Origin: an uncultured Clostridia bacterium
GTDB lineage: Bacteria > Bacillota > Clostridia > Christensenellales > Borkfalkiaceae
Reading direction: 5' to 3'
Assembly: GCA_947629515.1 (NCBI GenBank)
Contig: CANRDY010000007.1
Coordinates: forward strand, 1 to 53,296
DNA length: 53,296 bases
In this document: positions 1-53,296 of the stretch, piece after piece
Position numbering within the stretch: the stretch's first letter is position 1
Layout: each line of letters opens with the position of its first letter
Position numbers and translations under genes: made by a program
Notes under the pieces: model-generated
What the model was told of the DNA's origin: nothing
The model's database searches: none
The model's input: the letters and a program-made list of their open reading frames with translations, nothing else

Positions 1-1
1 T

Positions 2-52
2 GAAGATGCGATAGCGATAGTAGACGCCTTGCAAAAAGTTTTAGAGCGATAA
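2..52 (+). CDS. 3' end of an unidentified protein (partial)
   Basis: A frame open from the window edge encodes 16 residues (EDAIAIVDALQKVLER) and stops with TAA at 50-52. The amphipathic helix is typical of the last helix of many enzymes, but it is too short to identify the family. No ribosome site or start lies inside the window, so this is either the tail of an upstream gene or chance. Confidence 0.3.
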   Translation, partial: EDAIAIVDALQKVLER

Positions 53-356
53 TACAAATTTTAGTAAAACCAACGAAGTGCGCATGCGATTGTATTCGCA
101 CTTTTTTGCGAAATCTCGTGGCGATTTTTAGAGAAATAATTTATAGATATGCGTCCTTTCTGTCGTTTGGAAGAAGAACACCCAAGGCGGGTTTCCCGCT
201 TGTTGAGGGGCGAAGGTGGAAAAGTACCACCTTCCTTATCCTGCTTAGGCATTAAAAAAATGCCCACTTCTGTTGCATAAGAAAAATAAGAATTTCGGTT
301 CGCAATTTGTTAGAAAAATTTTTTAATATATGCCGATTTGTGTCAGGTTTATTTGT
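53..356. other. Intergenic stretch with small hairpins
   Basis: No convincing gene is seen. The stretch contains short inverted repeats: AAGGTGG...CCACCTT around 210-230 and GGCATT...AATGCC around 248-264, the second with a run of seven A between its arms. It is AT-rich and could hold the terminator of the upstream gene and regulatory sequence for the gene at 369. Confidence 0.4.
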
Positions 357-362
357 TATAAT
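354..362 (+). promoter_or_regulatory. Extended -10 promoter element directly before the start codon
   Basis: TGTTATAAT at 354-362 is an extended -10 (TGn plus TATAAT at 357-362). It ends six bases before the ATG at 369, so transcription would start at or next to the start codon. No -35 hexamer is present at normal spacing. It may be fortuitous, but it is the only promoter-like element before this gene. Confidence 0.4.
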
Positions 363-368
363 AAGGCT

Positions 369-1391
369 ATGGATAAATTGGCATATCACTATAATAAAAA
401 GAAAAAGCCTGCGAAGACGGCAGGTAAATTCTTGTATTACTATCCCTGCACAGAGACGGATTCGCCCAACACTTATATCAAAGGCAAACCGTATATTGTC
501 ATTGAAGTGAGCGAACAGGAATGGGAAGCTTTGTTTGAGTTAGATAGGTTGGAATATAACAATACTCATAAATATCAACGCCATACCGTTCGGTTTTCAA
601 ATAAAGACGAGGACGAGTTAACACCCAAACAACGTGAACGCAGAATAGATAAGTCCATACCTTTCAACGTGCTTGCGGACGAGCGGCGCGACAGGGAACT
701 TCTGTTCGTCAACTTGCCGCAACAGGACAGGGAAATCTTAAAGATTATGTCAAGCGGAAAAACGCAGAAAGAAGCCGCCTGGGAGCTTGGCGTTACGCAG
801 GGGTATATCTCAACACAACTTAAACACGCCAACTGTTCGGTTGACGACTATATATTCAATACGGGCACGAGAGAGGAAATTGTCTGGCACTGCTGGAACA
901 GATTTGTAAACGATGGCGAGATGCCCTACTTCCTAGACGTAGAGTTGGAGTTTGTCCTCCGTGCGCTATTTAATGATTTAATGCCGTTCCTGCACTGGTT
1001 TTACAGCGTGGGCGAGCTGTTCCGGCATATACTCACCTACTATTATTTTGACAACGACAAAATGGACGACGAGATTGCTGAGTATCTTAAAACAGCAAGC
1101 GAGGAAGCCAGACAGCACTATGAAGATTACTACGGCGACCAACCGCCTATTGTAGGAGCGGTCTATATCCGTCTCTGCAAAGAGATGGAACGCAGAAAGG
1201 AAATGGGTTTAAGAGAATCTTATAAGCTCTATACCAGCATATTTTCGGCGGTGGAGAAGATTACGTCACGGTTAAACATAGGCGTGGAAGAATTTTTAAC
1301 GCAAAGATTTTATCCCTACATAGCCAAATGGAGAAACAAACGCATAAGGCAGTTTTATAAATACTATACGGGTAAAAATTTGAAGAAATAA
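369..1391 (+). CDS. Sigma factor/HTH-like protein of a mobile element
   Basis: The 340-residue product has a helix-turn-helix of the sigma-70 region 4 kind near residues 125-155: LPQQDREILKIMSSGKTQ, then EAAWELGVTQGYIS. This is the usual 'repeat until recognition helix' pattern of DNA-binding sigma-like proteins on integrative elements. The N-terminus is basic (NKKKKPAK) and the C-terminal 180 residues are helical, Tyr-rich and unlike any domain I recognise. The ATG at 369 is preferred over 330 because it follows AAGG closely and sits just after a TATAAT. It lies upstream of a MobV-like gene and a serine recombinase, so a role in expressing element genes is likely but inferred. Confidence 0.6.
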   Translation: MDKLAYHYNKKKKPAKTAGKFLYYYPCTETDSPNTYIKGKPYIVIEVSEQEWEALFELDRLEYNNTHKYQRHTVRFSNKDEDELTPKQRERRIDKSIPFNVLADERRDRELLFVNLPQQDREILKIMSSGKTQKEAAWELGVTQGYISTQLKHANCSVDDYIFNTGTREEIVWHCWNRFVNDGEMPYFLDVELEFVLRALFNDLMPFLHWFYSVGELFRHILTYYYFDNDKMDDEIAEYLKTASEEARQHYEDYYGDQPPIVGAVYIRLCKEMERRKEMGLRESYKLYTSIFSAVEKITSRLNIGVEEFLTQRFYPYIAKWRNKRIRQFYKYYTGKNLKK

Positions 1392-1468
1392 AAAAATTTT
1401 TTCGTAACGACTAATATTTTCGGCGTTCCCGTGGCTTACAATTAGAGGGAGTATCGAAACGTGAACAG

Positions 1469-1496
1469 ACAGTCCTTGAACAAAGGGCTGTTTTTT
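1469..1496 (+). terminator. Intrinsic terminator or attenuator before the MobV-like gene
   Basis: A nine-pair stem (ACAGTCCTT with AAGGGCTGT, one G-U pair) with a five-base loop runs straight into TTTTTT at 1491-1496. It lies only 12 bases before the strong ribosome site of the next gene, and no promoter is visible between them. That arrangement suggests attenuation rather than a simple gene end. Confidence 0.7.
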
Positions 1497-1546
1497 CTGC
1501 CCTCAAAAGGAGGTGAAACAAGATTTACAAGTATTACGAGAACAAA

Positions 1547-2302
1547 ATGGGAATGCTCAAGCCAAAGTATCCACGGGACAAGCATGCAACTATTTCCGTC
1601 ATATCGCATAAGGCGCAAGACTTCCAAAGTATAGACGAATACCTTAAAGACTGCGAACAGCGGTACAAGGTAGAATACTTCAAAAAAATGTCCACGACCG
1701 AACAGGCGTGGAACGAAGTAATGAAGTCTACGAACGCCGCCTACCACTTCCGAGGCAAGAACATTGTCTTGGAGTGTCTGCAATTCGGCGGTAATCGGGA
1801 GTTTTGGGATGACTTTAATTCCGAACAGGATATACGAAGCTATTTCAAAGTTTGCTACCTTTATGCCATAGACAAAATAGGTTTCTTACACACACATGAG
1901 AACATCATCTGCGCCGTGATCGTCACTGAACCGAACAGGCGAAACTTATTTGTCTATTATCTTCCCGTCACCGAAGTGTGGAATGAGAAGATTATGAGCG
2001 ACGACAGAAGTGAGGCGGGAAACGGACTTCAAATGCGCGATGAATACGATATGCCTATGTATAGGTATCGGGAAGAGATAGACGATCCCTTGCTTTCTCA
2101 CAGCGCATTTTGGAAGGCGCGCGGCGGGCTTGTGTCATACTCCGCGCTACAAGAGGACTTCTTTCAAACCGTGTCCGAGAAGTATGGAGCGAAGCGCGGC
2201 GAGAGCTTCTCCCTCATTAAGAACACGGTGGAAAGTCAACGTAAGCGTTACCATCGGACAGATGGCGACCTTTACGACGAACTTTATTACGACGGCTTTT
2301 AA
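1547..2302 (+). CDS. MobV (Mob_Pre)-like mobilisation protein with degenerate active site
   Basis: The protein of about 251 residues follows the Mob_Pre/MobV plan. A segment with FGGNREFWDDF resembles the conserved part before the active site, then comes ENIICAVIVTEPNRRNLFVY followed by YLPVTEVW. It ends with YSALQEDFF and KYGAKRGES, matching the family block 'YSxLQxxFxxxVxxKYGxxRGE'. In the family the central motif is HxDExxPHxH, the relaxase metal site. Here the corresponding stretch (VTEPNRRNLF) has lost the histidines, so nicking activity is doubtful. The ATG at 1547 has no ribosome site. AGGAGGTGA at 1508-1516 instead points to an in-frame ATT at 1523, eight codons upstream. The terminator at 1469-1496 lies just upstream. 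Confidence 0.6.
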   Translation: MGMLKPKYPRDKHATISVISHKAQDFQSIDEYLKDCEQRYKVEYFKKMSTTEQAWNEVMKSTNAAYHFRGKNIVLECLQFGGNREFWDDFNSEQDIRSYFKVCYLYAIDKIGFLHTHENIICAVIVTEPNRRNLFVYYLPVTEVWNEKIMSDDRSEAGNGLQMRDEYDMPMYRYREEIDDPLLSHSAFWKARGGLVSYSALQEDFFQTVSEKYGAKRGESFSLIKNTVESQRKRYHRTDGDLYDELYYDGF

Positions 2303-2320
2303 GAATCCCGCCTGAATCTC

Positions 2321-2349
2321 TTGACACACCTCAAAGAAAAAGATATAAT
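2321..2349 (+). promoter_or_regulatory. Consensus sigma-A promoter
   Basis: TTGACA at 2321-2326 and TATAAT at 2344-2349 are separated by exactly 17 bases. The predicted start near 2356 gives a 30-base leader to the ribosome site and ATG at 2387. It starts just after the stop of the MobV-like gene, so the next gene has its own strong promoter. Confidence 0.9.
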
Positions 2350-2386
2350 CGTATTCATACGACACATATATTTTGCGGAGGTAATT

Positions 2387-2674
2387 ATGGAAAAGACACC
2401 GAGAGCAATCAAGGACAAGCGTTATGAGGAGAAACACAAAGCGGAGCGCAAAGCGAAGAACGCCACTTGGGGAACGAGCGTTCCCCGCGAGAAAGCGGAG
2501 CAAATCAATGCCTTTCTCGAAAAGTACGGCTATACCAAAGTCCAACTCATAGAAGCAGGCTACAAAGCCTTGTTGGACGATGCAGGCGAACGTAATCTTT
2601 CGCTCGGTAAGATTATGGACGGATACGACGACTTCTTCCCTTCGGAATTGGAGGCGATGAAGAAAACCGAGTAG
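2387..2674 (+). CDS. Small ribbon-helix-helix-like element protein
   Basis: The 95-residue protein begins with a highly charged basic segment (RAIKDKRYEEKHKAERKAK). It continues with a pattern of one strand and two helices (TWGTSVPREKAEQINAFLEK, then GYTKVQLIEAGYKALL) typical of Arc/CopG-type DNA-binding or phage-element small proteins. The start at 2387 is fixed by GGAGG at 2377-2382 and by the promoter at 2321-2349. Next to a mobilisation gene it could be a relaxosome accessory or a repressor. The fold assignment is by pattern only. Confidence 0.6.
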   Translation: MEKTPRAIKDKRYEEKHKAERKAKNATWGTSVPREKAEQINAFLEKYGYTKVQLIEAGYKALLDDAGERNLSLGKIMDGYDDFFPSELEAMKKTE

Positions 2675-2701
2675 CGATTTTTATAAAAAGGAGGAAATGC
2701 G

Positions 2702-2749
2702 ATGGAAAGAGAACATAGTATTCAAAGCTATAAGGGCGCGGCGATTTGA
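2702..2749 (+). pseudogene. 15-codon reading frame with a strong ribosome site, possibly a cut-off gene start
   Basis: AAGGAGG at 2690-2696 precedes an ATG at 2702 that opens a frame of only 15 codons (MEREHSIQSYKGAAI) before TGA. A ribosome site this good before so short a frame suggests the 5' end of a gene interrupted by insertion of the downstream recombinase cassette, or a short leader peptide. Nothing in the peptide identifies the gene. Confidence 0.3.
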
Positions 2750-2896
2750 GCCGTACTTCTGCCCGAATAAGAATACTTGGAACAAAGAGAAATAAATTGT
2801 CAAGAGTTATCGAAAAATAAAGAGAAATTACCTTTCGGGGGTGATTTTTGTCGAACCGACGTCATAAATTATACCAAAAGATTGGGAGGACGGCGG

Positions 2897-3091
2897 GTGG
2901 ACAAGCCAAAACTGAATTATCGTTTTCATGTTACGGCTACTCCCGAAAAATTAATTAAGGAACTGCTTCTCGTCTGTGTGGAAGCGAACAAGAAAAAAGT
3001 AGAGGACGGCTTGAAGGATGATGAAATCAACACATCGTCCGAGGAAGAAAATGATTCAAGCCAACCGATTGAAGTACGGAGGAAAAAATGA
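2897..3091 (+). CDS. Small acidic protein coupled to the serine recombinase
   Basis: The 64-residue product (DKPKLNYRFHVTATPEKL near the N-terminus, an acidic Ser/Glu-rich tail) starts with GTG. GGGAGG lies seven bases upstream, which decides this start over the open frame reaching back to 2777. Its stop overlaps the recombinase start as ATGA, so the two are translationally coupled. Short proteins of this kind often precede large serine recombinases of clostridial elements. The function is unknown; a directionality or accessory factor is possible. Confidence 0.6.
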   Translation: MDKPKLNYRFHVTATPEKLIKELLLVCVEANKKKVEDGLKDDEINTSSEEENDSSQPIEVRRKK

Positions 3092-4689
3092 ATATCGCGG
3101 CATATTGCAGGGTTTCGACGGACAAGCAAGATCAACTCAACAGTTTGGAGACGCAAAAAAAATTCTTTTCGGAATACACGCAGCGCACGGGGAACACTCT
3201 CGTGCGCCTGTATGCCGATGAGGGAATTTCGGGGACAAAGATCAAGAACCGCAAGGAATTTCTGCGCATGATGGCGGATGCCGAGCGCGGCGTGTTTGAG
3301 CTTGTCGTCGTCAAAGACATTTCCCGCTTTGCGCGGAACACGGTTGATCTGCTCCAAAACATCCGCAAGCTGAAATCGCTCGGCATCGAGACGCAGTTTC
3401 TGACGGCGAATATGACGAGCATGGGGAACAGCGAATTTGTGCTGACAATCTTCGGCGCGCTTGCGCAGGAGGAGAGTGCAAATATGTCCAAGCGCGTCAA
3501 GTTCGGGAAGAAAGTCAACGCCGAAAAGGGGAAGGTCCCCAACATCGTCTTTGGCTATGACAAGACGAAGGGCGAACTGTTCGACCTTGCGATCAACGAG
3601 AAAGAGGCGGAGATCGTTCGGGAGATTTTCCGGCGGTATTGCGAGAATGAGGACGGCGCGATGAAAATCGCGCAGACGCTCAACGCGAGGGGAATCAAGA
3701 CAAAGCGAAATTGCGCGTGGTCGCCAAATGCAGTCATGCGCATCTTGACAAATGAAATTTATACGGGGAAAGTCGTCAACGGAAAGCAGGAGATTTCCGA
3801 TTTTCTGACGGGACAGCGCAAATGCAAGGACGAATCGGAATGGCTTATCACCGAAAAGGAGAGCCTGCGAATTGTCAATCAAGACGTTTTCGACAAGGCG
3901 CAGAAAATCATCTGTGCGCGTGGGCAGACGTTCAAACTCGACAAGACGCGGCACAGCAATCAATATTTGTTTTCCACGCTGATCAAGTGCAAGGACTGCG
4001 GGTGGTCGTTCCGCCGCGTCGAGCGCACCTATAAGAATACATACGTCACATGGGTGTGTTCGGGGCGGAATGGAAACGGCGCGGACAGCTGCCCCAATCG
4101 CACCGTGATCGACGAAAAGGAACTCATAGAGGTGATCTCCGACTATTTTGCCTACATATTGTCCCACCAGAAAAACGTGATAGATTATGTGACCGCAGAG
4201 TTTAAGAAGGTCTATCGGGAGAAAGAGGAGAACGTCGAAATGGGGAAAGAGGTGAGGGCGGAACTTCAAAGGCTCGAAAAGACGCGGGAGAAGTACATGG
4301 ACCTCTACACCGACGATCTGATCTCGCGCGAGGAACTCAACGAGCGTCTACTGGGCGCGAAGCAGAAGAAGGAATCCCTCGAAGCGGAACTGAAAATGAT
4401 AGAGAGCCGTATGACGATGCACGAGCGGCTGGACGGCGTTCTGAAAAAGACATTCCGCACTATTGCGGACATCGCCGACGTGTCGCAGATGACGAACGCA
4501 CAGCTCAAACGCATCGTGAGGCGTATCGAAGTCGATCATGACGGCAATGTGGACATTTTCCTGCAATTAAATTCCGAACTCGGCTTGGAGAACGCCATTC
4601 CGATTGAAAGTGAAGCCGCGGAGGAGACGACCGTTCCCGACTTGGACGACTGCACACAAGGACGTGACGGAGCGGTTGGAGGGAATTGA
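3088..4689 (+). CDS. Large serine recombinase (integrase/transposase type)
   Basis: The 533-residue protein has an N-terminal resolvase catalytic domain with the nucleophile serine in AAYCRVSTDKQ (Ser10) and the arginine-containing segment VVVKDISRFARNT. Next come a recombinase domain (GYDKTKGE... RRYCENEDGAMKIAQTLN) and a zinc ribbon starting CKDCGWSF (about residue 310) and closing with CSG...CPNR. A long helical coiled-coil region (about 365-460) follows. All parts of a large serine recombinase are present at normal length, so it is probably active. The ribosome site CGGAGG and the ATGA overlap with 2897-3091 support the start. Base composition is clearly more GC-rich than 300-2700, suggesting that the cassette arrived separately. 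Confidence 0.92.
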   Translation: MNIAAYCRVSTDKQDQLNSLETQKKFFSEYTQRTGNTLVRLYADEGISGTKIKNRKEFLRMMADAERGVFELVVVKDISRFARNTVDLLQNIRKLKSLGIETQFLTANMTSMGNSEFVLTIFGALAQEESANMSKRVKFGKKVNAEKGKVPNIVFGYDKTKGELFDLAINEKEAEIVREIFRRYCENEDGAMKIAQTLNARGIKTKRNCAWSPNAVMRILTNEIYTGKVVNGKQEISDFLTGQRKCKDESEWLITEKESLRIVNQDVFDKAQKIICARGQTFKLDKTRHSNQYLFSTLIKCKDCGWSFRRVERTYKNTYVTWVCSGRNGNGADSCPNRTVIDEKELIEVISDYFAYILSHQKNVIDYVTAEFKKVYREKEENVEMGKEVRAELQRLEKTREKYMDLYTDDLISREELNERLLGAKQKKESLEAELKMIESRMTMHERLDGVLKKTFRTIADIADVSQMTNAQLKRIVRRIEVDHDGNVDIFLQLNSELGLENAIPIESEAAEETTVPDLDDCTQGRDGAVGGN

Positions 4690-4810
4690 CTCGCGGCTGT
4701 ATGCAAGCGTCAGGCGCGTGCTCGACAAGAACTTAAAAGAACGTCATATCCGCGGCGGAATGGCGACCAAGAGCAAGTATAAGGGCAAGACCCGCCGCAC
4801 ATTTAAATAA
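4664..4810 (+). CDS. Possible small basic protein after the recombinase
   Basis: A 48-codon frame starting at GTG 4664 overlaps the recombinase end by 26 bases. It encodes a basic peptide containing ERHIRGGMATKSKYKG and ending RRTFK. Coding-like codon use and the dense Lys/Arg content support it; the poor ribosome spacing argues against it. It may be the remaining 3' end of a gene into which the cassette integrated, or a third protein of the cassette. A dispersed repeat begins at its stop codon. Confidence 0.35.
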   Translation: MTERLEGIDSRLYASVRRVLDKNLKERHIRGGMATKSKYKGKTRRTFK

Positions 4811-5024
4811 TAACTGTCACCCTGAGCAAGCGAAGCGCGTCGAACGGGTCTATTCCGCAGTATAACGGAGTTTTTTATAAGGTGAATATTATTTGGAAGT
4901 GATAACGCGTTTCAAAGTGCAAGCACGGACCACGGGGGGATTCTCTCACTTAATCGCCCGCGCATTTATGCGCGGGTCTCATAGCGTTCGAAATGACAGT
5001 GCCTTAATGTGCTCCGATATTATC
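4806..5024 (-). repeat. Dispersed repeat R1+R2, inverted copy
   Basis: Read on the minus strand this has the two-module order seen at 11535, 18709 and 36506. R1 (4906-5024) runs from GATAATATCGGAGCACATTA through CACTGTCATTTCGAACGC and a CCCGCGCATAAATGCGCGGG stem to CACTTTGAAACGCG. R2 (4806-4895) contains CCGCAGTATAACGGAG, read here on the plus strand, and the CTCAGGGTGACAG end. No reading frame fits it. Confidence 0.85.
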
Positions 5025-5029
5025 AGAAA

Positions 5030-5067
5030 GCGCGCGGGCGCGGCTGTTGGCAGCCGCGCCCGCGCGC
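5030..5067. repeat. Long GC hairpin, first of two identical copies
   Basis: This is a perfect 38-base inverted repeat: GCGCGCGGGCGCGGCTG and its complement around a short loop. The same sequence, with about 11 identical bases of left flank (TTATCAGAAA), recurs at 6551-6588 on the other side of the Sel1 gene. Confidence 0.85.
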
Positions 5068-5133
5068 ACTCTCTTTTTCTCTCTCCCGCTTATTTTTCCC
5101 GTTTCTCATTTTTACGAATAATTTTGAAAGCGG

Positions 5134-5162
5134 TTGACTTGCCGACATTGACATGCTATAAT
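5134..5162 (+). promoter_or_regulatory. Promoter of the Sel1 gene
   Basis: TTGACT at 5134-5139 and TATAAT at 5157-5162 are spaced by 17 bases. Transcription would start near 5169, giving a leader of about 48 bases with AAGGAGAAGAG before the ATG at 5217. Confidence 0.88.
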
Positions 5163-5216
5163 GATAATATAAACACTGGCGTATATGCAAAATTCACCAA
5201 AAACAAGGAGAAGAGT

Positions 5217-6449
5217 ATGGACGAACAATTCAGCAAATCGCCCGTGATAGACGGCGAAATTAACGACAACACCTTTAACGAGAACTACGACCGTGCGGTC
5301 GCTGGCGACCCACAAGCGCAGTATTATATAGGTCTTTGTTATGATTTTGGTTGCGGCGTTCAACAAGACTACGTAAAAGCGGTTGAGTGGTACACGAAAG
5401 CCGCCAAACGAGGGAACATTTTGGCGCAAAATAATTTGGGATATTGCTACGTTTTTGGTCATGGTGTTCCGCAAGATTTAAAGAAAGCTATCATCTTCTA
5501 TCAAAAAGCCGCAAAGAAAGGGTCTGCGATGGCGCAGTTTAATTTAGGTGCTTGCTTTCATGATCTTGGCGGTAGTAAAAATATGAAAATGGCTGTGAAG
5601 TGGTATATAAAAGCCGCAAAACAAGGGAATGCCGTGGCACAATATAATTTAGGTGTTTGTTATTATAATGGTCGCGGTGTACCGCAAGACTATCGAAAGG
5701 CACTTAATTGGCTTGAAAAAGCCGCAGAGCAAGGACATGTCGAAGCGCAGAATGGGTTAGGTGAATGTCATTATTACGGTCACGGTGTTTCGCGAGACTA
5801 TGCAAAAGCAGCGGAATGGTTTGAAAAAGCCGCAGAGCAAGGGCTTGCTTATGCACAAAACAGTTTAGGTGTTTGTTATTATAATGGTCGCGGTGTACAG
5901 CAGGACTTTGTAAAGGCGGCAGAGTGGTATACAAAAGCCGCAGAACAGGGGGATGCTTCGGCGCAATATCATTTAGGCGTTTGTTATGACAGTGGTCAAG
6001 GTGTTCCGCAAGACTACACAAAGGCAGTCGAGTGGTATACAAAAGCCGCGGAACAAGGTTATATTTCGGCGCAATACAATTTAGGTGTTTGTTATTATCA
6101 TGGTCAAGGTGTTCCGCAAGACTACACAAAGGCAATTGAGTGGTTTAGAAAAGCCGCGGAACAAGGTCATATTTCGGCGCAATATAATTTAGGCATTTGT
6201 TATGAAAAAGGTTGCGGCGTGGAACAAGATTACGTAAAGGCAGTCGAATGGTACACAAAAGCCGCAAATCAAGGGTATGCCGAAGCGCAATGTCATTTAG
6301 GGGCTTCTTATGCAACAGGTTGCGGTGTCCCGCAGAGTTTTGCCAATGCAGCTTATTGGCTCGAAAAAGCTGTTGAGCAAGGCGATTCAAAACTCAGTGA
6401 GCAAGCAAAAGAATTTCTCCGAAAAATAAGGGAGGCAATAAAAAAGTAG
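5217..6449 (+). CDS. Sel1-repeat (TPR-like) protein with ten repeats
   Basis: The 410-residue product is almost entirely ten tandem 36-residue Sel1 repeats. Each has the form AQYNLGVCYYNGRGVPQDY followed by KAVEWYTKAAEQG, from about residue 30 to 390, with a short charged tail (EFLRKIREAIKK). Sel1 repeats form an alpha-solenoid for protein-protein contacts. There is no signal peptide, so it is probably cytoplasmic. The start at 5217 is set by the promoter at 5134-5162 and AAGGAGAAGAG. An upstream open frame to 4893 is only repeat sequence. Nearly identical units 6-9 suggest recent internal duplication. Composition is more AT-rich than housekeeping genes nearby. The partner is unknown. Confidence 0.93.
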   Translation: MDEQFSKSPVIDGEINDNTFNENYDRAVAGDPQAQYYIGLCYDFGCGVQQDYVKAVEWYTKAAKRGNILAQNNLGYCYVFGHGVPQDLKKAIIFYQKAAKKGSAMAQFNLGACFHDLGGSKNMKMAVKWYIKAAKQGNAVAQYNLGVCYYNGRGVPQDYRKALNWLEKAAEQGHVEAQNGLGECHYYGHGVSRDYAKAAEWFEKAAEQGLAYAQNSLGVCYYNGRGVQQDFVKAAEWYTKAAEQGDASAQYHLGVCYDSGQGVPQDYTKAVEWYTKAAEQGYISAQYNLGVCYYHGQGVPQDYTKAIEWFRKAAEQGHISAQYNLGICYEKGCGVEQDYVKAVEWYTKAANQGYAEAQCHLGASYATGCGVPQSFANAAYWLEKAVEQGDSKLSEQAKEFLRKIREAIKK

Positions 6450-6467
6450 AATTATAAAATCACCTTC

Positions 6468-6545
6468 ACATTACAAAAACTCCGCTATACTGCGGAATAG
6501 ACCCGTTCGACACGCTTCGCTTGCTCAGGGTGACAGTTTATTATC
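6468..6545 (+). repeat. Dispersed repeat R2, direct copy
   Basis: AAAACTCCGCTATACTGCGG through CTCAGGGTGACAG is the R2 module in plus orientation. It is opposite to the copy at 4806-4895, so the Sel1 gene lies between inverted R2 copies. Confidence 0.85.
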
Positions 6546-6550
6546 AGAAA

Positions 6551-6588
6551 GCGCGCGGGCGCGGCTGTTGGCAGCCGCGCCCGCGCGC
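6551..6588. repeat. Long GC hairpin, second identical copy
   Basis: The 38 bases are identical to 5030-5067 and in the same orientation, including the flanking TTATCAGAAA. Downstream, fragments of the same GC-rich sequence (CGCCCGCGCGCAAA) recur to about 6660. Confidence 0.85.
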
Positions 6589-6713
6589 AAACGTTATGCC
6601 GCTCCAACGCCCGCGCGCAAATGTTACGCCAACGCCCGCTCCAACGCCACCGCGCAAACGTTGCCCCCAAAACAATTTCATTGGAATTTAACAAAATTTA
6701 GCCGCTTAGAAAT

Positions 6714-6743
6714 TTGTCAAGCGGCTTTTAATTATGATATAAT
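6714..6743 (+). promoter_or_regulatory. Probable promoter of the activase gene
   Basis: TTGTCA at 6714-6719 and TATAAT at 6738-6743 are spaced by 18 bases. This would give a leader of about 195 bases to the ATG at 6945, composed mostly of the short repeats at 6781-6944. Confidence 0.75.
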
Positions 6744-6780
6744 AAAATGAACGTTATATAATTAAAAGTATTTTCTATTT

Positions 6781-6947
6781 CAATCGGGCTTAAAAATCGG
6801 TCGTTCCCGAACAGCGATCAGACTTAAAAAGCACTTAAAAATCGGTCGCTCCCGAGCAACAATCGGACTTCAAAACTCAATTCAAAACTTCAAAAACTCC
6901 AATTTAAAATTCAAATCACAAAAAACTTTCAATCGGGCTTAAAAATG
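6781..6947 (+). repeat. Short degenerate repeats filling the activase leader
   Basis: CTTAAAAATCGGTCG followed by a TCCCGA block occurs twice, about 45 bases apart (6789 and 6834). The phrase CAATCGGGCTTAAAAAT occurs at 6781 and again at 6930. The second occurrence contains the start codon of the next gene. No ribosome site is visible in front of that ATG. Confidence 0.7.
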
Positions 6948-9896
6948 TCGAAACTTTTGGGAATAGACGTCGGGTCAACCACCGTAAAGGCGGCGGTGAT
7001 CGACGGTGATAAAATATTATACGGCTCGTACGTGCGCCATTTTTCCAAGGTCAAAGAGACCGTCCTTGCGGAGCTTGAAAAGATCCGCGAACAATTCGGC
7101 GGCGACGGCGAACCCTTTGCGGCGTGCATAACGGGCAGCGCGGGGCTGGGGCTTTCACAGCGCAGCGGCGTGCCGTTCGTGCAGGAAGTGCAGGCGGCGT
7201 TCGTCGCCATTCGCAAATTCCACCCCGATACGGACGCGGCTATAGAGCTTGGCGGCGAGGACGCAAAGATAATCTTTGTAACGGGGGGAACCGAACAGCG
7301 CATGAACGGCAGCTGTGCGGGCGGAACGGGCGCGTTCATCGATCAGATGGCGACCCTTCTCAACATCTCCGTAAGCCAAATGGACGAATACGCCCTGCGC
7401 GCAAACAAGGTCTATCCCATCGCCTCGCGTTGCGGCGTGTTCGCAAAATCCGATATCCAGCCCCTTTTGAATCAGGGCGCGAGCAAAGAGGATATTTCGG
7501 CTTCGATATTTCAGGCAGTCGTCGATCAGACCGTCTCGGGACTTGCGCAAGGCAGAAAAATCAAGGGCAAAGTGCTCTTTTTGGGCGGTCCTTTATACTT
7601 TTTGAAGGGGCTGAGAAAGGCGTTCAAAGAGACCTTGCACCTTTCGGACGAGAACGCCGTATTCCCCGAAAACGCCCCTTGCTTTATGGCGATAGGGGCG
7701 GCGTTGTACGCGGCGAACGTGCAGAGCGAGAGCATAGATAGTATAATCGAAAAAATCTCCTCGGCAAAAGGATCGGACGACATAGTGACGGGCAAACCCC
7801 TCTTCAAGGATAAACAGGAGTATTCGGAGTTCGTCAAACGCCACCGCGCCACCGACTTGCAGTTCGCCGACATAGCCACCTACACGGGCGATTGTTACCT
7901 CGGCATAGATTCGGGTTCGACCACCACAAAACTCATGGTCGTCACCCCCGACTGCAAGATACTGTGGTCGCACTATCAGTCGAATAACGGTCAGCCCCTC
8001 GAAATCGTAATTGAGAACCTAAAACGCTTCTTTAAGGAGAGCGGCGGCAGAATAAAGATCGCGGGGAGCGCGGTAACGGGCTACGGCGAGGACCTCATAA
8101 AGAGCGCGATCAAAGCCGACTTCGGCGTAGTCGAAACGGTCGCGCACTTCAAAGCCGCCCTGCACTTCAACCCCAAAGTCGATTTTATAATCGACATAGG
8201 CGGTCAGGACATAAAGTGCTTCAAGATAAAAAACGGCGCGATAGACTCCATTATGCTCAACGAGGCGTGCTCCTCGGGCTGCGGTTCGTTCATTCAGACC
8301 TTCGCGCGGGCGATGGGAATGGAGATAGACAAGTTCTCCCAACAGGGCTTGTACGCTTCCCACCCCGTCGAACTCGGTTCGCGCTGTACGGTGTTCATGA
8401 ACAGCGCGGTAAAGCAGGCGCAGAAAGAGGGCGCGGGGGTGGACGACATCTCGGCGGGGCTTTCCTCTTCGATAGTCAAAAACGCCATATATAAGGTAAT
8501 ACGCGCCTCTTCCGCCGACGAGCTGGGCAACAATATCGTCGTTCAGGGGGGAACCTTTTTGAACGACGCCGTGCTCCGTTCGTTCGAGGAAGAGACGGGC
8601 AAAAAGGTAATACGTCCCGGCATCGCGGGTCTTATGGGCGCGTTCGGGGCGGCGTTATACGCCAAAGAGAAGATAAGCGGCGAAAGCACGACGGCAACCG
8701 CCGAAGAGCTTGAAAACTTCACATATACCTCGCAGTCGATAAACTGCCGCGGCTGTACTTCCAACTGCAACGTAAACATAATAAGGTTCAACGACGGCAG
8801 AAAGTACGTCTCGGGCAACAAGTGCGAGAGGGGCGCGGGGCTTAAACCCGCCTCGGACGAGCTGGATATTTACGCCTATAAGCAGACCCGACTTTTGGAG
8901 TGCGTGACGCCCGCGGCGACCATTTACAGCCGAAACGGCGGAAGAATAAGGGGAAGAGCAGGGCTTCCGTTACAGCTCGGAATGTACGAACAGCTCCCCC
9001 TGTGGGCGGGCTTTTTCGAGAGCCTCGGCTTCGAGGTGGTGCTTTCGGAAAAATCTTCGCGCGCGCTCTACTTCAAGGGTCAGCACACCGTCGCTTCCGA
9101 CACGGCGTGCTATCCCGCCAAGCTCATGCACGGGCACATCGAGAGCCTGCTCGACAGCGGCGTCGACTTCATCTTTTTGCCGTGCGAGAGCTACAATATC
9201 GACGAACACTGCTCTACAAACCACTATAATTGCCCCGTCGTCGCCTACTATCCCGAGCTGTTGAAAGCCAACAACGAGCGGCTCAACGACAGAAATTTCA
9301 TAATGCCCTACCTCGACCTCAACGACAAAAAGACCTCGGTATCGGCGTTGAAGAACGCGCTTTCGAAGTACCGCCTGTCCTCGCGCGAGATAGCCGCCGC
9401 GCTTTCGGAGGGCTTTGCCCGCCTCGAAAAGTATCACGAGGACGTAAGGAACAAGGCGGACGAAATTCTGTGGAAAGCGGGCGAGCAGGGCAAACAGATC
9501 ATAGTGCTTGCGGGCAGACCCTACCACCTCGACCCCGAAATAAACCACGGCATAAACAAACTGCTTGCCTCGCTCAACCTCGCCGTCCTCTCAGAGGACA
9601 GCGTGTTCGAAAAGAGCGAACCCGTAAAAGTTAACGTTCTGAACCAGTGGACGTATCACGCCCGCCTTTATCGGGCGGCAAACTTCGCGTGCTCGCGCAA
9701 GAACGTCAACCTCGTACAGCTCGTGTCGTTCGGATGCGGGTTGGACGCGATAACGGGCGATGAGGTTCGCAGTATAATGGAAAAGAACGGAAAGCTGTAC
9801 ACGCAGATAAAGATAGACGAGATAAACAACCTCGGCGTAGTAAAAATACGCCTCCGCAGTATGCTTGCGGCTATACAGGACGACAACGGAAACTAA
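6945..9896 (+). CDS. Acyl-CoA dehydratase activase-related protein (two BcrAD/BadFG ATPase domains)
   Basis: The 983-residue protein has two tandem ASKHA-fold ATPase domains. The first (about 1-255) shows LGIDVGSTTVKAAVID and NGSCAGGTGAFIDQM. The second (about 325-580) shows LGIDSGSTTTKLMVV, DIGGQDIKCF and NEACSSGCGSFIQ. A Cys cluster (CRGCTSNC, then CERG) follows near 610-640, and then a DUF2229-type region beginning LPLQLGMYEQLPLWAGFF. In the family, ATP hydrolysis drives electron transfer to 2-hydroxyacyl-CoA dehydratases through a 4Fe-4S centre. Many clostridial relatives are fused to the next gene as one chain of about 1400 residues; here they are separate. The physiological partner is not known. 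Confidence 0.88.
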   Translation: MSKLLGIDVGSTTVKAAVIDGDKILYGSYVRHFSKVKETVLAELEKIREQFGGDGEPFAACITGSAGLGLSQRSGVPFVQEVQAAFVAIRKFHPDTDAAIELGGEDAKIIFVTGGTEQRMNGSCAGGTGAFIDQMATLLNISVSQMDEYALRANKVYPIASRCGVFAKSDIQPLLNQGASKEDISASIFQAVVDQTVSGLAQGRKIKGKVLFLGGPLYFLKGLRKAFKETLHLSDENAVFPENAPCFMAIGAALYAANVQSESIDSIIEKISSAKGSDDIVTGKPLFKDKQEYSEFVKRHRATDLQFADIATYTGDCYLGIDSGSTTTKLMVVTPDCKILWSHYQSNNGQPLEIVIENLKRFFKESGGRIKIAGSAVTGYGEDLIKSAIKADFGVVETVAHFKAALHFNPKVDFIIDIGGQDIKCFKIKNGAIDSIMLNEACSSGCGSFIQTFARAMGMEIDKFSQQGLYASHPVELGSRCTVFMNSAVKQAQKEGAGVDDISAGLSSSIVKNAIYKVIRASSADELGNNIVVQGGTFLNDAVLRSFEEETGKKVIRPGIAGLMGAFGAALYAKEKISGESTTATAEELENFTYTSQSINCRGCTSNCNVNIIRFNDGRKYVSGNKCERGAGLKPASDELDIYAYKQTRLLECVTPAATIYSRNGGRIRGRAGLPLQLGMYEQLPLWAGFFESLGFEVVLSEKSSRALYFKGQHTVASDTACYPAKLMHGHIESLLDSGVDFIFLPCESYNIDEHCSTNHYNCPVVAYYPELLKANNERLNDRNFIMPYLDLNDKKTSVSALKNALSKYRLSSREIAAALSEGFARLEKYHEDVRNKADEILWKAGEQGKQIIVLAGRPYHLDPEINHGINKLLASLNLAVLSEDSVFEKSEPVKVNVLNQWTYHARLYRAANFACSRKNVNLVQLVSFGCGLDAITGDEVRSIMEKNGKLYTQIKIDEINNLGVVKIRLRSMLAAIQDDNGN

Positions 9897-9897
9897 G

Positions 9898-11151
9898 ATG
9901 CAGGAACGCGATTACACAAACGATTATCCCAAGTGGGACAAGTCGATGAAGAGCACCCACAAAATACTCGTGCCCGACATGCTCCCGTGGCACTTTCTGA
10001 TAATAGAAAAGGTGTTGAAGCTCGAGGGCTACGACGTGGAAGTGCTGAAAAACGAGAACCGAACGGTAATAGACGAGGGGTTGAAGCACGTGCACAACGA
10101 TACGTGCTATCCTTGCCTTTGCGTTGTTGGGCAGTATATAGACGCGTTGAAGAGCGGGAAGTACGATCTCGAACACACAGCCCTCATGATAACCCAGACG
10201 GGAGGCGGTTGCAGGGCTTCGAACTATATGCCCCTCATAAGAAAGGCGATAAAGGCCGAATTTCCCACCGTGCCCGTTGTATCGGTCAACTTTTCGGGGC
10301 TTGAAAAAGACAGCTCGTTCGAAATTTCGGCAAAGCTCTTTTTAAAGCTCGCATACTCCATTTTCTACGGCGACTCGGTGATGTGGTGTTACAACCAGAC
10401 CAAGCCGTACGAAAGGGAGAGCGGAGCCGCCGACCGCGCGCGCGAAAAGGCGGTGGAGTACGTCGTGGACAAGTTTGCGAACGGCGGCTGGCGCAAGTAC
10501 AAAAAGATAAACAAGTACATAATCGAAACGTTCGCGGCGGTCGAACGCACGGCGGAAAAGAAGATAAAAGTGGGGATAGTGGGCGAAATTTACGTCAAAT
10601 ATTCTACGCTCGGCAACAACAATCTCGAAAAGTTTTTGCTCTCCGAGGGTTGCGAACCCGTTGTTCCCGCCCTTATAGACTTTGTGCTTTACTGCATAAT
10701 CAACGTCGTGAACGACGGCAAGCTGTACGGCAAAGACAAGTTCAAGGCGTTCATCTATAAAATAGTGTACAACTTAGTGCACGGCATGCAGAAGAAGATA
10801 ATAAAGCAGTTCAAAAAAGAGGGTTCGTTCGTGCCCGTGCACGACTTCGAACACCTGCGCCGTTGCGCCGACAAGGTGATAAATCAGGGCGTAAAGATGG
10901 GAGAGGGCTGGCTCATTCCCGCCGAGATGGCTGCGCTTGCCGAGACGGGAGTGCCTAACATAGTGTGCGCCCAGCCGTTCGGCTGTCTGCCCAACCACAT
11001 AGCGGGCAAGGGGGCGATACGCACGTTGAAGAACCTCTACAAAGACGAAAACATAGTTGCGGTGGACTACGATCCTTCCGCCACCCGCGTAAATCAGGAG
11101 AACAGGATTAAGCTGATGCTTGCCACGGCGAGGGAGAATAGCTCCCATTAA
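9898..11151 (+). CDS. HgdB-like 2-hydroxyacyl-CoA dehydratase component / CoA protein activase
   Basis: The 417-residue protein resembles the C-terminal half of large acyl-CoA dehydratase activase proteins and the D component of 2-hydroxyglutaryl-CoA dehydratase. It contains HNDTCYPCLCVVGQ and TQTGGGCRASNY, whose cysteines could ligate an Fe-S cluster. The ATG at 9898 follows the upstream TAA with one base between, so translation is coupled. An alternative in-frame start at 9865 lies inside the previous gene. The two products very likely form one functional unit. Confidence 0.82.
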   Translation: MQERDYTNDYPKWDKSMKSTHKILVPDMLPWHFLIIEKVLKLEGYDVEVLKNENRTVIDEGLKHVHNDTCYPCLCVVGQYIDALKSGKYDLEHTALMITQTGGGCRASNYMPLIRKAIKAEFPTVPVVSVNFSGLEKDSSFEISAKLFLKLAYSIFYGDSVMWCYNQTKPYERESGAADRAREKAVEYVVDKFANGGWRKYKKINKYIIETFAAVERTAEKKIKVGIVGEIYVKYSTLGNNNLEKFLLSEGCEPVVPALIDFVLYCIINVVNDGKLYGKDKFKAFIYKIVYNLVHGMQKKIIKQFKKEGSFVPVHDFEHLRRCADKVINQGVKMGEGWLIPAEMAALAETGVPNIVCAQPFGCLPNHIAGKGAIRTLKNLYKDENIVAVDYDPSATRVNQENRIKLMLATARENSSH

Positions 11152-11300
11152 ACTTCGTACAGCTGCCGAAAAGCCCGAATAAGCGGCGTTCTGCTGTGTC
11201 AAGCTGCGGCACCCTCAGTTATTTACGTCATTGTAAACTCCTTCGGGTTTTCCTCGCTTTCCTTGCATAACTTGCTTTTTCGGACTTTCTCAGTTCGTTC
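11152..11300 (+). repeat. Dispersed repeat R4, diverged copy
   Basis: R4 starts right at the stop codon (TTAAACTTCGTA) and includes TTACGTCATTGTAAACTCC and TTGCATAACTTGC. These match the order seen at 28781, 32277 and 48601. It contains only small hairpins and no gene. Confidence 0.65.
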
Positions 11301-11309
11301 TTGCAACCC

Positions 11310-11490
11310 CCGCCTTCAATTCCTCCCCCTTGGTAAGGGGGAGGGAATAAGGAAAAAAATAAAAAAATAAAAAAATTCGCGTTCCTTCGCGGCAACCCCG
11401 CCGCCCATTCGCGCCCCTTCACGGCTTGCCGAGAGGGGGAGCTGTCCGCAAAGCGGACTGAGGGGGTGTGTTTTAAATAATAACGGAGCG
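11310..11490 (+). repeat. Dispersed repeat R3
   Basis: CTCCCCCTTGG...AGGGGGAG at 11324-11345, and then AGGGGGAGCTGTCCGC...GCGGACTGAGGGGGTGTG to about 11470, form the R3 family. Other copies are at 18598, 28935 and 48821. It leads into the AATAATAACGGAGC that begins R1-type elements. Confidence 0.8.
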
Positions 11491-11506
11491 CATTAATGAA
11501 ATTTTC

Positions 11507-11534
11507 GCGCGCGGGCGTTGGAACGCCCGCGCGC
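11507..11534. repeat. GC hairpin
   Basis: This is a perfect inverted repeat with 13-base arms, GCGCGCGGGCGTT and AACGCCCGCGCGC. The same hairpin with a different loop occurs at 26641, 26962 and 48959, in each case at the edge of an R1 copy or fragment. Confidence 0.85.
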
Positions 11535-11806
11535 ATATTATCGGAGCTTATTATGGCACTGTCAGTTCGAACGACATAAGAAGCCCGCGAAGCGGGTTCG
11601 CGCGAGGGCGTAAGCCCGACGCTCTGCCGAGGGTTCCCGCTTGCGGGAAACGGCAGATTGAGTGAGAGAATCCCAAGGTGGTCTGTGCTTGCACTTTGAA
11701 ACGCGTTATCACTTCCAAATAATATTCACCGTATAAAAAACTCCGCTATACTGCGGAATAGACCCGTTCGATGCGCTTCGCTTGCTCAGGGTGACAGTTA
11801 TTATTT
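11535..11806 (+). repeat. Dispersed repeat R1+R2 with enlarged inner stem
   Basis: R1 (11535-11705) opens with ATTATCGGAGCTTATTATGG and closes with CACTTTGAAACGCG. Its inner part is expanded by several extra small stems (CCCGCGAAGCGGG, CCCGCTTGCGGG). R2 (11736-11806) follows with CTCCGCTATACTGCGG and CAGGGTGACAG. Confidence 0.85.
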
Positions 11807-11814
11807 AAAAAACA

Positions 11815-11841
11815 GCGGCGGCGCAGATACTGCGCCGCCGC
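11815..11841 (-). terminator. Terminator after the NYN gene
   Basis: GCGGCGGCGCAG pairs with CTGCGCCGCCGC around a three-base loop. On the minus strand the stem is followed by a T run (TGTTTTTT). It ends the minus-strand unit that finishes at 11898. The same stem occurs at 24831-24857 and a near copy at 36477-36505. Confidence 0.85.
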
Positions 11842-11897
11842 ACGCTTTTAACCTCTATTTCAACCGCTCTTCCCCTCAATTTCCCCCTCAATTCCCC

Positions 11898-12812
11898 TCA
11901 CTTCAATCTGAAATACATAGTATCCTTGTCGGGGGCTTTGGCAAGTATAAACTTGTCGCTGAACGCGGGGAAGTCGTAAAACATAGCCGTCACCTGCTCT
12001 TGCAACTTCGCCTTGCCCGTCAGCTTTTTAAGGTCGATATCCTTAGCCTTGACGTACTTTCCCAAGGTCTGCAAACTGCACTGTCCCACGGCTTTGCATC
12101 GCGCTTCGAGGTACTGCGCCACCATGTTTTCGGCATTGCGGTACTCCGCCGTCAACGCCCTTTCGCCGTCGCCCTTTTCGGGGTTCGTCGAACCGTTCGC
12201 CGCCAATCCGTTTGCCGAGCCGTTCGCCCCCGCAACAATGCTCTTTGTCGTGCGGCGCACGGCGGGAGGGGCATACTGCGCGGGCGTTCTTTCGGCAATT
12301 CTCGCCGTGGGCTTAACGGTGAGAGCCTTTTCGGTCTTAGCCTCGTCGCTTCTGTAAATTCTCTCGCTCTCGTTGAACGCAATGCGCACCTTGCAGTCGC
12401 TCTCGCGGAAGAGGAGCACCGTCCTCTTTCCGCAGTTCCTCAAATACATCGCAAGCTGCAAAAAGTCCTTGTCGCAGGTGGCTATTATATACACGTCTAT
12501 GTCGGGGTTTTTGTAAACGCTCTCTACGGCGTGGATCATAATCGCCATGTCCGTCGTGCTCGTTCCCGCGGTCAATATGGGAATGATATTGGGCACGATC
12601 CCGTATTTATACAGCGTTTCCGCCGTCCAGCCCTTGTCGGTGTATCGGGGCGGAACGGGCTTGCCCTGCTTGTCGTTGACCTTGTCGATGCGGAAGGTGG
12701 AGTACATCTGCGCCTCGCACACCTTGCCGAACTTGTTTGCGGCTTCACATATCGCGGGCGCGTAATTGCCCGTAACGTTGTCGCCGTCGATAAGCAAAAT
12801 TGCCCTTTCCAT
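11898..12812 (-). CDS. NYN-domain nuclease-like protein
   Basis: The 304-residue protein has an N-terminal NYN/PIN-like domain: ILLIDGDNVTGNY near the start, TSTTDMAIMIHAVE near residue 90, and ATCDKDFLQLAMYLR near residue 115. The acidic residues of these motifs form the metal site of this ribonuclease fold. A low-complexity Ala/Asn/Gly linker (about 180-220) leads to a C-terminal helical module (VAQYLEARCKAVGQCSLQTL) that resembles a LOTUS/winged-helix RNA-binding domain. The ATG at 12812 overlaps the nitroreductase stop by one base, so the pair is coupled. The RNA target is unknown. Confidence 0.82.
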   Translation of the reverse strand: MERAILLIDGDNVTGNYAPAICEAANKFGKVCEAQMYSTFRIDKVNDKQGKPVPPRYTDKGWTAETLYKYGIVPNIIPILTAGTSTTDMAIMIHAVESVYKNPDIDVYIIATCDKDFLQLAMYLRNCGKRTVLLFRESDCKVRIAFNESERIYRSDEAKTEKALTVKPTARIAERTPAQYAPPAVRRTTKSIVAGANGSANGLAANGSTNPEKGDGERALTAEYRNAENMVAQYLEARCKAVGQCSLQTLGKYVKAKDIDLKKLTGKAKLQEQVTAMFYDFPAFSDKFILAKAPDKDTMYFRLK

Positions 12813-13345
12813 CACTTCACCGCCTTAAAGATCTCGTCGAGCGGTCTGCGCTTTTTCTCGCGGACGGGATAGTCCTCGGGCGCGTAGCCCACGGCTATAA
12901 CAAGGGGGAACTGCGCCTTTTCGTCCAGCCCCAAAAATTTTGCAATGCCCTTTTCGTCGCGCATGCCCAGAATGCAGGTCTGTATGCCCATATTCTCGGC
13001 GGCAAGCACGATGTACGCCGAAAGTATGCCCACGTCGATGGGCAGAAATTCGGTTTTCAATATCCTCTGCCCCAGCCTTTCCACAATGGCGGGGTTGCCC
13101 TTTTGTATAACGATAAACGCGGGGCACGCCGAAGCCCACTTGTTGCTTCCGAGCACCTGAACGTTCTTTGCGAACTCCTTAGCCCTTTCGCCGTTTACGG
13201 CAAACAGTTTATACGGCTGTGAGTTGACCGCGGAGGGCGCAAGCGTGGCAAGCCTGCAAATTTCCTTTAAGTCCTCGTCCGAAACGCTCTTCGCGCTGTA
13301 TTCCCTTGTGCTCTGTCTTTTCAAAAATAATTGTTCTATGTCCAT
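12812..13345 (-). CDS. Nitroreductase-family flavoprotein
   Basis: The 177-residue protein starts with the family signature LFLKRQSTREYSAKSV and has APSAVNSQPYKLF, the FMN-binding segment. GMRDEKGIAKFLGLDEKAQF and VIAVGYAPED follow near the end. The length is typical of small FMN-dependent NAD(P)H oxidoreductases. AAGGTGAATT precedes the ATG. The substrate cannot be deduced; the genes around it are unrelated. Confidence 0.9.
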   Translation of the reverse strand: MDIEQLFLKRQSTREYSAKSVSDEDLKEICRLATLAPSAVNSQPYKLFAVNGERAKEFAKNVQVLGSNKWASACPAFIVIQKGNPAIVERLGQRILKTEFLPIDVGILSAYIVLAAENMGIQTCILGMRDEKGIAKFLGLDEKAQFPLVIAVGYAPEDYPVREKKRRPLDEIFKAVK

Positions 13346-13370
13346 AATTCACCTTTTATATATATATTTC

Positions 13371-13393
13371 GCGGCGGGCAAAATGCCCGCCGC
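13371..13393 (-). terminator. Hairpin between transketolase and nitroreductase
   Basis: GCGGCGGGCA and TGCCCGCCGC form a ten-pair stem with a three-base loop. No T run follows on the minus strand (GAAATATATATATAAAA instead), so termination would be weak, or the hairpin may stabilise the upstream message. Confidence 0.6.
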
Positions 13394-13401
13394 ATAATCG
13401 C

Positions 13402-15384
13402 TTATTTGCCTTTTTTTGCAATACGTATCGAGTTTAACGCCGCTTCGACAACTCTTTGCGCGGTAAACCCGAAGTGCTCGAACAGCTGTTTTGCGGGTCC
13501 CGAAACGCCAAATTCTTTCATACATATAACTTCGCCGCAGTCGCCCGCGTACTTATACCACGCAAAGTGCGAAGCCGCTTCCACGCACACGCGCGCCTTG
13601 ATTTCGCGGGGGAGCACCGATTGTTTGTACTCAGCCGTCTGCCTTTCGAATTCTTCCATACAGGGCATCGAAACGACCCGCGCCCGCACGTTCTGTTCGG
13701 CAAGCAGTTTTTGCGCTTCCATGCAGATATCCATTTCCGAACCCGTCGCAATGAGAATGACCTGCGGTTTTTTGACGTCGGAGATGACGTAACCTCCCGC
13801 AAGGGCTTTAAGCCCCGAGCCGGGGTACTGCCCGAGGTTCTGGCGCGAAAGCACAAGCACGGTGGGCGCGCTCTGCGTAAACGCCTCGATATACGCCGCC
13901 GCCGTCTCTCTGCCGTCGCAGGGGCGGAACACCTTTAAGTTGGGAATGGAGCGCAGGGCTATGAGCTGTTCGACGGGCTGGTGGGTGGGACCGTCCTCGC
14001 CGACGCCTATCGAGTCGTGCGTCATGACGTATATTACGGGAATATTCATCAGCGCGCTCATTCTCATTCCGCCCTTCATGTAATCGGAGAACGAGAAGAA
14101 GGTCGAGCACACGATCCTCAGTCCCCCGTGCAGCTGTATGCCGTTGCATATCGCCGCCATGGCGTGTTCGCGTATGCCGAAGTGAATATTTCTCCCCGTC
14201 CTTGAATCGGGCGAAAAATATCCGCCGTCTTTAATTTCGGTCTTGGTGGAGGGGGCAAGGTCAGCCGAACCCGACAACAGGTTGGGCATAACCTTTGCAA
14301 TTTCGTTGAGAATTTTGCCGCCCGACGACCTTGTCGCCTCGGGTTTGGAAAAGTCGAGCTTTTGCAAAAGCGTTCTGAAATCGGGGTCGGGTCCGTGCAT
14401 ATAGTCGTCGTATTTTTGCGCAAGTTCGGGGTACGCCGCGCGGTATTTTTCGAACATCTCGCCCCAATCCTTTTCGGCGGCAAGTTTTGCCTCGGCTATC
14501 TCGCGGCAGTGTTTTTGAACGTCCTCGGGAACTTCGAACGGCGCGTAGTTCCACTCAAAAAATTCCTTTGTCTTTTCAAGATTTTCAACGCCCATGGGCG
14601 CGCCGTGCACAGCCGCCGAATCCTGTAAGGGCGAACCGTAGCCTATGTTGGTGTTGCAGATTATAATGGTGGGGCGCGAAAGCTCGCTCTTCGCAAGGGT
14701 CAACGCCTTCGAGAGCGCGTTCAGATCGTTCGCGTCGGGCACTCTCAAAACCTGCCAGCCCTGCGCCGTAAAGCGCGTTGCCGTGTCCTCGGAGAAAGTG
14801 GTGTTTATGTCGCCCTCTATGGTTACGCTGTTTTTATCGTATAAAAGTATCAGCTTCCCCAACTTCTGCGTTCCCGCAAAGGAACACGCCTCGTAGCTTA
14901 TGCCCTCTTCAAGGCAACCGTCGCCGCACAGCACATATGTGTAGTGGCTTACGACGGGATACCCCGGCTTGTTGAATATAGCCGCAAGGTGGGCTTCCGC
15001 AAGGGCGAACCCCACGGCGTTGCCAAGCCCCTGACCCAAAGGTCCCGTCGAGGTCTCAACCCCGTCGGTCTTGCCGTACTCGGGGTGACCGGGGGTCTTC
15101 GAACCGAGCTGGCGGAAGTTCTTTATATCTTCGATCGAAACGTTATATCCGAACAGGTGCAAAAGGGAGTATAACAGCATGCTCCCGTGCCCCGCGGAGA
15201 GAACGAAGCGGTCGCGGTTGTCCCACTTCGGGTTCTTATAGCTGAAATTGAGATGCTCTGCGAACAGCTCGTACCCGATGGGCGCCGCGCCCATACACAT
15301 GCCGGGGTGTCCCGAATTAGCCTTCTGAATAGCCTCGGCAGAGAGTATTCTGATTGTGTTTACGCTTTTTGCCTCTACTGACAT
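13402..15384 (-). CDS. tkt: Transketolase
   Basis: The 660-residue protein matches full-length bacterial transketolase of the pentose phosphate pathway. An N-terminal TPP domain has KANSGHPGMCMGAAPIGY and the cofactor motif GDGCLEEGISYEACSFAG...YDKNSVTIEGD. The pyrimidine-binding domain has FGIREHAMAAICNG, and the C-terminal domain starts around residue 530. It transfers two-carbon units between ketose and aldose phosphates. AAGGAG precedes the ATG. It lies 11 bases after the phosphohexomutase stop, suggesting co-transcription. Confidence 0.97.
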   Translation of the reverse strand: MSVEAKSVNTIRILSAEAIQKANSGHPGMCMGAAPIGYELFAEHLNFSYKNPKWDNRDRFVLSAGHGSMLLYSLLHLFGYNVSIEDIKNFRQLGSKTPGHPEYGKTDGVETSTGPLGQGLGNAVGFALAEAHLAAIFNKPGYPVVSHYTYVLCGDGCLEEGISYEACSFAGTQKLGKLILLYDKNSVTIEGDINTTFSEDTATRFTAQGWQVLRVPDANDLNALSKALTLAKSELSRPTIIICNTNIGYGSPLQDSAAVHGAPMGVENLEKTKEFFEWNYAPFEVPEDVQKHCREIAEAKLAAEKDWGEMFEKYRAAYPELAQKYDDYMHGPDPDFRTLLQKLDFSKPEATRSSGGKILNEIAKVMPNLLSGSADLAPSTKTEIKDGGYFSPDSRTGRNIHFGIREHAMAAICNGIQLHGGLRIVCSTFFSFSDYMKGGMRMSALMNIPVIYVMTHDSIGVGEDGPTHQPVEQLIALRSIPNLKVFRPCDGRETAAAYIEAFTQSAPTVLVLSRQNLGQYPGSGLKALAGGYVISDVKKPQVILIATGSEMDICMEAQKLLAEQNVRARVVSMPCMEEFERQTAEYKQSVLPREIKARVCVEAASHFAWYKYAGDCGEVICMKEFGVSGPAKQLFEHFGFTAQRVVEAALNSIRIAKKGK

Positions 15385-15395
15385 AAAGTTTCTCC

Positions 15396-16886
15396 TTATT
15401 CCGAAATATATTTTTCAAGGTTCGACAAGTCCAAAAAGGAATATCTTTTAAGGATTCCGTACAGCTTTTCCGCCGTGCGCTTGTTTCCGCCTTTTATATC
15501 GCTTTCGAAGTTTACGGGCATAACGGGGTCGTGCACGCTCATTCGCACAATGGCGTTCGACTGCCCGTAAAATATCCTCGCCCCTTCGTAATTGTCGCCC
15601 GCAAGGGTGAGTTCCCCGTCGCGTTCGGCAAGTTCTTTAAGTTCTTCTATGACCCGTTCGCCCTCTTTTTTGAAGTCGCGGCTTTGGGAGTTGAACCCCA
15701 GCCGCACCTCGCTCTCCTCGGCGGGTCGTTTGAGGGAAGCGATGAGGGAGATGAGCGACTTGCCCTCTTTTTTCTGCTTTGCAAGGCAAATAAGAAGCCT
15801 TGTCACAAGGTACGCCCCGTCGTCAAGGTAGTAATTTTCGGGGAACGCGGCGTGCCCCGAGGTCTCTATCGCAAGGGGGGAGTACGTCCCCGCCTCGTTC
15901 AGCTGTCTGCACTTGTCTATTACGTTTTTGTAACCGCGTTTGAACCTTAAATGCTTTCCGCCCAAACTCTCTATAAATTCGGTAAGATGCACGCTCGTCA
16001 CCGAGTCGGTGACTATAACGCCGCTCTTTTTGCCTTTTTCCGACAGCATGGCGGCGAGCAGAGCTATCAGCGAATTTCGGTTTATCTCCTCGCCGCTCTT
16101 GTCGGCGCACGCCGCTCTGTCCACGTCGGTGTCGAAGATTATCCCGAAGTCCGCGCCGCTCTTTTTAACGGCTTCCGAAAGGAAGCCCATCGCCCGCTTG
16201 TCCTCGGGGTTGGGTACGTGGTTGGGAAAAGTTCCGTCGGGTTCGAGGAAAATGCTCCCGCTTATGTCCGCGCCCAAAGGCTTTAACACCTTTTCGGCAA
16301 AAAACCCGCCCGCGCCGTTGCCCGCGTCGACTATTATCTTCATTCCCGCAAGGGGCTTTTCGCCGCACTCGGCTGTCACTTTGCGCGCAAGTATGGCGGA
16401 GTATTCGTCCATAAAGCTCTTTTCTTCATACCCGCCCTTGCCTTTGGGGAACCGCCCCTCGGCGGCTATTTCGAGTATTTTGTCTATATCTTCGCCCGAA
16501 AGCCCGCCTTCGGGGGTAAAGAACTTCAACCCGTTCTTGTCGTAAGGCAGGTGGGAGGCGGTTATCATTATCGAAGCGTTGCAGCCCGTGTTTGCCTCTT
16601 TTAAGAGTATGAACATAGAGGGAGTGGACGAAAGCCCCGTGTAAAGCACGTCCGCCCCGCAGCCTTGCAGTGCGGCGCACGCGGCTCTGCGTATGCGCTC
16701 CGCCGATACGCGCGAATCGTTCCCCACGGCTATTTTAAGTTGCCGCTCTCCGTATTTCTGTTTGAGCCACACAGTAAACGCCCCGCATATATCGGCGACG
16801 GCGCGGTCGGTAAGCGTGCAACCCTCGCCCACGGCAACGCCGCGCACATCCGTCCCGCTTTTAAGTTTTGCGTATTTTCCGTCCAT
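15396..16886 (-). CDS. Phosphomannomutase/phosphoglucomutase family enzyme
   Basis: The 496-residue alpha-D-phosphohexomutase has the four expected loops. The catalytic serine loop is MITASHLPYDKNGLK (about residue 108), the metal loop is FDTDVDRAA, the sugar-binding loop is ETSGHAAF, and a phosphate-binding segment lies near the C-terminus. TASHLP replaces the more common TASHNP, and DTDVDR the usual DGDGDR; both are seen in a subfamily of bacterial and plastid enzymes. It likely interconverts hexose 1- and 6-phosphates. Which sugar is used cannot be told from sequence. It precedes tkt in the same transcript. Confidence 0.88.
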   Translation of the reverse strand: MDGKYAKLKSGTDVRGVAVGEGCTLTDRAVADICGAFTVWLKQKYGERQLKIAVGNDSRVSAERIRRAACAALQGCGADVLYTGLSSTPSMFILLKEANTGCNASIMITASHLPYDKNGLKFFTPEGGLSGEDIDKILEIAAEGRFPKGKGGYEEKSFMDEYSAILARKVTAECGEKPLAGMKIIVDAGNGAGGFFAEKVLKPLGADISGSIFLEPDGTFPNHVPNPEDKRAMGFLSEAVKKSGADFGIIFDTDVDRAACADKSGEEINRNSLIALLAAMLSEKGKKSGVIVTDSVTSVHLTEFIESLGGKHLRFKRGYKNVIDKCRQLNEAGTYSPLAIETSGHAAFPENYYLDDGAYLVTRLLICLAKQKKEGKSLISLIASLKRPAEESEVRLGFNSQSRDFKKEGERVIEELKELAERDGELTLAGDNYEGARIFYGQSNAIVRMSVHDPVMPVNFESDIKGGNKRTAEKLYGILKRYSFLDLSNLEKYISE

Positions 16887-17011
16887 AATATCTGTAAGTT
16901 AAGTTAATTTATCAATAAGCTAAGTGAAATTATCTGTAAAAGCCCGCGCCAAATATCAAAAAATATCGATGCAAGTCCGTGCAAAATTATCGAAAAATTA
17001 TCGAAAAATTA

Positions 17012-18439
17012 TCAATAAGCTCTGGCAAAAATTATAACGTGCCGGGCTTTTTTGCCGCATACGGCGCACTTTTCGGCGGTCTCGCCCTCGGCAAATACCC
17101 TTGCGGTTGCGGCGGTCTCTTCCTTGACTTTGTCCTCGCACTCGCGCGCGCCGCACCAGCCCGCCTTTACGAACTTTCCGCCCTCGACACCCGCAAGTAT
17201 TCCCGCAAGGTCTTTCGCGCAGGTTATGCGCTCGTCGCGCCTCTTTCTCGCCGCTTCGAGCATATCGCTTTGAACCGTATCCAAAAGTTCGCAAACAGTC
17301 TTTTCGATGCCGTCGATGGGGTATTCGGCTTTTTCAAGCGTATCGCGCCTGAAAATGACCGCCTTGCCGTTTTCAAGATCCCTCGGACCTATCTCTATTC
17401 TGAGGGGCACGCCCTTCATTTCCCATTCGTTGAACTTCCAGCCGGGGCTGTTGTCCGAACAATCGAACTCGACCCTTATTCCAAGCCCCGCAAGTTTTTC
17501 TTTGAGGGCGAGGCACGCCTCGTTCACGCCGCCTTTTTTTGCGGCAATGGGTATAATGACCGCCTGCACGGGCGCGACTTTGGGGGGGAACGCCAGCCCG
17601 CGGCTGTCGCCGTGGGTCATTATGATAGCCCCTATAAGCCTTGTCGAAACGCCCCAGCTCGAGGTGTAGGCGTATTTTTGCGAACCGTCTTTATCGAGGA
17701 ACTTTATATCGAACGCCTTTGCGAAGTTCTGCCCGAAGTAGTGCGAAGTCCCCGCCTGCAAGCTCTTGCCGTCCTTCATCATGGCTTCCATTCCGTAGGT
17801 GGCAAGCCCGCCCGCAAATTTTTCCTTTTCGGTCTTGCGCCCCGTAATAACGGGTATCGCAAGCACGTTTTCGGCAAACTCCTTATAGACCCCCAGCATG
17901 GTCATGGTCTCTTCCATAGCCTCTTCGGCGGTCGCGTGGGCGGTATGCCCTTCCTGCCACAAAAACTCCGAGGAGCGCAAAAAGGGGCGGGTGGTCTTTT
18001 CCCAACGCATAACGTTGCACCATTGGTTTATCTTAATGGGCAGATCGCGGTAACTTTGCAGCCACTTCGAGTACATGCTTCCGAACATCGTCTCCGACGT
18101 GGGGCGAATGGCAAGCGGCTCGGCAAGTTCTTCCCCGCCCGCGTGGGTCACCACTGCGACTTCGGGCGCGAACCCTTCAACGTGCTCGGCTTCTTTTTGG
18201 AAGTAGCTCATGGGTATCAAAAGGGGGAAGTAGGCGTTGCTGTGCCCCGTCGCCTTAAAACGCTTGTCGAGTTCGGACTGAATAAGCTCCCACACGGCGT
18301 ATCCGTAGGGGCGAATGACCATAGTTCCCTTAACGGGACCGTAATCGACGAGTTTGGTTTTAAGCACCACGTCGGTGTACCATTGGGGGAAGTCCTTATC
18401 GATATCGGCGATTTGTCCCACAAAGCTCTCTTTATCCAT
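17012..18439 (-). CDS. proS: Prolyl-tRNA synthetase (type without editing insert)
   Basis: The 475-residue class II synthetase matches the ProS3/archaeal-eukaryotic type: it opens FVGQIADIDKDFPQWYTDVV and has AVWELIQSELDKRF. The class II motif region includes LAIRPTSETMFGSMY and WCNVMRWEKTTRPFLRSSEF. The C-terminal domain has the zinc-type CGAREC...CAVCGKKA. It charges tRNA-Pro. ATG 18439 is chosen over the TTG just before it because GAGGTGA lies at the right distance. The promoter overlaps a perfect palindrome (18472-18497). Confidence 0.96.
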   Translation of the reverse strand: MDKESFVGQIADIDKDFPQWYTDVVLKTKLVDYGPVKGTMVIRPYGYAVWELIQSELDKRFKATGHSNAYFPLLIPMSYFQKEAEHVEGFAPEVAVVTHAGGEELAEPLAIRPTSETMFGSMYSKWLQSYRDLPIKINQWCNVMRWEKTTRPFLRSSEFLWQEGHTAHATAEEAMEETMTMLGVYKEFAENVLAIPVITGRKTEKEKFAGGLATYGMEAMMKDGKSLQAGTSHYFGQNFAKAFDIKFLDKDGSQKYAYTSSWGVSTRLIGAIIMTHGDSRGLAFPPKVAPVQAVIIPIAAKKGGVNEACLALKEKLAGLGIRVEFDCSDNSPGWKFNEWEMKGVPLRIEIGPRDLENGKAVIFRRDTLEKAEYPIDGIEKTVCELLDTVQSDMLEAARKRRDERITCAKDLAGILAGVEGGKFVKAGWCGARECEDKVKEETAATARVFAEGETAEKCAVCGKKARHVIIFARAY

Positions 18440-18471
18440 CAAAAGTCACCTCACAAAAAGTCGTTTAACTT

Positions 18472-18497
18472 ACTTATGATATGATTATATCATAAGT
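18472..18497 (-). promoter_or_regulatory. Palindromic operator over the proS -10
   Basis: ACTTATGATAT and ATATCATAAGT form a perfect 11-base inverted repeat with a four-base centre. On the minus strand it contains TATAAT (plus 18484-18489), which would serve as the -10 of proS, with TTTTAT about 17 bases upstream. The transcript start would be about 35 bases before the ATG. A dimeric repressor site is the simplest reading; the regulator is unknown. Confidence 0.65.
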
Positions 18498-18597
18498 TTT
18501 TCCAAAAATAAAACGTTTTGACATACGGTTATATTAATTTTTACAGTACTCGGTTTTTATAGTACTTATTCACCAACGCGTCGGGGGGAATATTTTG

Positions 18598-18708
18598 AAA
18601 CCGCCCGCCCATTCGCTCCCCCTTGCGTGAACGCCCCGCCCGCCCATTCGCTCCCCTTCATTTATGAGGGGGAGCTGTCCGCAACGCGGACTAAGGGGGT
18701 GCGTTCAA
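18598..18708 (+). repeat. Dispersed repeat R3
   Basis: Two successive CGCCCATTCGCTCCCC blocks are followed by GAGGGGGAGCTGTCCGC, GCGGACTAAGGGGGTGCG and TTCAAAATAATATCGGAG, which runs directly into R1. Confidence 0.8.
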
Positions 18709-18930
18709 AATAATATCGGAGCAACATAAGGCACTGTCATTTCGAACGCTATGAGACCCGCGCATTAATGCGCGGGCGATTAAGTGAGAGAATCCCCCCG
18801 TGGTCTGTGCTTGCTCTTTGAAACGCGAACCCTATTCTAAATAATAACCGCCGCATTATAAAAACCCCACTATACTGCGGAATAGACCCGTTCGACGCGC
18901 TTCGCTTGCTCAGGGTGACAGTTATTATTA
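18709..18930 (+). repeat. Dispersed repeat R1+R2
   Basis: R1 at 18709-18827 (GGAGCAACATAAGGCACTG to TTTGAAACGCG, inner stem CCCGCGCATTAATGCGCGGG) is followed by R2 at 18853-18930 (CTATACTGCGGAATAG to CAGGGTGACAG). Confidence 0.9.
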
Positions 18931-18935
18931 AAAAT

Positions 18936-18972
18936 GCGGCGGGGCGGGCTGTTTTACAGCCCGCCCCGCCGC
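18936..18972 (-). terminator. Terminator after metK
   Basis: GCGGCGGGGCGGGCTG pairs perfectly with its complement, giving a 16-pair stem. On the minus strand it is followed by ATTTTTAAT. It lies 41 bases after the metK stop. Confidence 0.8.
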
Positions 18973-19013
18973 ACTCTTTTCCCCCCAAAAAACCGTCGCC
19001 TTGCGTTTTGTGC

Positions 19014-20138
19014 TCACAAATACTTTTTAAGATCGAACGCTCTGTCGACGCGCTCCCACGGCAGGTCGGGCTTCCCGAAATGCCCGTAGGCGGAAGTCGC
19101 CGAGTAAATGGGCGCGCGAAGCCCCAGCGTTTCTATTATCGCGGCGGGTCGCAGATCGAACTCCCTTTTTATGAGTTCGGCAAGTTCATCGTCGCCGAGC
19201 TTGCCCGTCCCGAAGGTATCGGCAAACACCGAAACGGGCTGACTTACCCCGATAGCATACGCAAGCTGAACTTCCAGCTCGTCGCAAAGCCCCGCCGCCA
19301 CGGCGTTCTTGCAGATATACCTCGCCATATACGCCGCCGAGCGGTCGACCTTTGTGGCGTCCTTTCCCGAAAAAGCCCCGCCGCCGTGCGCGCATCTGCC
19401 GCCGTAGGTATCGACTATGATCTTTCTTCCCGTAAGCCCGCTGTCGCCCTCTGGTCCGCCTATCTCGAACCGCCCCGTAGGATTTATAATATACTTGGTG
19501 TCCTTCAAAAGCTCGGCGGGAATGACGGGCACGACCCTTTCGATAATATCCTTTTTAAGCTGTTCCTGCGTCACCTTTGTGTTGTGCTGGGCGGAAATAA
19601 CCACCGTGTCGCAACGTACGGGCGTTTTTCCGTCGTACTCTATTGTGACCTGCGTCTTGCCGTCGGGGCGCAGGTAGGGCATTTCTCCCGATTTCCTCGC
19701 CTCGGCAAGCCTTGCCGCCAGCTTGTGCGCAAGCCAGACGGGGAGGGGCATAAGCTCCTCGGTCTCGCGGCAGGCGTACCCGAACATCATGCCCTGATCG
19801 CCCGCGCCTATGTCGTCGCCGCCCACAACGCCCTGCGCAATGTCGGGGCTTTGACTGTGCACGGCAACGTCGATTTTGCACTTGTCGTACGCAAAAGAAC
19901 CGTGTTCATAGCCGATCCTTTTTATAATTCCGCGCGCTATTTTTTCAAAGTCCACCTGCGCGGAAGAGGCAACCTCGCCCATTATCAACATTCTGTCGTA
20001 GGCGGCGCAGCACTCCACGGCACAGCGCGCGTAGGGGTCGAGCCTCAAAAATTCGTCGAGTATCCCGTCGGAGATCTGGTCGCAAAGTTTGTCGGGGTGA
20101 CCCTCGGTCACGCTCTCGCTCGTAAAAAATCTTTTCAT
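19014..20138 (-). CDS. metK: S-adenosylmethionine synthetase
   Basis: The 374-residue protein starts [20 protein letters not shown] (ATP/Met-binding His and Asp). It contains [12 protein letters not shown], the phosphate loop [20 protein letters not shown], and the segment [11 protein letters not shown]. It makes S-adenosylmethionine from methionine and ATP. It is slightly shorter than the usual 380-400 residues but all active-site motifs are intact. It is controlled by the SAM riboswitch and terminator at 20313-20442 and a promoter at 20451-20479. Product feedback by SAM follows from the family of the riboswitch. Confidence 0.97.
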
Positions 20139-20218
20139 TATATATACCTCTTAACATTTTCCGTAATTTATTTTAAGTGAACTTTCCCGCGGTTTTGCAT
20201 ACGCAAGCCGCATGGTTT

Positions 20219-20296
20219 CCGAACGCGTTTTCAAGTAACGTCGCCCGAGCGCGTATTCAAGTAACGTAACCCGAACGCGTTTTTAAGTAACATAAC
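20219..20296. repeat. Three 26-base tandem repeats in the metK leader
   Basis: Units at 20219-20244, 20245-20270 and 20271-20296 share the pattern CCGAACGCGTTTTCAAGTAA plus CGTAAC, with two to four differences each. They lie between the riboswitch terminator and the metK start, so they are transcribed only when the terminator is read through. Confidence 0.85.
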
Positions 20297-20312
20297 CCGC
20301 GCGTGCACGGTC

Positions 20313-20346
20313 AAAAAAACGCCCCCGCTTTATTGCCGCGGGGGCG
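20313..20346 (-). terminator. metK: Riboswitch expression-platform terminator
   Basis: On the minus strand CGCCCCCGC pairs with GCGGGGGCG and is followed by seven T. It lies just downstream of the SAM aptamer and about 175 bases before the metK start, as expected for transcriptional control by SAM. Confidence 0.92.
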
Positions 20347-20362
20347 AGTGTTCCAATATGTC

Positions 20363-20442
20363 CCCATCGGTACGGTCTTAGCACCTTGCAGGGCAGGTTG
20401 CTGTGTGGTCGTCGAGCCGTTCTCTCGCACACTCTCTATGGT
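20363..20442 (-). promoter_or_regulatory. SAM riboswitch aptamer (SAM-I clan) upstream of metK
   Basis: Read on the minus strand it has, in order, CCATAGAGAGTGTG, GAGAGAACGGCTCGACGACC, CACACAGCAACC, TGCAAGGTGCTAAGACC and GATGG. GCAACC and AAGGTGCTAA are hallmark blocks of the SAM-I family, and the middle block matches GAGGGACTGGCCCGATGAAACC position by position. CCAT/ATGG closes P1 and GTGTG/CACAC forms P2. It sits between the metK promoter and a strong terminator. It is shorter around P4 than classical SAM-I, so it may belong to the SAM-I/IV variants. Confidence 0.85.
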
Positions 20443-20450
20443 TTGCAATA

Positions 20451-20479
20451 ATTGTAACATTACTTATATTTATTGTCAA
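20451..20479 (-). promoter_or_regulatory. metK promoter
   Basis: On the minus strand TTGACA (plus 20474-20479) and TACAAT (plus 20451-20456) are 17 bases apart. The start, near 20444, coincides with the first base pairs of the riboswitch. Confidence 0.88.
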
Positions 20480-20486
20480 ACAAAAC

Positions 20487-20515
20487 TTGCGTTCCGCGGA
20501 CAAATAAATTATAAT
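20487..20515 (+). promoter_or_regulatory. Promoter of the radical SAM gene, giving a leaderless transcript
   Basis: TTGCGT at 20487-20492 and TATAAT at 20510-20515 are 17 bases apart. The ATG at 20522 lies at the expected transcription start, and no ribosome site fits before it. It is divergent from the metK promoter, with only seven bases between the -35 boxes. Confidence 0.78.
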
Positions 20516-20521
20516 AATCTT

Positions 20522-21370
20522 ATGAAATGCTTTCAGTGCCCCGTAAGATGCGGCGCAGAGCGCGAAGAGCGCGCGGGTTTTTGCGGAACGCAGGGGTTGA
20601 GGATCGCAAAATATTCACTTCACCCCTATGAAGAGCCGCCCGTTTCATATAAAAACGGAAGCGGTTGCATCTTCTTTTGCGGATGTTCTTTGAAATGCGC
20701 GTTCTGCCAGAACTTCCCGCTCTCGCGCAATCTTCGCGGAAAGGACATAACGAAAGAGGAGCTTGCCGAAATTTTCATAAAGCTCGAAAAGATGGGCGCG
20801 GAGAACATAAACCTTGTCAATCCCACCCATTATTTAAGGGATATTATGGGGGCAATTGAAATTTACCGCCCAAAGATCCCCATAGTCTACAACACCCACG
20901 GCTACGAAAATATCGGGGATCTGCGCCTTGCTTCGGAGTTCGTCGACATATGGCTGACCGATCTGAAGTTCACCGACAAAAAGCTCGCCGCGCGCTACAC
21001 CGCCCGCCCCGACTACCCCGACTTCGCCCTTCCCGCCGTGCGCTTTATGGCGGAAAAGCAATATAAAGAGGAGGACGGCAAGATGCTTTCGGGTTGCATA
21101 GTGCGCCACCTCGTGTTGCCGCTCGCTGCCTACGACGGGGTGAACGTAGTCAAATTCGTCGCCTCGTTGCCCAAGGACGTGCGCCTTTCGATAATGAGCC
21201 AATATACCCCGTTCGGGGAAATTTCGGCGTTTCCCGAGCTTGCCCGCGGGATAACAAAGAGGGAGTACGCCGCCGTCGTCAACGCGGCAAAAGAGCACGG
21301 GCTTACAAACGTGTTCGTGCAGGATTTTTCAAGCGCGGGGAAGAGCTACATTCCCCAATGGGATTACTGA
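20522..21370 (+). CDS. Radical SAM protein (pyruvate formate-lyase activating enzyme-like)
   Basis: The 282-residue protein begins with a cysteine-rich segment (MKCFQCPVRCGAE, FCGTQG). It carries the radical SAM cluster motif as CSLKCAFCQNF (CX3CX2C) after GCIFFCGC. The rest follows the AmmeMemoRadiSam/PflA-like pattern, with NLVNPTHY, YNTHGYE and WLTDLKF. Such enzymes reduce SAM to a 5'-deoxyadenosyl radical. The substrate is unknown. Placement beside metK may be incidental. The gene overlaps the possible upstream ATG of the ABC-F gene, indicating an operon. Confidence 0.85.
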   Translation: MKCFQCPVRCGAEREERAGFCGTQGLRIAKYSLHPYEEPPVSYKNGSGCIFFCGCSLKCAFCQNFPLSRNLRGKDITKEELAEIFIKLEKMGAENINLVNPTHYLRDIMGAIEIYRPKIPIVYNTHGYENIGDLRLASEFVDIWLTDLKFTDKKLAARYTARPDYPDFALPAVRFMAEKQYKEEDGKMLSGCIVRHLVLPLAAYDGVNVVKFVASLPKDVRLSIMSQYTPFGEISAFPELARGITKREYAAVVNAAKEHGLTNVFVQDFSSAGKSYIPQWDY

Positions 21371-21372
21371 CC

Positions 21373-23349
21373 ATGGTGCTGCAATTCGAAAACGTAACCT
21401 TTTCATACGGCGGAACGCGCATATTTACGGACGTGAATTTTTCGCTCCACGAGGGCGAAAGAGCGGGGCTTTTAGGCGCGAACGGCGAGGGCAAGACCAC
21501 CCTTTTCAAACTCGCCTTGGGCGAGCTTTCGCCCGAAAATGGCAATATATATTTAAAAAACGGCGTTCGCGTGGGCTATCTTGAACAGAACGGCGGGTAC
21601 GAGAGCGAGCGCACGGTCTACGCCGAAATGCGCGAGGTGTTCGCCGAGGACTTTGCGGACGTCGCCCGACTGAACGGGCTTTTTTCGGAGCTTTCGGCTC
21701 TCGACGAGAACGCGCCCGATTACGCCGGAATTTCGGCAAAGATAGAGGCGTTGCAAAAAAAGATCTCCTCGCGCGGGAGCTACGAAGTCGACGTAAAGAT
21801 AAAAACCGTGCTCAACGGCATGGGGTTCGGGGAGTATTACGGGCGCGAAATTTCCACCCTTTCGGGCGGGGAAAAGACGCGCTTGAAACTTGCGCGTCTT
21901 CTGCTCGAACAGCCAGATTTATTGCTTTTGGACGAGCCCACCAACCACCTCGATATCCCCACCCTCGCATGGCTCGAGGACTATTTGTCGTCATTCGGCG
22001 GCGCGCTCTTCATAGTCTCGCACGACAGGTTCTTTCTCGACAGAACGATAAGCCGCGTAATAGAGCTTGAAAACGGGAGCGTGGTTTGCTACGCGGGCAA
22101 CTATTCCAAGTACAAAACGCTCAAAGCCGAACGCCTCGCCCGCCTCGAAAAGGAGTACGAAGCTCTCTGCCTCGAAAGGGCAAAAATGCAGGAATATATT
22201 GCAAAAAACATAGTTCGCGCCACCACGGCGAAGTCGGCGCAGAGCAGAGTCAAACAGCTTCAAAAATTGCCCGAACCGGTAAAGCCGTACCGTCCCCCCA
22301 AGCCGCCCGCCTTTTCATTTGCGCAAGCTCCCAAGTCGTTCGAAAGAGTGCTTCAGGTCAGCGGTCTGAACCTTGTAAGGGGTAACAAGACCCTCGCCAA
22401 AGAAGTAAATTTCACCATTTCGCGCGGTCGGAAGATCGCCCTCATCGGCGCGAACGGCACGGGCAAGACCAGCCTTTTGAAAGATATTATGCGGGCGGCG
22501 GGTGTTACGTTCAATTCCCCCGAAAGCGGTTCAACAAGCGGTTCGACGAGCGCAAACTACGGCGCGAATATGGGCGCAAGCCTTAAAAATATAGCGTTCG
22601 GGCGCGAGGTAAAGTGCGCCTATTTCGATCAGGAAGCCCTCAACCTCGACCCCGAAAGCACCGTGCTCGAAGAGCTGTGGCGGCGGCACGTGGGGGCGAC
22701 GCAGACCGACATGCGGAGCGCGCTTGCGCGTTGCGGACTGCCCGAAGAGGATATGCAAAAAAAGGTAAAACAGCTCTCGGGCGGTGAGCGCGCCAAGCTC
22801 GCGCTGTGCGTTGCGGGGAGCGAAAGTTCGAATTTTCTCATTCTTGACGAACCGACCAACCACCTCGATCTGCCCGCGCGCGAAAGCCTCGAACGCGCCT
22901 TGGGGGAGTACGGCGGCACGATCCTTTTCGTCTCGCACGACAGGTATTTAATCTCTTCGATAGCCGACGGAATTTTCGAGCTGAACGGCGGAAAACTCAA
23001 CATATATGAGGGAAATTACGCCTTTTACGAGCGCGCAAAGGGCGAAGAGCGCGCAAAAATCAAAGAGGCGGAAGAGCGCGAAAAGCAGGAAAAACGTCGC
23101 GAGTCGGTCGCGGCGGGCTACCGCTCCAAACGCGAACGCGCCGAGGAAGCCAAACTCAAAGAGAGGATAAGGGAGACCGAAAAGGCTATCTCCGACCTCG
23201 AAGCCGAAGAGGCGGAAATCTATCGAAAACTCGCCCTCCCCGACGTCGCTTCGGACTACGTAAAGGTGAGCGAACTGTCCGCCCGCCTTTCGCAAATAAA
23301 AAATTCTCTCGATTTGCTTTACGCGGAGTACGCGGATATGATACAATAG
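21373..23349 (+). CDS. ABC-F family ATPase (YdiF/Uup-like)
   Basis: The 658-residue protein has two ABC domains and no membrane segment. Domain 1 has Walker A GANGEGKTTLF, signature LSGGEKTRLKLARLL and Walker B LLLLDEPTNHLD. Domain 2 has GANGTGKTSLL, LSGGERAKLALCV and FLILDEPTNHLD. A linker of about 80 residues joins them. The C-terminus is a charged coiled coil (about 550-655). ABC-F proteins act on the ribosome, often relieving stalled or antibiotic-bound states. The second domain carries an unusual Gly/Ser/Thr/Asn insert (SGSTSGSTSANYGANMG) after its Walker A helix. ATG 21373 is two bases after the previous stop; ATG 21358 is possible. Confidence 0.93.
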   Translation: MVLQFENVTFSYGGTRIFTDVNFSLHEGERAGLLGANGEGKTTLFKLALGELSPENGNIYLKNGVRVGYLEQNGGYESERTVYAEMREVFAEDFADVARLNGLFSELSALDENAPDYAGISAKIEALQKKISSRGSYEVDVKIKTVLNGMGFGEYYGREISTLSGGEKTRLKLARLLLEQPDLLLLDEPTNHLDIPTLAWLEDYLSSFGGALFIVSHDRFFLDRTISRVIELENGSVVCYAGNYSKYKTLKAERLARLEKEYEALCLERAKMQEYIAKNIVRATTAKSAQSRVKQLQKLPEPVKPYRPPKPPAFSFAQAPKSFERVLQVSGLNLVRGNKTLAKEVNFTISRGRKIALIGANGTGKTSLLKDIMRAAGVTFNSPESGSTSGSTSANYGANMGASLKNIAFGREVKCAYFDQEALNLDPESTVLEELWRRHVGATQTDMRSALARCGLPEEDMQKKVKQLSGGERAKLALCVAGSESSNFLILDEPTNHLDLPARESLERALGEYGGTILFVSHDRYLISSIADGIFELNGGKLNIYEGNYAFYERAKGEERAKIKEAEEREKQEKRRESVAAGYRSKRERAEEAKLKERIRETEKAISDLEAEEAEIYRKLALPDVASDYVKVSELSARLSQIKNSLDLLYAEYADMIQ

Positions 23350-23436
23350 AGGGGTACAAAAAAGTACGGGCAACGGGCGTTGCCGTTGAGTTACGCAAAA
23401 TCGCGCAGACAGCCTGCGCGGAAGGAGGAACGCAAT

Positions 23437-24702
23437 ATGTTCGGAAAGAAAAAGGGCGCAAACGCAAACGCCGGGACCGCGGCGGCGGACGGCACACAAA
23501 AGAAAGGCGCAGAAAAAACCGCCGCCCAAAGGAACGGTAAAGAAAAGAAAATCGAGGAAAAGAACGGCGCAGAAAAGAACGGCGCAGAAAAGAACGCCAA
23601 AGAAAAAACCGCCAAAGAAAAGAAAGGCGCAGAAAAAAACGCCGCCGAAAAGAATGTAACTGAAACCGACGGCGATCGCGAAGAGACCGAACAGGAAGAG
23701 AAGAGGGTCATTCGCCACACGATAACCGCCGAAGAGGCGTTCACGCTCGCAAAGGACGTGTTCGACATACGCACGTTCCTCAAAAACGTATACGCCAACC
23801 GCGCCGTAATAGCGCGCAGGATCAACATAGTAACGCTGTGCGTAAGCTGTATTTTTACTCTATTATATGCGGCGTTCGTCATTTTCACGAGCCTGCACGG
23901 CAAGCTCGAACTGAGCACCGAAATAACGCTGTACGCGCTGTGCGGGGCGTTCGCGCTTATGACGATTATTCTCATCGTCGTCGCGCTGTGCGGCAACAAG
24001 GCGGGGGCGAAGAACGCCAAAAAGGTTCACACGTCGCTTGCGGTAATACGGCTCGTCGTCCGTCTCTTGTCGATAGCCGTCGCCATATCGGCGATATACC
24101 TCGCCGTTGCCGAAGAGGGGTACGACGCTTCGTCGTTTGCCGTCGACGTGCTATTGATAGTTTTTTCTGTATTCACGCTCATCATACAGTTCATTCCCCT
24201 TTTGTTCGGCGGAATAGGCAAGTTCGTGCGCTGGCTGCTTTCGCCCGTAAAGATAAAAATGCGTTTTCCCGCGGTCGCGCTCGAATGGTATCAGCTCAAC
24301 GCGCCTTTCAACAAAAAGGATAAGTCGGCTCGCAAGATATCCAAAAAATATTACGACGCAGTGGGAAATTTCCTCGACTCGCGGCTTCTTCCCGCCGTCG
24401 GCAACAAATACATAACGACCATCAAACCCGTGACCATTTTGAACCTCGCAGAGAGTTTCGGCGAAGAACGTCCCCTTGCCGAGGGCGTGTTGAAGAGCAT
24501 TTTCGCCTATGCCGAGGAGTGCGGGTACGTGGTGTTCAACCCCTGCCGCGACCTTGCCTTCGAGGGAAGCGTGGAAGAAGAGCCGAAGCAGAAAAAGACC
24601 ATGCGCGACAGATTTTTCTCGTTCGGCAAAAAGATAGGAATGTCGATGCTCGACAAGTATATAATTTCATCGACCGCCGCCACCGACGACGAGGATAAAT
24701 AA
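23437..24702 (+). CDS. Membrane protein with Lys/Glu/Ala repeat N-terminus
   Basis: The 421-residue protein has three parts. Residues 1-80 are a low-complexity charged tract with EKNGAEKNGAEKNAKEKTAK-type repeats. Residues about 120-270 contain four hydrophobic helices (VTLCVSCIFTLLYAAFVIF, LCGAFALMTIILIVVALC, LLSIAVAISAIYLAV, LIVFSVFTLIIQFIPLLF). A C-terminal cytoplasmic-looking domain follows (RKISKKYYDAVGNFLDSRLL; GYVVFNPCRDLAFEG). I do not recognise the family. AAGGAGG lies seven bases before the ATG. It follows the ABC-F gene by 87 bases and is probably co-transcribed. Confidence 0.75.
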   Translation: MFGKKKGANANAGTAAADGTQKKGAEKTAAQRNGKEKKIEEKNGAEKNGAEKNAKEKTAKEKKGAEKNAAEKNVTETDGDREETEQEEKRVIRHTITAEEAFTLAKDVFDIRTFLKNVYANRAVIARRINIVTLCVSCIFTLLYAAFVIFTSLHGKLELSTEITLYALCGAFALMTIILIVVALCGNKAGAKNAKKVHTSLAVIRLVVRLLSIAVAISAIYLAVAEEGYDASSFAVDVLLIVFSVFTLIIQFIPLLFGGIGKFVRWLLSPVKIKMRFPAVALEWYQLNAPFNKKDKSARKISKKYYDAVGNFLDSRLLPAVGNKYITTIKPVTILNLAESFGEERPLAEGVLKSIFAYAEECGYVVFNPCRDLAFEGSVEEEPKQKKTMRDRFFSFGKKIGMSMLDKYIISSTAATDDEDK

Positions 24703-24713
24703 TTATTAAGGTC

Positions 24714-24857
24714 AAATTTTTTTGCCAAAGGCAAAAAAGTGAAATTTTCACTTCGTGAAAGTGAAATTTGCGGCGTTCCGCCGCAAGTGAAATTTTTTTG
24801 CTGTCGCAAAAAAGTTGCGGTGAAAAGCGTGCGGCGGCGCAGTATCTGCGCCGCCGC
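24714..24857 (+). repeat. Array of hairpins joined by GTGAAATTT spacers, ending in a terminator
   Basis: Four successive hairpins occur: 24718-24738 (TTTTTTGCC/GGCAAAAAA), 24746-24760 (TTTCAC/GTGAAA), 24768-24786 (TTGCGGC/GCCGCAA) and 24794-24813 (TTTTTTGC/GCAAAAAA). They are separated by the recurring phrase AGTGAAATTT. A fifth, GCGGCGGCGCAG with its complement at 24831-24857 followed by GTTTT, is a good terminator for the upstream gene. Confidence 0.8.
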
Positions 24858-24863
24858 GTTTTA

Positions 24864-24977
24864 AATAATATCGGAGCAACATAAGCCACTGTCATTTCGA
24901 GCGATATGACACGCGCCATAGGCGCGGGATTGAGCGAGATAATCCCCCCGTGGTCCGTGCTTGCACTTTGAAACGCG
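24864..24977 (+). repeat. Dispersed repeat R1
   Basis: TAATATCGGAGCAACATAAG opens it and CACTTTGAAACGCG closes it. The inner stem is the short CGCGCCATAGGCGCG variant. No R2 follows. Nothing else is seen until the glyQS promoter at 25065. Confidence 0.88.
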
Positions 24978-25064
24978 TACCCAAAAAACCCTTGTTCCGT
25001 ATTGCTCTTTGAAACCGAAAACCCAATTCTAATAATCTGCACCTAACATATCCCCCGCAAACGC

Positions 25065-25093
25065 TTGACTTGATTTTATAAATAAAATAAAAT
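25065..25093 (+). promoter_or_regulatory. Promoter of the glycyl-tRNA synthetase gene
   Basis: TTGACT at 25065-25070 and TAAAAT at 25088-25093 are 17 bases apart. The leader of about 118 bases contains two short repeats of GTCGAAAAGTTCGCC or similar. It does not contain the T-box AGGGTGG block. Confidence 0.8.
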
Positions 25094-25217
25094 ATTGTGG
25101 TGGTCGAAAAGTTCGCCCCTGTCGGGCGATCGAAAAGTTCGCCTTTATAAGCGGTCGCAAAACCGCCCTCATTTTTTACGGCGCGCAAATCGGGCGCGGA
25201 CGAAAGGAGAAAATTTT

Positions 25218-26600
25218 ATGTCGGAAAAGAAAAGCCCCGTCACAATGGAAAAACTCGTCAACCTCTGCAAGGCAAGGGGGATAATCTTCCCCGGCAGCGA
25301 GATCTACGGCGGCATGGGCAACACGTGGGACTACGGTCCCGTGGGCGTGGAGATCAAGAACAACTTAAAAAGAGCGTGGTGGAAGAGGTTTGTGCAGGAG
25401 AGCGAAAACAGCTTCGGCGTCGACGCGGCGATCCTTATGAACTCGCGCGTGTGGGAAGCGAGCGGGCACACCACCTCGTTTTCCGATCCCAAAATGGACT
25501 GCAAGGAGTGCAAAAGCCGTCACCGCGCAGACAACCTCATCGAAAACCACTCAAAGGGCAAGGTCAACCCCGACCTTATGACCAACGACGAGATGGAAGC
25601 CTACATTCAAGAACACCATGTCTGCTGCCCCATTTGCGGCAAGTTCAACTGGACCAATATCCGCACGTTCAACCTTATGTTCGAAACCTCGCGCGGGGTC
25701 ACCGACGAGAGCCAGAACAAGATATATCTCCGTCCCGAAACGGCGCAGGGTGAGTTTGTCAACTTCCTCAACGTTCAGCGGACGACCCGCGCCAAAGTCC
25801 CGTTCGGCATTGCGCAGGTGGGCAAGGCGTTCAGAAACGAGATCACCCCGGGCAACTTCATTTTCAGAACCATAGAGTTCGAACAGATGGAACACCAATG
25901 GTTCTGCAAAGAGGGAACGGACGGGCAATATTACGAGGAATTCAAGAAAAAGGCTTACACCTTCCTCACCGATCTGGGCTTCGATCCCGAACACCTGCGA
26001 TTCAAGGATCACGACAAACTTGCGCACTATGCAAAAGCGGCGTGCGACATTCAGTATCTCTTCCCCATGGGGTGGTCGGAGCTCAACGGCATACACAACA
26101 GAACCGACTACGACCTTTCGAGGCATCAGGAGTTCTCGGGCAAGACCATGACCTATATCGACCCCGTGTCGGGAGAGAGGTATATCCCCTATGTAATCGA
26201 GTACTCGATAGGCGCGGACAGGCTTATGCTTGCCGTGCTTTCGGAAGCGTACGACGAGGAAACGCTCGACGACGGCGAGGTTCGCAACATTTTGAAACTT
26301 CACCCCGCGCTTGCGGCTTACAAGGCGGCAGTGCTGCCTCTGCAAAAGAACCTTTCCCCCAAAGCCGAGGAGATATGTGCAAAGCTCAAAAAGAAGTTTT
26401 CGATAACCTTTGATTCGGCGGGGTCTATCGGCAAGCGGTATCGCAGACAGGACGAGATAGGCACGCCCCTTTGCATAACGGTGGACTTCGAAACGCTCGA
26501 AAACGGCACCGTCACCGTGCGCGATCGCGACACCATGCAGCAAATACGCCTGCCCATCGACGAGCTTGAAAGTTATATTTCAAAAGCCATCGAGTTCTGA
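25218..26600 (+). CDS. glyQS: Glycyl-tRNA synthetase (dimeric, single-chain type)
   Basis: The 460-residue class II synthetase is of the eukaryotic/Gram-positive single-chain type, not the alpha/beta type. It has LCKARGIIFPGSEIYGGMGN, DYGPVGVEIKNNLKRAWW and the motif 2 region VGKAFRNEITPGNFIFRTIE. The C-terminal anticodon domain is near 350-455. CPICGKFNW, together with CKECKSRH, could form the small zinc site. AAAGGAG lies ten bases before the ATG. It charges tRNA-Gly. Confidence 0.97.
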   Translation: MSEKKSPVTMEKLVNLCKARGIIFPGSEIYGGMGNTWDYGPVGVEIKNNLKRAWWKRFVQESENSFGVDAAILMNSRVWEASGHTTSFSDPKMDCKECKSRHRADNLIENHSKGKVNPDLMTNDEMEAYIQEHHVCCPICGKFNWTNIRTFNLMFETSRGVTDESQNKIYLRPETAQGEFVNFLNVQRTTRAKVPFGIAQVGKAFRNEITPGNFIFRTIEFEQMEHQWFCKEGTDGQYYEEFKKKAYTFLTDLGFDPEHLRFKDHDKLAHYAKAACDIQYLFPMGWSELNGIHNRTDYDLSRHQEFSGKTMTYIDPVSGERYIPYVIEYSIGADRLMLAVLSEAYDEETLDDGEVRNILKLHPALAAYKAAVLPLQKNLSPKAEEICAKLKKKFSITFDSAGSIGKRYRRQDEIGTPLCITVDFETLENGTVTVRDRDTMQQIRLPIDELESYISKAIEF

Positions 26601-26640
26601 ACGGAGTAGTACTGTTGAGAAACCTTGAATATGTATATAT

Positions 26641-26787
26641 GCGCGCGGGCGTTCCAACGCCCGCGCGCACATTATCGGAGCAACATAAGGCACTGTCATT
26701 TCGAACGCTATGAGACCCGCGCATAAATGCGCGGGCGATTAAGTGAGAGAATCCCCCCGTGGTCTGCTCGGGGCACTTTGAAACGCT
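26641..26787 (+). repeat. GC hairpin followed by dispersed repeat R1
   Basis: The hairpin at 26641-26668 (GCGCGCGGGCGTT/AACGCCCGCGCGC) may also terminate glyQS. R1 (26670-26787) follows with GGAGCAACATAAGGCACTG and the CCCGCGCATAAATGCGCGGG stem, and ends CACTTTGAAACGC. The GGTCTGCTCGGGG variant is shared with the copy at 36506. Confidence 0.85.
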
Positions 26788-26844
26788 AACCCAAAAAGCA
26801 ATCATTTAATTAAGCGTTCTTGTGCGGTACTGCTGTGAACCCCC

Positions 26845-26989
26845 ACCTTTAATTCCTCCCCCTTGTAATTTCTCCTCCCCATATTCCCTCCCCTTTTTCA
26901 AGGGGGAGGGGAGGGTAGGGGTTTTTCCAAATATTATCGTCACACATTATTGCACTTTACCGCGCGCGGGCGTTCCAACGCCCGCGCGC
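26845..26989 (+). repeat. R3-like inverted repeat and second copy of the GC hairpin
   Basis: ATTCCTCCCCCTTG and then CCTCCCC...GGGGAGG (26886-26917) form an R3-type hairpin. 26962-26989 repeats the 28 bases of 26641-26668 exactly. Confidence 0.75.
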
Positions 26990-27055
26990 ACAAATTTTGC
27001 CCGTTTGCAATTAAATCTCAATTTAATAAAATTTATAAAATATGCGGTCAAAAGG

Positions 27056-27085
27056 TTTACTGTTTGCCCGAGGATATGTTATAAT
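27056..27085 (+). promoter_or_regulatory. Promoter of fhs
   Basis: TTTACT at 27056-27061 and TATAAT at 27080-27085 are 18 bases apart. The leader is short and carries AAGGTGGT before the ATG at 27116. Confidence 0.78.
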
Positions 27086-27115
27086 AAATCAAAAGATTTA
27101 TTAAGGTGGTCGTAA

Positions 27116-28780
27116 ATGCTGTCGGATATCGAAATTGCTGAAAGCTGCAAAATGCGCGACGTGCGCGAGATCGCACAAAAATTAGGACTTACCGAGGACG
27201 ACCTCGAACTCTACGGCAAGTACAAAGCCAAGATAAATCTTAAAAAATTCGATCCCAAGGCAAAGCTGGTGCTCGTAACCGCTATCAACCCCACCGCCGG
27301 CGGCGAGGGCAAAACGACCGTTTCGATAGGTCTTGCCGACGGCATGAGCCGTTTGGGAAAAAAGGTCTGCCTCGCTCTTCGCGAGCCGTCGCTCGGACCC
27401 GTGTTCGGCATAAAAGGCGGCGCGGCGGGAGGGGGGTATGCGCAGGTCGTTCCCATGGCGGACATAAATCTGCACTTCACGGGCGACCTTCACGCCATAA
27501 CTGCGGCGAACAACCTGCTGTGCGCCATGACAGACAACCACCTTCTTCGCGGCAACGCCCTCAAAATAAAGGAAGTTTATTTCCACCGTTGCATGGACAT
27601 GAACGACCGCGCTTTGCGTGAACTTACGATAAAGAACAACGCGGGGACTATGAAGGGCTGTGAAAGCTACGAACGCGCCGAGAGCTTCGAAATTACCGCC
27701 GCAAGCGAGGTCATGGCGGTTTTATGTCTTTCGCGCGACCTTTCCGACCTCAAAGCAAGAATAGGCAATATAGTTGTTGGAATATCCGAAAGCGGGGAAT
27801 ATATCCGCGCCCGCGACCTTAAAGCCGAGGGCGCTATGGCAACCCTCTTAAAGGACGCCATAAACCCCAACCTCGTGCAGACCCTCGAGGGCACGCCCGC
27901 CATAGTTCACGGCGGACCTTTCGCCAATATCGCGCACGGCTGCAACTCGGTTCGCGCCACATATGCGGCGATGAGCCTTGCCGACTACGCCGTTACGGAA
28001 GCGGGCTTCGGCGCGGACTTAGGGGCTGAAAAGTTCCTCGACGCCAAGTGCAGAATAGCAGGCATACAGCCGAACTGCGTGGTCGTGGTCGCAACCGTAA
28101 AGGCGTTGAAACTGCACGGCGGCGCAGACAAAGCCGAGCTTTCAACCGAGAATATCCCCGCGCTCAAAAGGGGTATCCCCAATCTTTTGAAGCATATCGA
28201 AAACATAACCAATGTCTATAAAAAGCCCGTAATAGTCGCCATGAACCGATTTGCGACCGATACCCCCGCCGAGATCGATGCAGTGCTTGAAGCGTGCGGG
28301 GAAGTCGGCGCGAAAGCCGTGTTCACCGACGTGTTCTTAAAGGGCGGCGAGGGCGGCAAAGAGCTTGCCGCCGCCGTGTGCGAAGCGTGCGAAGAGAAGT
28401 CCGAACTGCACTACGCATACGACCTCAACGATTCCATAACCAAAAAAATCACCGACATAGCCACCAAAATATACGGCGCGGACGGCGTGGAGTTCTCGCC
28501 CTTAGCCTCGCGCAAGATAGAGGAGATAGAGAATAAGGGTATAAAGGGAACGCCCGTCATCATCGCCAAAACACAATATTCGCTTTCGGACGATCCCAAA
28601 AAGACGGCGCGCCCGACGGGTTTCACCGTGCATGTGCGCGATGTTGTGTATAAGGGCGGCGCGGGGTTTGTCGTAGCCGTCGCGGGCGACATAATGCTTA
28701 TGCCGGGACTTTCGAAGTCCCCTTGCGCGGAGAGAATCGATATTGATGGTGTGAGCGGGCGCATAGTCGGCTTGTCTTAA
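27116..28780 (+). CDS. fhs: Formate--tetrahydrofolate ligase
   Basis: The 554-residue protein is a full-length formyl-THF synthetase. It has the nucleotide-binding P-loop NPTAGGEGKTTVSIGLADG, the following REPSLGPVFGIKGGAAGGGY, and family blocks DLHAITAANNLL and YTAKTQYSLSDDP-like AKTQYSLSDDPKKTA. It ligates formate to tetrahydrofolate with ATP, feeding one-carbon metabolism (purines, and the Wood-Ljungdahl methyl branch in acetogens). It stands alone here, so acetogenesis cannot be inferred. Confidence 0.97.
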   Translation: MLSDIEIAESCKMRDVREIAQKLGLTEDDLELYGKYKAKINLKKFDPKAKLVLVTAINPTAGGEGKTTVSIGLADGMSRLGKKVCLALREPSLGPVFGIKGGAAGGGYAQVVPMADINLHFTGDLHAITAANNLLCAMTDNHLLRGNALKIKEVYFHRCMDMNDRALRELTIKNNAGTMKGCESYERAESFEITAASEVMAVLCLSRDLSDLKARIGNIVVGISESGEYIRARDLKAEGAMATLLKDAINPNLVQTLEGTPAIVHGGPFANIAHGCNSVRATYAAMSLADYAVTEAGFGADLGAEKFLDAKCRIAGIQPNCVVVVATVKALKLHGGADKAELSTENIPALKRGIPNLLKHIENITNVYKKPVIVAMNRFATDTPAEIDAVLEACGEVGAKAVFTDVFLKGGEGGKELAAAVCEACEEKSELHYAYDLNDSITKKITDIATKIYGADGVEFSPLASRKIEEIENKGIKGTPVIIAKTQYSLSDDPKKTARPTGFTVHVRDVVYKGGAGFVVAVAGDIMLMPGLSKSPCAERIDIDGVSGRIVGLS

Positions 28781-28934
28781 CTCCCGTTAAACTTCGTATA
28801 TGCGTCGCATAACTTTGTCGCGTTCCGCTTTTGCTCGGTCACGTACTTCTGTGTACGCTCCCTCGCAAACTGCTCGCGCTCCTCGTTCTGCTCGCATCTC
28901 CGAAGTTTCTAACTTCGTTCGGGCTACTGCTTCG
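28781..28934 (+). repeat. Dispersed repeat R4
   Basis: It begins directly after the fhs stop with CTCCCGTTAAACTTCGTATA. It contains CACGTACTTCTGTGTACGCTCC, CTCCTCGTTCTGCTCGCATC and the hairpin GAAGTTTCTAACTTC. It shares order and small stems with 32277-32511 and 48601-48820. Confidence 0.85.
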
Positions 28935-29122
28935 CTCCCTCGCCCATTCGCGCCCCTTCGTTCACGAGGGGGAGCTGTCCGCGAACGCGGACTGAGGGGG
29001 TATGTTCCAAATAATATCGGAGCACATTAAGCCACTGTCATTTCGAGCGATATGACGCGCGCCAAAGGCGCGGGATTGAGCGAGATAATCCCCCGTGGTC
29101 CGTGCTTGCCCTTTGAAACGCG
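28935..29122 (+). repeat. Dispersed repeats R3 then R1
   Basis: R3 (28935-29009) reads GCCCATTCGCGCCCC to GGACTGAGGGGGTATG. R1 (29010-29122) follows with ATCGGAGCACATTAAGCC, the short GCGCCAAAGGCGC inner stem and CTTTGAAACGCG. The remaining 86 bases before glnS hold an inverted repeat at 29154-29172 (TTTTTACC/GGTAAAAA) and no clear promoter. Confidence 0.85.
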
Positions 29123-29208
29123 AACCCATTTCCAAAATAATCTCCACCACAACTTTTTACCGTAGGTAAAAACATCTTATCGGGGCTTCCCCCAAACCAA
29201 ACACTCAT

Positions 29209-30876
29209 ATGAAACAATTACCCGAAGCAACCAACTTTATCGAACAAATCATCAACGACGAACTTTCGGCGGGCAAATTCGAAAGCACGGGCAACAAAAT
29301 AGCCGTGCGCTTCCCGCCCGAGCCGAACGGCTATCTGCACATCGGTCACATCAAGGCAATGTGCATAAACTTCGGCGTTAAGGATCGCTATCACGGCACG
29401 CTTAACCTCAGAATGGACGACACCAACCCCGCCAAAGAGGACTACGAGTACGTCGATTCCATAGTCGAAGCCATAAAATGGTTGGGGTTCGAATACGATA
29501 AACTCGTGTTCGCCTCCGACTATTACGATAAACTCTACGAGATAGCCGAAAAGTATATAATGGACGGTAACGCCTACGTGTGCGACCTTTCCGCCGAGCA
29601 AATCACCGCCACCCGCGGCACGCTCACCGAGGCGGGAACGCCCTCGCCATATCGCAACCGCACCAAAGAGGAGAACCTCAAACTCTTCCGCGAGATGAAA
29701 GCGGGGATATACCCCGACGGTTCAAAGGTTCTCCGTGCAAAAATAGATATGTCGTCGCCCAACCTCAACATGCGCGACCCCGTCATCTACCGCATAGCGC
29801 ACGTGCCCCATTACCGCACGGGCGACAAGTGGTGCATTTATCCTATGTACGACTTCGCTCACCCCTTGTCCGACGCCATTGAGGGCATAACGCACTCGCT
29901 GTGTTCGCTCGAATTCGAAAACCACCGTCCGCTCTACGATTGGGTCATCGAAAAGGCGGGCTTTCCCGCGCCCGTACCCCGTCAGATAGAGTTCGCCCGC
30001 CTCAACATAACCAATATGCTTATGAGCAAACGCTACCTCAAAAAGCTGGTAGACGAGGGCTTTGTCCGCGGTTGGGACGATCCGCGCATGCCCACCGTTA
30101 TGGGCTTGAAGAACCGCGGCGTTCCCCCCGAGGCGCTCAAAAAATTCTGCGCCGACGTGGGCGTTGCAAAGGCATATTCCATAGTAAATCAGGCTCAGCT
30201 CGACAGCTGCATACGCGACAACCTCAACGAGAATGCCGAACGCGCAATGGCGGTTATAAATCCCCTCAAACTGACAATAACCAATTACGAGGGCGAAGAG
30301 GAGCTTCAATTCGAAAAGAACCCCGCCAAAGACGGCGCGGGCGAACGCCCCGTCAGGTTCACGGGCAGCGTATATATAGAAAAGGACGACTTTTCGCTCG
30401 ATCCTCCCCCCAAATACAAACGCCTGCAAAAGGGCGGCTTCGTGCGCCTTAAAGCGGCGTACATCGTGCGTTGCGACGAGGTGATTACAGACGAAAACGG
30501 ACAGCCGTGCGAGCTTAAATGCACGTACTTCTCCGAAACGCGGAGCGGAAGCGGCGTTCAGTCCGAGATAAAGGCAAAGGGCGTAATTCAGTGGGTCGAC
30601 TGCAAGTACGGGCGCGACGCCGAGTTCAGACAGTACGAACCCTTGCTCACCGACGAAAAGTACCCCGATCAGGACTACGCCGAGCGGCTCAACATGAACA
30701 GCGAGAGAATTTTTATGGGCAAAGCCGAACCCGCGCTTGCGGAATGTGAAGATGGAAAGGCGTTCCAGCTCATGCGCACGGGCTACTATAAAAAGGTAAC
30801 CGAGACCGCTCCCGACGGCACGTCAAAACTTATCCTCTCCGAAATAGTGTCGTTAAAAGACAACTTCAACAAGTAA
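29209..30876 (+). CDS. glnS: Glutaminyl-tRNA synthetase
   Basis: The 555-residue class I synthetase has the HIGH motif as FPPEPNGYLHIGHIKAM and the KMSKS-equivalent as MLMSKRYLKKLV. LNLRMDDTNPAKE marks it as GlnRS/GluRS subclass, and the two-barrel anticodon domain (about 340-540) marks it as GlnRS. It charges tRNA-Gln directly, so this organism need not rely only on GatCAB amidation. No ribosome site is visible before ATG 29209, which follows a palindrome at 29154-29172. Confidence 0.95.
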   Translation: MKQLPEATNFIEQIINDELSAGKFESTGNKIAVRFPPEPNGYLHIGHIKAMCINFGVKDRYHGTLNLRMDDTNPAKEDYEYVDSIVEAIKWLGFEYDKLVFASDYYDKLYEIAEKYIMDGNAYVCDLSAEQITATRGTLTEAGTPSPYRNRTKEENLKLFREMKAGIYPDGSKVLRAKIDMSSPNLNMRDPVIYRIAHVPHYRTGDKWCIYPMYDFAHPLSDAIEGITHSLCSLEFENHRPLYDWVIEKAGFPAPVPRQIEFARLNITNMLMSKRYLKKLVDEGFVRGWDDPRMPTVMGLKNRGVPPEALKKFCADVGVAKAYSIVNQAQLDSCIRDNLNENAERAMAVINPLKLTITNYEGEEELQFEKNPAKDGAGERPVRFTGSVYIEKDDFSLDPPPKYKRLQKGGFVRLKAAYIVRCDEVITDENGQPCELKCTYFSETRSGSGVQSEIKAKGVIQWVDCKYGRDAEFRQYEPLLTDEKYPDQDYAERLNMNSERIFMGKAEPALAECEDGKAFQLMRTGYYKKVTETAPDGTSKLILSEIVSLKDNFNK

Positions 30877-30879
30877 CAC

Positions 30880-31114
30880 TTAAATAATATCGGAGTAACT
30901 TATGGCACTGTCATTTCGAGGGATATGACACGCGCCGTAGGCGCGGGATTGAGCGAGAGAATTTCTCGCGCGGCGTAAGGAACGCCGCCGCGCTCGGTCA
31001 CCGTTTGCGCGGGACGTATGCGCAAACTCATCTCGTGCGGCAAAACAGCGGGTGTCCGCTGTTTTGAGAACACCGCACTCGACCCCGTGGTCTGTGCTTG
31101 CACTTTGAAACGCG
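30880..31114 (+). repeat. Dispersed repeat R1 with a large insert
   Basis: The ends are those of R1 (AATATCGGAGTAACTTATGG and CACTTTGAAACGCGTT). The middle is replaced by about 115 extra bases made of nested stems, for example CGGCGTAAGGAACGCCG, GCGCAAACTC and AAAACAGCGGGTGTCCGCTG. It shows that the centre of R1 is exchangeable. Confidence 0.82.
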
Positions 31115-31196
31115 TTACTATTTTAAAAATAATTATCACCTCAAAATAATCACCTCACACATCAAATCAAAATCATATAAACGGAGGAACCGTTTT

Positions 31197-32276
31197 TTGG
31201 ATATATTGGGAATTATATTGGTTTGCGCCATAATCGCAAGCACATTGGCGGGGCTGGCGGTAGGGCTTGTAAAGGGCTTTACGCGCGTTGCCACGTGGGG
31301 CGGGGAGTTCTTGCTGTCCGCCGTAATGACAATGCTCGTCGGTCTGATCGCAAAGAGCGCGGGCGTCAGCGCGGGAGTGGGCGGCATAACGGTAATAGTC
31401 TGCGCCATACTCTTCGTAATAGCCTTTTTGGGGCTTTCGAACCTTCTGACCAACCTGTTTGAAAAGAGCCTCGAACGGCGCGCCGACAACCTGCGCACCC
31501 CCGGGGCGACGGGCGTTTTCAACCGACTCTTCGGCGGGTTCACGGTAGCGGCAAAGGGGCTTGTGCTTTCGTCGGCGATAGTGCTGTTTGTGCTTACCGC
31601 GCTCGATCTTTCGCGCGTTTCCGCCATATATCCGCCTTTGGACGAAATTCTGGCGGGCACGATCTTCACTTGGTTAAAGCCGAGTATCTTCGATTTCTTC
31701 ATAGTCGCCATGATATTTATGGCTATCCGCGAGGGCTACACAAGCGGAATTTCCTCTGCCGTATGGGGAATAATCGTTTGCGCCATGATAGTGGGAGCGG
31801 GCTTCGGCGCGTATAACGTCGTCTATCAAACGACCCTTTTCAACGGCGCGGCGGAATCTCTTGCCGCACACCTTTCAGAACCGCTTGCCTCGGTAGAGGG
31901 AATGTTGAGCGGTATGCAGATGGGAATGATCGACGTCGCAAAGTGGATAATAACGGCGGGCGTGTTCCTTGTTTTCCTTGTAGCGGTAATACTTATCGCC
32001 GTGTTCGTACCCAGAATTTTGAACATAGCGCGCAGGGGCAAGACCTTCTACGTCATCGACGGCATACTCGGCGCGACAGTGGTTTTGTTGCTGGTGCTTG
32101 CCATACTGCTGTTTGTGGGCAACACGCTCTGGCAGTTTGCCGACATGGAGTTTATGTCGTGTTTCAACACCTATTTCGGCGGCAGCACTGTGGGGATATA
32201 CTTCTACACGAACAATGTCATCGCCGAGCTGGGCGGTGGGTTTGTAATTGCGCCGTTGCGCCAATTCTTCGTTTAA
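31197..32276 (+). CDS. CvpA-like multi-pass membrane protein
   Basis: The 359-residue protein starts with TTG, nine bases after GGAGG (31183-31187). The larger frame to 31098 is repeat sequence. Its N-terminal 150 residues match CvpA/colicin V production-type proteins: ILVCAIIASTLAGLAVGLVK, then a long helix and SNLLTNLFEKSLERRADNLR. Six to eight hydrophobic helices are visible, with the last near 305-325. CvpA proteins are inner-membrane proteins with poorly defined roles in envelope homeostasis. It stands alone, flanked by R1 and R4 repeats. Confidence 0.75.
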   Translation: MDILGIILVCAIIASTLAGLAVGLVKGFTRVATWGGEFLLSAVMTMLVGLIAKSAGVSAGVGGITVIVCAILFVIAFLGLSNLLTNLFEKSLERRADNLRTPGATGVFNRLFGGFTVAAKGLVLSSAIVLFVLTALDLSRVSAIYPPLDEILAGTIFTWLKPSIFDFFIVAMIFMAIREGYTSGISSAVWGIIVCAMIVGAGFGAYNVVYQTTLFNGAAESLAAHLSEPLASVEGMLSGMQMGMIDVAKWIITAGVFLVFLVAVILIAVFVPRILNIARRGKTFYVIDGILGATVVLLLVLAILLFVGNTLWQFADMEFMSCFNTYFGGSTVGIYFYTNNVIAELGGGFVIAPLRQFFV

Positions 32277-32511
32277 CTCCCGTAAACTTTGTATATGCTT
32301 CGCAAGCGTTCCGCTTGACCAAGTGTCTTAACAGCGTTGAGGCAGTACGGCGTTTAGGCTGTTCAACATAAAGCGGTGTCGCGCTTGCGTTTTTGCTCAG
32401 TCACGTACTTCATTGTACGCTCCTGTCGCAAAATCCGCGCGCTCCTTGCATAACTCGCATCTCCGAAGTTTCTAACTTCGTAATTGCAAATTACTTCGTT
32501 CAAGCAATTTT
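32277..32511 (+). repeat. Dispersed repeat R4, long copy
   Basis: It starts right after the stop (CTCCCGTAAACTTTGTATATG). It contains CAAGCGTTCCGCTTG, AACAGCGTTGAGGC...AGGCTGTTCAAC, CACGTACTTCATTGTACGCTCC and GAAGTTTCTAACTTC. The order matches 48601-48820. Confidence 0.85.
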
Positions 32512-32632
32512 TAAATAATAACGGAGCACATTATGGCACTGTCATTTCGAACGCTATGAGACCCGCGCATAAATGCGCGGGCGATTGAGCGAGAGAATCC
32601 CAAGGTGGTCCGTGCTTGCACTTTGAAACGCG
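32512..32632 (+). repeat. Dispersed repeat R1
   Basis: AATAACGGAGCACATTATGG to CACTTTGAAACGCG with the CCCGCGCATAAATGCGCGGG stem. No R2 follows. Confidence 0.88.
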
Positions 32633-32652
32633 CACCTATTTCCAAATAATCA

Positions 32653-32691
32653 TAAAAAAGCCCCCGCGGCGGGGCTATCCCCGCCGCGGGG
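32653..32691 (-). terminator. Terminator of rplI
   Basis: CCCCGCGGCGGGG pairs with CCCCGCCGCGGGG around CTAT. On the minus strand the stem is followed by a C and a run of T (CTTTTTT). It is a strong intrinsic terminator 40 bases after the rplI stop. Confidence 0.92.
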
Positions 32692-32731
32692 CGACATTTA
32701 CTATCTTTCACCAAAAAATCGCCCATTCCCC

Positions 32732-33175
32732 TTACTCGGGTTCAACGGAAACTATAATTTTGGTCGTCACGCCCTCGGCAAGTCGCAGTTCAACCTCGTA
32801 CTCGCCGAGGTTCTTTATGGGGCTTTCGAGCACGATTTTCTTTTTATCCACCGAATAGCCCGCCGCCGCAAGCGAAGCCGCCACGTCGGCAACCGTCACC
32901 GATCCGAACACCTTGCCGTTTTGCCCCGCCTTGATTTTCACGGGAAAGCTCTTGCCCTTAATTGTTACGGCAAGCTCTTTCATAGCTTTCAGCTCTTCCG
33001 CCTTGTGGAACTCCTGCGAAGATTTTTTCATGGCAATGTCGTTGAGTTTAGCCGCCGTCGCCGCTTCCGCCATACCTTTTTTAATGAGGAAGTTGCGCGC
33101 GTAACCCTCGTTCACGTCGACCACGTCGCCTTTTTTGCCTTGTCCTTTGACGTCCTGTAAAAGTATAACTTTCAT
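32732..33175 (-). CDS. rplI: Ribosomal protein bL9
   Basis: The 147-residue protein starts with the L9 signature MKVILLQDVKGQGKKGDVVD and NEGYARNFLIKKGMA, then a long connecting helix and the C-terminal RNA-binding domain (KIKAGQNGKVFGSVT). It binds 23S rRNA at the base of the L1 stalk. AAGGAG precedes the ATG. In many Bacillota it lies next to dnaB or gdpP; here it is monocistronic with its own terminator. Confidence 0.97.
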   Translation of the reverse strand: MKVILLQDVKGQGKKGDVVDVNEGYARNFLIKKGMAEAATAAKLNDIAMKKSSQEFHKAEELKAMKELAVTIKGKSFPVKIKAGQNGKVFGSVTVADVAASLAAAGYSVDKKKIVLESPIKNLGEYEVELRLAEGVTTKIIVSVEPE

Positions 33176-33358
33176 TGTTTTCTCCTTATCTATATTTTAT
33201 TGCAAGCCAACGCTTTTGTCAAGAGGTTTGCGCGTGTTGAGGGCGTATGCTTCGGTTGAACCGCAGGGCGGGAGCGGAAGGATCGCATTATTTTTGTTTG
33301 AACCGTTGGGGCGGGAACGTAACACGTGCGAAAGGTTCTTGTAACAAACCGTTCTCGG

Positions 33359-33422
33359 AACGCATGGTTTGAGAAACGCACGGTTCGAGGAACGCACGGT
33401 TCGAGGAACGAATGGTTCGCCA
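33359..33422. repeat. Four 16-base tandem repeats
   Basis: Units start at 33359, 33375, 33391 and 33407. Units 2 and 3 are identical (AACGCACGGTTCGAGG); units 1 and 4 differ at two to six positions. They lie about 70 bases before the DUF1540 gene. Confidence 0.85.
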
Positions 33423-33493
33423 TAAAACCGATTGAAACTCCGACGTATAAAATCGCGCGGACGGCGCAAACTGATAATACAAGGAGCATGAAT

Positions 33494-33646
33494 ATGGACG
33501 AAATCAACTACAATATCGCTTGCGACGTTACGACCTGCAAGCACAATTTCAGAAGCAGTAACTGCATGCTTAAAAGCATAAAGGTAGGGTGCACGTGCGA
33601 CGCAGAAAAGTGCACATGCTGCCAAAGTTACTCCGAAAAAATCTGA
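33494..33646 (+). CDS. DUF1540-type small cysteine-rich protein
   Basis: The 50-residue protein (start MDEINYNIACDVTTCKHN, then NCMLKSIKVGC and CTCCQSY) has the DUF1540 cysteine pattern CX4C...C...C...CX2C. This is common in Clostridia and is thought to bind metal; some copies are spore-associated. ATG 33494 is seven bases after GGAG; ATG 33488 is too close. A strong terminator follows at 33667-33701. Confidence 0.85.
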   Translation: MDEINYNIACDVTTCKHNFRSSNCMLKSIKVGCTCDAEKCTCCQSYSEKI

Positions 33647-33666
33647 ATAAGGTAAAAAATTTTTAA

Positions 33667-33701
33667 GCGGCGGGGAGCGATTGTAAATCGCTCCCCGCCG
33701 C
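33667..33701 (+). terminator. Terminator of the DUF1540 gene
   Basis: GCGGCGGGGAGCGATT and its complement form a 16-pair perfect stem with a three-base loop. No T run follows on the plus strand (CAAGCGTT). On the minus strand the stem is followed by TTAAAAATTTTTTA. Confidence 0.7.
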
Positions 33702-33850
33702 AAGCGTTCCGCTTGACCTTGTGTCTTAACGGCGGAGAAGTGGGAAGAACGTGCAAGCTGTTCAACGCGAGGCGGCGGGGGTTTGCCGAGCAAACCCCCG
33801 CCGCAATTTTAAATATTATCGAAGCTTATTAAGGCACTGTCATTTCGCGC
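33702..33850 (+). repeat. Fragments of R4 and R1 around a second hairpin
   Basis: 33700-33770 carries the R4 pieces AAGCGTTCCGCTTGACC and GTGTCTTAAC. 33772-33804 is a 15-pair hairpin (GCGGCGGGGGTTTGC). 33805-33847 is the first third of R1 (ATTATCGAAGCTTATTAAGG to TCATTTCGCG), cut off into a GC stem. Confidence 0.75.
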
Positions 33851-33887
33851 GCGGGCGCGGCAAACGCCGCCACTTTCTTTTATTCCC

Positions 33888-33916
33888 TTGACAATTTGCT
33901 TGCGCCGTGGTATATT
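33888..33916 (+). promoter_or_regulatory. Promoter of the leader RNA and leucine-rich lipoprotein gene
   Basis: TTGACA at 33888-33893 and TATATT at 33911-33916 are 17 bases apart. The predicted start, about 33922, falls at the first strand of the conserved outer helix of the leader. Confidence 0.88.
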
Positions 33917-33919
33917 TTA

Positions 33920-34079
33920 GTTACCACATTTCACAACTGCATAAATCTCGAAAGATTACACAATCTTGGCATTGTGTATCTCTTTTGAATTTAATTTTTT
34001 CTTTCGAGATTAGGTTTGTGAGGTGTGGTAACCGTAAGAGATACCGTGCGGTGTGCTCTTTCGGGAGCACACTTTTTTT
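33920..34079 (+). ncRNA. Structured leader RNA with pseudoknot and terminator, copy 1
   Basis: The helices seen are: GTTACCACA 33920-33928 with TGTGGTAAC 34024-34032; TCACAA 33931-33936 with TTGTGA 34016-34021; AATCTCGAAAGA 33944-33955 with TCTTTCGAGATT 34000-34011; and an apical hairpin ACACAAT 33958-33964 with ATTGTGT 33971-33977. GTATCTCT 33976-33983, in the inner loop, pairs with AGAGATAC 34037-34044 outside the outer helix, making a pseudoknot. A terminator (34051-34072 plus seven T) follows, and GTGCGGT 34046-34052 could instead pair with ACCGCAC 34082-34088. The same plan occurs at 49099-49366. It is probably a cis-acting RNA controlling termination; the ligand is unknown. Confidence 0.78.
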
Positions 34080-34103
34080 ATACCGCACAAAGGAGAAAAT
34101 TTT

Positions 34104-36455
34104 ATGAAAAAGAGATTTTTGGTAATTTTACTCGCCCTTGCGGCAACACTCTGCCTTGCTTTCGCCCTTTCGGCATGCTCCCCCGCCCCGAACGATAACA
34201 CGGGCAATACTACCGAACAAAGCGGCAATTCGGGCAACAGCGGCAACAACAGCGGAAGCTCGGGCAGTACGGGCAACACTAACACCCCCGAGGGCGGAGG
34301 TTCGGAAAGCACGACAGAACCCGAAACGCCCGATACGGGCGACGAGGGCGACGCGGGAAGCACTAATCCTCCCGATAGTGATAATACAGATGATATGGGC
34401 GAAACTGATAGTGATAACGACGGACATGTATGGAGCGAGTGGATAGTAATTTCTCCGGCTACATGTTCAAAGCAGGGTTTGGAAGGTCGCATATGCACAA
34501 GTGAAAAACATAGTGAACATTACGAGACCCGCGAAACGCAAATTGACCCCACGGCGCACGATTTCGGTGAATTGATAACAACGCCCGCAACTTGCACAAC
34601 AAAGGGAGTTGAAGCGCACTATCATTGTACTTGCGGAAAATTTTTTAATAAAGATAAAATCGAAATTTTGGAACAACAATTATTGACATTACCAGTTGAC
34701 AATAATGGACACATTTTGAATAAAGGCGAAAGCACTTGCGCAAATTGCGGTACGACTTTAACCGTCAATCTAAAATATTCGCTGTTAAGTGATAACACAT
34801 ATTCGGTCAGTAAAGGTTCGGCAACCGATAGTAACATAATAATACCCGCAATATACGACGGGAAGCCCGTAACCGCTATCGGTAATTTTGCGTTCTCGAG
34901 TTGCAGTAGTCTTAAAAGCATAGTCATACCTAACAGCGTAACTTCTATCGATAAAAATGCGTTCTGGGATTGCACAAACCTTACAAGCATAACTATATCG
35001 GACAGCGTTACTTCTATCGGCGATTATGCGTTCAGTAGTTGTAGAAGCCTTGAAAGTATAGCCATACCCGACGGAGTTACTTCTATCGGCGATGAAGCGT
35101 TCCATAATTGCTATAGTCTTAAAAGCGTAAACTTCGGCAACGACAGTAAACTTGAAATCATCGGCGATTATGCGTTCGAGTATTGCACAAGCCTTATAAG
35201 CATAAATTTCGGCGATAATAGTAAACTTGAAACTATCGGTGATATGGCGTTCTATGATTGCACAAGTCTTACAAGCATAACCATACCCGACAGTGTAACG
35301 TCTATCGGCGGTAGTGCGTTCTTGGGTTGCACAAGCCTTGAACGCATTAATGTCGGAGAAAATAACACAGCTTATTCAAGCGAAAGCGGAATTTTGTACA
35401 ATAAGTCTAAAACTCAGTTCATACATATTCCTACAGCAGTTAAAGGAACGATAACTATACCCGACGGCATAACTTCTATCGGCAGTAGCGCATTCAGCGA
35501 AAATAAAAAAATTGAAACAGTAATTATTGGCACTACCAGCAAACTTGAGACTATCGGCGAAAGTGCGTTCTTGGATTGCACAAGCCTTAAAAGCATAACT
35601 ATACCCAAAAGTGTAACTTCTATCGGTAAAAATGCGTTCTATAATTGCAATAACATTAATAAACTTTACATAACCGATTTGGTGGCGTGGTGCAATATTG
35701 ATTTTGGCAATGTTACCGCTAACCCTTTGGGGAAAAACCTTTATTTGAATTATGATCTTATAACCGAGTTGCATATTCCGCAAGAAGTTAAAGAAATTAA
35801 AAATTATGTGTTTGCGGGTTATAATGGTACAAGTATAATCATACCCGACGGCGTAACTTCTATTGGCGCGGGTGCGTTTAGTGATTGCGCAAATCTTATT
35901 AGTATAACTATCCCTAAGAGCGTAACTTCTATCGGCGCGGGTGCATTCAATAGTTGCTACGAACTTAAATATGTGTATTTTGAAAATAACAGCAAACTCG
36001 AAACTATCGGCGATAAGGCGTTCTATCACTCAGTAATTATAAATATAAGCATACCTGATAGTGTCACATCTATTGGCGAAAGTGCGTTCGAGAATTGCTA
36101 TTACCTTGCCAGCATGCGGTTTGGTGATAACAGCAAACTTGAAACTATCGGCAATGAAGCGTTCTATATGTGCTCTCGCCTTAACAATATAACTATACCC
36201 GACAGCGTTACTTCTATAGGCAATCGGGCGTTCGCGAGGTGCTCCATACTTGCAAGCATAACTATACCAAAAAATGTAACCTATATAGGCGCTGATGCGT
36301 TCTATGGTTGCATAGATCTTTCATCCGTTACATTCGCTAATAAAAATGGTTGGAAGGTTGGTAATAGCATTGATGTAAATGTTGGCATCTCCTCAGAAAA
36401 TGCGAAGATGTTGAAAGATACTTATCGCAGTTCTTATTGGAAGCGCGAGGGGTGA
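34104..36455 (+). CDS. BspA-like leucine-rich repeat surface lipoprotein
   Basis: The 783-residue protein has a lipoprotein signal peptide (MKKRFLVILLALAATLCLAF, lipobox LSAC with the lipidated Cys at about 24). A Gly/Ser/Asn/Thr/Glu-rich linker runs to about residue 110. Two cysteine-paired modules follow (WIVISPATCSKQGLEGRICT; PATCTTKGVEAHYHCTCGK). Then come about 20 LRR_5/BspA repeats of the form SITIPDSVTSIGDYAFSSC. Such repeats form a right-handed solenoid used for binding host or matrix proteins. It is anchored only by the N-terminal lipid. AAGGAG precedes ATG 34104. Expression is presumably set by the leader RNA and terminator at 33920-34079. Confidence 0.9.
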   Translation: MKKRFLVILLALAATLCLAFALSACSPAPNDNTGNTTEQSGNSGNSGNNSGSSGSTGNTNTPEGGGSESTTEPETPDTGDEGDAGSTNPPDSDNTDDMGETDSDNDGHVWSEWIVISPATCSKQGLEGRICTSEKHSEHYETRETQIDPTAHDFGELITTPATCTTKGVEAHYHCTCGKFFNKDKIEILEQQLLTLPVDNNGHILNKGESTCANCGTTLTVNLKYSLLSDNTYSVSKGSATDSNIIIPAIYDGKPVTAIGNFAFSSCSSLKSIVIPNSVTSIDKNAFWDCTNLTSITISDSVTSIGDYAFSSCRSLESIAIPDGVTSIGDEAFHNCYSLKSVNFGNDSKLEIIGDYAFEYCTSLISINFGDNSKLETIGDMAFYDCTSLTSITIPDSVTSIGGSAFLGCTSLERINVGENNTAYSSESGILYNKSKTQFIHIPTAVKGTITIPDGITSIGSSAFSENKKIETVIIGTTSKLETIGESAFLDCTSLKSITIPKSVTSIGKNAFYNCNNINKLYITDLVAWCNIDFGNVTANPLGKNLYLNYDLITELHIPQEVKEIKNYVFAGYNGTSIIIPDGVTSIGAGAFSDCANLISITIPKSVTSIGAGAFNSCYELKYVYFENNSKLETIGDKAFYHSVIINISIPDSVTSIGESAFENCYYLASMRFGDNSKLETIGNEAFYMCSRLNNITIPDSVTSIGNRAFARCSILASITIPKNVTYIGADAFYGCIDLSSVTFANKNGWKVGNSIDVNVGISSENAKMLKDTYRSSYWKREG

Positions 36456-36476
36456 GGGTTTTTGGAGTGATATAAG

Positions 36477-36505
36477 GCGGCGGGCGCAGATACTGCGCCC
36501 GCCGC
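36477..36505 (+). terminator. Terminator after the leucine-rich lipoprotein gene
   Basis: GCGGCGGGCGCAG pairs with CTGCGCCCGCCGC around ATA, 13 pairs, followed by ATTTATTAAT. It is nearly the same stem as 11815-11841 and 24831-24857. Confidence 0.75.
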
Positions 36506-36815
36506 ATTTATTAATATTATCGGAGCGACATAAGGCACTGTCATTTCGAACGCTATGAGACCCGCGCATAAATGCGCGGGCGATTAAGTGAGAGAATCCC
36601 CCCGTGGTCTGCTCGGGGCACTTTGAAACGCGTTATCACTTCCAAATAATAACCACCTTATAAAAACTCCGCTATACTGCGGAATAGATTTCTCGGCTTC
36701 GTGCGCGTCCGCTTACTTCGCTCGAAATGACAGTTATTATTAGAAGTTCGCTCGCTTCGGTCTCGCCTTTGGCGAGGGGTCGGGCAAAGCCCTCGAACGA
36801 AATGACAGTTATTAT
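36506..36815 (+). repeat. Dispersed repeat R1+R2 and an extra related hairpin
   Basis: R1 is 36506-36632 and R2 starts at 36655 (CTCCGCTATACTGCGG). In this copy the right half of R2 is replaced by ATTTCTCGGCTTCGTGC and TCGCTCGAAATGACAGTTAT. A further block to 36815 (CTCGCCTTTGGCGAG, AACGAAATGACAGTTATT) repeats the same ending. Confidence 0.82.
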
Positions 36816-36825
36816 TTAAAGTAAC

Positions 36826-36852
36826 GCCCCGCGCGGCTTTGCCGCGCGGGGC
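36826..36852 (-). terminator. Hairpin downstream of the DUF2207 gene
   Basis: GCCCCGCGCGGC pairs with GCCGCGCGGGGC around TTT. On the minus strand it lies about 90 bases beyond the stop at 36941. It is followed by GTTACTTTAAATAA, so the T run is weak. Confidence 0.6.
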
Positions 36853-36940
36853 TATATCTTTATTATCCTCAACATTATTTTCGCCGTCAGCACCGTTGTC
36901 GCTCGCACTCTCTCGCGCACGCGCCGCAAATTATCTTTAA

Positions 36941-38839
36941 TTATCTTCCGCCGCCGCCACCGCCGCCGAAGCCGCCGCCGCTGAATCCGCCAAAACCCCC
37001 GCCGAAGTGCATATTACTTCCCGAGGAAGAGGGGCGAGCGATCATGCCCGTCGAAATGGTCGAAACGGAGTTACGTATAAGCGAATTGAGATAGATGAAC
37101 GTAAACATATCGTGCGTTGCCGAGCCGTAAGCCCAATAGGGCGGGGGCACGGTGAGGTCGGCAAACTTCTTTTCCCACTTGTCGGTCACGTCCAGCACCT
37201 GCGCGTAGGGCAGTATCCTGTAATAGAACTGCGGGTCGTCTTCCAACAGCTTTTCGAGTTGCGCCTTTTCGGCTTTCAGAATAAAATTTCTGAACCCGAC
37301 TATCTCGCTCAGCGTTCGGTTGTACTCGCGCGAGCGTTCTATGACGAACGCCGAGCACATTGTGAACGCAAATCCCCCCGCCGAGAGCAGCAGTTTGGGC
37401 ACAAATTCCGCCAGAGAGAAGGGTATAAAGAAGGTATACGCCGCCGTAAAGCCCGCCGCCAGCACGCCCAAAATAACGCCGAACAACGCCTTTTTCTTGG
37501 CCGAATATTTATATCTGTTGTAAAGAACCGACTCCGTAACGCCGTACAGCACGAGCGCGGCAATGAGCGCGAGGAACCCCGGCAGGAATACGACGCTTCC
37601 CCCCAGCCTTACTATCCCCATAACAAGGGGCGCAACGCCGAGGAGCGCGCCGCCCAACAGCGCGAATATTATCGAAACGCCTATGCTCGAACTCTTATAA
37701 AGCCCTCTCGCCTTTTCGTTGACGAGCTTCGTCGCCTGTTCGAAAGTCTTATAAAACGCAAATTTCAGCTCGCTCGGGCGCACGTGGTCGCTCGTCTGGA
37801 AGAGCCGCGCAAACACCACCTGCTCATAGTCCGCCGCGTCGGGGGGCAAGGGCTTTATTTTTATTATTTCGGGGTCGTCGTGGTTTTCGAGGTTGAGCTT
37901 CAGATAGCCCTTATCCGCCCAATAGAAGATGAGCGAGGTCACGTCCTCGGAGTTGACTTTGTTGTCGATGAGCTTGCCCATGATAAGGGGATCCATGTTG
38001 TTTGGCGCGGTAAAGTTGATTACGGGCGTAAGTCGGTTTTTCATAAAGAAGAGTATCTTTACAAAGATCGCCGCAAGCGCAAGCCCCGCCAAAGCTATCA
38101 CGAACCAATAGGGGGTCATGTCGAAATTGGTGTGTATAGAACCCGCCTCGAACTGAACGTCGTAAGTCACTCCGTTATAGGCGTCAAGCCCGCTCACCGT
38201 GTTGTGAATGGTCAGTCGTCCGTTCACTTCGGGTATATCGGCGGTGGTTACGGTACTGCTGTCAGTGCTTCCCTTTTTGCCTATATACATTTTGACGGAA
38301 AGGGGTGTAAGCCCCTCGGGCAGAATAAGCGTTATGTCGGCGTTGTTTATGAGGCACTCCCAGCCCGTGCCCACCGGCACGAGGGGTAGCAGTCCGCTTT
38401 CCACCGAAAAATCGGTTATGCCGTAGTCGTAGGTAATAAGATAGGTCTCGCTTTCGTCGTGTTTGTTGGTGCTGTTGCCTATGTCGAGAGTTACGAAATC
38501 GCTGTCGACTATCTCGGTCTCGTACCAAAGTTCCCCGATGATGTCGACGCCCGTCACCGTAATGTTTTTTACATAGGAAGAACTCGTCGGGATATGGCGA
38601 TAAAAGCCCGTGCTGTTCCACCCAATATAGTTGACGGTTATCCGCTCGGTGACCTTTATAAGGCAGTCGGCGGATATGTCGTAAGTGACGTTGTAGTTTT
38701 CGATCTCCATGCGGGTGTCGCCGCCGCCGTGCGTTGCCGCGCTCGCGGGTTTAACGGTGAACGCGGTAACGCAAATGACGGCGATCGCGGCAAACAGAGC
38801 CAGAATCGCACAGATCGGCGTAAATTTCGCCTTTTTCAT
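36941..38839 (-). CDS. DUF2207 membrane protein
   Basis: The 632-residue protein has an N-terminal signal/anchor (ICAILALFAAIAVICVTAF) and an extracytoplasmic DUF2207 beta domain (YNVTYDISADCLIKVTERIT, GFYRHIPTSSSY). A transmembrane helix lies near 255-280, and a cytoplasmic domain follows with two more helix pairs near 395-450 and 480-520. It ends in the Gly/Ser/Phe-rich tail (GGFGGFSGGGFGGGGGGG) that is usual in this family. DUF2207 genes commonly sit beside lemA, as here. The function is unknown. The start at 38839 is chosen because AGAGGAAAA precedes it; an open frame continues 15 codons upstream. Confidence 0.88.
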   Translation of the reverse strand: MKKAKFTPICAILALFAAIAVICVTAFTVKPASAATHGGGDTRMEIENYNVTYDISADCLIKVTERITVNYIGWNSTGFYRHIPTSSSYVKNITVTGVDIIGELWYETEIVDSDFVTLDIGNSTNKHDESETYLITYDYGITDFSVESGLLPLVPVGTGWECLINNADITLILPEGLTPLSVKMYIGKKGSTDSSTVTTADIPEVNGRLTIHNTVSGLDAYNGVTYDVQFEAGSIHTNFDMTPYWFVIALAGLALAAIFVKILFFMKNRLTPVINFTAPNNMDPLIMGKLIDNKVNSEDVTSLIFYWADKGYLKLNLENHDDPEIIKIKPLPPDAADYEQVVFARLFQTSDHVRPSELKFAFYKTFEQATKLVNEKARGLYKSSSIGVSIIFALLGGALLGVAPLVMGIVRLGGSVVFLPGFLALIAALVLYGVTESVLYNRYKYSAKKKALFGVILGVLAAGFTAAYTFFIPFSLAEFVPKLLLSAGGFAFTMCSAFVIERSREYNRTLSEIVGFRNFILKAEKAQLEKLLEDDPQFYYRILPYAQVLDVTDKWEKKFADLTVPPPYWAYGSATHDMFTFIYLNSLIRNSVSTISTGMIARPSSSGSNMHFGGGFGGFSGGGFGGGGGGGR

Positions 38840-38972
38840 ATTTTCCTCTTTTTGCGGTCGAACCGCAGGGCTTGGTAACTTCACCCCAAAAAGTCGCTTA
38901 AACTCCCCGCGCGTTTAAAAAAGCGGTGGGGGGGAAGTTAATAAAACCTTTCGGTTCGCAGATATAAAGACC

Positions 38973-39548
38973 TCAGAACTGAACTCTGACGTTTTCCCTT
39001 TCGGCTTCTTCGGTGGTGAAGTATTCGGCTTTTTCGACTTTCATCATCTTTGCAATGATATTTGCGGGGAAGCTGACGGCTTTTTTGTTGAAGTCCTTTA
39101 CTACCGCGTTGTAGTACTTGCGCGCCTGCGCAAGCTCGGTCTCGATCCCCGAAAGACTGCTTTGAAGGCTGACGAAGCCCGCGTTGGCTTTGAGCTCGGG
39201 ATAGGCTTCGGCAACGAGGTTCACAGCCCTCAACGCCCTTGTAACTTCGCCGTCCGCCTTGATTTTTTCTGCGGCGGTAGAGGCGTTCTGCGCCCCCGCG
39301 CGCGCTCTCGTCACGCCCTCGAGCACTTCGCTCTCGTGCTTGGCATAGCCCTTTACGGTCTCCACAAGGTTGGGGATAAGGTCGTATCTCTTTTTAAGAT
39401 ACACGTCGATAGTTGCAAAAGCCTCCGCAATGTTCTGTTTGCCCGCCGCAAAGTAGTTGCGGGTGACGATCGCCCAGATGAGGAGAGCCAAAACCAAAAC
39501 TCCGACAACAACTCCGACGACAATGCCTGCGATTACGAATGTTTCCAT
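38973..39548 (-). CDS. LemA family protein
   Basis: The 191-residue protein has an N-terminal membrane helix (VVGVVVGVLVLALLIWAIVT). A four-helix LemA domain follows, with IDVYLKKRYDLIPNLVETVK and LKANAGFVSLQSSLSGIETE, and it ends with the conserved tail ENVRVQF. The bulk would face outside or inside as a coiled bundle; the function is unknown. It lies upstream of the DUF2207 gene in the same direction, a pairing seen widely in bacteria, so the two probably work together at the membrane. Confidence 0.93.
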   Translation of the reverse strand: METFVIAGIVVGVVVGVLVLALLIWAIVTRNYFAAGKQNIAEAFATIDVYLKKRYDLIPNLVETVKGYAKHESEVLEGVTRARAGAQNASTAAEKIKADGEVTRALRAVNLVAEAYPELKANAGFVSLQSSLSGIETELAQARKYYNAVVKDFNKKAVSFPANIIAKMMKVEKAEYFTTEEAERENVRVQF

Positions 39549-39668
39549 TTTTTAAGAACCTCTCTTAATGTCATTTGCCCAAAAGGGCAGTGTATAATAA
39601 AATTGCCTTTAACGCGCGCCGCGACTTTTGAGCGCAAAAGTACCGCTGTTTTTTGCACGCAAAAATTA

Positions 39669-40163
39669 TCAGGCAAATTTTTTCAGTTCGCCCAAGGCGT
39701 TTTTAAGGAAGAATTCGGCGGTCGAATCCTTTTTTACGGCGGCAAGAGCCTCTTCGGGGGTAAACCATTTCACCTCGGCAATTTCGTTCCTGTCGATATC
39801 GGGTTCGCCGTCCTCTGCCATCAAAAGGAAGTTGAGCATAAGCACGTTGCGCGGCTCGTGATAGCGCGACGACATATACTTAAACTTTACGGTATTGAGC
39901 TTTGTCTCTTCCTTGAACTCGCGCGAGACGGCTTTTTCAGCCGTTTCGCCCTTTTTAACGTAACCCGCAAACAGAATATAATCTTCCTGTCCCACGTGTT
40001 TGGCAAGCAGAATTTTATCGCGCTGTCTGTTGGTGACGACCATGCTCACGGCAGTCGCGTACTGCGGAAAGCGGAACTCCCCGCAGTTTTTGCAATAGGG
40101 CACAAGCCCTTCGCCCGTGGCGTACATAAGGGTAAGTTTTTCCCCGCATTCGGTACAAAACAT
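39669..40163 (-). CDS. Nudix hydrolase with N-terminal zinc ribbon
   Basis: The 164-residue protein starts with a zinc ribbon (CTECGEKL...CKNCGEF), as in NudC-type enzymes. It has the Nudix box GYVKKGETAEKAVSREFKEE. In the motif GX5EX7REUXEEXGU all acidic metal ligands are present, but the Gly of the last three positions is replaced (TKL). Nudix enzymes hydrolyse nucleoside diphosphate derivatives; the ribbon suggests NADH or capped-RNA-like substrates, but this is inference. It has its own promoter (40207-40235) and may lead the lemA/DUF2207 unit. Confidence 0.9.
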   Translation of the reverse strand: MFCTECGEKLTLMYATGEGLVPYCKNCGEFRFPQYATAVSMVVTNRQRDKILLAKHVGQEDYILFAGYVKKGETAEKAVSREFKEETKLNTVKFKYMSSRYHEPRNVLMLNFLLMAEDGEPDIDRNEIAEVKWFTPEEALAAVKKDSTAEFFLKNALGELKKFA

Positions 40164-40206
40164 AACGTTCTCCGTTTAAGTTAAATTATATTATTATTCA
40201 CATTAT

Positions 40207-40235
40207 ATTATATAACAAACCTTTTAATTTTTCAA
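40207..40235 (-). promoter_or_regulatory. Promoter of the Nudix gene
   Basis: On the minus strand TTGAAA (plus 40230-40235) and TATAAT (plus 40207-40212) are 17 bases apart. A second overlapping TATAAT lies at 40202-40207. Confidence 0.8.
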
Positions 40236-40261
40236 GACTTAAATCAAGATTTGTTTATTTG

Positions 40262-40290
40262 TTGACATAAATTCCTTAAAGGCGTATAAT
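40262..40290 (+). promoter_or_regulatory. Promoter of the UDP-sugar pyrophosphorylase gene
   Basis: TTGACA at 40262-40267 and TATAAT at 40285-40290 are 17 bases apart. The leader of about 115 bases has short inverted repeats (for example CTTTTTCCGCC...GCGGAAAG). It is divergent from the Nudix promoter. Confidence 0.9.
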
Positions 40291-40412
40291 TGAATGAACG
40301 GAAGGCGCGCTTTTTTGCCTTTTTCCGCCTTGTTCGGAAGCGGAAAGGCGCGATCCTTTTTAAGGGCTTTTGCTTTCGCCCTGCAAAACGATAAAACGCG
40401 GGAACGGTAAAT

Positions 40413-41630
40413 ATGGATTATTCACGTGCGAAAACCTATCTTAAACAGCGCGGACAGGAACAGCTCCTCGACTACTACGGCGAGCTTTCCGACGAGGAGA
40501 AAAAAGAGCTGTTGCAGGATATCGAAAACACCAATTTTTCAATATTGAAGAACATAAAAAAGAGCAAAACCGCAAAACGGGGCAAAATAACCCCGATAGG
40601 CGCGGTCAGCTTAAAGGACATAAAGAGATGCCGCCTGCAATTCGAGGCGGTGGGTTTAAGCCTTCTGGAAGAGGGCAAAGTGGGGGCTGTGCTCCTTGCG
40701 GGGGGGCAAGGCTCGCGCCTCGGCTTCGACGGTCCCAAGGGAATGTATAACATAGGAATAACGCGCGAACTTTCGATATTCGAACAGCAGATGAAAAACA
40801 TCTCCGACGTGGTATCTTTAGCGGGCAGACATTTCCCCCTTTTCATAATGACGAGCGTCATCAACAACGACGCCACCCGAAAATTTTTCGAAGAGCGCGA
40901 CTACTTCGGCTACCCGCGCGACATGGTGCACTTTTTCGTGCAGGACGTCGCCCCCGCCTGCGACTTCGATGGCAAGGTGTTCCTCGACCGGAAGAACAGG
41001 GTCGCCTTAACTCCCAACGGCAACGGCGGGTGGTATTCATCGCTCATAAACAGCGGTCTTAACAAGATAATCGAGCGCGACAACATAGAATGGCTCAACG
41101 TTTACAGCGTAGACAACGTGCTTCAAAGGATATGCGATCCTTGCTTTATCGGGGCGACGATAATGAAGAGGTGTCGTTGCGGGGCTAAGGTCGTGCGCAA
41201 GGTCAACGCCGACGAAAAAGTGGGCGTTTTGTGCAACGAGAACGGCAAACCCGCCATAGTCGAGTACTACGAAATGCCCGAAAAGCTCAAAAACAAAAAG
41301 AAAAAGGGCGAGCTTTTATATTGCTACGGCGTGACTTTGAACTACCTTTTCAACGTGCACGACTTAAACGCCACCCTTTCGGGCAAACTTCCCTATCACC
41401 TCGCCGAAAAGGCGATAGCGCATGTCGAAAACGGCGTGCGGGTCACCCCAGCGGAGCCTTGCGGCTACAAGTTCGAAACGCTCGTCGTCGACATGGTAAA
41501 GATGATGGGCAGCTGCCTTGCCTACGAAGTGGAGCGCGAAAAGGAGTTCGCCCCCATCAAAAACGCAACGGGCGTCGACAGCGTCGAAACAGCCCGCGAA
41601 CTGCTCAAAAAGAACGGGGTCACGCTGTAA
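40413..41630 (+). CDS. UDPGP-family nucleotidyltransferase (UDP-HexNAc pyrophosphorylase-like)
   Basis: The 405-residue protein belongs to the eukaryotic-type UDP-sugar pyrophosphorylase family, not the GlmU type. It has the nucleotide loop LLAGGQGSRLGFDGPKGMYN, then PLFIMTSVINN, a substrate segment ALTPNGNGGWYSSLI, and NVYSVDNVLQRICDP with the metal-binding Asp. It would make a UDP-sugar (UDP-GlcNAc, UDP-GalNAc or UDP-Glc) from the sugar 1-phosphate and UTP. Which sugar is uncertain. It stands alone behind a consensus promoter. Confidence 0.88.
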   Translation: MDYSRAKTYLKQRGQEQLLDYYGELSDEEKKELLQDIENTNFSILKNIKKSKTAKRGKITPIGAVSLKDIKRCRLQFEAVGLSLLEEGKVGAVLLAGGQGSRLGFDGPKGMYNIGITRELSIFEQQMKNISDVVSLAGRHFPLFIMTSVINNDATRKFFEERDYFGYPRDMVHFFVQDVAPACDFDGKVFLDRKNRVALTPNGNGGWYSSLINSGLNKIIERDNIEWLNVYSVDNVLQRICDPCFIGATIMKRCRCGAKVVRKVNADEKVGVLCNENGKPAIVEYYEMPEKLKNKKKKGELLYCYGVTLNYLFNVHDLNATLSGKLPYHLAEKAIAHVENGVRVTPAEPCGYKFETLVVDMVKMMGSCLAYEVEREKEFAPIKNATGVDSVETARELLKKNGVTL

Positions 41631-41763
41631 AATCAACTTTTACCGCCGTCGAATCGGAATTTTTCCGAACCTTTCCCACGACGTTTGTGCGAAAATTTAC
41701 GACCTTTCGCCCGACTTTAAGCGGCGGACGCGGCTATTAAGGCGCGAATAAGGAGACCATACA

Positions 41764-43041
41764 ATGAAAAAATTTATTTTAGCGGCGGCGAGCGTCGCGC
41801 TTGCGGCGATGTGCGCCGTTACGGTAAGCGGTTGCGTAAACGTAAACGGGCTTGACGGCAAAGACGGAGCCGACGCCAACATTTACGACATATACAACGC
41901 CGTAAACGAAGAGCGCAAAAAGAGCGGGCTGGAAGAGCTTACCTTCCTCGACTTCGCCGCGCAGTATCTCAGCTATTCGGGCGAGCAGATCGAAAACTCT
42001 TCGGATATGCAGGCGGTCATCAACCGCTCGCTCCTTTCGAGCGTCAGCATAATAGTACCCACAAGCGGCAGTTCGGCAATAGCCGGTTCGGGCTTTATAG
42101 TCGAAGTCGACAAAGAGGCGGGGGATATGTACGTAATGACGAACTACCACGTCGTGTACAAAGATAAATTTAGTTTTCCCCAAAACATATGGCTTTATCC
42201 TTACGCCATGGACGCGAACTACAACGACAGGTCTTCGCGCATAGAGCAGACAGAAATAAAAGCGGTAAGTCTCACATACGACCTCGCGCTTTTAAAAGTC
42301 ACAAACAGCTCCATTGTAAAAAACGGCGACTTCCGCGCGGTAGAGTTCAGCCAGTCCGAAAATTTTTACGTGGGTGAACCCGTATTCGCCATAGGCAACT
42401 CCGACGGCGACGGCATGGCGGCGACAAAGGGCATAATCAGCAAGGAGTGCGAAGAAATTTCCCTCGACGTCAACGACGACGGCAGAGCCGAAAAGAGCAC
42501 CTACCGCGTTATCCGCACCGACGCTACCGTAAACGGCGGCAATTCGGGCGGCGCGCTCTTCGATTCTAACGGCAAGGTCGTGGGAGTGATAAACTCCAAA
42601 GTGACGTCCGACGGGGTAGAAAACACGGCGTTCGCCCTCCCTTCGAGCTACGTCCGCAGAATTTGCAATACGATGCGGAGCGGTTTTTGCGTTATGTCGA
42701 GCAATCCGTCGGACTGTGGAATTTACGCGGCGCAGTTCCCCGCGGAGTTCGACTACACCACGTCGTCCCGCTTCGACTCGGCGACCAACCGAACCGAAAT
42801 AACCGACAAAATGGTTATAAAGAAAACCGAAAACGGCTTTATCGATGGCGACGTTTTGAAGCGAATGATAATAAAGAACGGAAACACGGTAGTTGAGGAT
42901 AAGCCCCTCACCCGTTATTACAACATCGAGGATATACTCCTTTCGTACCGAAGCGGCTACACCGCCGAGTGCGTGGTCGAAAGGAACGAGGGGGAAGAGG
43001 TCACCGTCGGCTTCACCCCCAAAACAGAACTTTTGGATTGA
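41764..43041 (+). CDS. Trypsin-like (S1C/HtrA-type) serine protease lipoprotein
   Basis: The 425-residue protein has a lipoprotein signal peptide ending VSGC (Cys about 23) followed by a collagen-like GLDGKDGADA. It then has a helical segment (ANIYDIYNAVNEERKKSGLE) and a chymotrypsin-fold domain. The catalytic triad is visible: His in VMTNYHVVYKD, Asp in SLTYDLALLKV, Ser in VNGGNSGGALFDS. The last 100 residues could be a degenerate PDZ-like domain. It would act outside the membrane in protein quality control or processing. AAGGAG precedes the ATG. A bidirectional terminator follows. Confidence 0.92.
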   Translation: MKKFILAAASVALAAMCAVTVSGCVNVNGLDGKDGADANIYDIYNAVNEERKKSGLEELTFLDFAAQYLSYSGEQIENSSDMQAVINRSLLSSVSIIVPTSGSSAIAGSGFIVEVDKEAGDMYVMTNYHVVYKDKFSFPQNIWLYPYAMDANYNDRSSRIEQTEIKAVSLTYDLALLKVTNSSIVKNGDFRAVEFSQSENFYVGEPVFAIGNSDGDGMAATKGIISKECEEISLDVNDDGRAEKSTYRVIRTDATVNGGNSGGALFDSNGKVVGVINSKVTSDGVENTAFALPSSYVRRICNTMRSGFCVMSSNPSDCGIYAAQFPAEFDYTTSSRFDSATNRTEITDKMVIKKTENGFIDGDVLKRMIIKNGNTVVEDKPLTRYYNIEDILLSYRSGYTAECVVERNEGEEVTVGFTPKTELLD

Positions 43042-43052
43042 AAATAACAGTT

Positions 43053-43085
43053 GCGCCGCCCGCGGCTTTTTGCCGCGGGCGGCGC
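43053..43085. terminator. Bidirectional terminator between convergent genes
   Basis: GCGCCGCCCGCGGC pairs with GCCGCGGGCGGCGC, 14 pairs with a five-T loop. It lies between the stop of the protease gene and the stop of metA on the other strand. Confidence 0.75.
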
Positions 43086-43099
43086 ATTTCGTTCGACCC

Positions 43100-44023
43100 T
43101 CAAATATCTATCTCCGAAATATTGTAAGGCGTCACCTGATATACGTAGTAGTTGAGCCAATTTATGTAAAAGAGGTTCGCCGTCGACGACCAGTTCATCT
43201 TAACTTCGCCCGAGTCGCCCTTTACAAAGTAGTTTGCGGGCGGCTTTATGTCCAGCCCCCTCTGTCTGTCGCGCTCGTATTCGTTTTTAAGGGTATAGCG
43301 GTCGTACTCCATGTGCCCCGTCACAAACACTCTGCGGTTGTCCGTGCTCTTTATGATCGAAGCCCCCGCCTTTTTGGAGTAGGCAAGAATTTTAAGCTCC
43401 TTTATGTGCAGAATATCCTTTGCGTAGATGATAGTGTGACGGGAGTGGGGCATGTGGAACTCGTCCGAAATACCCCGCATAAGCGGTTCGGCAACCCCGT
43501 CGAGCACGCGTTGGTGGGCGAATATGCCAAAGCATTTCTCCCTGAGCGGGTGTTTTTTTATGCCGTAAAAATGGTACAACGCCGCCTGCGCCCCCCAGCA
43601 TATGAACATCGTCGAAGTGACGTTCGATTTGGTCCACTCCAGAATATCCTGCAATTCCCGCCAATACGCCACCTTTTCAAAGGGCATATTTTCGACGGGC
43701 GCGCCCGTGATTATCATTCCGTCGAACTTCTCGTTCTCCACCTCGCCGAACGTCTTGTAGAACTTTTCAAGGTGTCCCGCGTCGGTGTGCGTGGAGCTGT
43801 ACGAAGAGGTCTTTATAAGCGTAACGTTCACCTGCAAAGGCGAGTTCGAAAGCAGTCTCATAAACTGCGTTTCGGTTGTCTCCTTTGTGGGCATAAGGTT
43901 GAGTATGGCAATTTCGATGGGTCGTATGTCCTGTCCTACAGCCCTCGCCTTGTCCATAACGAATATGCGTTCGCCCGTCAAAATGGAGTACGCGGGCAGT
44001 TCTCTGTCAATAACTATCGGCAT
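43100..44023 (-). CDS. metA: Homoserine O-acetyltransferase (MetA family)
   Basis: The 307-residue protein matches the MetA family: it has LNLMPTKETTETQF, the nucleophile Cys in MFICWGAQAALY, and the catalytic His segment VFVTGHMEYDRYTL. In this family the residue after GAPV decides the acyl donor: Glu gives acetyl-CoA, Gly gives succinyl-CoA. The sequence here is TGAPVENM, so acetyl-CoA use is predicted. The product O-acetylhomoserine is the substrate of the enzyme encoded just upstream (44057-45325). Only a weak ribosome site is present; the gene is probably co-transcribed. Confidence 0.94.
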   Translation of the reverse strand: MPIVIDRELPAYSILTGERIFVMDKARAVGQDIRPIEIAILNLMPTKETTETQFMRLLSNSPLQVNVTLIKTSSYSSTHTDAGHLEKFYKTFGEVENEKFDGMIITGAPVENMPFEKVAYWRELQDILEWTKSNVTSTMFICWGAQAALYHFYGIKKHPLREKCFGIFAHQRVLDGVAEPLMRGISDEFHMPHSRHTIIYAKDILHIKELKILAYSKKAGASIIKSTDNRRVFVTGHMEYDRYTLKNEYERDRQRGLDIKPPANYFVKGDSGEVKMNWSSTANLFYINWLNYYVYQVTPYNISEIDI

Positions 44024-44056
44024 TTTACATCTCGCTTTTAATTTTTCGGGTCGGTT

Positions 44057-45325
44057 TCACACCCGTTTAAGGGCGTTTTCAAGATCGCTTATAATGTCGT
44101 CGGCGTTTTCGATTCCCACCGAAAGTCGTATAAGGTTATGGGGAACGCCTGCGGCCTTTAAGTCTGCCTCCGAAAGCTGTCTGTGAGTGGTGGAGGCGGG
44201 GTGAAGAACGCAGCTTCGAACGTCTGCAACGTGCGTTTCCTGCGTTATCAGTTCAAGGGCTTCCAAAAACTTTGCGCATTTTTCAACGCTTCCCTTAATT
44301 CCGAAGCTCATCATTCCCCCCTGACCGTTGGGAAGATACTTCTTCGCAAGTTCATAATACCTGTTTTTGGGCAGCGAAGGGTGGTTTATCCACTCGATTT
44401 TAGGGTGATTTTCAAGATAAGCGGCAACCCTTTGCGCGTTTTGGGAGTGCCGTTCCATTCTCAGCGCAAGCGTGTCGCAGCCTATGTACGAAAGAAAGGC
44501 GTTCTGCGGACTCATTATAGCCCCGAGATCCCTCATCATCTGCGCCCTGCATTTTGTGCCGAACGCCCCTTTGAGCTTTGCGTAAACCAGCCCGTGATAG
44601 CTCTCGTCGGGAACGTTGAACGAGGGGTAACGTTCATTGCCTTCAAAGTCAAACTTCCCGCCGTCGACTATAACGCCGCCGAGTGCCGCCGCATGCCCGT
44701 CGAGGTATTTCGAAGAGGAGTGTATTATAATGTCCGCCCCGTGTTCGAGCGGTCTGCAAAGCACGGGCGTCGCAAGCGTGTTGTCTATGGCAAATACCAC
44801 GCCGTGCTTTTTCGCCAACTTCGCTATCTTTTCGATATCGAGAACAATGATGGCGGGATTGGCTATGGTCTCGGCAAAGATGAGTTTGGTTCTGCCGTCT
44901 ATCAGCTTTTCTATTTCCTCTGCGGGCGCGTCGGCTTCAAAAAAGCGGCACTCTATGCCCAACTTTTTCAAAGTAACGCCGAACAGGTTGTAAGTTCCCC
45001 CGTACACCGCCGAGGCGCAAAGGATATTGTCGCCCGCCCCAGCAAGGGTGAACACGGTCAACGCCGTCGCCGACATTCCCGAAGAACACCCGATCGCCGC
45101 AACGCCACCTTCAAGGGCGCACACCTTGCCCTCGAACGCCGCGACCGTGGGGTTTGCCAGCCTCGAATAAAAATATCCGTCGGCTTTAAGGTCGAACAGA
45201 TCAGCCATATCCTGCGTTTTGGGATAGTAAAAGGTGGTGGACTGCGCCACGGGCGGGATCCTCGCCTCGCCGCTCTTGGGTTCATAACCCGCCTGCACGC
45301 ACAGAGTTTCGATTTTTCTTTTCAT
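44057..45325 (-). CDS. metY: O-acetylhomoserine sulfhydrylase
   Basis: The 422-residue PLP enzyme of the Cys/Met metabolism family has SRLANPTVAAFEGKVCALEG and the active-site lysine in IIHSSSKYLDGHAAALGG. DNTLATPVLCRPLEHGAD and LHPASTTHRQ complete the family pattern. The length and the long loop before VPDESYHGLVYAK mark it as the sulfhydrylase rather than cystathionine gamma-synthase. It forms homocysteine from O-acetylhomoserine and sulfide. GAGGAGAA precedes ATG 45325; an open frame continues upstream without a ribosome site. Next to metA, it completes direct sulfhydrylation. Confidence 0.94.
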   Translation of the reverse strand: MKRKIETLCVQAGYEPKSGEARIPPVAQSTTFYYPKTQDMADLFDLKADGYFYSRLANPTVAAFEGKVCALEGGVAAIGCSSGMSATALTVFTLAGAGDNILCASAVYGGTYNLFGVTLKKLGIECRFFEADAPAEEIEKLIDGRTKLIFAETIANPAIIVLDIEKIAKLAKKHGVVFAIDNTLATPVLCRPLEHGADIIIHSSSKYLDGHAAALGGVIVDGGKFDFEGNERYPSFNVPDESYHGLVYAKLKGAFGTKCRAQMMRDLGAIMSPQNAFLSYIGCDTLALRMERHSQNAQRVAAYLENHPKIEWINHPSLPKNRYYELAKKYLPNGQGGMMSFGIKGSVEKCAKFLEALELITQETHVADVRSCVLHPASTTHRQLSEADLKAAGVPHNLIRLSVGIENADDIISDLENALKRV

Positions 45326-45424
45326 AATGTTCTCCTCGTTGATTTGCGCCGCTTGTCTGCGCCGTTTATAATCAGTCGCCATTCGCGCCGTTTATATCCG
45401 CGCCGCTTGTTCGCGACTTATTAT

Positions 45425-45874
45425 TTATCTGTAATTTTTAAGTTCTCTGTCGAGCGCGCGCTTTTGATCGCGTTCGGCAATGGTACGCTTTTTGTCGAAG
45501 GTCTTTTTGCCCTTGCACAGCGCGATTTCGAGTTTGACAAGACTTCCCGAAAAATAAATGGAAAGGGGCACAAGGGTCAGCCCCTGCACGCTCAGCTTGC
45601 CCGCAAGCGAGGCTATTTCCCGCTTGTGCAACAGCAGTTTTCTGTCGCGCTTGCTCTCGCGCGAGTTGAACGCCCCCGCCTTGTCGTACACGGGTATGTG
45701 CATATTTTTGACGAACGCCTCGCCGTTCGCCACAAGGCAAAAGCTGTCTTTAAGGTTGCAGTTGCCCGCCCTCAGCGACTTGACTTCCGCGCCCTCAAGC
45801 TGTATTCCCGCCTCGAACTTTTCAAGTATAAAGTACTCGAAATTCGCGTATCTGTTGTATGCTATCTGCTTCAT
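45425..45874 (-). CDS. smpB: SsrA-binding protein SmpB
   Basis: The 149-residue protein has YFILEKFEAGIQLEGAEVKS, NCNLKDSFCLV, LLLHKREIASLAGK and GLTLVPLSIYF, and the basic C-terminal tail with KKTFDKKRTIAERD. It binds tmRNA and delivers it to stalled ribosomes for trans-translation. AAAGGTGAT precedes the ATG. It follows rnr and secG in the standard Bacillota order. The tmRNA gene itself is not in the window. Confidence 0.97.
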   Translation of the reverse strand: MKQIAYNRYANFEYFILEKFEAGIQLEGAEVKSLRAGNCNLKDSFCLVANGEAFVKNMHIPVYDKAGAFNSRESKRDRKLLLHKREIASLAGKLSVQGLTLVPLSIYFSGSLVKLEIALCKGKKTFDKKRTIAERDQKRALDRELKNYR

Positions 45875-45949
45875 AATATCACCTTTCTCTGTTTAACCGC
45901 CGCTTACTTTCTCTGTCGAACCGCCGCTTGCCTTTGCGATCCTTCCCCC

Positions 45950-48127
45950 TTACGCAAGCGCAAAAATCACCCTCATTCTGCCGAGGTCGCACGCCGCGAC
46001 CATAATTTTGATTTCGTCGCCGAGGGCAAACGAGTGCCGTTTGCCTTTCAGCAAAAATCTTTCTGGGAAAAACGTGTAAACGTCGGGCGGCAGATCCTCA
46101 GAGGGGATAAGCCCTTCCACGCCGTTTTCAAGTTTGACGAACACGCCGAACTCGGTCACGCCCGACGCCTTTCCCAAAAACTCCTCGCCGAGTTTATCGC
46201 TCATATATTCGAGTTTGTAAAGGTCGTCCACGGCTCTTTCGGCGTCGTCCGCCCGCCTTTCGTTTGCCGAGCAATCCTCGCCCGCCGCCGCAAGCAAAGG
46301 GGAGTACAGGTTTTTCGCCTTTTCGGCGTTTCCATGCAGAATATCCTTTATGCAACGGTGGACGAACAGGTCGGGGTAACGCCGTATGGGCGAGGTAAAA
46401 TGGCAATAGCAGTCGCTCGCAATGCCGAAGTGCCCGAGGTTTTCGCCCGAGTACTTCGCCTTTTGCATCGAGCGCAACGCCACCGAGCAAATTATTTCCT
46501 TATAGGGCGTTCCCGCCGCGCCGTCGAGTACCTTGCGGTAGTCAATGGGGGTGGGGTTTTCGCCGAGGTCGGCGTTTATTCCGAGGGCTTTCAAAAACTC
46601 GCAAAAGCTCTCCGCTTTTTCGGGGGCGGGGCTTTCGTGCACGCGGTAAAGGCAGGGAACTTTTTTGTCCCTCAAAAACTCCGCCGCGCACTCGTTCGCC
46701 GAAATCATGAACTGCTCTATAATGTCCTCGGCAACGCCGCGTTCGGCTTTGGGGATAACTATCCTTCCCCCGTCGTCAAGGTATATCTTCGGCTCGTCCA
46801 GCTCCAGATCTATAAAGCCTTTCTCCTTGCGCGCGCCGCTCAAAAGCCCGCTTAATTCAAGCATATCCCCGCACATTTTGCAAAGCCTATCGTCCTTTTT
46901 AAGTTCGCGCAACGCCTCTTCGGCTTTTGCATTTTCTCCGCTTCCGCCCGCCGCAAATTGATTTTCCCCAACGCCTTTTTCCGTATCGTCGGTTTTTTTA
47001 TATCCGCCTTTTTTCCCGCTTTCAAGCAACGCCGAAATAAGGGGATAAGAGGTCTTTTTGCAGCTCTTTATAACGCTTTCGTAAAAGCAAAAACTTTGCC
47101 TTTCCCCCGCGGGAGAATAATGTATCTCGCAGGTGAGCGCATATCTGTCCTCGCCCTCGTTCAAAGAGCACGCCCCGTTCGAAAGTTCGGCGGGCAGCAT
47201 CGGCAGAACGCGGTCGGGGAAGTAGACCGAAGTCCCCCGCTCATAAGCCTCGCTGTCAAGTTCGCCTCCGCGTTCAACGTAGTGCGCCACGTCGGCGATG
47301 TGCACGTAAAGGGTAAAGCCGTCCGCGCTCTTTTCAAGCCCCACGGCGTCGTCCATGTCGCGCGTGTCCTCGCAGTCTATGGTTATGGCAAGTTTGCCGC
47401 GCATGTCTTTCCGCCCGTCGGCGCAGATTTTTTCGCCGCACACCGCGCGCGCCTCTTTCAGCGCGCCCTCGCCGAACTTCTCTTTAAGCCCGTGCGCGCG
47501 TATTATCGAAAGCTCTTCGGCAAACAGCTCGCCCTCTTCGCCCAAGATCTCCAAAACCTTTCCGGAGGGTCTGCGGTCTTTGGGGTAAGAAGTCACTTCG
47601 CACATCACCTTGTCGCCGCTTCTCGCGCCGTATGTCAGGGAGAGGGGAACGCTCAAAACAGGCAAACGCACGTCGTCGGGGCGGACGTAAGCCGAACGCC
47701 TGTCAAGGCAAAGCGTTCCCACAAAGGGGGCGGGGTTGCGGGAGATCACCGATAAAATAACAGCCTCGTCGTCCGTTCCCCGCACGGGGGCAAACAGCAC
47801 TCTGTCGCCGTGGAACGCTCCGTTCAGCCTGCGCGGCGGAACAAAAAAATCGTGGGATATATGCTCGTTTTGGTCGGGAATGATGAACGCGAACCCCCGC
47901 TCGTTGCCCTCGACCGTGCCCGTCAAAGCAGTTTTGGGGTCGAACGCTCTTGAACCGCGTTCGCCGTGACGGGCGTTCCTTTTTACCGCGCCGCTTGCGC
48001 GCGCGGCGGTTCGCCCGTTAAAATTGCCGTGAGAGGGGTTGGGGGCAGAGTTAAATTTTTTGGTATGTTTGCCCGCGCCTTTGTGGTGCGCCGACCCGCG
48101 GCGGGCGTTCTTTTTTGAGTATTTCAA
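45950..48127 (-). CDS. rnr: Ribonuclease R
   Basis: The 725-residue RNase II/R-family 3'-5' exoribonuclease has a basic N-terminus (KYSKKNARRGSAHHKGAGKH) and cold-shock OB domains. The catalytic RNB domain has ITIDCEDTRDMDDAVGLEKS, with the metal-binding aspartates, and YERGTSVYFPDRVLPMLP. A C-terminal S1 domain follows (GVTEFGVFVKLENGVEGLIP). The RNB domain has an extra low-complexity insert of about 25 residues (KKTDDTEKGVGENQF). It starts with TTG behind AGAGG. It acts with SmpB-tmRNA in degrading defective messages. Confidence 0.96.
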   Translation of the reverse strand: MKYSKKNARRGSAHHKGAGKHTKKFNSAPNPSHGNFNGRTAARASGAVKRNARHGERGSRAFDPKTALTGTVEGNERGFAFIIPDQNEHISHDFFVPPRRLNGAFHGDRVLFAPVRGTDDEAVILSVISRNPAPFVGTLCLDRRSAYVRPDDVRLPVLSVPLSLTYGARSGDKVMCEVTSYPKDRRPSGKVLEILGEEGELFAEELSIIRAHGLKEKFGEGALKEARAVCGEKICADGRKDMRGKLAITIDCEDTRDMDDAVGLEKSADGFTLYVHIADVAHYVERGGELDSEAYERGTSVYFPDRVLPMLPAELSNGACSLNEGEDRYALTCEIHYSPAGERQSFCFYESVIKSCKKTSYPLISALLESGKKGGYKKTDDTEKGVGENQFAAGGSGENAKAEEALRELKKDDRLCKMCGDMLELSGLLSGARKEKGFIDLELDEPKIYLDDGGRIVIPKAERGVAEDIIEQFMISANECAAEFLRDKKVPCLYRVHESPAPEKAESFCEFLKALGINADLGENPTPIDYRKVLDGAAGTPYKEIICSVALRSMQKAKYSGENLGHFGIASDCYCHFTSPIRRYPDLFVHRCIKDILHGNAEKAKNLYSPLLAAAGEDCSANERRADDAERAVDDLYKLEYMSDKLGEEFLGKASGVTEFGVFVKLENGVEGLIPSEDLPPDVYTFFPERFLLKGKRHSFALGDEIKIMVAACDLGRMRVIFALA

Positions 48128-48189
48128 AGCGTGCCTCTGAGGTTACGAAAAAAGGCGGCACAAATGCCGCCTTGGTAAAATGCTTCTGA

Positions 48190-48462
48190 TTACGGAGCGA
48201 TTATCTGAATGACGTAGACCGTAATCGCAAGTACGGCTAAAACCGCAAGACAGATCCAGGTCCACTTTTTGAGCTTTGCTTCCATGCTGTTTCCGCGGTG
48301 TTTGCCGAAGAAAGTTTCGCTTGAAGCGGTGATGCCCTGAATACCGTCGGAATTGCTTTTCTGGAACATGACTATAAAGATAGTCAAAAGAGCCGTAAGG
48401 AAAATGAGCGACAGACAAGCTATAACGACTATCCAATAGAGAATATACAAGCCTTCATTCAT
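48190..48462 (-). CDS. secG: Protein translocase subunit SecG
   Basis: The 90-residue protein has two membrane helices (LSLIFLTALLTIFIVMFQ and ICLAVLAVLAITVYVIQI). They are separated by the SecG loop SNSDGIQGITASSETFFGKH. It is part of the SecYEG channel. ATG 48462 is chosen; the open frame further upstream crosses the promoter. It heads the secG-rnr-smpB unit, a conserved order in Bacillota. Confidence 0.94.
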   Translation of the reverse strand: MNEGLYILYWIVVIACLSLIFLTALLTIFIVMFQKSNSDGIQGITASSETFFGKHRGNSMEAKLKKWTWICLAVLAVLAITVYVIQIIAP

Positions 48463-48499
48463 AGTCTGAAAAAACCTCGAACCGAAAATTTCTGAAAAG

Positions 48500-48538
48500 A
48501 TTATACCACAGTATACCACACCTTTCACCAATTTTCAA
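48500..48538 (-). promoter_or_regulatory. Promoter of the secG-rnr-smpB-metY-metA unit
   Basis: On the minus strand TTGAAA (plus 48533-48538) and TATACT (plus 48510-48515) are 17 bases apart. A second -10, TATAAT, lies ten bases downstream (plus 48500-48505), so two start points are possible. Confidence 0.78.
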
Positions 48539-48600
48539 TTGATTTTAAGGTACTTTTTACAAATTTTACAATTATTGGGTTATTATTTTGCCCCGCCCGT

Positions 48601-48820
48601 TTTGCTCCCGCAAACTTCGTATATGCTTCGCAAGCGTTCCGCTTGACCAAGTGTCTTAACAGCGGAGAGGTAATACGGCGGATAGGCTGTTCAACATAAA
48701 GCGGTGTCGCGCTCCGCTTGACTGCGGGTCATTTACGATTTAGTAAACTCCCCTTGTCAATGCTCGCGCTCCTCGTTCTGCTCGCATCTACAAAGTTTCT
48801 AACTTCGTAATTGCTGTTGC
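48601..48820 (+). repeat. Dispersed repeat R4
   Basis: CTCCCGCAAACTTCGTATATG, CAAGCGTTCCGCTTGACCAA, AACAGCGGAGAGG...AGGCTGTTCAAC, CATTTACGATTTAGTAAACTCC and GTTTCTAACTTC follow the same order as 32277-32511. Here the copy does not follow a plus-strand gene; it lies between two promoters pointing apart. Confidence 0.85.
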
Positions 48821-48986
48821 CCCGCCAATTCGCTCCCCTTCACAGAAATAATTTTTTAACAATTCGCTCCCCTTCATTTATGAGGGGGAGCTGTCCGCTC
48901 CGCGGACTGAGGGGGTGTGTTTTAAATAATAATAACGTAGTACATTATGGCACTTTTTGCGCGCGGGCGTATCAACGCCCGCGCGC
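48821..48986 (+). repeat. R3, R1 fragment and GC hairpin
   Basis: R3 (48821-48922) has a doubled CAATTCGCTCCCCTTCA and then GAGGGGGAGCTGTCCGC to GCGGACTGAGGGGGTGTG. R1 is present only as AATAACGTAGTACATTATGG. The hairpin GCGCGCGGGCGT with its complement is at 48959-48986. Nothing further is recognised up to the promoter at 49066. Confidence 0.8.
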
Positions 48987-49065
48987 GTATACATTTATTC
49001 CACATATTCCACCCCGCCCCCCAAACCCGCGCACAAAAAAATTTTTGAAAATTTCGGTCAAGGTA

Positions 49066-49094
49066 TTGACATTTATTAACAAATGGAGTATAGT
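49066..49094 (+). promoter_or_regulatory. Promoter of the second leader RNA and surface protein gene
   Basis: TTGACA at 49066-49071 and TATAGT at 49089-49094 are 17 bases apart. The start near 49101 falls at the conserved TTACCACA strand, exactly as at 33888-33922. Confidence 0.87.
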
Positions 49095-49098
49095 AAAT

Positions 49099-49366
49099 TT
49101 ACCACATAACATACAATTGAATATAGAGTGCGGTATTTTTATGCTCTTTTTTCGGTAACGAGACGGAAAAGGAGTGTTCCTATACCAATTTTTTGGCGTA
49201 ACTTTTTTTGAAAATTAACACGTAGATAGGCGAGTTGGCATTGCGTATCTCTACAATATCTATGTGTTAACTTTAATAAAAAAGTCGTACTCTGAATTGT
49301 ATGTGGTGTGGTAACCTTTTAGAGATACCATGCGGCGTGTCTTTAAAAGGCACGCCTTATTTTTTT
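49099..49366 (+). ncRNA. Structured leader RNA with pseudoknot and terminator, copy 2
   Basis: The outer helix TTACCACA 49099-49106 / TGTGGTAA 49307-49314 is identical to copy 1. The next helix, ACATACAATT 49109-49118 / AATTGTATGT 49295-49304, and AGAGTGCG 49125-49132 / CGTACTCT 49286-49293 have different sequence but the same positions. The inner arm is TTAACACGTAGATA 49215-49228 / TATCTATGTGTTAA 49257-49270. The loop block TTGGCATTGCGTATCTC (49235-49251) differs from copy 1 by one base. GTATCTCTA 49245-49253 pairs with TAGAGATAC 49320-49328 as a pseudoknot. The terminator is 49334-49356 followed by TTATTTTTTT. An extra arm lies at 49133-49186. Confidence 0.78.
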
Positions 49367-49378
49367 ATGGAGAAGAGT

Positions 49379-52300
49379 ATGCACAGGAAAAAAGTTACAA
49401 CTTATGCGCTTTTATCGCTTGTCATGTGCCTCGTTATAAGTATAACGACGGCGTTTTCTTTATTATGGCAACCTTTGGAAACCGTCCACGCCTATAGCTC
49501 CGACCAGGCTGTTTCGGTCAATGAAATATATAAAGGTGAGGATGAACCTTTTGTCGGTGAAAATCTTAACGCTATTTTTTCTTTGCTTATCGGCGGCGCA
49601 GGTGATTATAATGCGGTAAAATCAGCCGTTGACAGCGGTTCGCTTGCTTCAAACTCGGTTGCAAATAAAAATATTATAATTGAATTTGGCGGAATGAAAT
49701 GGCTTGCCGTTTACATTTCAAAAGCCGACGACAGTCATAAAAACGAAATAGATACCGCACCTACGGGTGAGGGTAAAGGTATAGCAAATAATGGCGATAT
49801 AGTTTTAACTCTTTGGCTTGCATATGCGCCAAACGACGACGAGCATAAAGGGCTGTGGAATAATGGCAGATACCCCGATAACGGCTCGTATCCGTTGAAT
49901 CTGTACGGCACAAGTTATATGCGTTCGCAGGTGTTGAACAACGGCGGCGATTATTGGAAGAGCTTAGAATCGCTTGAAAGCGGCAGTCAAAGCAAAGATA
50001 ATATATTCGCCGCGTTCACAATGGGTGAGAACGGGAAGCAGGATATAACCGACTATCTTGTTGCCCCTCGTTATATAGCCTGGCAATACAACCAAAGCGC
50101 AAAAGCTCAAAATTTTGGAATAAGCTACGATTTAAATAACGACGCATGGGGAACAGAGACAAAGAGTAATTTCTACGATGATGGCAGTGGAAATTATTAC
50201 TATCACGATAAAGACAAATACACTGCATGGAAAGACGATTTATTATGGTTGCCTTCATTAGCCGAAACGGGTGCAGGGGTTGGCAGTAATTTGGGAATTT
50301 CGGGCATGTGGAAAACGACCGCCGCACAACGCAGCAGTACCCCGCGGGCTTTAACGCGTTCTGCCGTTACGGGTGAATATCACACTGCATTTGATTTGGA
50401 TAAAGACGGTAAAACCAATTATATGTGGGTAAACGAAGAGCAAGTTGTTCGCCCCGCGCTTCACTTGAACCTTACAAAAGCTTCACAAGCGGCTTCATAT
50501 CAAAAACCCACGGGTGACCAACTTGCAAAAACCGTGCAATATAACGGAACCGCACAAGAATGGGAGTTGCCCTCCATTATCGGGGCGACCTACAATGCCG
50601 TCGGCGACAGTACCGATTGGTGGAACGCCGCAGACCATAAAATTACTGCAACAAACGCGGGCGTATATAAGGTTACCGTAAATCCGCCCTCGTCGGGGTG
50701 GAGAGACGGCACGAGGGATGCGGTCACATTTACAATGACTATAAATTCCATTGACTACTCCGGTACGGCTTCGGTGGAGGCAAACGGCGATCTTGTATAC
50801 GACGGCAATGGAAAGACGGCGTCGCTTACAAATACATATAGCGGCGCGGACGGCACAACGCCCACGGGCACAATTTATTATGAAGGCGTTTTGCCTACAC
50901 AATATACCAAGAGCGCAACCGCGCCCAAAAACGCGGGTACGTATAAGACATGGGCGGAGTTTACAACGACTTCGAAAAACTACAACGCTCCCGCAGAAAC
51001 GGGAAAAGTTGATTTCACGATTACCCCCGCCGACATAAAGGACGACATAGATCAGGCGGGCAAGTTCGCCCTTAACCACAGTTATATATATCATTCGGAT
51101 TTTCAGAAGAACCCGATAAAGCTGAAGTTGCCCGAAAGCGGCGAAGCGGAGTTCCCGCTCTCTCTAAAAGGCAGTGACAGCTGGAACGACGTTAAGATCT
51201 ATTACTATGTCGCAACGCACAAGGCGGGCGAACACTCCGCGTGGGGCAATATTGAAACAAAGCTCGCGGACGTAAAGGCGGGAACGCCGATAGACGGCGA
51301 CAAGCCCATAACGTGGAAAGAATACACCGCTGGCGACCCCGAACTCAATGTTTCGGCGGCTCTCGGGTACTGCGTGTTCTATAAGGTAGAAGCGGGAAGC
51401 AACTACAACACGCTGTACGGGTATTTCTCGGTGCACATTTACGACGAGGAGCTGGATATAACGCTCGTCGAGGGCGCGGAGGACAGCGGGCTCGTGTTCG
51501 AAAGCAAGGAATACGGCGAAGTCGCGCACAGCGAAGATGAGTTGCGCTCGCGCATTTTGGCGCAGATAGCCACCATTAAATCGAAGCCCACCGAGCAGGA
51601 CGGCGATCCCGTTGCGGGCGAGGACAGAACGACCGAGTTCAAAGACGGCGACAACGCGCAGTACTTCGACTTTTACTTTAAGCCCGTCGGCAAGAGCGAG
51701 AAAATCTACGTTGGCGAAAACGTGCGGTTGCATGCGGGAACGTACGAGATTTGGGTCGAATACATAAAGGACAAGGACGTTGGCGACGACGATAAACACA
51801 TAACGTTCAAGTGGTATAACTCGAAGGGCGAGGAGTACCGTCCCAAATTCACGGTTCTGCCGAGGAAGATCAACGTGGAGCTTACCGTGAACGGCGGGGG
51901 AACATACAAACAAACGCCCGCGGATAAAATCGTAATAGGCACGCCCACAAGGAGCGGCGCGGGCAATTGGTACGGCGAGGCGAGCGCGCCGCAGAACGGG
52001 TTGCTTGAATTCCTCAAAATTACGTACACGTACACGAAGAAGAACGGCGGATATTCGGGCGAATTGAGCGCGGATATGCCCGCGGGCGATTACAGCATTA
52101 CCGCCGCGAGCGCGAACGGAGATTATGATGTGACGTTCACCTTTGCCGAGGGGAAAGACACCTACACGGTTGCAAAGGCAACGCCGAGCGTTACGCCGCA
52201 GTTCACCCACCCCGAGCACTTGTACACGAGCGGCAGTTTGCCCGCGCTCTCCTACGCGAGCGCGGACGGCGTCGAGGGAACGATCGCATGGGATCAGTAT

Positions 52301-52864
52301 ACCCTTGAAGCGGGTAGAAAGAGCTACGGCTGGACGTTCACCCCCGACGACGAGGACAATTATAACAAGGTTACGGGTACGAGCGAGTTTTCGGTTGAGT
52401 CGGTTGAACTGAAGAGCATTTCGGCGCAGTTCGAGCAAGGCGAAAACGTGATATATACGACCGATACCCTCGACAGTTTGAAACAATATTTAACGGTTAA
52501 AGGCACGAACAACGACGGCTCGGACTATGGCGCGATAACCGAATACAGTCTGACGGGCAGTCTGAACGCGGGCAGTTCTTCGATAATCGTATCGTACGGC
52601 GGGTTCACGACGACATTCACCGTGACCGTAACGACGCCGACCACGCCCGAACCCGACAATCCCCCGACGACCGACCCCGAACCCGACGATCCCTCGGGCG
52701 GAACGGGCGATTCGGGCAATGAAGGCTCGGGAGACAACGGTTCTGCAAATAATAACGGCTCGCTCGACGGCGGCGACGTTGGTCCGCTTGTGGTAGTCGT
52801 CGGCGTTGAAGCCGTGATGCTTGTCGCATTGATCGCGGCGGTAGCCGTGTTGAGGAAGAGGTGA
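49379..52864 (+). CDS. Large cell-surface protein with DUF6273-like domain and C-terminal anchor
   Basis: The 1161-residue protein has an N-terminal signal (YALLSLVMCLVISITTAF). A DUF6273-like module (about 80-385) runs from IIIEFGGMKWLAVYI to EEQVVRPALHLNL. Several repeat modules of the MBG/Ig-like kind follow (TVQYNGTAQEWELP; NAGVYKVTVNPP; KNAGTYKTWAEF; LHAGTYEIWVEY). A bacterial Ig-like domain near 1015-1090, a Pro/Asp/Gly/Ser linker and a C-terminal helix (VVVVGVEAVMLVALIAAVAV) with LRKR complete it. There is no LPXTG, so anchoring is by the helix. The start at 49379 has GGAG at proper spacing; ATG 49367 is possible. The last 1.8 kb is more GC-rich than the first, suggesting a mosaic origin. 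Confidence 0.85.
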   Translation: MHRKKVTTYALLSLVMCLVISITTAFSLLWQPLETVHAYSSDQAVSVNEIYKGEDEPFVGENLNAIFSLLIGGAGDYNAVKSAVDSGSLASNSVANKNIIIEFGGMKWLAVYISKADDSHKNEIDTAPTGEGKGIANNGDIVLTLWLAYAPNDDEHKGLWNNGRYPDNGSYPLNLYGTSYMRSQVLNNGGDYWKSLESLESGSQSKDNIFAAFTMGENGKQDITDYLVAPRYIAWQYNQSAKAQNFGISYDLNNDAWGTETKSNFYDDGSGNYYYHDKDKYTAWKDDLLWLPSLAETGAGVGSNLGISGMWKTTAAQRSSTPRALTRSAVTGEYHTAFDLDKDGKTNYMWVNEEQVVRPALHLNLTKASQAASYQKPTGDQLAKTVQYNGTAQEWELPSIIGATYNAVGDSTDWWNAADHKITATNAGVYKVTVNPPSSGWRDGTRDAVTFTMTINSIDYSGTASVEANGDLVYDGNGKTASLTNTYSGADGTTPTGTIYYEGVLPTQYTKSATAPKNAGTYKTWAEFTTTSKNYNAPAETGKVDFTITPADIKDDIDQAGKFALNHSYIYHSDFQKNPIKLKLPESGEAEFPLSLKGSDSWNDVKIYYYVATHKAGEHSAWGNIETKLADVKAGTPIDGDKPITWKEYTAGDPELNVSAALGYCVFYKVEAGSNYNTLYGYFSVHIYDEELDITLVEGAEDSGLVFESKEYGEVAHSEDELRSRILAQIATIKSKPTEQDGDPVAGEDRTTEFKDGDNAQYFDFYFKPVGKSEKIYVGENVRLHAGTYEIWVEYIKDKDVGDDDKHITFKWYNSKGEEYRPKFTVLPRKINVELTVNGGGTYKQTPADKIVIGTPTRSGAGNWYGEASAPQNGLLEFLKITYTYTKKNGGYSGELSADMPAGDYSITAASANGDYDVTFTFAEGKDTYTVAKATPSVTPQFTHPEHLYTSGSLPALSYASADGVEGTIAWDQYTLEAGRKSYGWTFTPDDEDNYNKVTGTSEFSVESVELKSISAQFEQGENVIYTTDTLDSLKQYLTVKGTNNDGSDYGAITEYSLTGSLNAGSSSIIVSYGGFTTTFTVTVTTPTTPEPDNPPTTDPEPDDPSGGTGDSGNEGSGDNGSANNNGSLDGGDVGPLVVVVGVEAVMLVALIAAVAVLRKR

Positions 52865-52868
52865 ACAT

Positions 52869-53296
52869 ATGATAAACGCTATAAAAATGTTCGGCGCGAC
52901 AGTGGATATGAACAGCGCGGCGGCGTACGTCATTCTGATAGTCGCGATGGCGTTGATGCTGGGAGCGATAATAACTCTTTTGGTGCTGATGATATTTTCA
53001 TTGAGGAAGAAGAAAGAGGACGACGTTGCCGACGAGCCGCTGACCGAGGAAGAGCAGGCGGAGGAGATGGAAGAAATGGCGGCGGTCGCGGCGGCAGCGG
53101 CGGCGGAATTGCCCGAAGAGGAGTCCTCGCCCGCGGGCACGCTGACCTACGACCGCAGTTTCAAGGCAAGGTTTATCCAATCTTCGGACGAAATCAAGCA
53201 GTATTACGTGAAGATAAAGAACGAGCTGTTGGCTTATAAAAAGGTCGGCGCGCGCATGAGCTGGAAGAGGGAGAGCTTTTATAAGGGCAGAGAGAC
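52869..53296 (+). CDS. Membrane-anchored protein, cut by the window edge
   Basis: The frame is open from ATG 52869 to the window end (142 codons). GAGGTGA precedes the start, which lies four bases after the previous stop, so the two genes are coupled. It has one membrane helix (YVILIVAMALMLGAIITLLV), a basic stop-transfer KKK, a Glu/Ala-rich acidic spacer (EEEQAEEMEEMAAVAAAAAA) and the beginning of a domain (TYDRSFKARFIQSSDEIKQY, then WKRESFYKGRE). I do not recognise the domain family. It is likely a membrane partner of the large surface protein. Confidence 0.75.
   Translation, partial: MINAIKMFGATVDMNSAAAYVILIVAMALMLGAIITLLVLMIFSLRKKKEDDVADEPLTEEEQAEEMEEMAAVAAAAAAELPEEESSPAGTLTYDRSFKARFIQSSDEIKQYYVKIKNELLAYKKVGARMSWKRESFYKGRE

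Follow-up and report, generated by a model that had tools for sequence, protein, structure and literature searches.

A candidate riboswitch-like transcription attenuator with a pseudoknot-antiterminator exchange, widespread in Clostridia

The leader RNA at positions 33920-34103 of the window (the whole 53,296-nt stretch of DNA from an uncultured Clostridia bacterium analysed here), on the + strand upstream of a gene for a 783-aa BspA-type LRR lipoprotein, can on balance be regarded as a widespread cis-acting transcription attenuator that is built like a riboswitch and probably senses a small molecule. Judging from the sequences, attenuation through an exchange between a pseudoknot and an antiterminator is very probable and, once this is granted, a small-molecule ligand is the likely input. 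It is a new class of riboswitch-like transcription attenuator, itself a known kind of element, and is called new because neither an Rfam 15 match nor a description in the literature searched was found. A first-pass annotation had proposed an undescribed riboswitch-like leader with the helix GTGCGGT/ACCGCAC as its termination switch; the leader stands and that switch does not, and both the antiterminator and the number of further copies were absent from it.

All features of the leader lie on the + strand, in the order promoter, P1, P2/P3 arm, loop-tail pseudoknot, terminator and gene. A sigma-70-type promoter was recognised by sequence at 33888-33916 (-35 element TTGACA at 33888-33893, -10 element TATATT at 33911-33916) and, since it sits just upstream of P1, the RNA would start at P1. 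The aptamer-like domain (33920-34032), supported by the fold and by P1 covariation, comprises P1 (33920-33936/34016-34032; fold and covariation), P2 (33944-33955/34000-34011; fold) and P3 (33957-33964/33971-33978; fold) with the loop CTTGGC (33965-33970). Folded to its minimum free energy (MFE), the segment 33920-34080 forms the terminator and helices of 17, 2, 12 and 8 pairs, at -61.7 kcal/mol (z -7.2; 0 of 200 shuffles equally stable). The nested helices of 9, 6, 12 and 7 pairs annotated earlier are this same fold cut slightly differently, and the promoter, terminator and other features named there are all present in the window sequence. A Shine-Dalgarno sequence, AAAGGAG (34089-34095), precedes the putatively regulated gene (34104-36455), whose product matched LRR_5 (E 3.7e-124) and carries a lipobox, LSAC, by eye. 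Perfect GC-rich inverted repeats at 33667-33701, 33772-33804 and 48959-48986 (arms of 16, 15 and 12 nt, loops of 3-4 nt) lie upstream of this leader and of a second one in the window, and similar GCCGC-rich palindromes precede other leaders of the same genome (L003, L006 and L007; by eye); they may be terminators of the preceding genes or a repeat family.

The predicted expression platform consists of two mutually exclusive pairings that would decide termination. In one, the strand GTATCTCTT in the arm (33976-33984) pairs perfectly over 9 pairs with AAGAGATAC (34036-34044) in the linker and tail (34032-34046), which recovers the pseudoknot of 8 pairs between inner loop and tail seen in the first-pass annotation (33976-33983/34037-34044). 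In the other, the same switching strand provides the 5' arm of an antiterminator (34032-34045) and pairs with 34050-34064, that is, with the 5' arm and loop of the intrinsic terminator (34051-34079; stem 34051-34059/34064-34072, U-run 34073-34079; from the fold). This antiterminator (duplex -16.8 kcal/mol) forms in the MFE of transcripts ending at 34064 or 34070, and the full-length transcript folds into the terminator. Because both use one tail strand, pseudoknot and antiterminator exclude each other. Pairing of the terminator 3' strand CACACC with the P1 3' strand GGTGTG was also considered as an alternative and was dropped, since the antiterminator made with the 5' arm covaries and is available at an earlier point.

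For comparison we used 250 distinct leaders (order set, n=168; class set, n=82), leaving out the antisense or partial matches L213:2018-2140 and L208:145-243 as well as exact duplicate leaders; the common layout is found across them. Three alignments were counted: A6, an unfitted MAFFT alignment of 20 compact leaders, chosen because MAFFT misaligned the arms when long and short leaders were combined, and A7 (88 distinct rows) and A8 (94 distinct rows), both fitted to a model in which P1, P2, P3 and the terminator are included and the pseudoknot and the antiterminator are not. Alignment A2, in which L011 and L014 are misaligned, was not counted. All swap and shuffle tests ignore kinship among leaders.

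Across the 250 leaders, the antiterminator duplex of each tail with its own terminator arm scored -14.94 kcal/mol against -9.81 for swapped partners (0/2000 permutations), and 0/2000 was also obtained separately in the order set and in the class set, again ignoring kinship; an earlier run on 168 leaders had given -16.83 against -11.19 kcal/mol. On A7, 83.2% of antiterminator cells were paired, with 85 double-changed cells against 31.1 in shuffles and a covariation score of 0.382 against 0.212 (0/500; slid versions at most 0.129), while the number of pairs with double changes was not in excess (7 against 6.5 shuffled; 272/500). On A6, 92.1% were paired and the score was 0.323 against 0.189 (0/500); the count of double-changed pairs, equalled by 22 of 500 shuffles, was less clear than the score. 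At least 10 tail/terminator-arm pairs could be formed in 234/250 own combinations, 397/750 swapped and 237/750 shuffled ones, short strands often pairing by chance. This strong covariation argues for the exchange of the tail 34032-34045 between the loop (predicted OFF) and the terminator arm 34050-34064 (predicted ON) as the better-supported switch.

The structured 5' domain is likewise backed by compensatory changes, for the pseudoknot among distant relatives only. P1 scored -10.59 kcal/mol with its own partner and -5.77 with swapped ones over the 250 leaders (0/2000 permutations as good, kinship ignored). In A6, 90.0% of the cells of P1, P3 and the pseudoknot combined were paired, and their score was 0.318, compared with 0.142 in shuffles (0/500; slid at most 0.098), with double-sided changes at 5 of 8 P1 pairs, 3 of 4 P3 pairs and none in the pseudoknot; the resulting count of 8 double-changed pairs was reached by 31/500 shuffles and is less clear than the score. 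None of the outcomes that the first-pass annotation had named as speaking against it was observed: no Rfam family was hit, homologues with compensatory changes are numerous, and the position of the promoter points to a start at P1. The pseudoknot itself was favoured by the swap test (-15.97 own against -11.99 kcal/mol swapped over 250 leaders; 0/2000 permutations, kinship ignored). Near the window it is almost invariant: in A8, 94.1% of cells pair, the covariation score was no better than shuffles (0.061 against 0.060; 168/500 as high), and 3 double-changed cells compare with 0.6 in shuffles and with up to 11 in slid versions. Among the distant relatives of A7, 18 double-changed cells were counted against 7.8 shuffled (1/500), with a score of 0.167 against 0.145 (4/500; slid at most 0.050); sliding by +1 gave 22 double-changed cells, yet only 30% of cells then pair. 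The versions observed include GTATCTC/GAGATAC, GCGTCTC/GAGACGC (L204), TGCTTCCC/GGGAAGCA (L216 and L219), TGCATTCCC/GGGAATTGC (L212) and, by eye at class level, AAAAATGCAT.GCTC / GAGC.TATGCATTTTT. P1 and pseudoknot sequences thus differ among distant relatives and the shape is kept. Unpaired positions are also conserved, with GG[CT]A in the core of 207/250 leaders (about 51 in shuffles) and AATA in the first junction of 163/250 (about 86 in shuffles), the latter motif being looser than its appearance. Long variants (L003, L005 at window positions 49133-49214, L010, L013, L017 and L018) have an additional GGTATTTTTATG-type insert between P2 and the upper arm, and the P2 flanking this insert covaries by eye (GAGTGC/GTACTC, CCGTAC/GTGCGG).

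A second leader at 49099 had been annotated as sharing the plan of the first, and this was borne out, with P1, P2, upper arm and terminator differing in sequence. It spans 49099-49328 on the + strand (R1 covariance-model match 49180-49362, 57.7 bits) behind a promoter recognised by sequence at 49066-49094 (-35 at 49066-49071, -10 at 49089-49094). Its P1 (49099-49118/49295-49314), P2 (49126-49132/49286-49292), upper arm (49215-49228/49257-49270), loop TTGGCAT (49235-49241) and pseudoknot (49245-49253/49320-49328) are followed by an antiterminator and terminator region (49315-49366, + strand), with 14 antiterminator pairs (49315-49328/49337-49350) and a terminator (49334-49341/49349-49356, U-rich run 49357-49366; centroid fold and sequence). 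The fold of 49097-49370 has a z of -8.7. Here the antiterminator is the MFE structure even at full length and the centroid shows the terminator, so the balance between the two would be close. The gene behind it (49379-52864, + strand) encodes a protein of 1161 aa that has no Pfam match and whose N-terminus, by eye, includes a hydrophobic stretch.

The complementarity of GTGCGGT (34046-34052) and ACCGCAC (34082-34088), a distal helix enclosing the terminator (34046-34088, + strand; sequence and swap test), was confirmed. In the order set it persists through changes in the paired strands (-9.01 with own and -6.96 with swapped partners; 0/2000); in the class set the signal was weak (-6.42 and -6.04; 46/2000). 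The role of termination switch proposed for it was rejected: the ACCGCAC strand is transcribed after the U-run, so the helix closes only in RNA that has passed this run and cannot decide termination. We retain it as a feature of the read-through RNA, in which alone it would act, possibly through an effect on the shape of the stretch leading up to the Shine-Dalgarno sequence.

To count copies we used two covariance models, R1, built from alignment A4 (6 sequences), and R2, built from 20 compact leaders. In the leader's own genome, a gapped exact pattern occurred 7 times and 0 times in the reversed control, and R1 gave 9 matches, one of them weak and antisense; on these grounds the leader is not a product of chance, which the first-pass annotation had already thought unlikely. 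R2 added one copy on contig 12 (L335), of a second, GGTA-loop subtype, with a terminator that is imperfect by eye. The covariance-model search of clostridial genomes suggested in that annotation yielded many further homologues. All genome samples were searched under the stricter filter settings of Infernal, which makes the counts lower bounds. R1 (E ≤ 0.01) found the leader in at least 33/61 genomes of the genus sample. With R2 at E ≤ 1e-3, it was found in at least 136/201 genomes and 16/18 genera of the family sample (up to 13 matches per genome), at least 67/248 genomes and 31/115 genera of the order sample, and at least 69/291 genomes and 44/180 genera of the class sample, 64 of these 69 lying outside the own order. 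For the phylum sample the stricter limit of E ≤ 1e-4 was set; apart from the leader's own genome, R2 matched 0/298 genomes, so that this sample acts as a control for specificity at E ≤ 1e-4. When GTDB contigs were scanned with a sequence pattern, 67 stretches came up whose record titles were all Clostridia, Eubacteriales, Firmicutes, Bacillota or Candidatus Coproplasma (class Clostridia); R1 was run on 54 of these stretches and matched 54/54.

Tandem leaders about 35-105 nt apart were found at 12 loci (L159, L160, L172, L177, L182, L191, L212, L123, L254, L258, L270 and L305), and in L266 and L079 two leaders stand some 300 nt from each other, the interval in L266 including an ORF. In the tandems L160, L177 and L123, an ACCCT/AGGG-type pseudoknot in the first copy is followed in the second by one of the GTATCTC/GAGATAC type or near it; such differing pseudoknots might correspond to two signals. 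Among IMG/VR contigs, 10 carried one short motif and 3 another, and R2 confirmed leaders on 7 of these 13 (L318, L320, L321, L322, L325, L326 and L327), with an identical leader in L320 and L321; the viral label of the contigs is that of the collection. Their downstream genes are unlike the lipoproteins of host copies, and the ORFs beside the leader in L320, L321, L325 and L326 look phage-like by eye. Searching the GenBank phage collection by blastn turned up 2 records of faecal phages, both unannotated, and searching the plasmid collection turned up none.

Placement relative to promoters and genes is consistent with control in cis. A promoter score of at least 9 of 12 was obtained upstream of 204/249 leaders, against 15.8% of base-shuffled stretches, and in 177 of those 204 the first base of the -10 hexamer lies 8 nt upstream of the model start. 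We counted ORFs of at least 50 aa with a preceding ribosome site, leaving out leaders with less than 400 nt downstream: such an ORF lay within 60 nt downstream of 187/244 leaders, against 3 of the 95 leaders with sufficient sequence in an upstream-divergent control, and within 200 nt of 217/244, against 26/95, leaving 27/244 leaders without one within 200 nt. In the own genome, six copies precede BspA-type LRR proteins (window 34104, L001, L002, L006, L007 and L018), L003 precedes a zinc-ribbon membrane protein and one copy the 1161-aa protein at 49379. Downstream protein sequences were truncated to 380 and 500 aa, and some share a genome or are related. Among 141 of the 144 proteins of the family and order set (A9; L029, L091 and the second L212 frame left out), we found LRR_5 in 37, LRR_8 in 24, Zn_Ribbon_1 in 15, DZR in 15 and List_Bact_rpt in 11, and more rarely collagen, APH-type kinase, DUF6273 and SHOCT (3 each); a simple regular expression for a lipobox-like motif matched 71/144. 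Among 69 of the 73 class-set proteins (A13; L254:1302-1451, L270:1701-2180, L275 and L306 left out), LRR_5 (12), LRR_8 (10), Cu_amine_oxidN1 (6), MazE (3), SLH, CHAP and M23 (1 each) were among the 25 families listed of 38 in all, and the set includes small proteins without a family. The downstream gene set, made up mainly of BspA-type LRR lipoproteins, zinc-ribbon and other surface proteins, is surface-biased and otherwise mixed. Related-looking proteins of 75-78 aa (MNIKVELLKNYISDF-type) follow the class-level leaders L253, L295, L304, L316 and, more distantly, L260; other small look-alikes follow L239/L242/L272 and L240/L266/L267/L293.

The best reading of this RNA is a small-molecule riboswitch with putative ligand binding. 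The RNA would start at P1 and its 5' domain would fold through P1, P2 and P3. A ligand would contact the conserved unpaired parts, namely the AATA-type junction motif, the loop GGCA or GGTA and the linker ACA or GCA, and would hold the pseudoknot closed, upon which the terminator would form and the gene would be OFF; with the ligand absent, the tail would capture the terminator arm and RNA polymerase would read through. Several copies per genome and tandem pairs are familiar in riboswitch usage, which the up to 13 copies per genome and the 12 tandem loci resemble. Most metabolite riboswitches regulate genes that form a metabolic pathway. The genes found here (LRR_5 37, Zn_Ribbon_1 15 and List_Bact_rpt 11 of 141) do not, so the same attenuator could have a pseudoknotted domain whose partner is an RNA-binding protein or a further RNA. 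Such a sensor would suit surface, zinc-ribbon and some phage-side genes that share no pathway, and also a constant shape with varying P1 and pseudoknot sequences; the conserved unpaired GG[CT]A loop (207/250) fits a binding pocket equally well, however, and we consider this alternative rather unlikely.

The remaining explanations dispense with a sensor in cis, with novelty or with function. Since folds of growing transcripts form the antiterminator before the terminator, the leader might work as a kinetic attenuator, free of ligand, that sets a fixed or growth-dependent level of read-through; this is improbable in that a fixed terminator would presumably have no use for a loop, junction and pseudoknot conserved class-wide. 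Distinctly improbable, too, is a terminated RNA of about 150 nt as the actual product, acting in trans with read-through as a leak: the folds are very stable and for 27/244 leaders the next 200 nt contain no ORF that qualifies, but an RNA acting in trans would need neither the coupling to ORFs (187/244 against 3/95) nor the covarying antiterminator. That the RNA is an unrecognised member of a known Rfam class (SAM, c-di-GMP-I/II, preQ1, T-box and others) is very improbable. The first-pass annotation could place it in no known class, and the Rfam 15 scan agrees, as nowhere in the window did a family reach its gathering score. With permissive thresholds, scans of both window leaders, of the loci of 20 relatives and of 19 loci at class level yielded no credible hit at the leader; the matches there were sub-threshold only, for example MIR5512 (E 0.0043; 26.4 bits, gathering 139) and, in L244, Phe_leader (E 0.12; 32.9 bits, gathering 55). 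The scan did work, as an ordinary SAM riboswitch was found upstream of the class leader in L154 (1255-1341; 51.9 bits, gathering 44.4); a near-threshold STnc490 match in L132 (2293-2400; 54.6, gathering 56) lies away from the leader. Finally, multiple copies per genome and seven leaders on viral-classed contigs could suggest a repeat or mobile element without regulatory role, which is hardly credible given that the copies diverge and nonetheless keep their pairing, promoter, terminator and gene spacing.

In the literature searched, including PMC8040213, PMC11109978 and PMC8632094, we found no description of this RNA, and no paper combined Christensenellales and riboswitch. PMC8040213 reports thousands of candidates, so an earlier unnamed listing among them is possible. 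As for candidate ligands, of the 33 genus genomes in which R1 found a leader, 17 have a GGDEF match and 16 have none, some genomes being incomplete; those without it include genomes more than 90% complete with 5-8 leaders (G104, G126, G130, G139, G147, G157 and G166). GGDEF was also present in 11 of the 28 genus genomes without an R1 leader, in at least one of which (G082) R2 found a leader. As 16/33 leader-bearing genomes lack the match, c-di-GMP is not generally required and was rejected as the general ligand. The DAC domain, present in 57/61 genomes, is near-universal and does not discriminate for c-di-AMP (ydaO).

We see about an even chance that the small-molecule riboswitch proposed here is a Clostridia-wide new class, also present on some phages, in which one common signal, possibly an undiscovered signalling molecule, is sensed by the pseudoknotted aptamer and switches a large regulon of surface, zinc-ribbon and phage genes by moving one tail strand between pseudoknot and antiterminator. 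To our knowledge, it would be unusual for a riboswitch-like class to occur in roughly one in four genomes of the class sample (69/291), to reach 13 copies in a single genome and still to have no match in Rfam 15. Because the leader precedes mostly uncharacterised surface proteins, its ligand would name a signal used by gut Clostridia and perhaps by some of their phages, and the antiterminator would offer a simple read-out for ligand searches.

Several known systems are similar in part. Riboswitches of the c-di-GMP-I/II classes control surface and motility genes in Clostridia and occur in many copies per genome; the leader shares the copy number and the surface-protein genes, and differs in having no Rfam match and in occurring in the 16/33 genus genomes without a GGDEF match. 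The T-box is a long leader with an antiterminator/terminator exchange, as here, but no Rfam match links the two, and the likeness of GGTGTGGTAACC to a T-box sequence is due to chance and not conserved, since the P1 3' strand and the linker vary among relatives. EAR and put are processive antitermination RNAs and, like this leader, structured 5' RNAs that let the polymerase pass a terminator; here, with no Rfam match to them, one adjacent terminator and a covarying antiterminator would be enough to account for control. SAM-I is a transcription-attenuating OFF riboswitch with a long-range pseudoknot, and riboswitches of this kind share with the leader an aptamer-like domain, an antiterminator/terminator exchange and several copies per genome, including tandem ones. 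In contrast to them, the leader has no covariance-model match, its tail 3' of P1 pairs with a strand of the upper arm, and the genes under this class encode mostly surface proteins.
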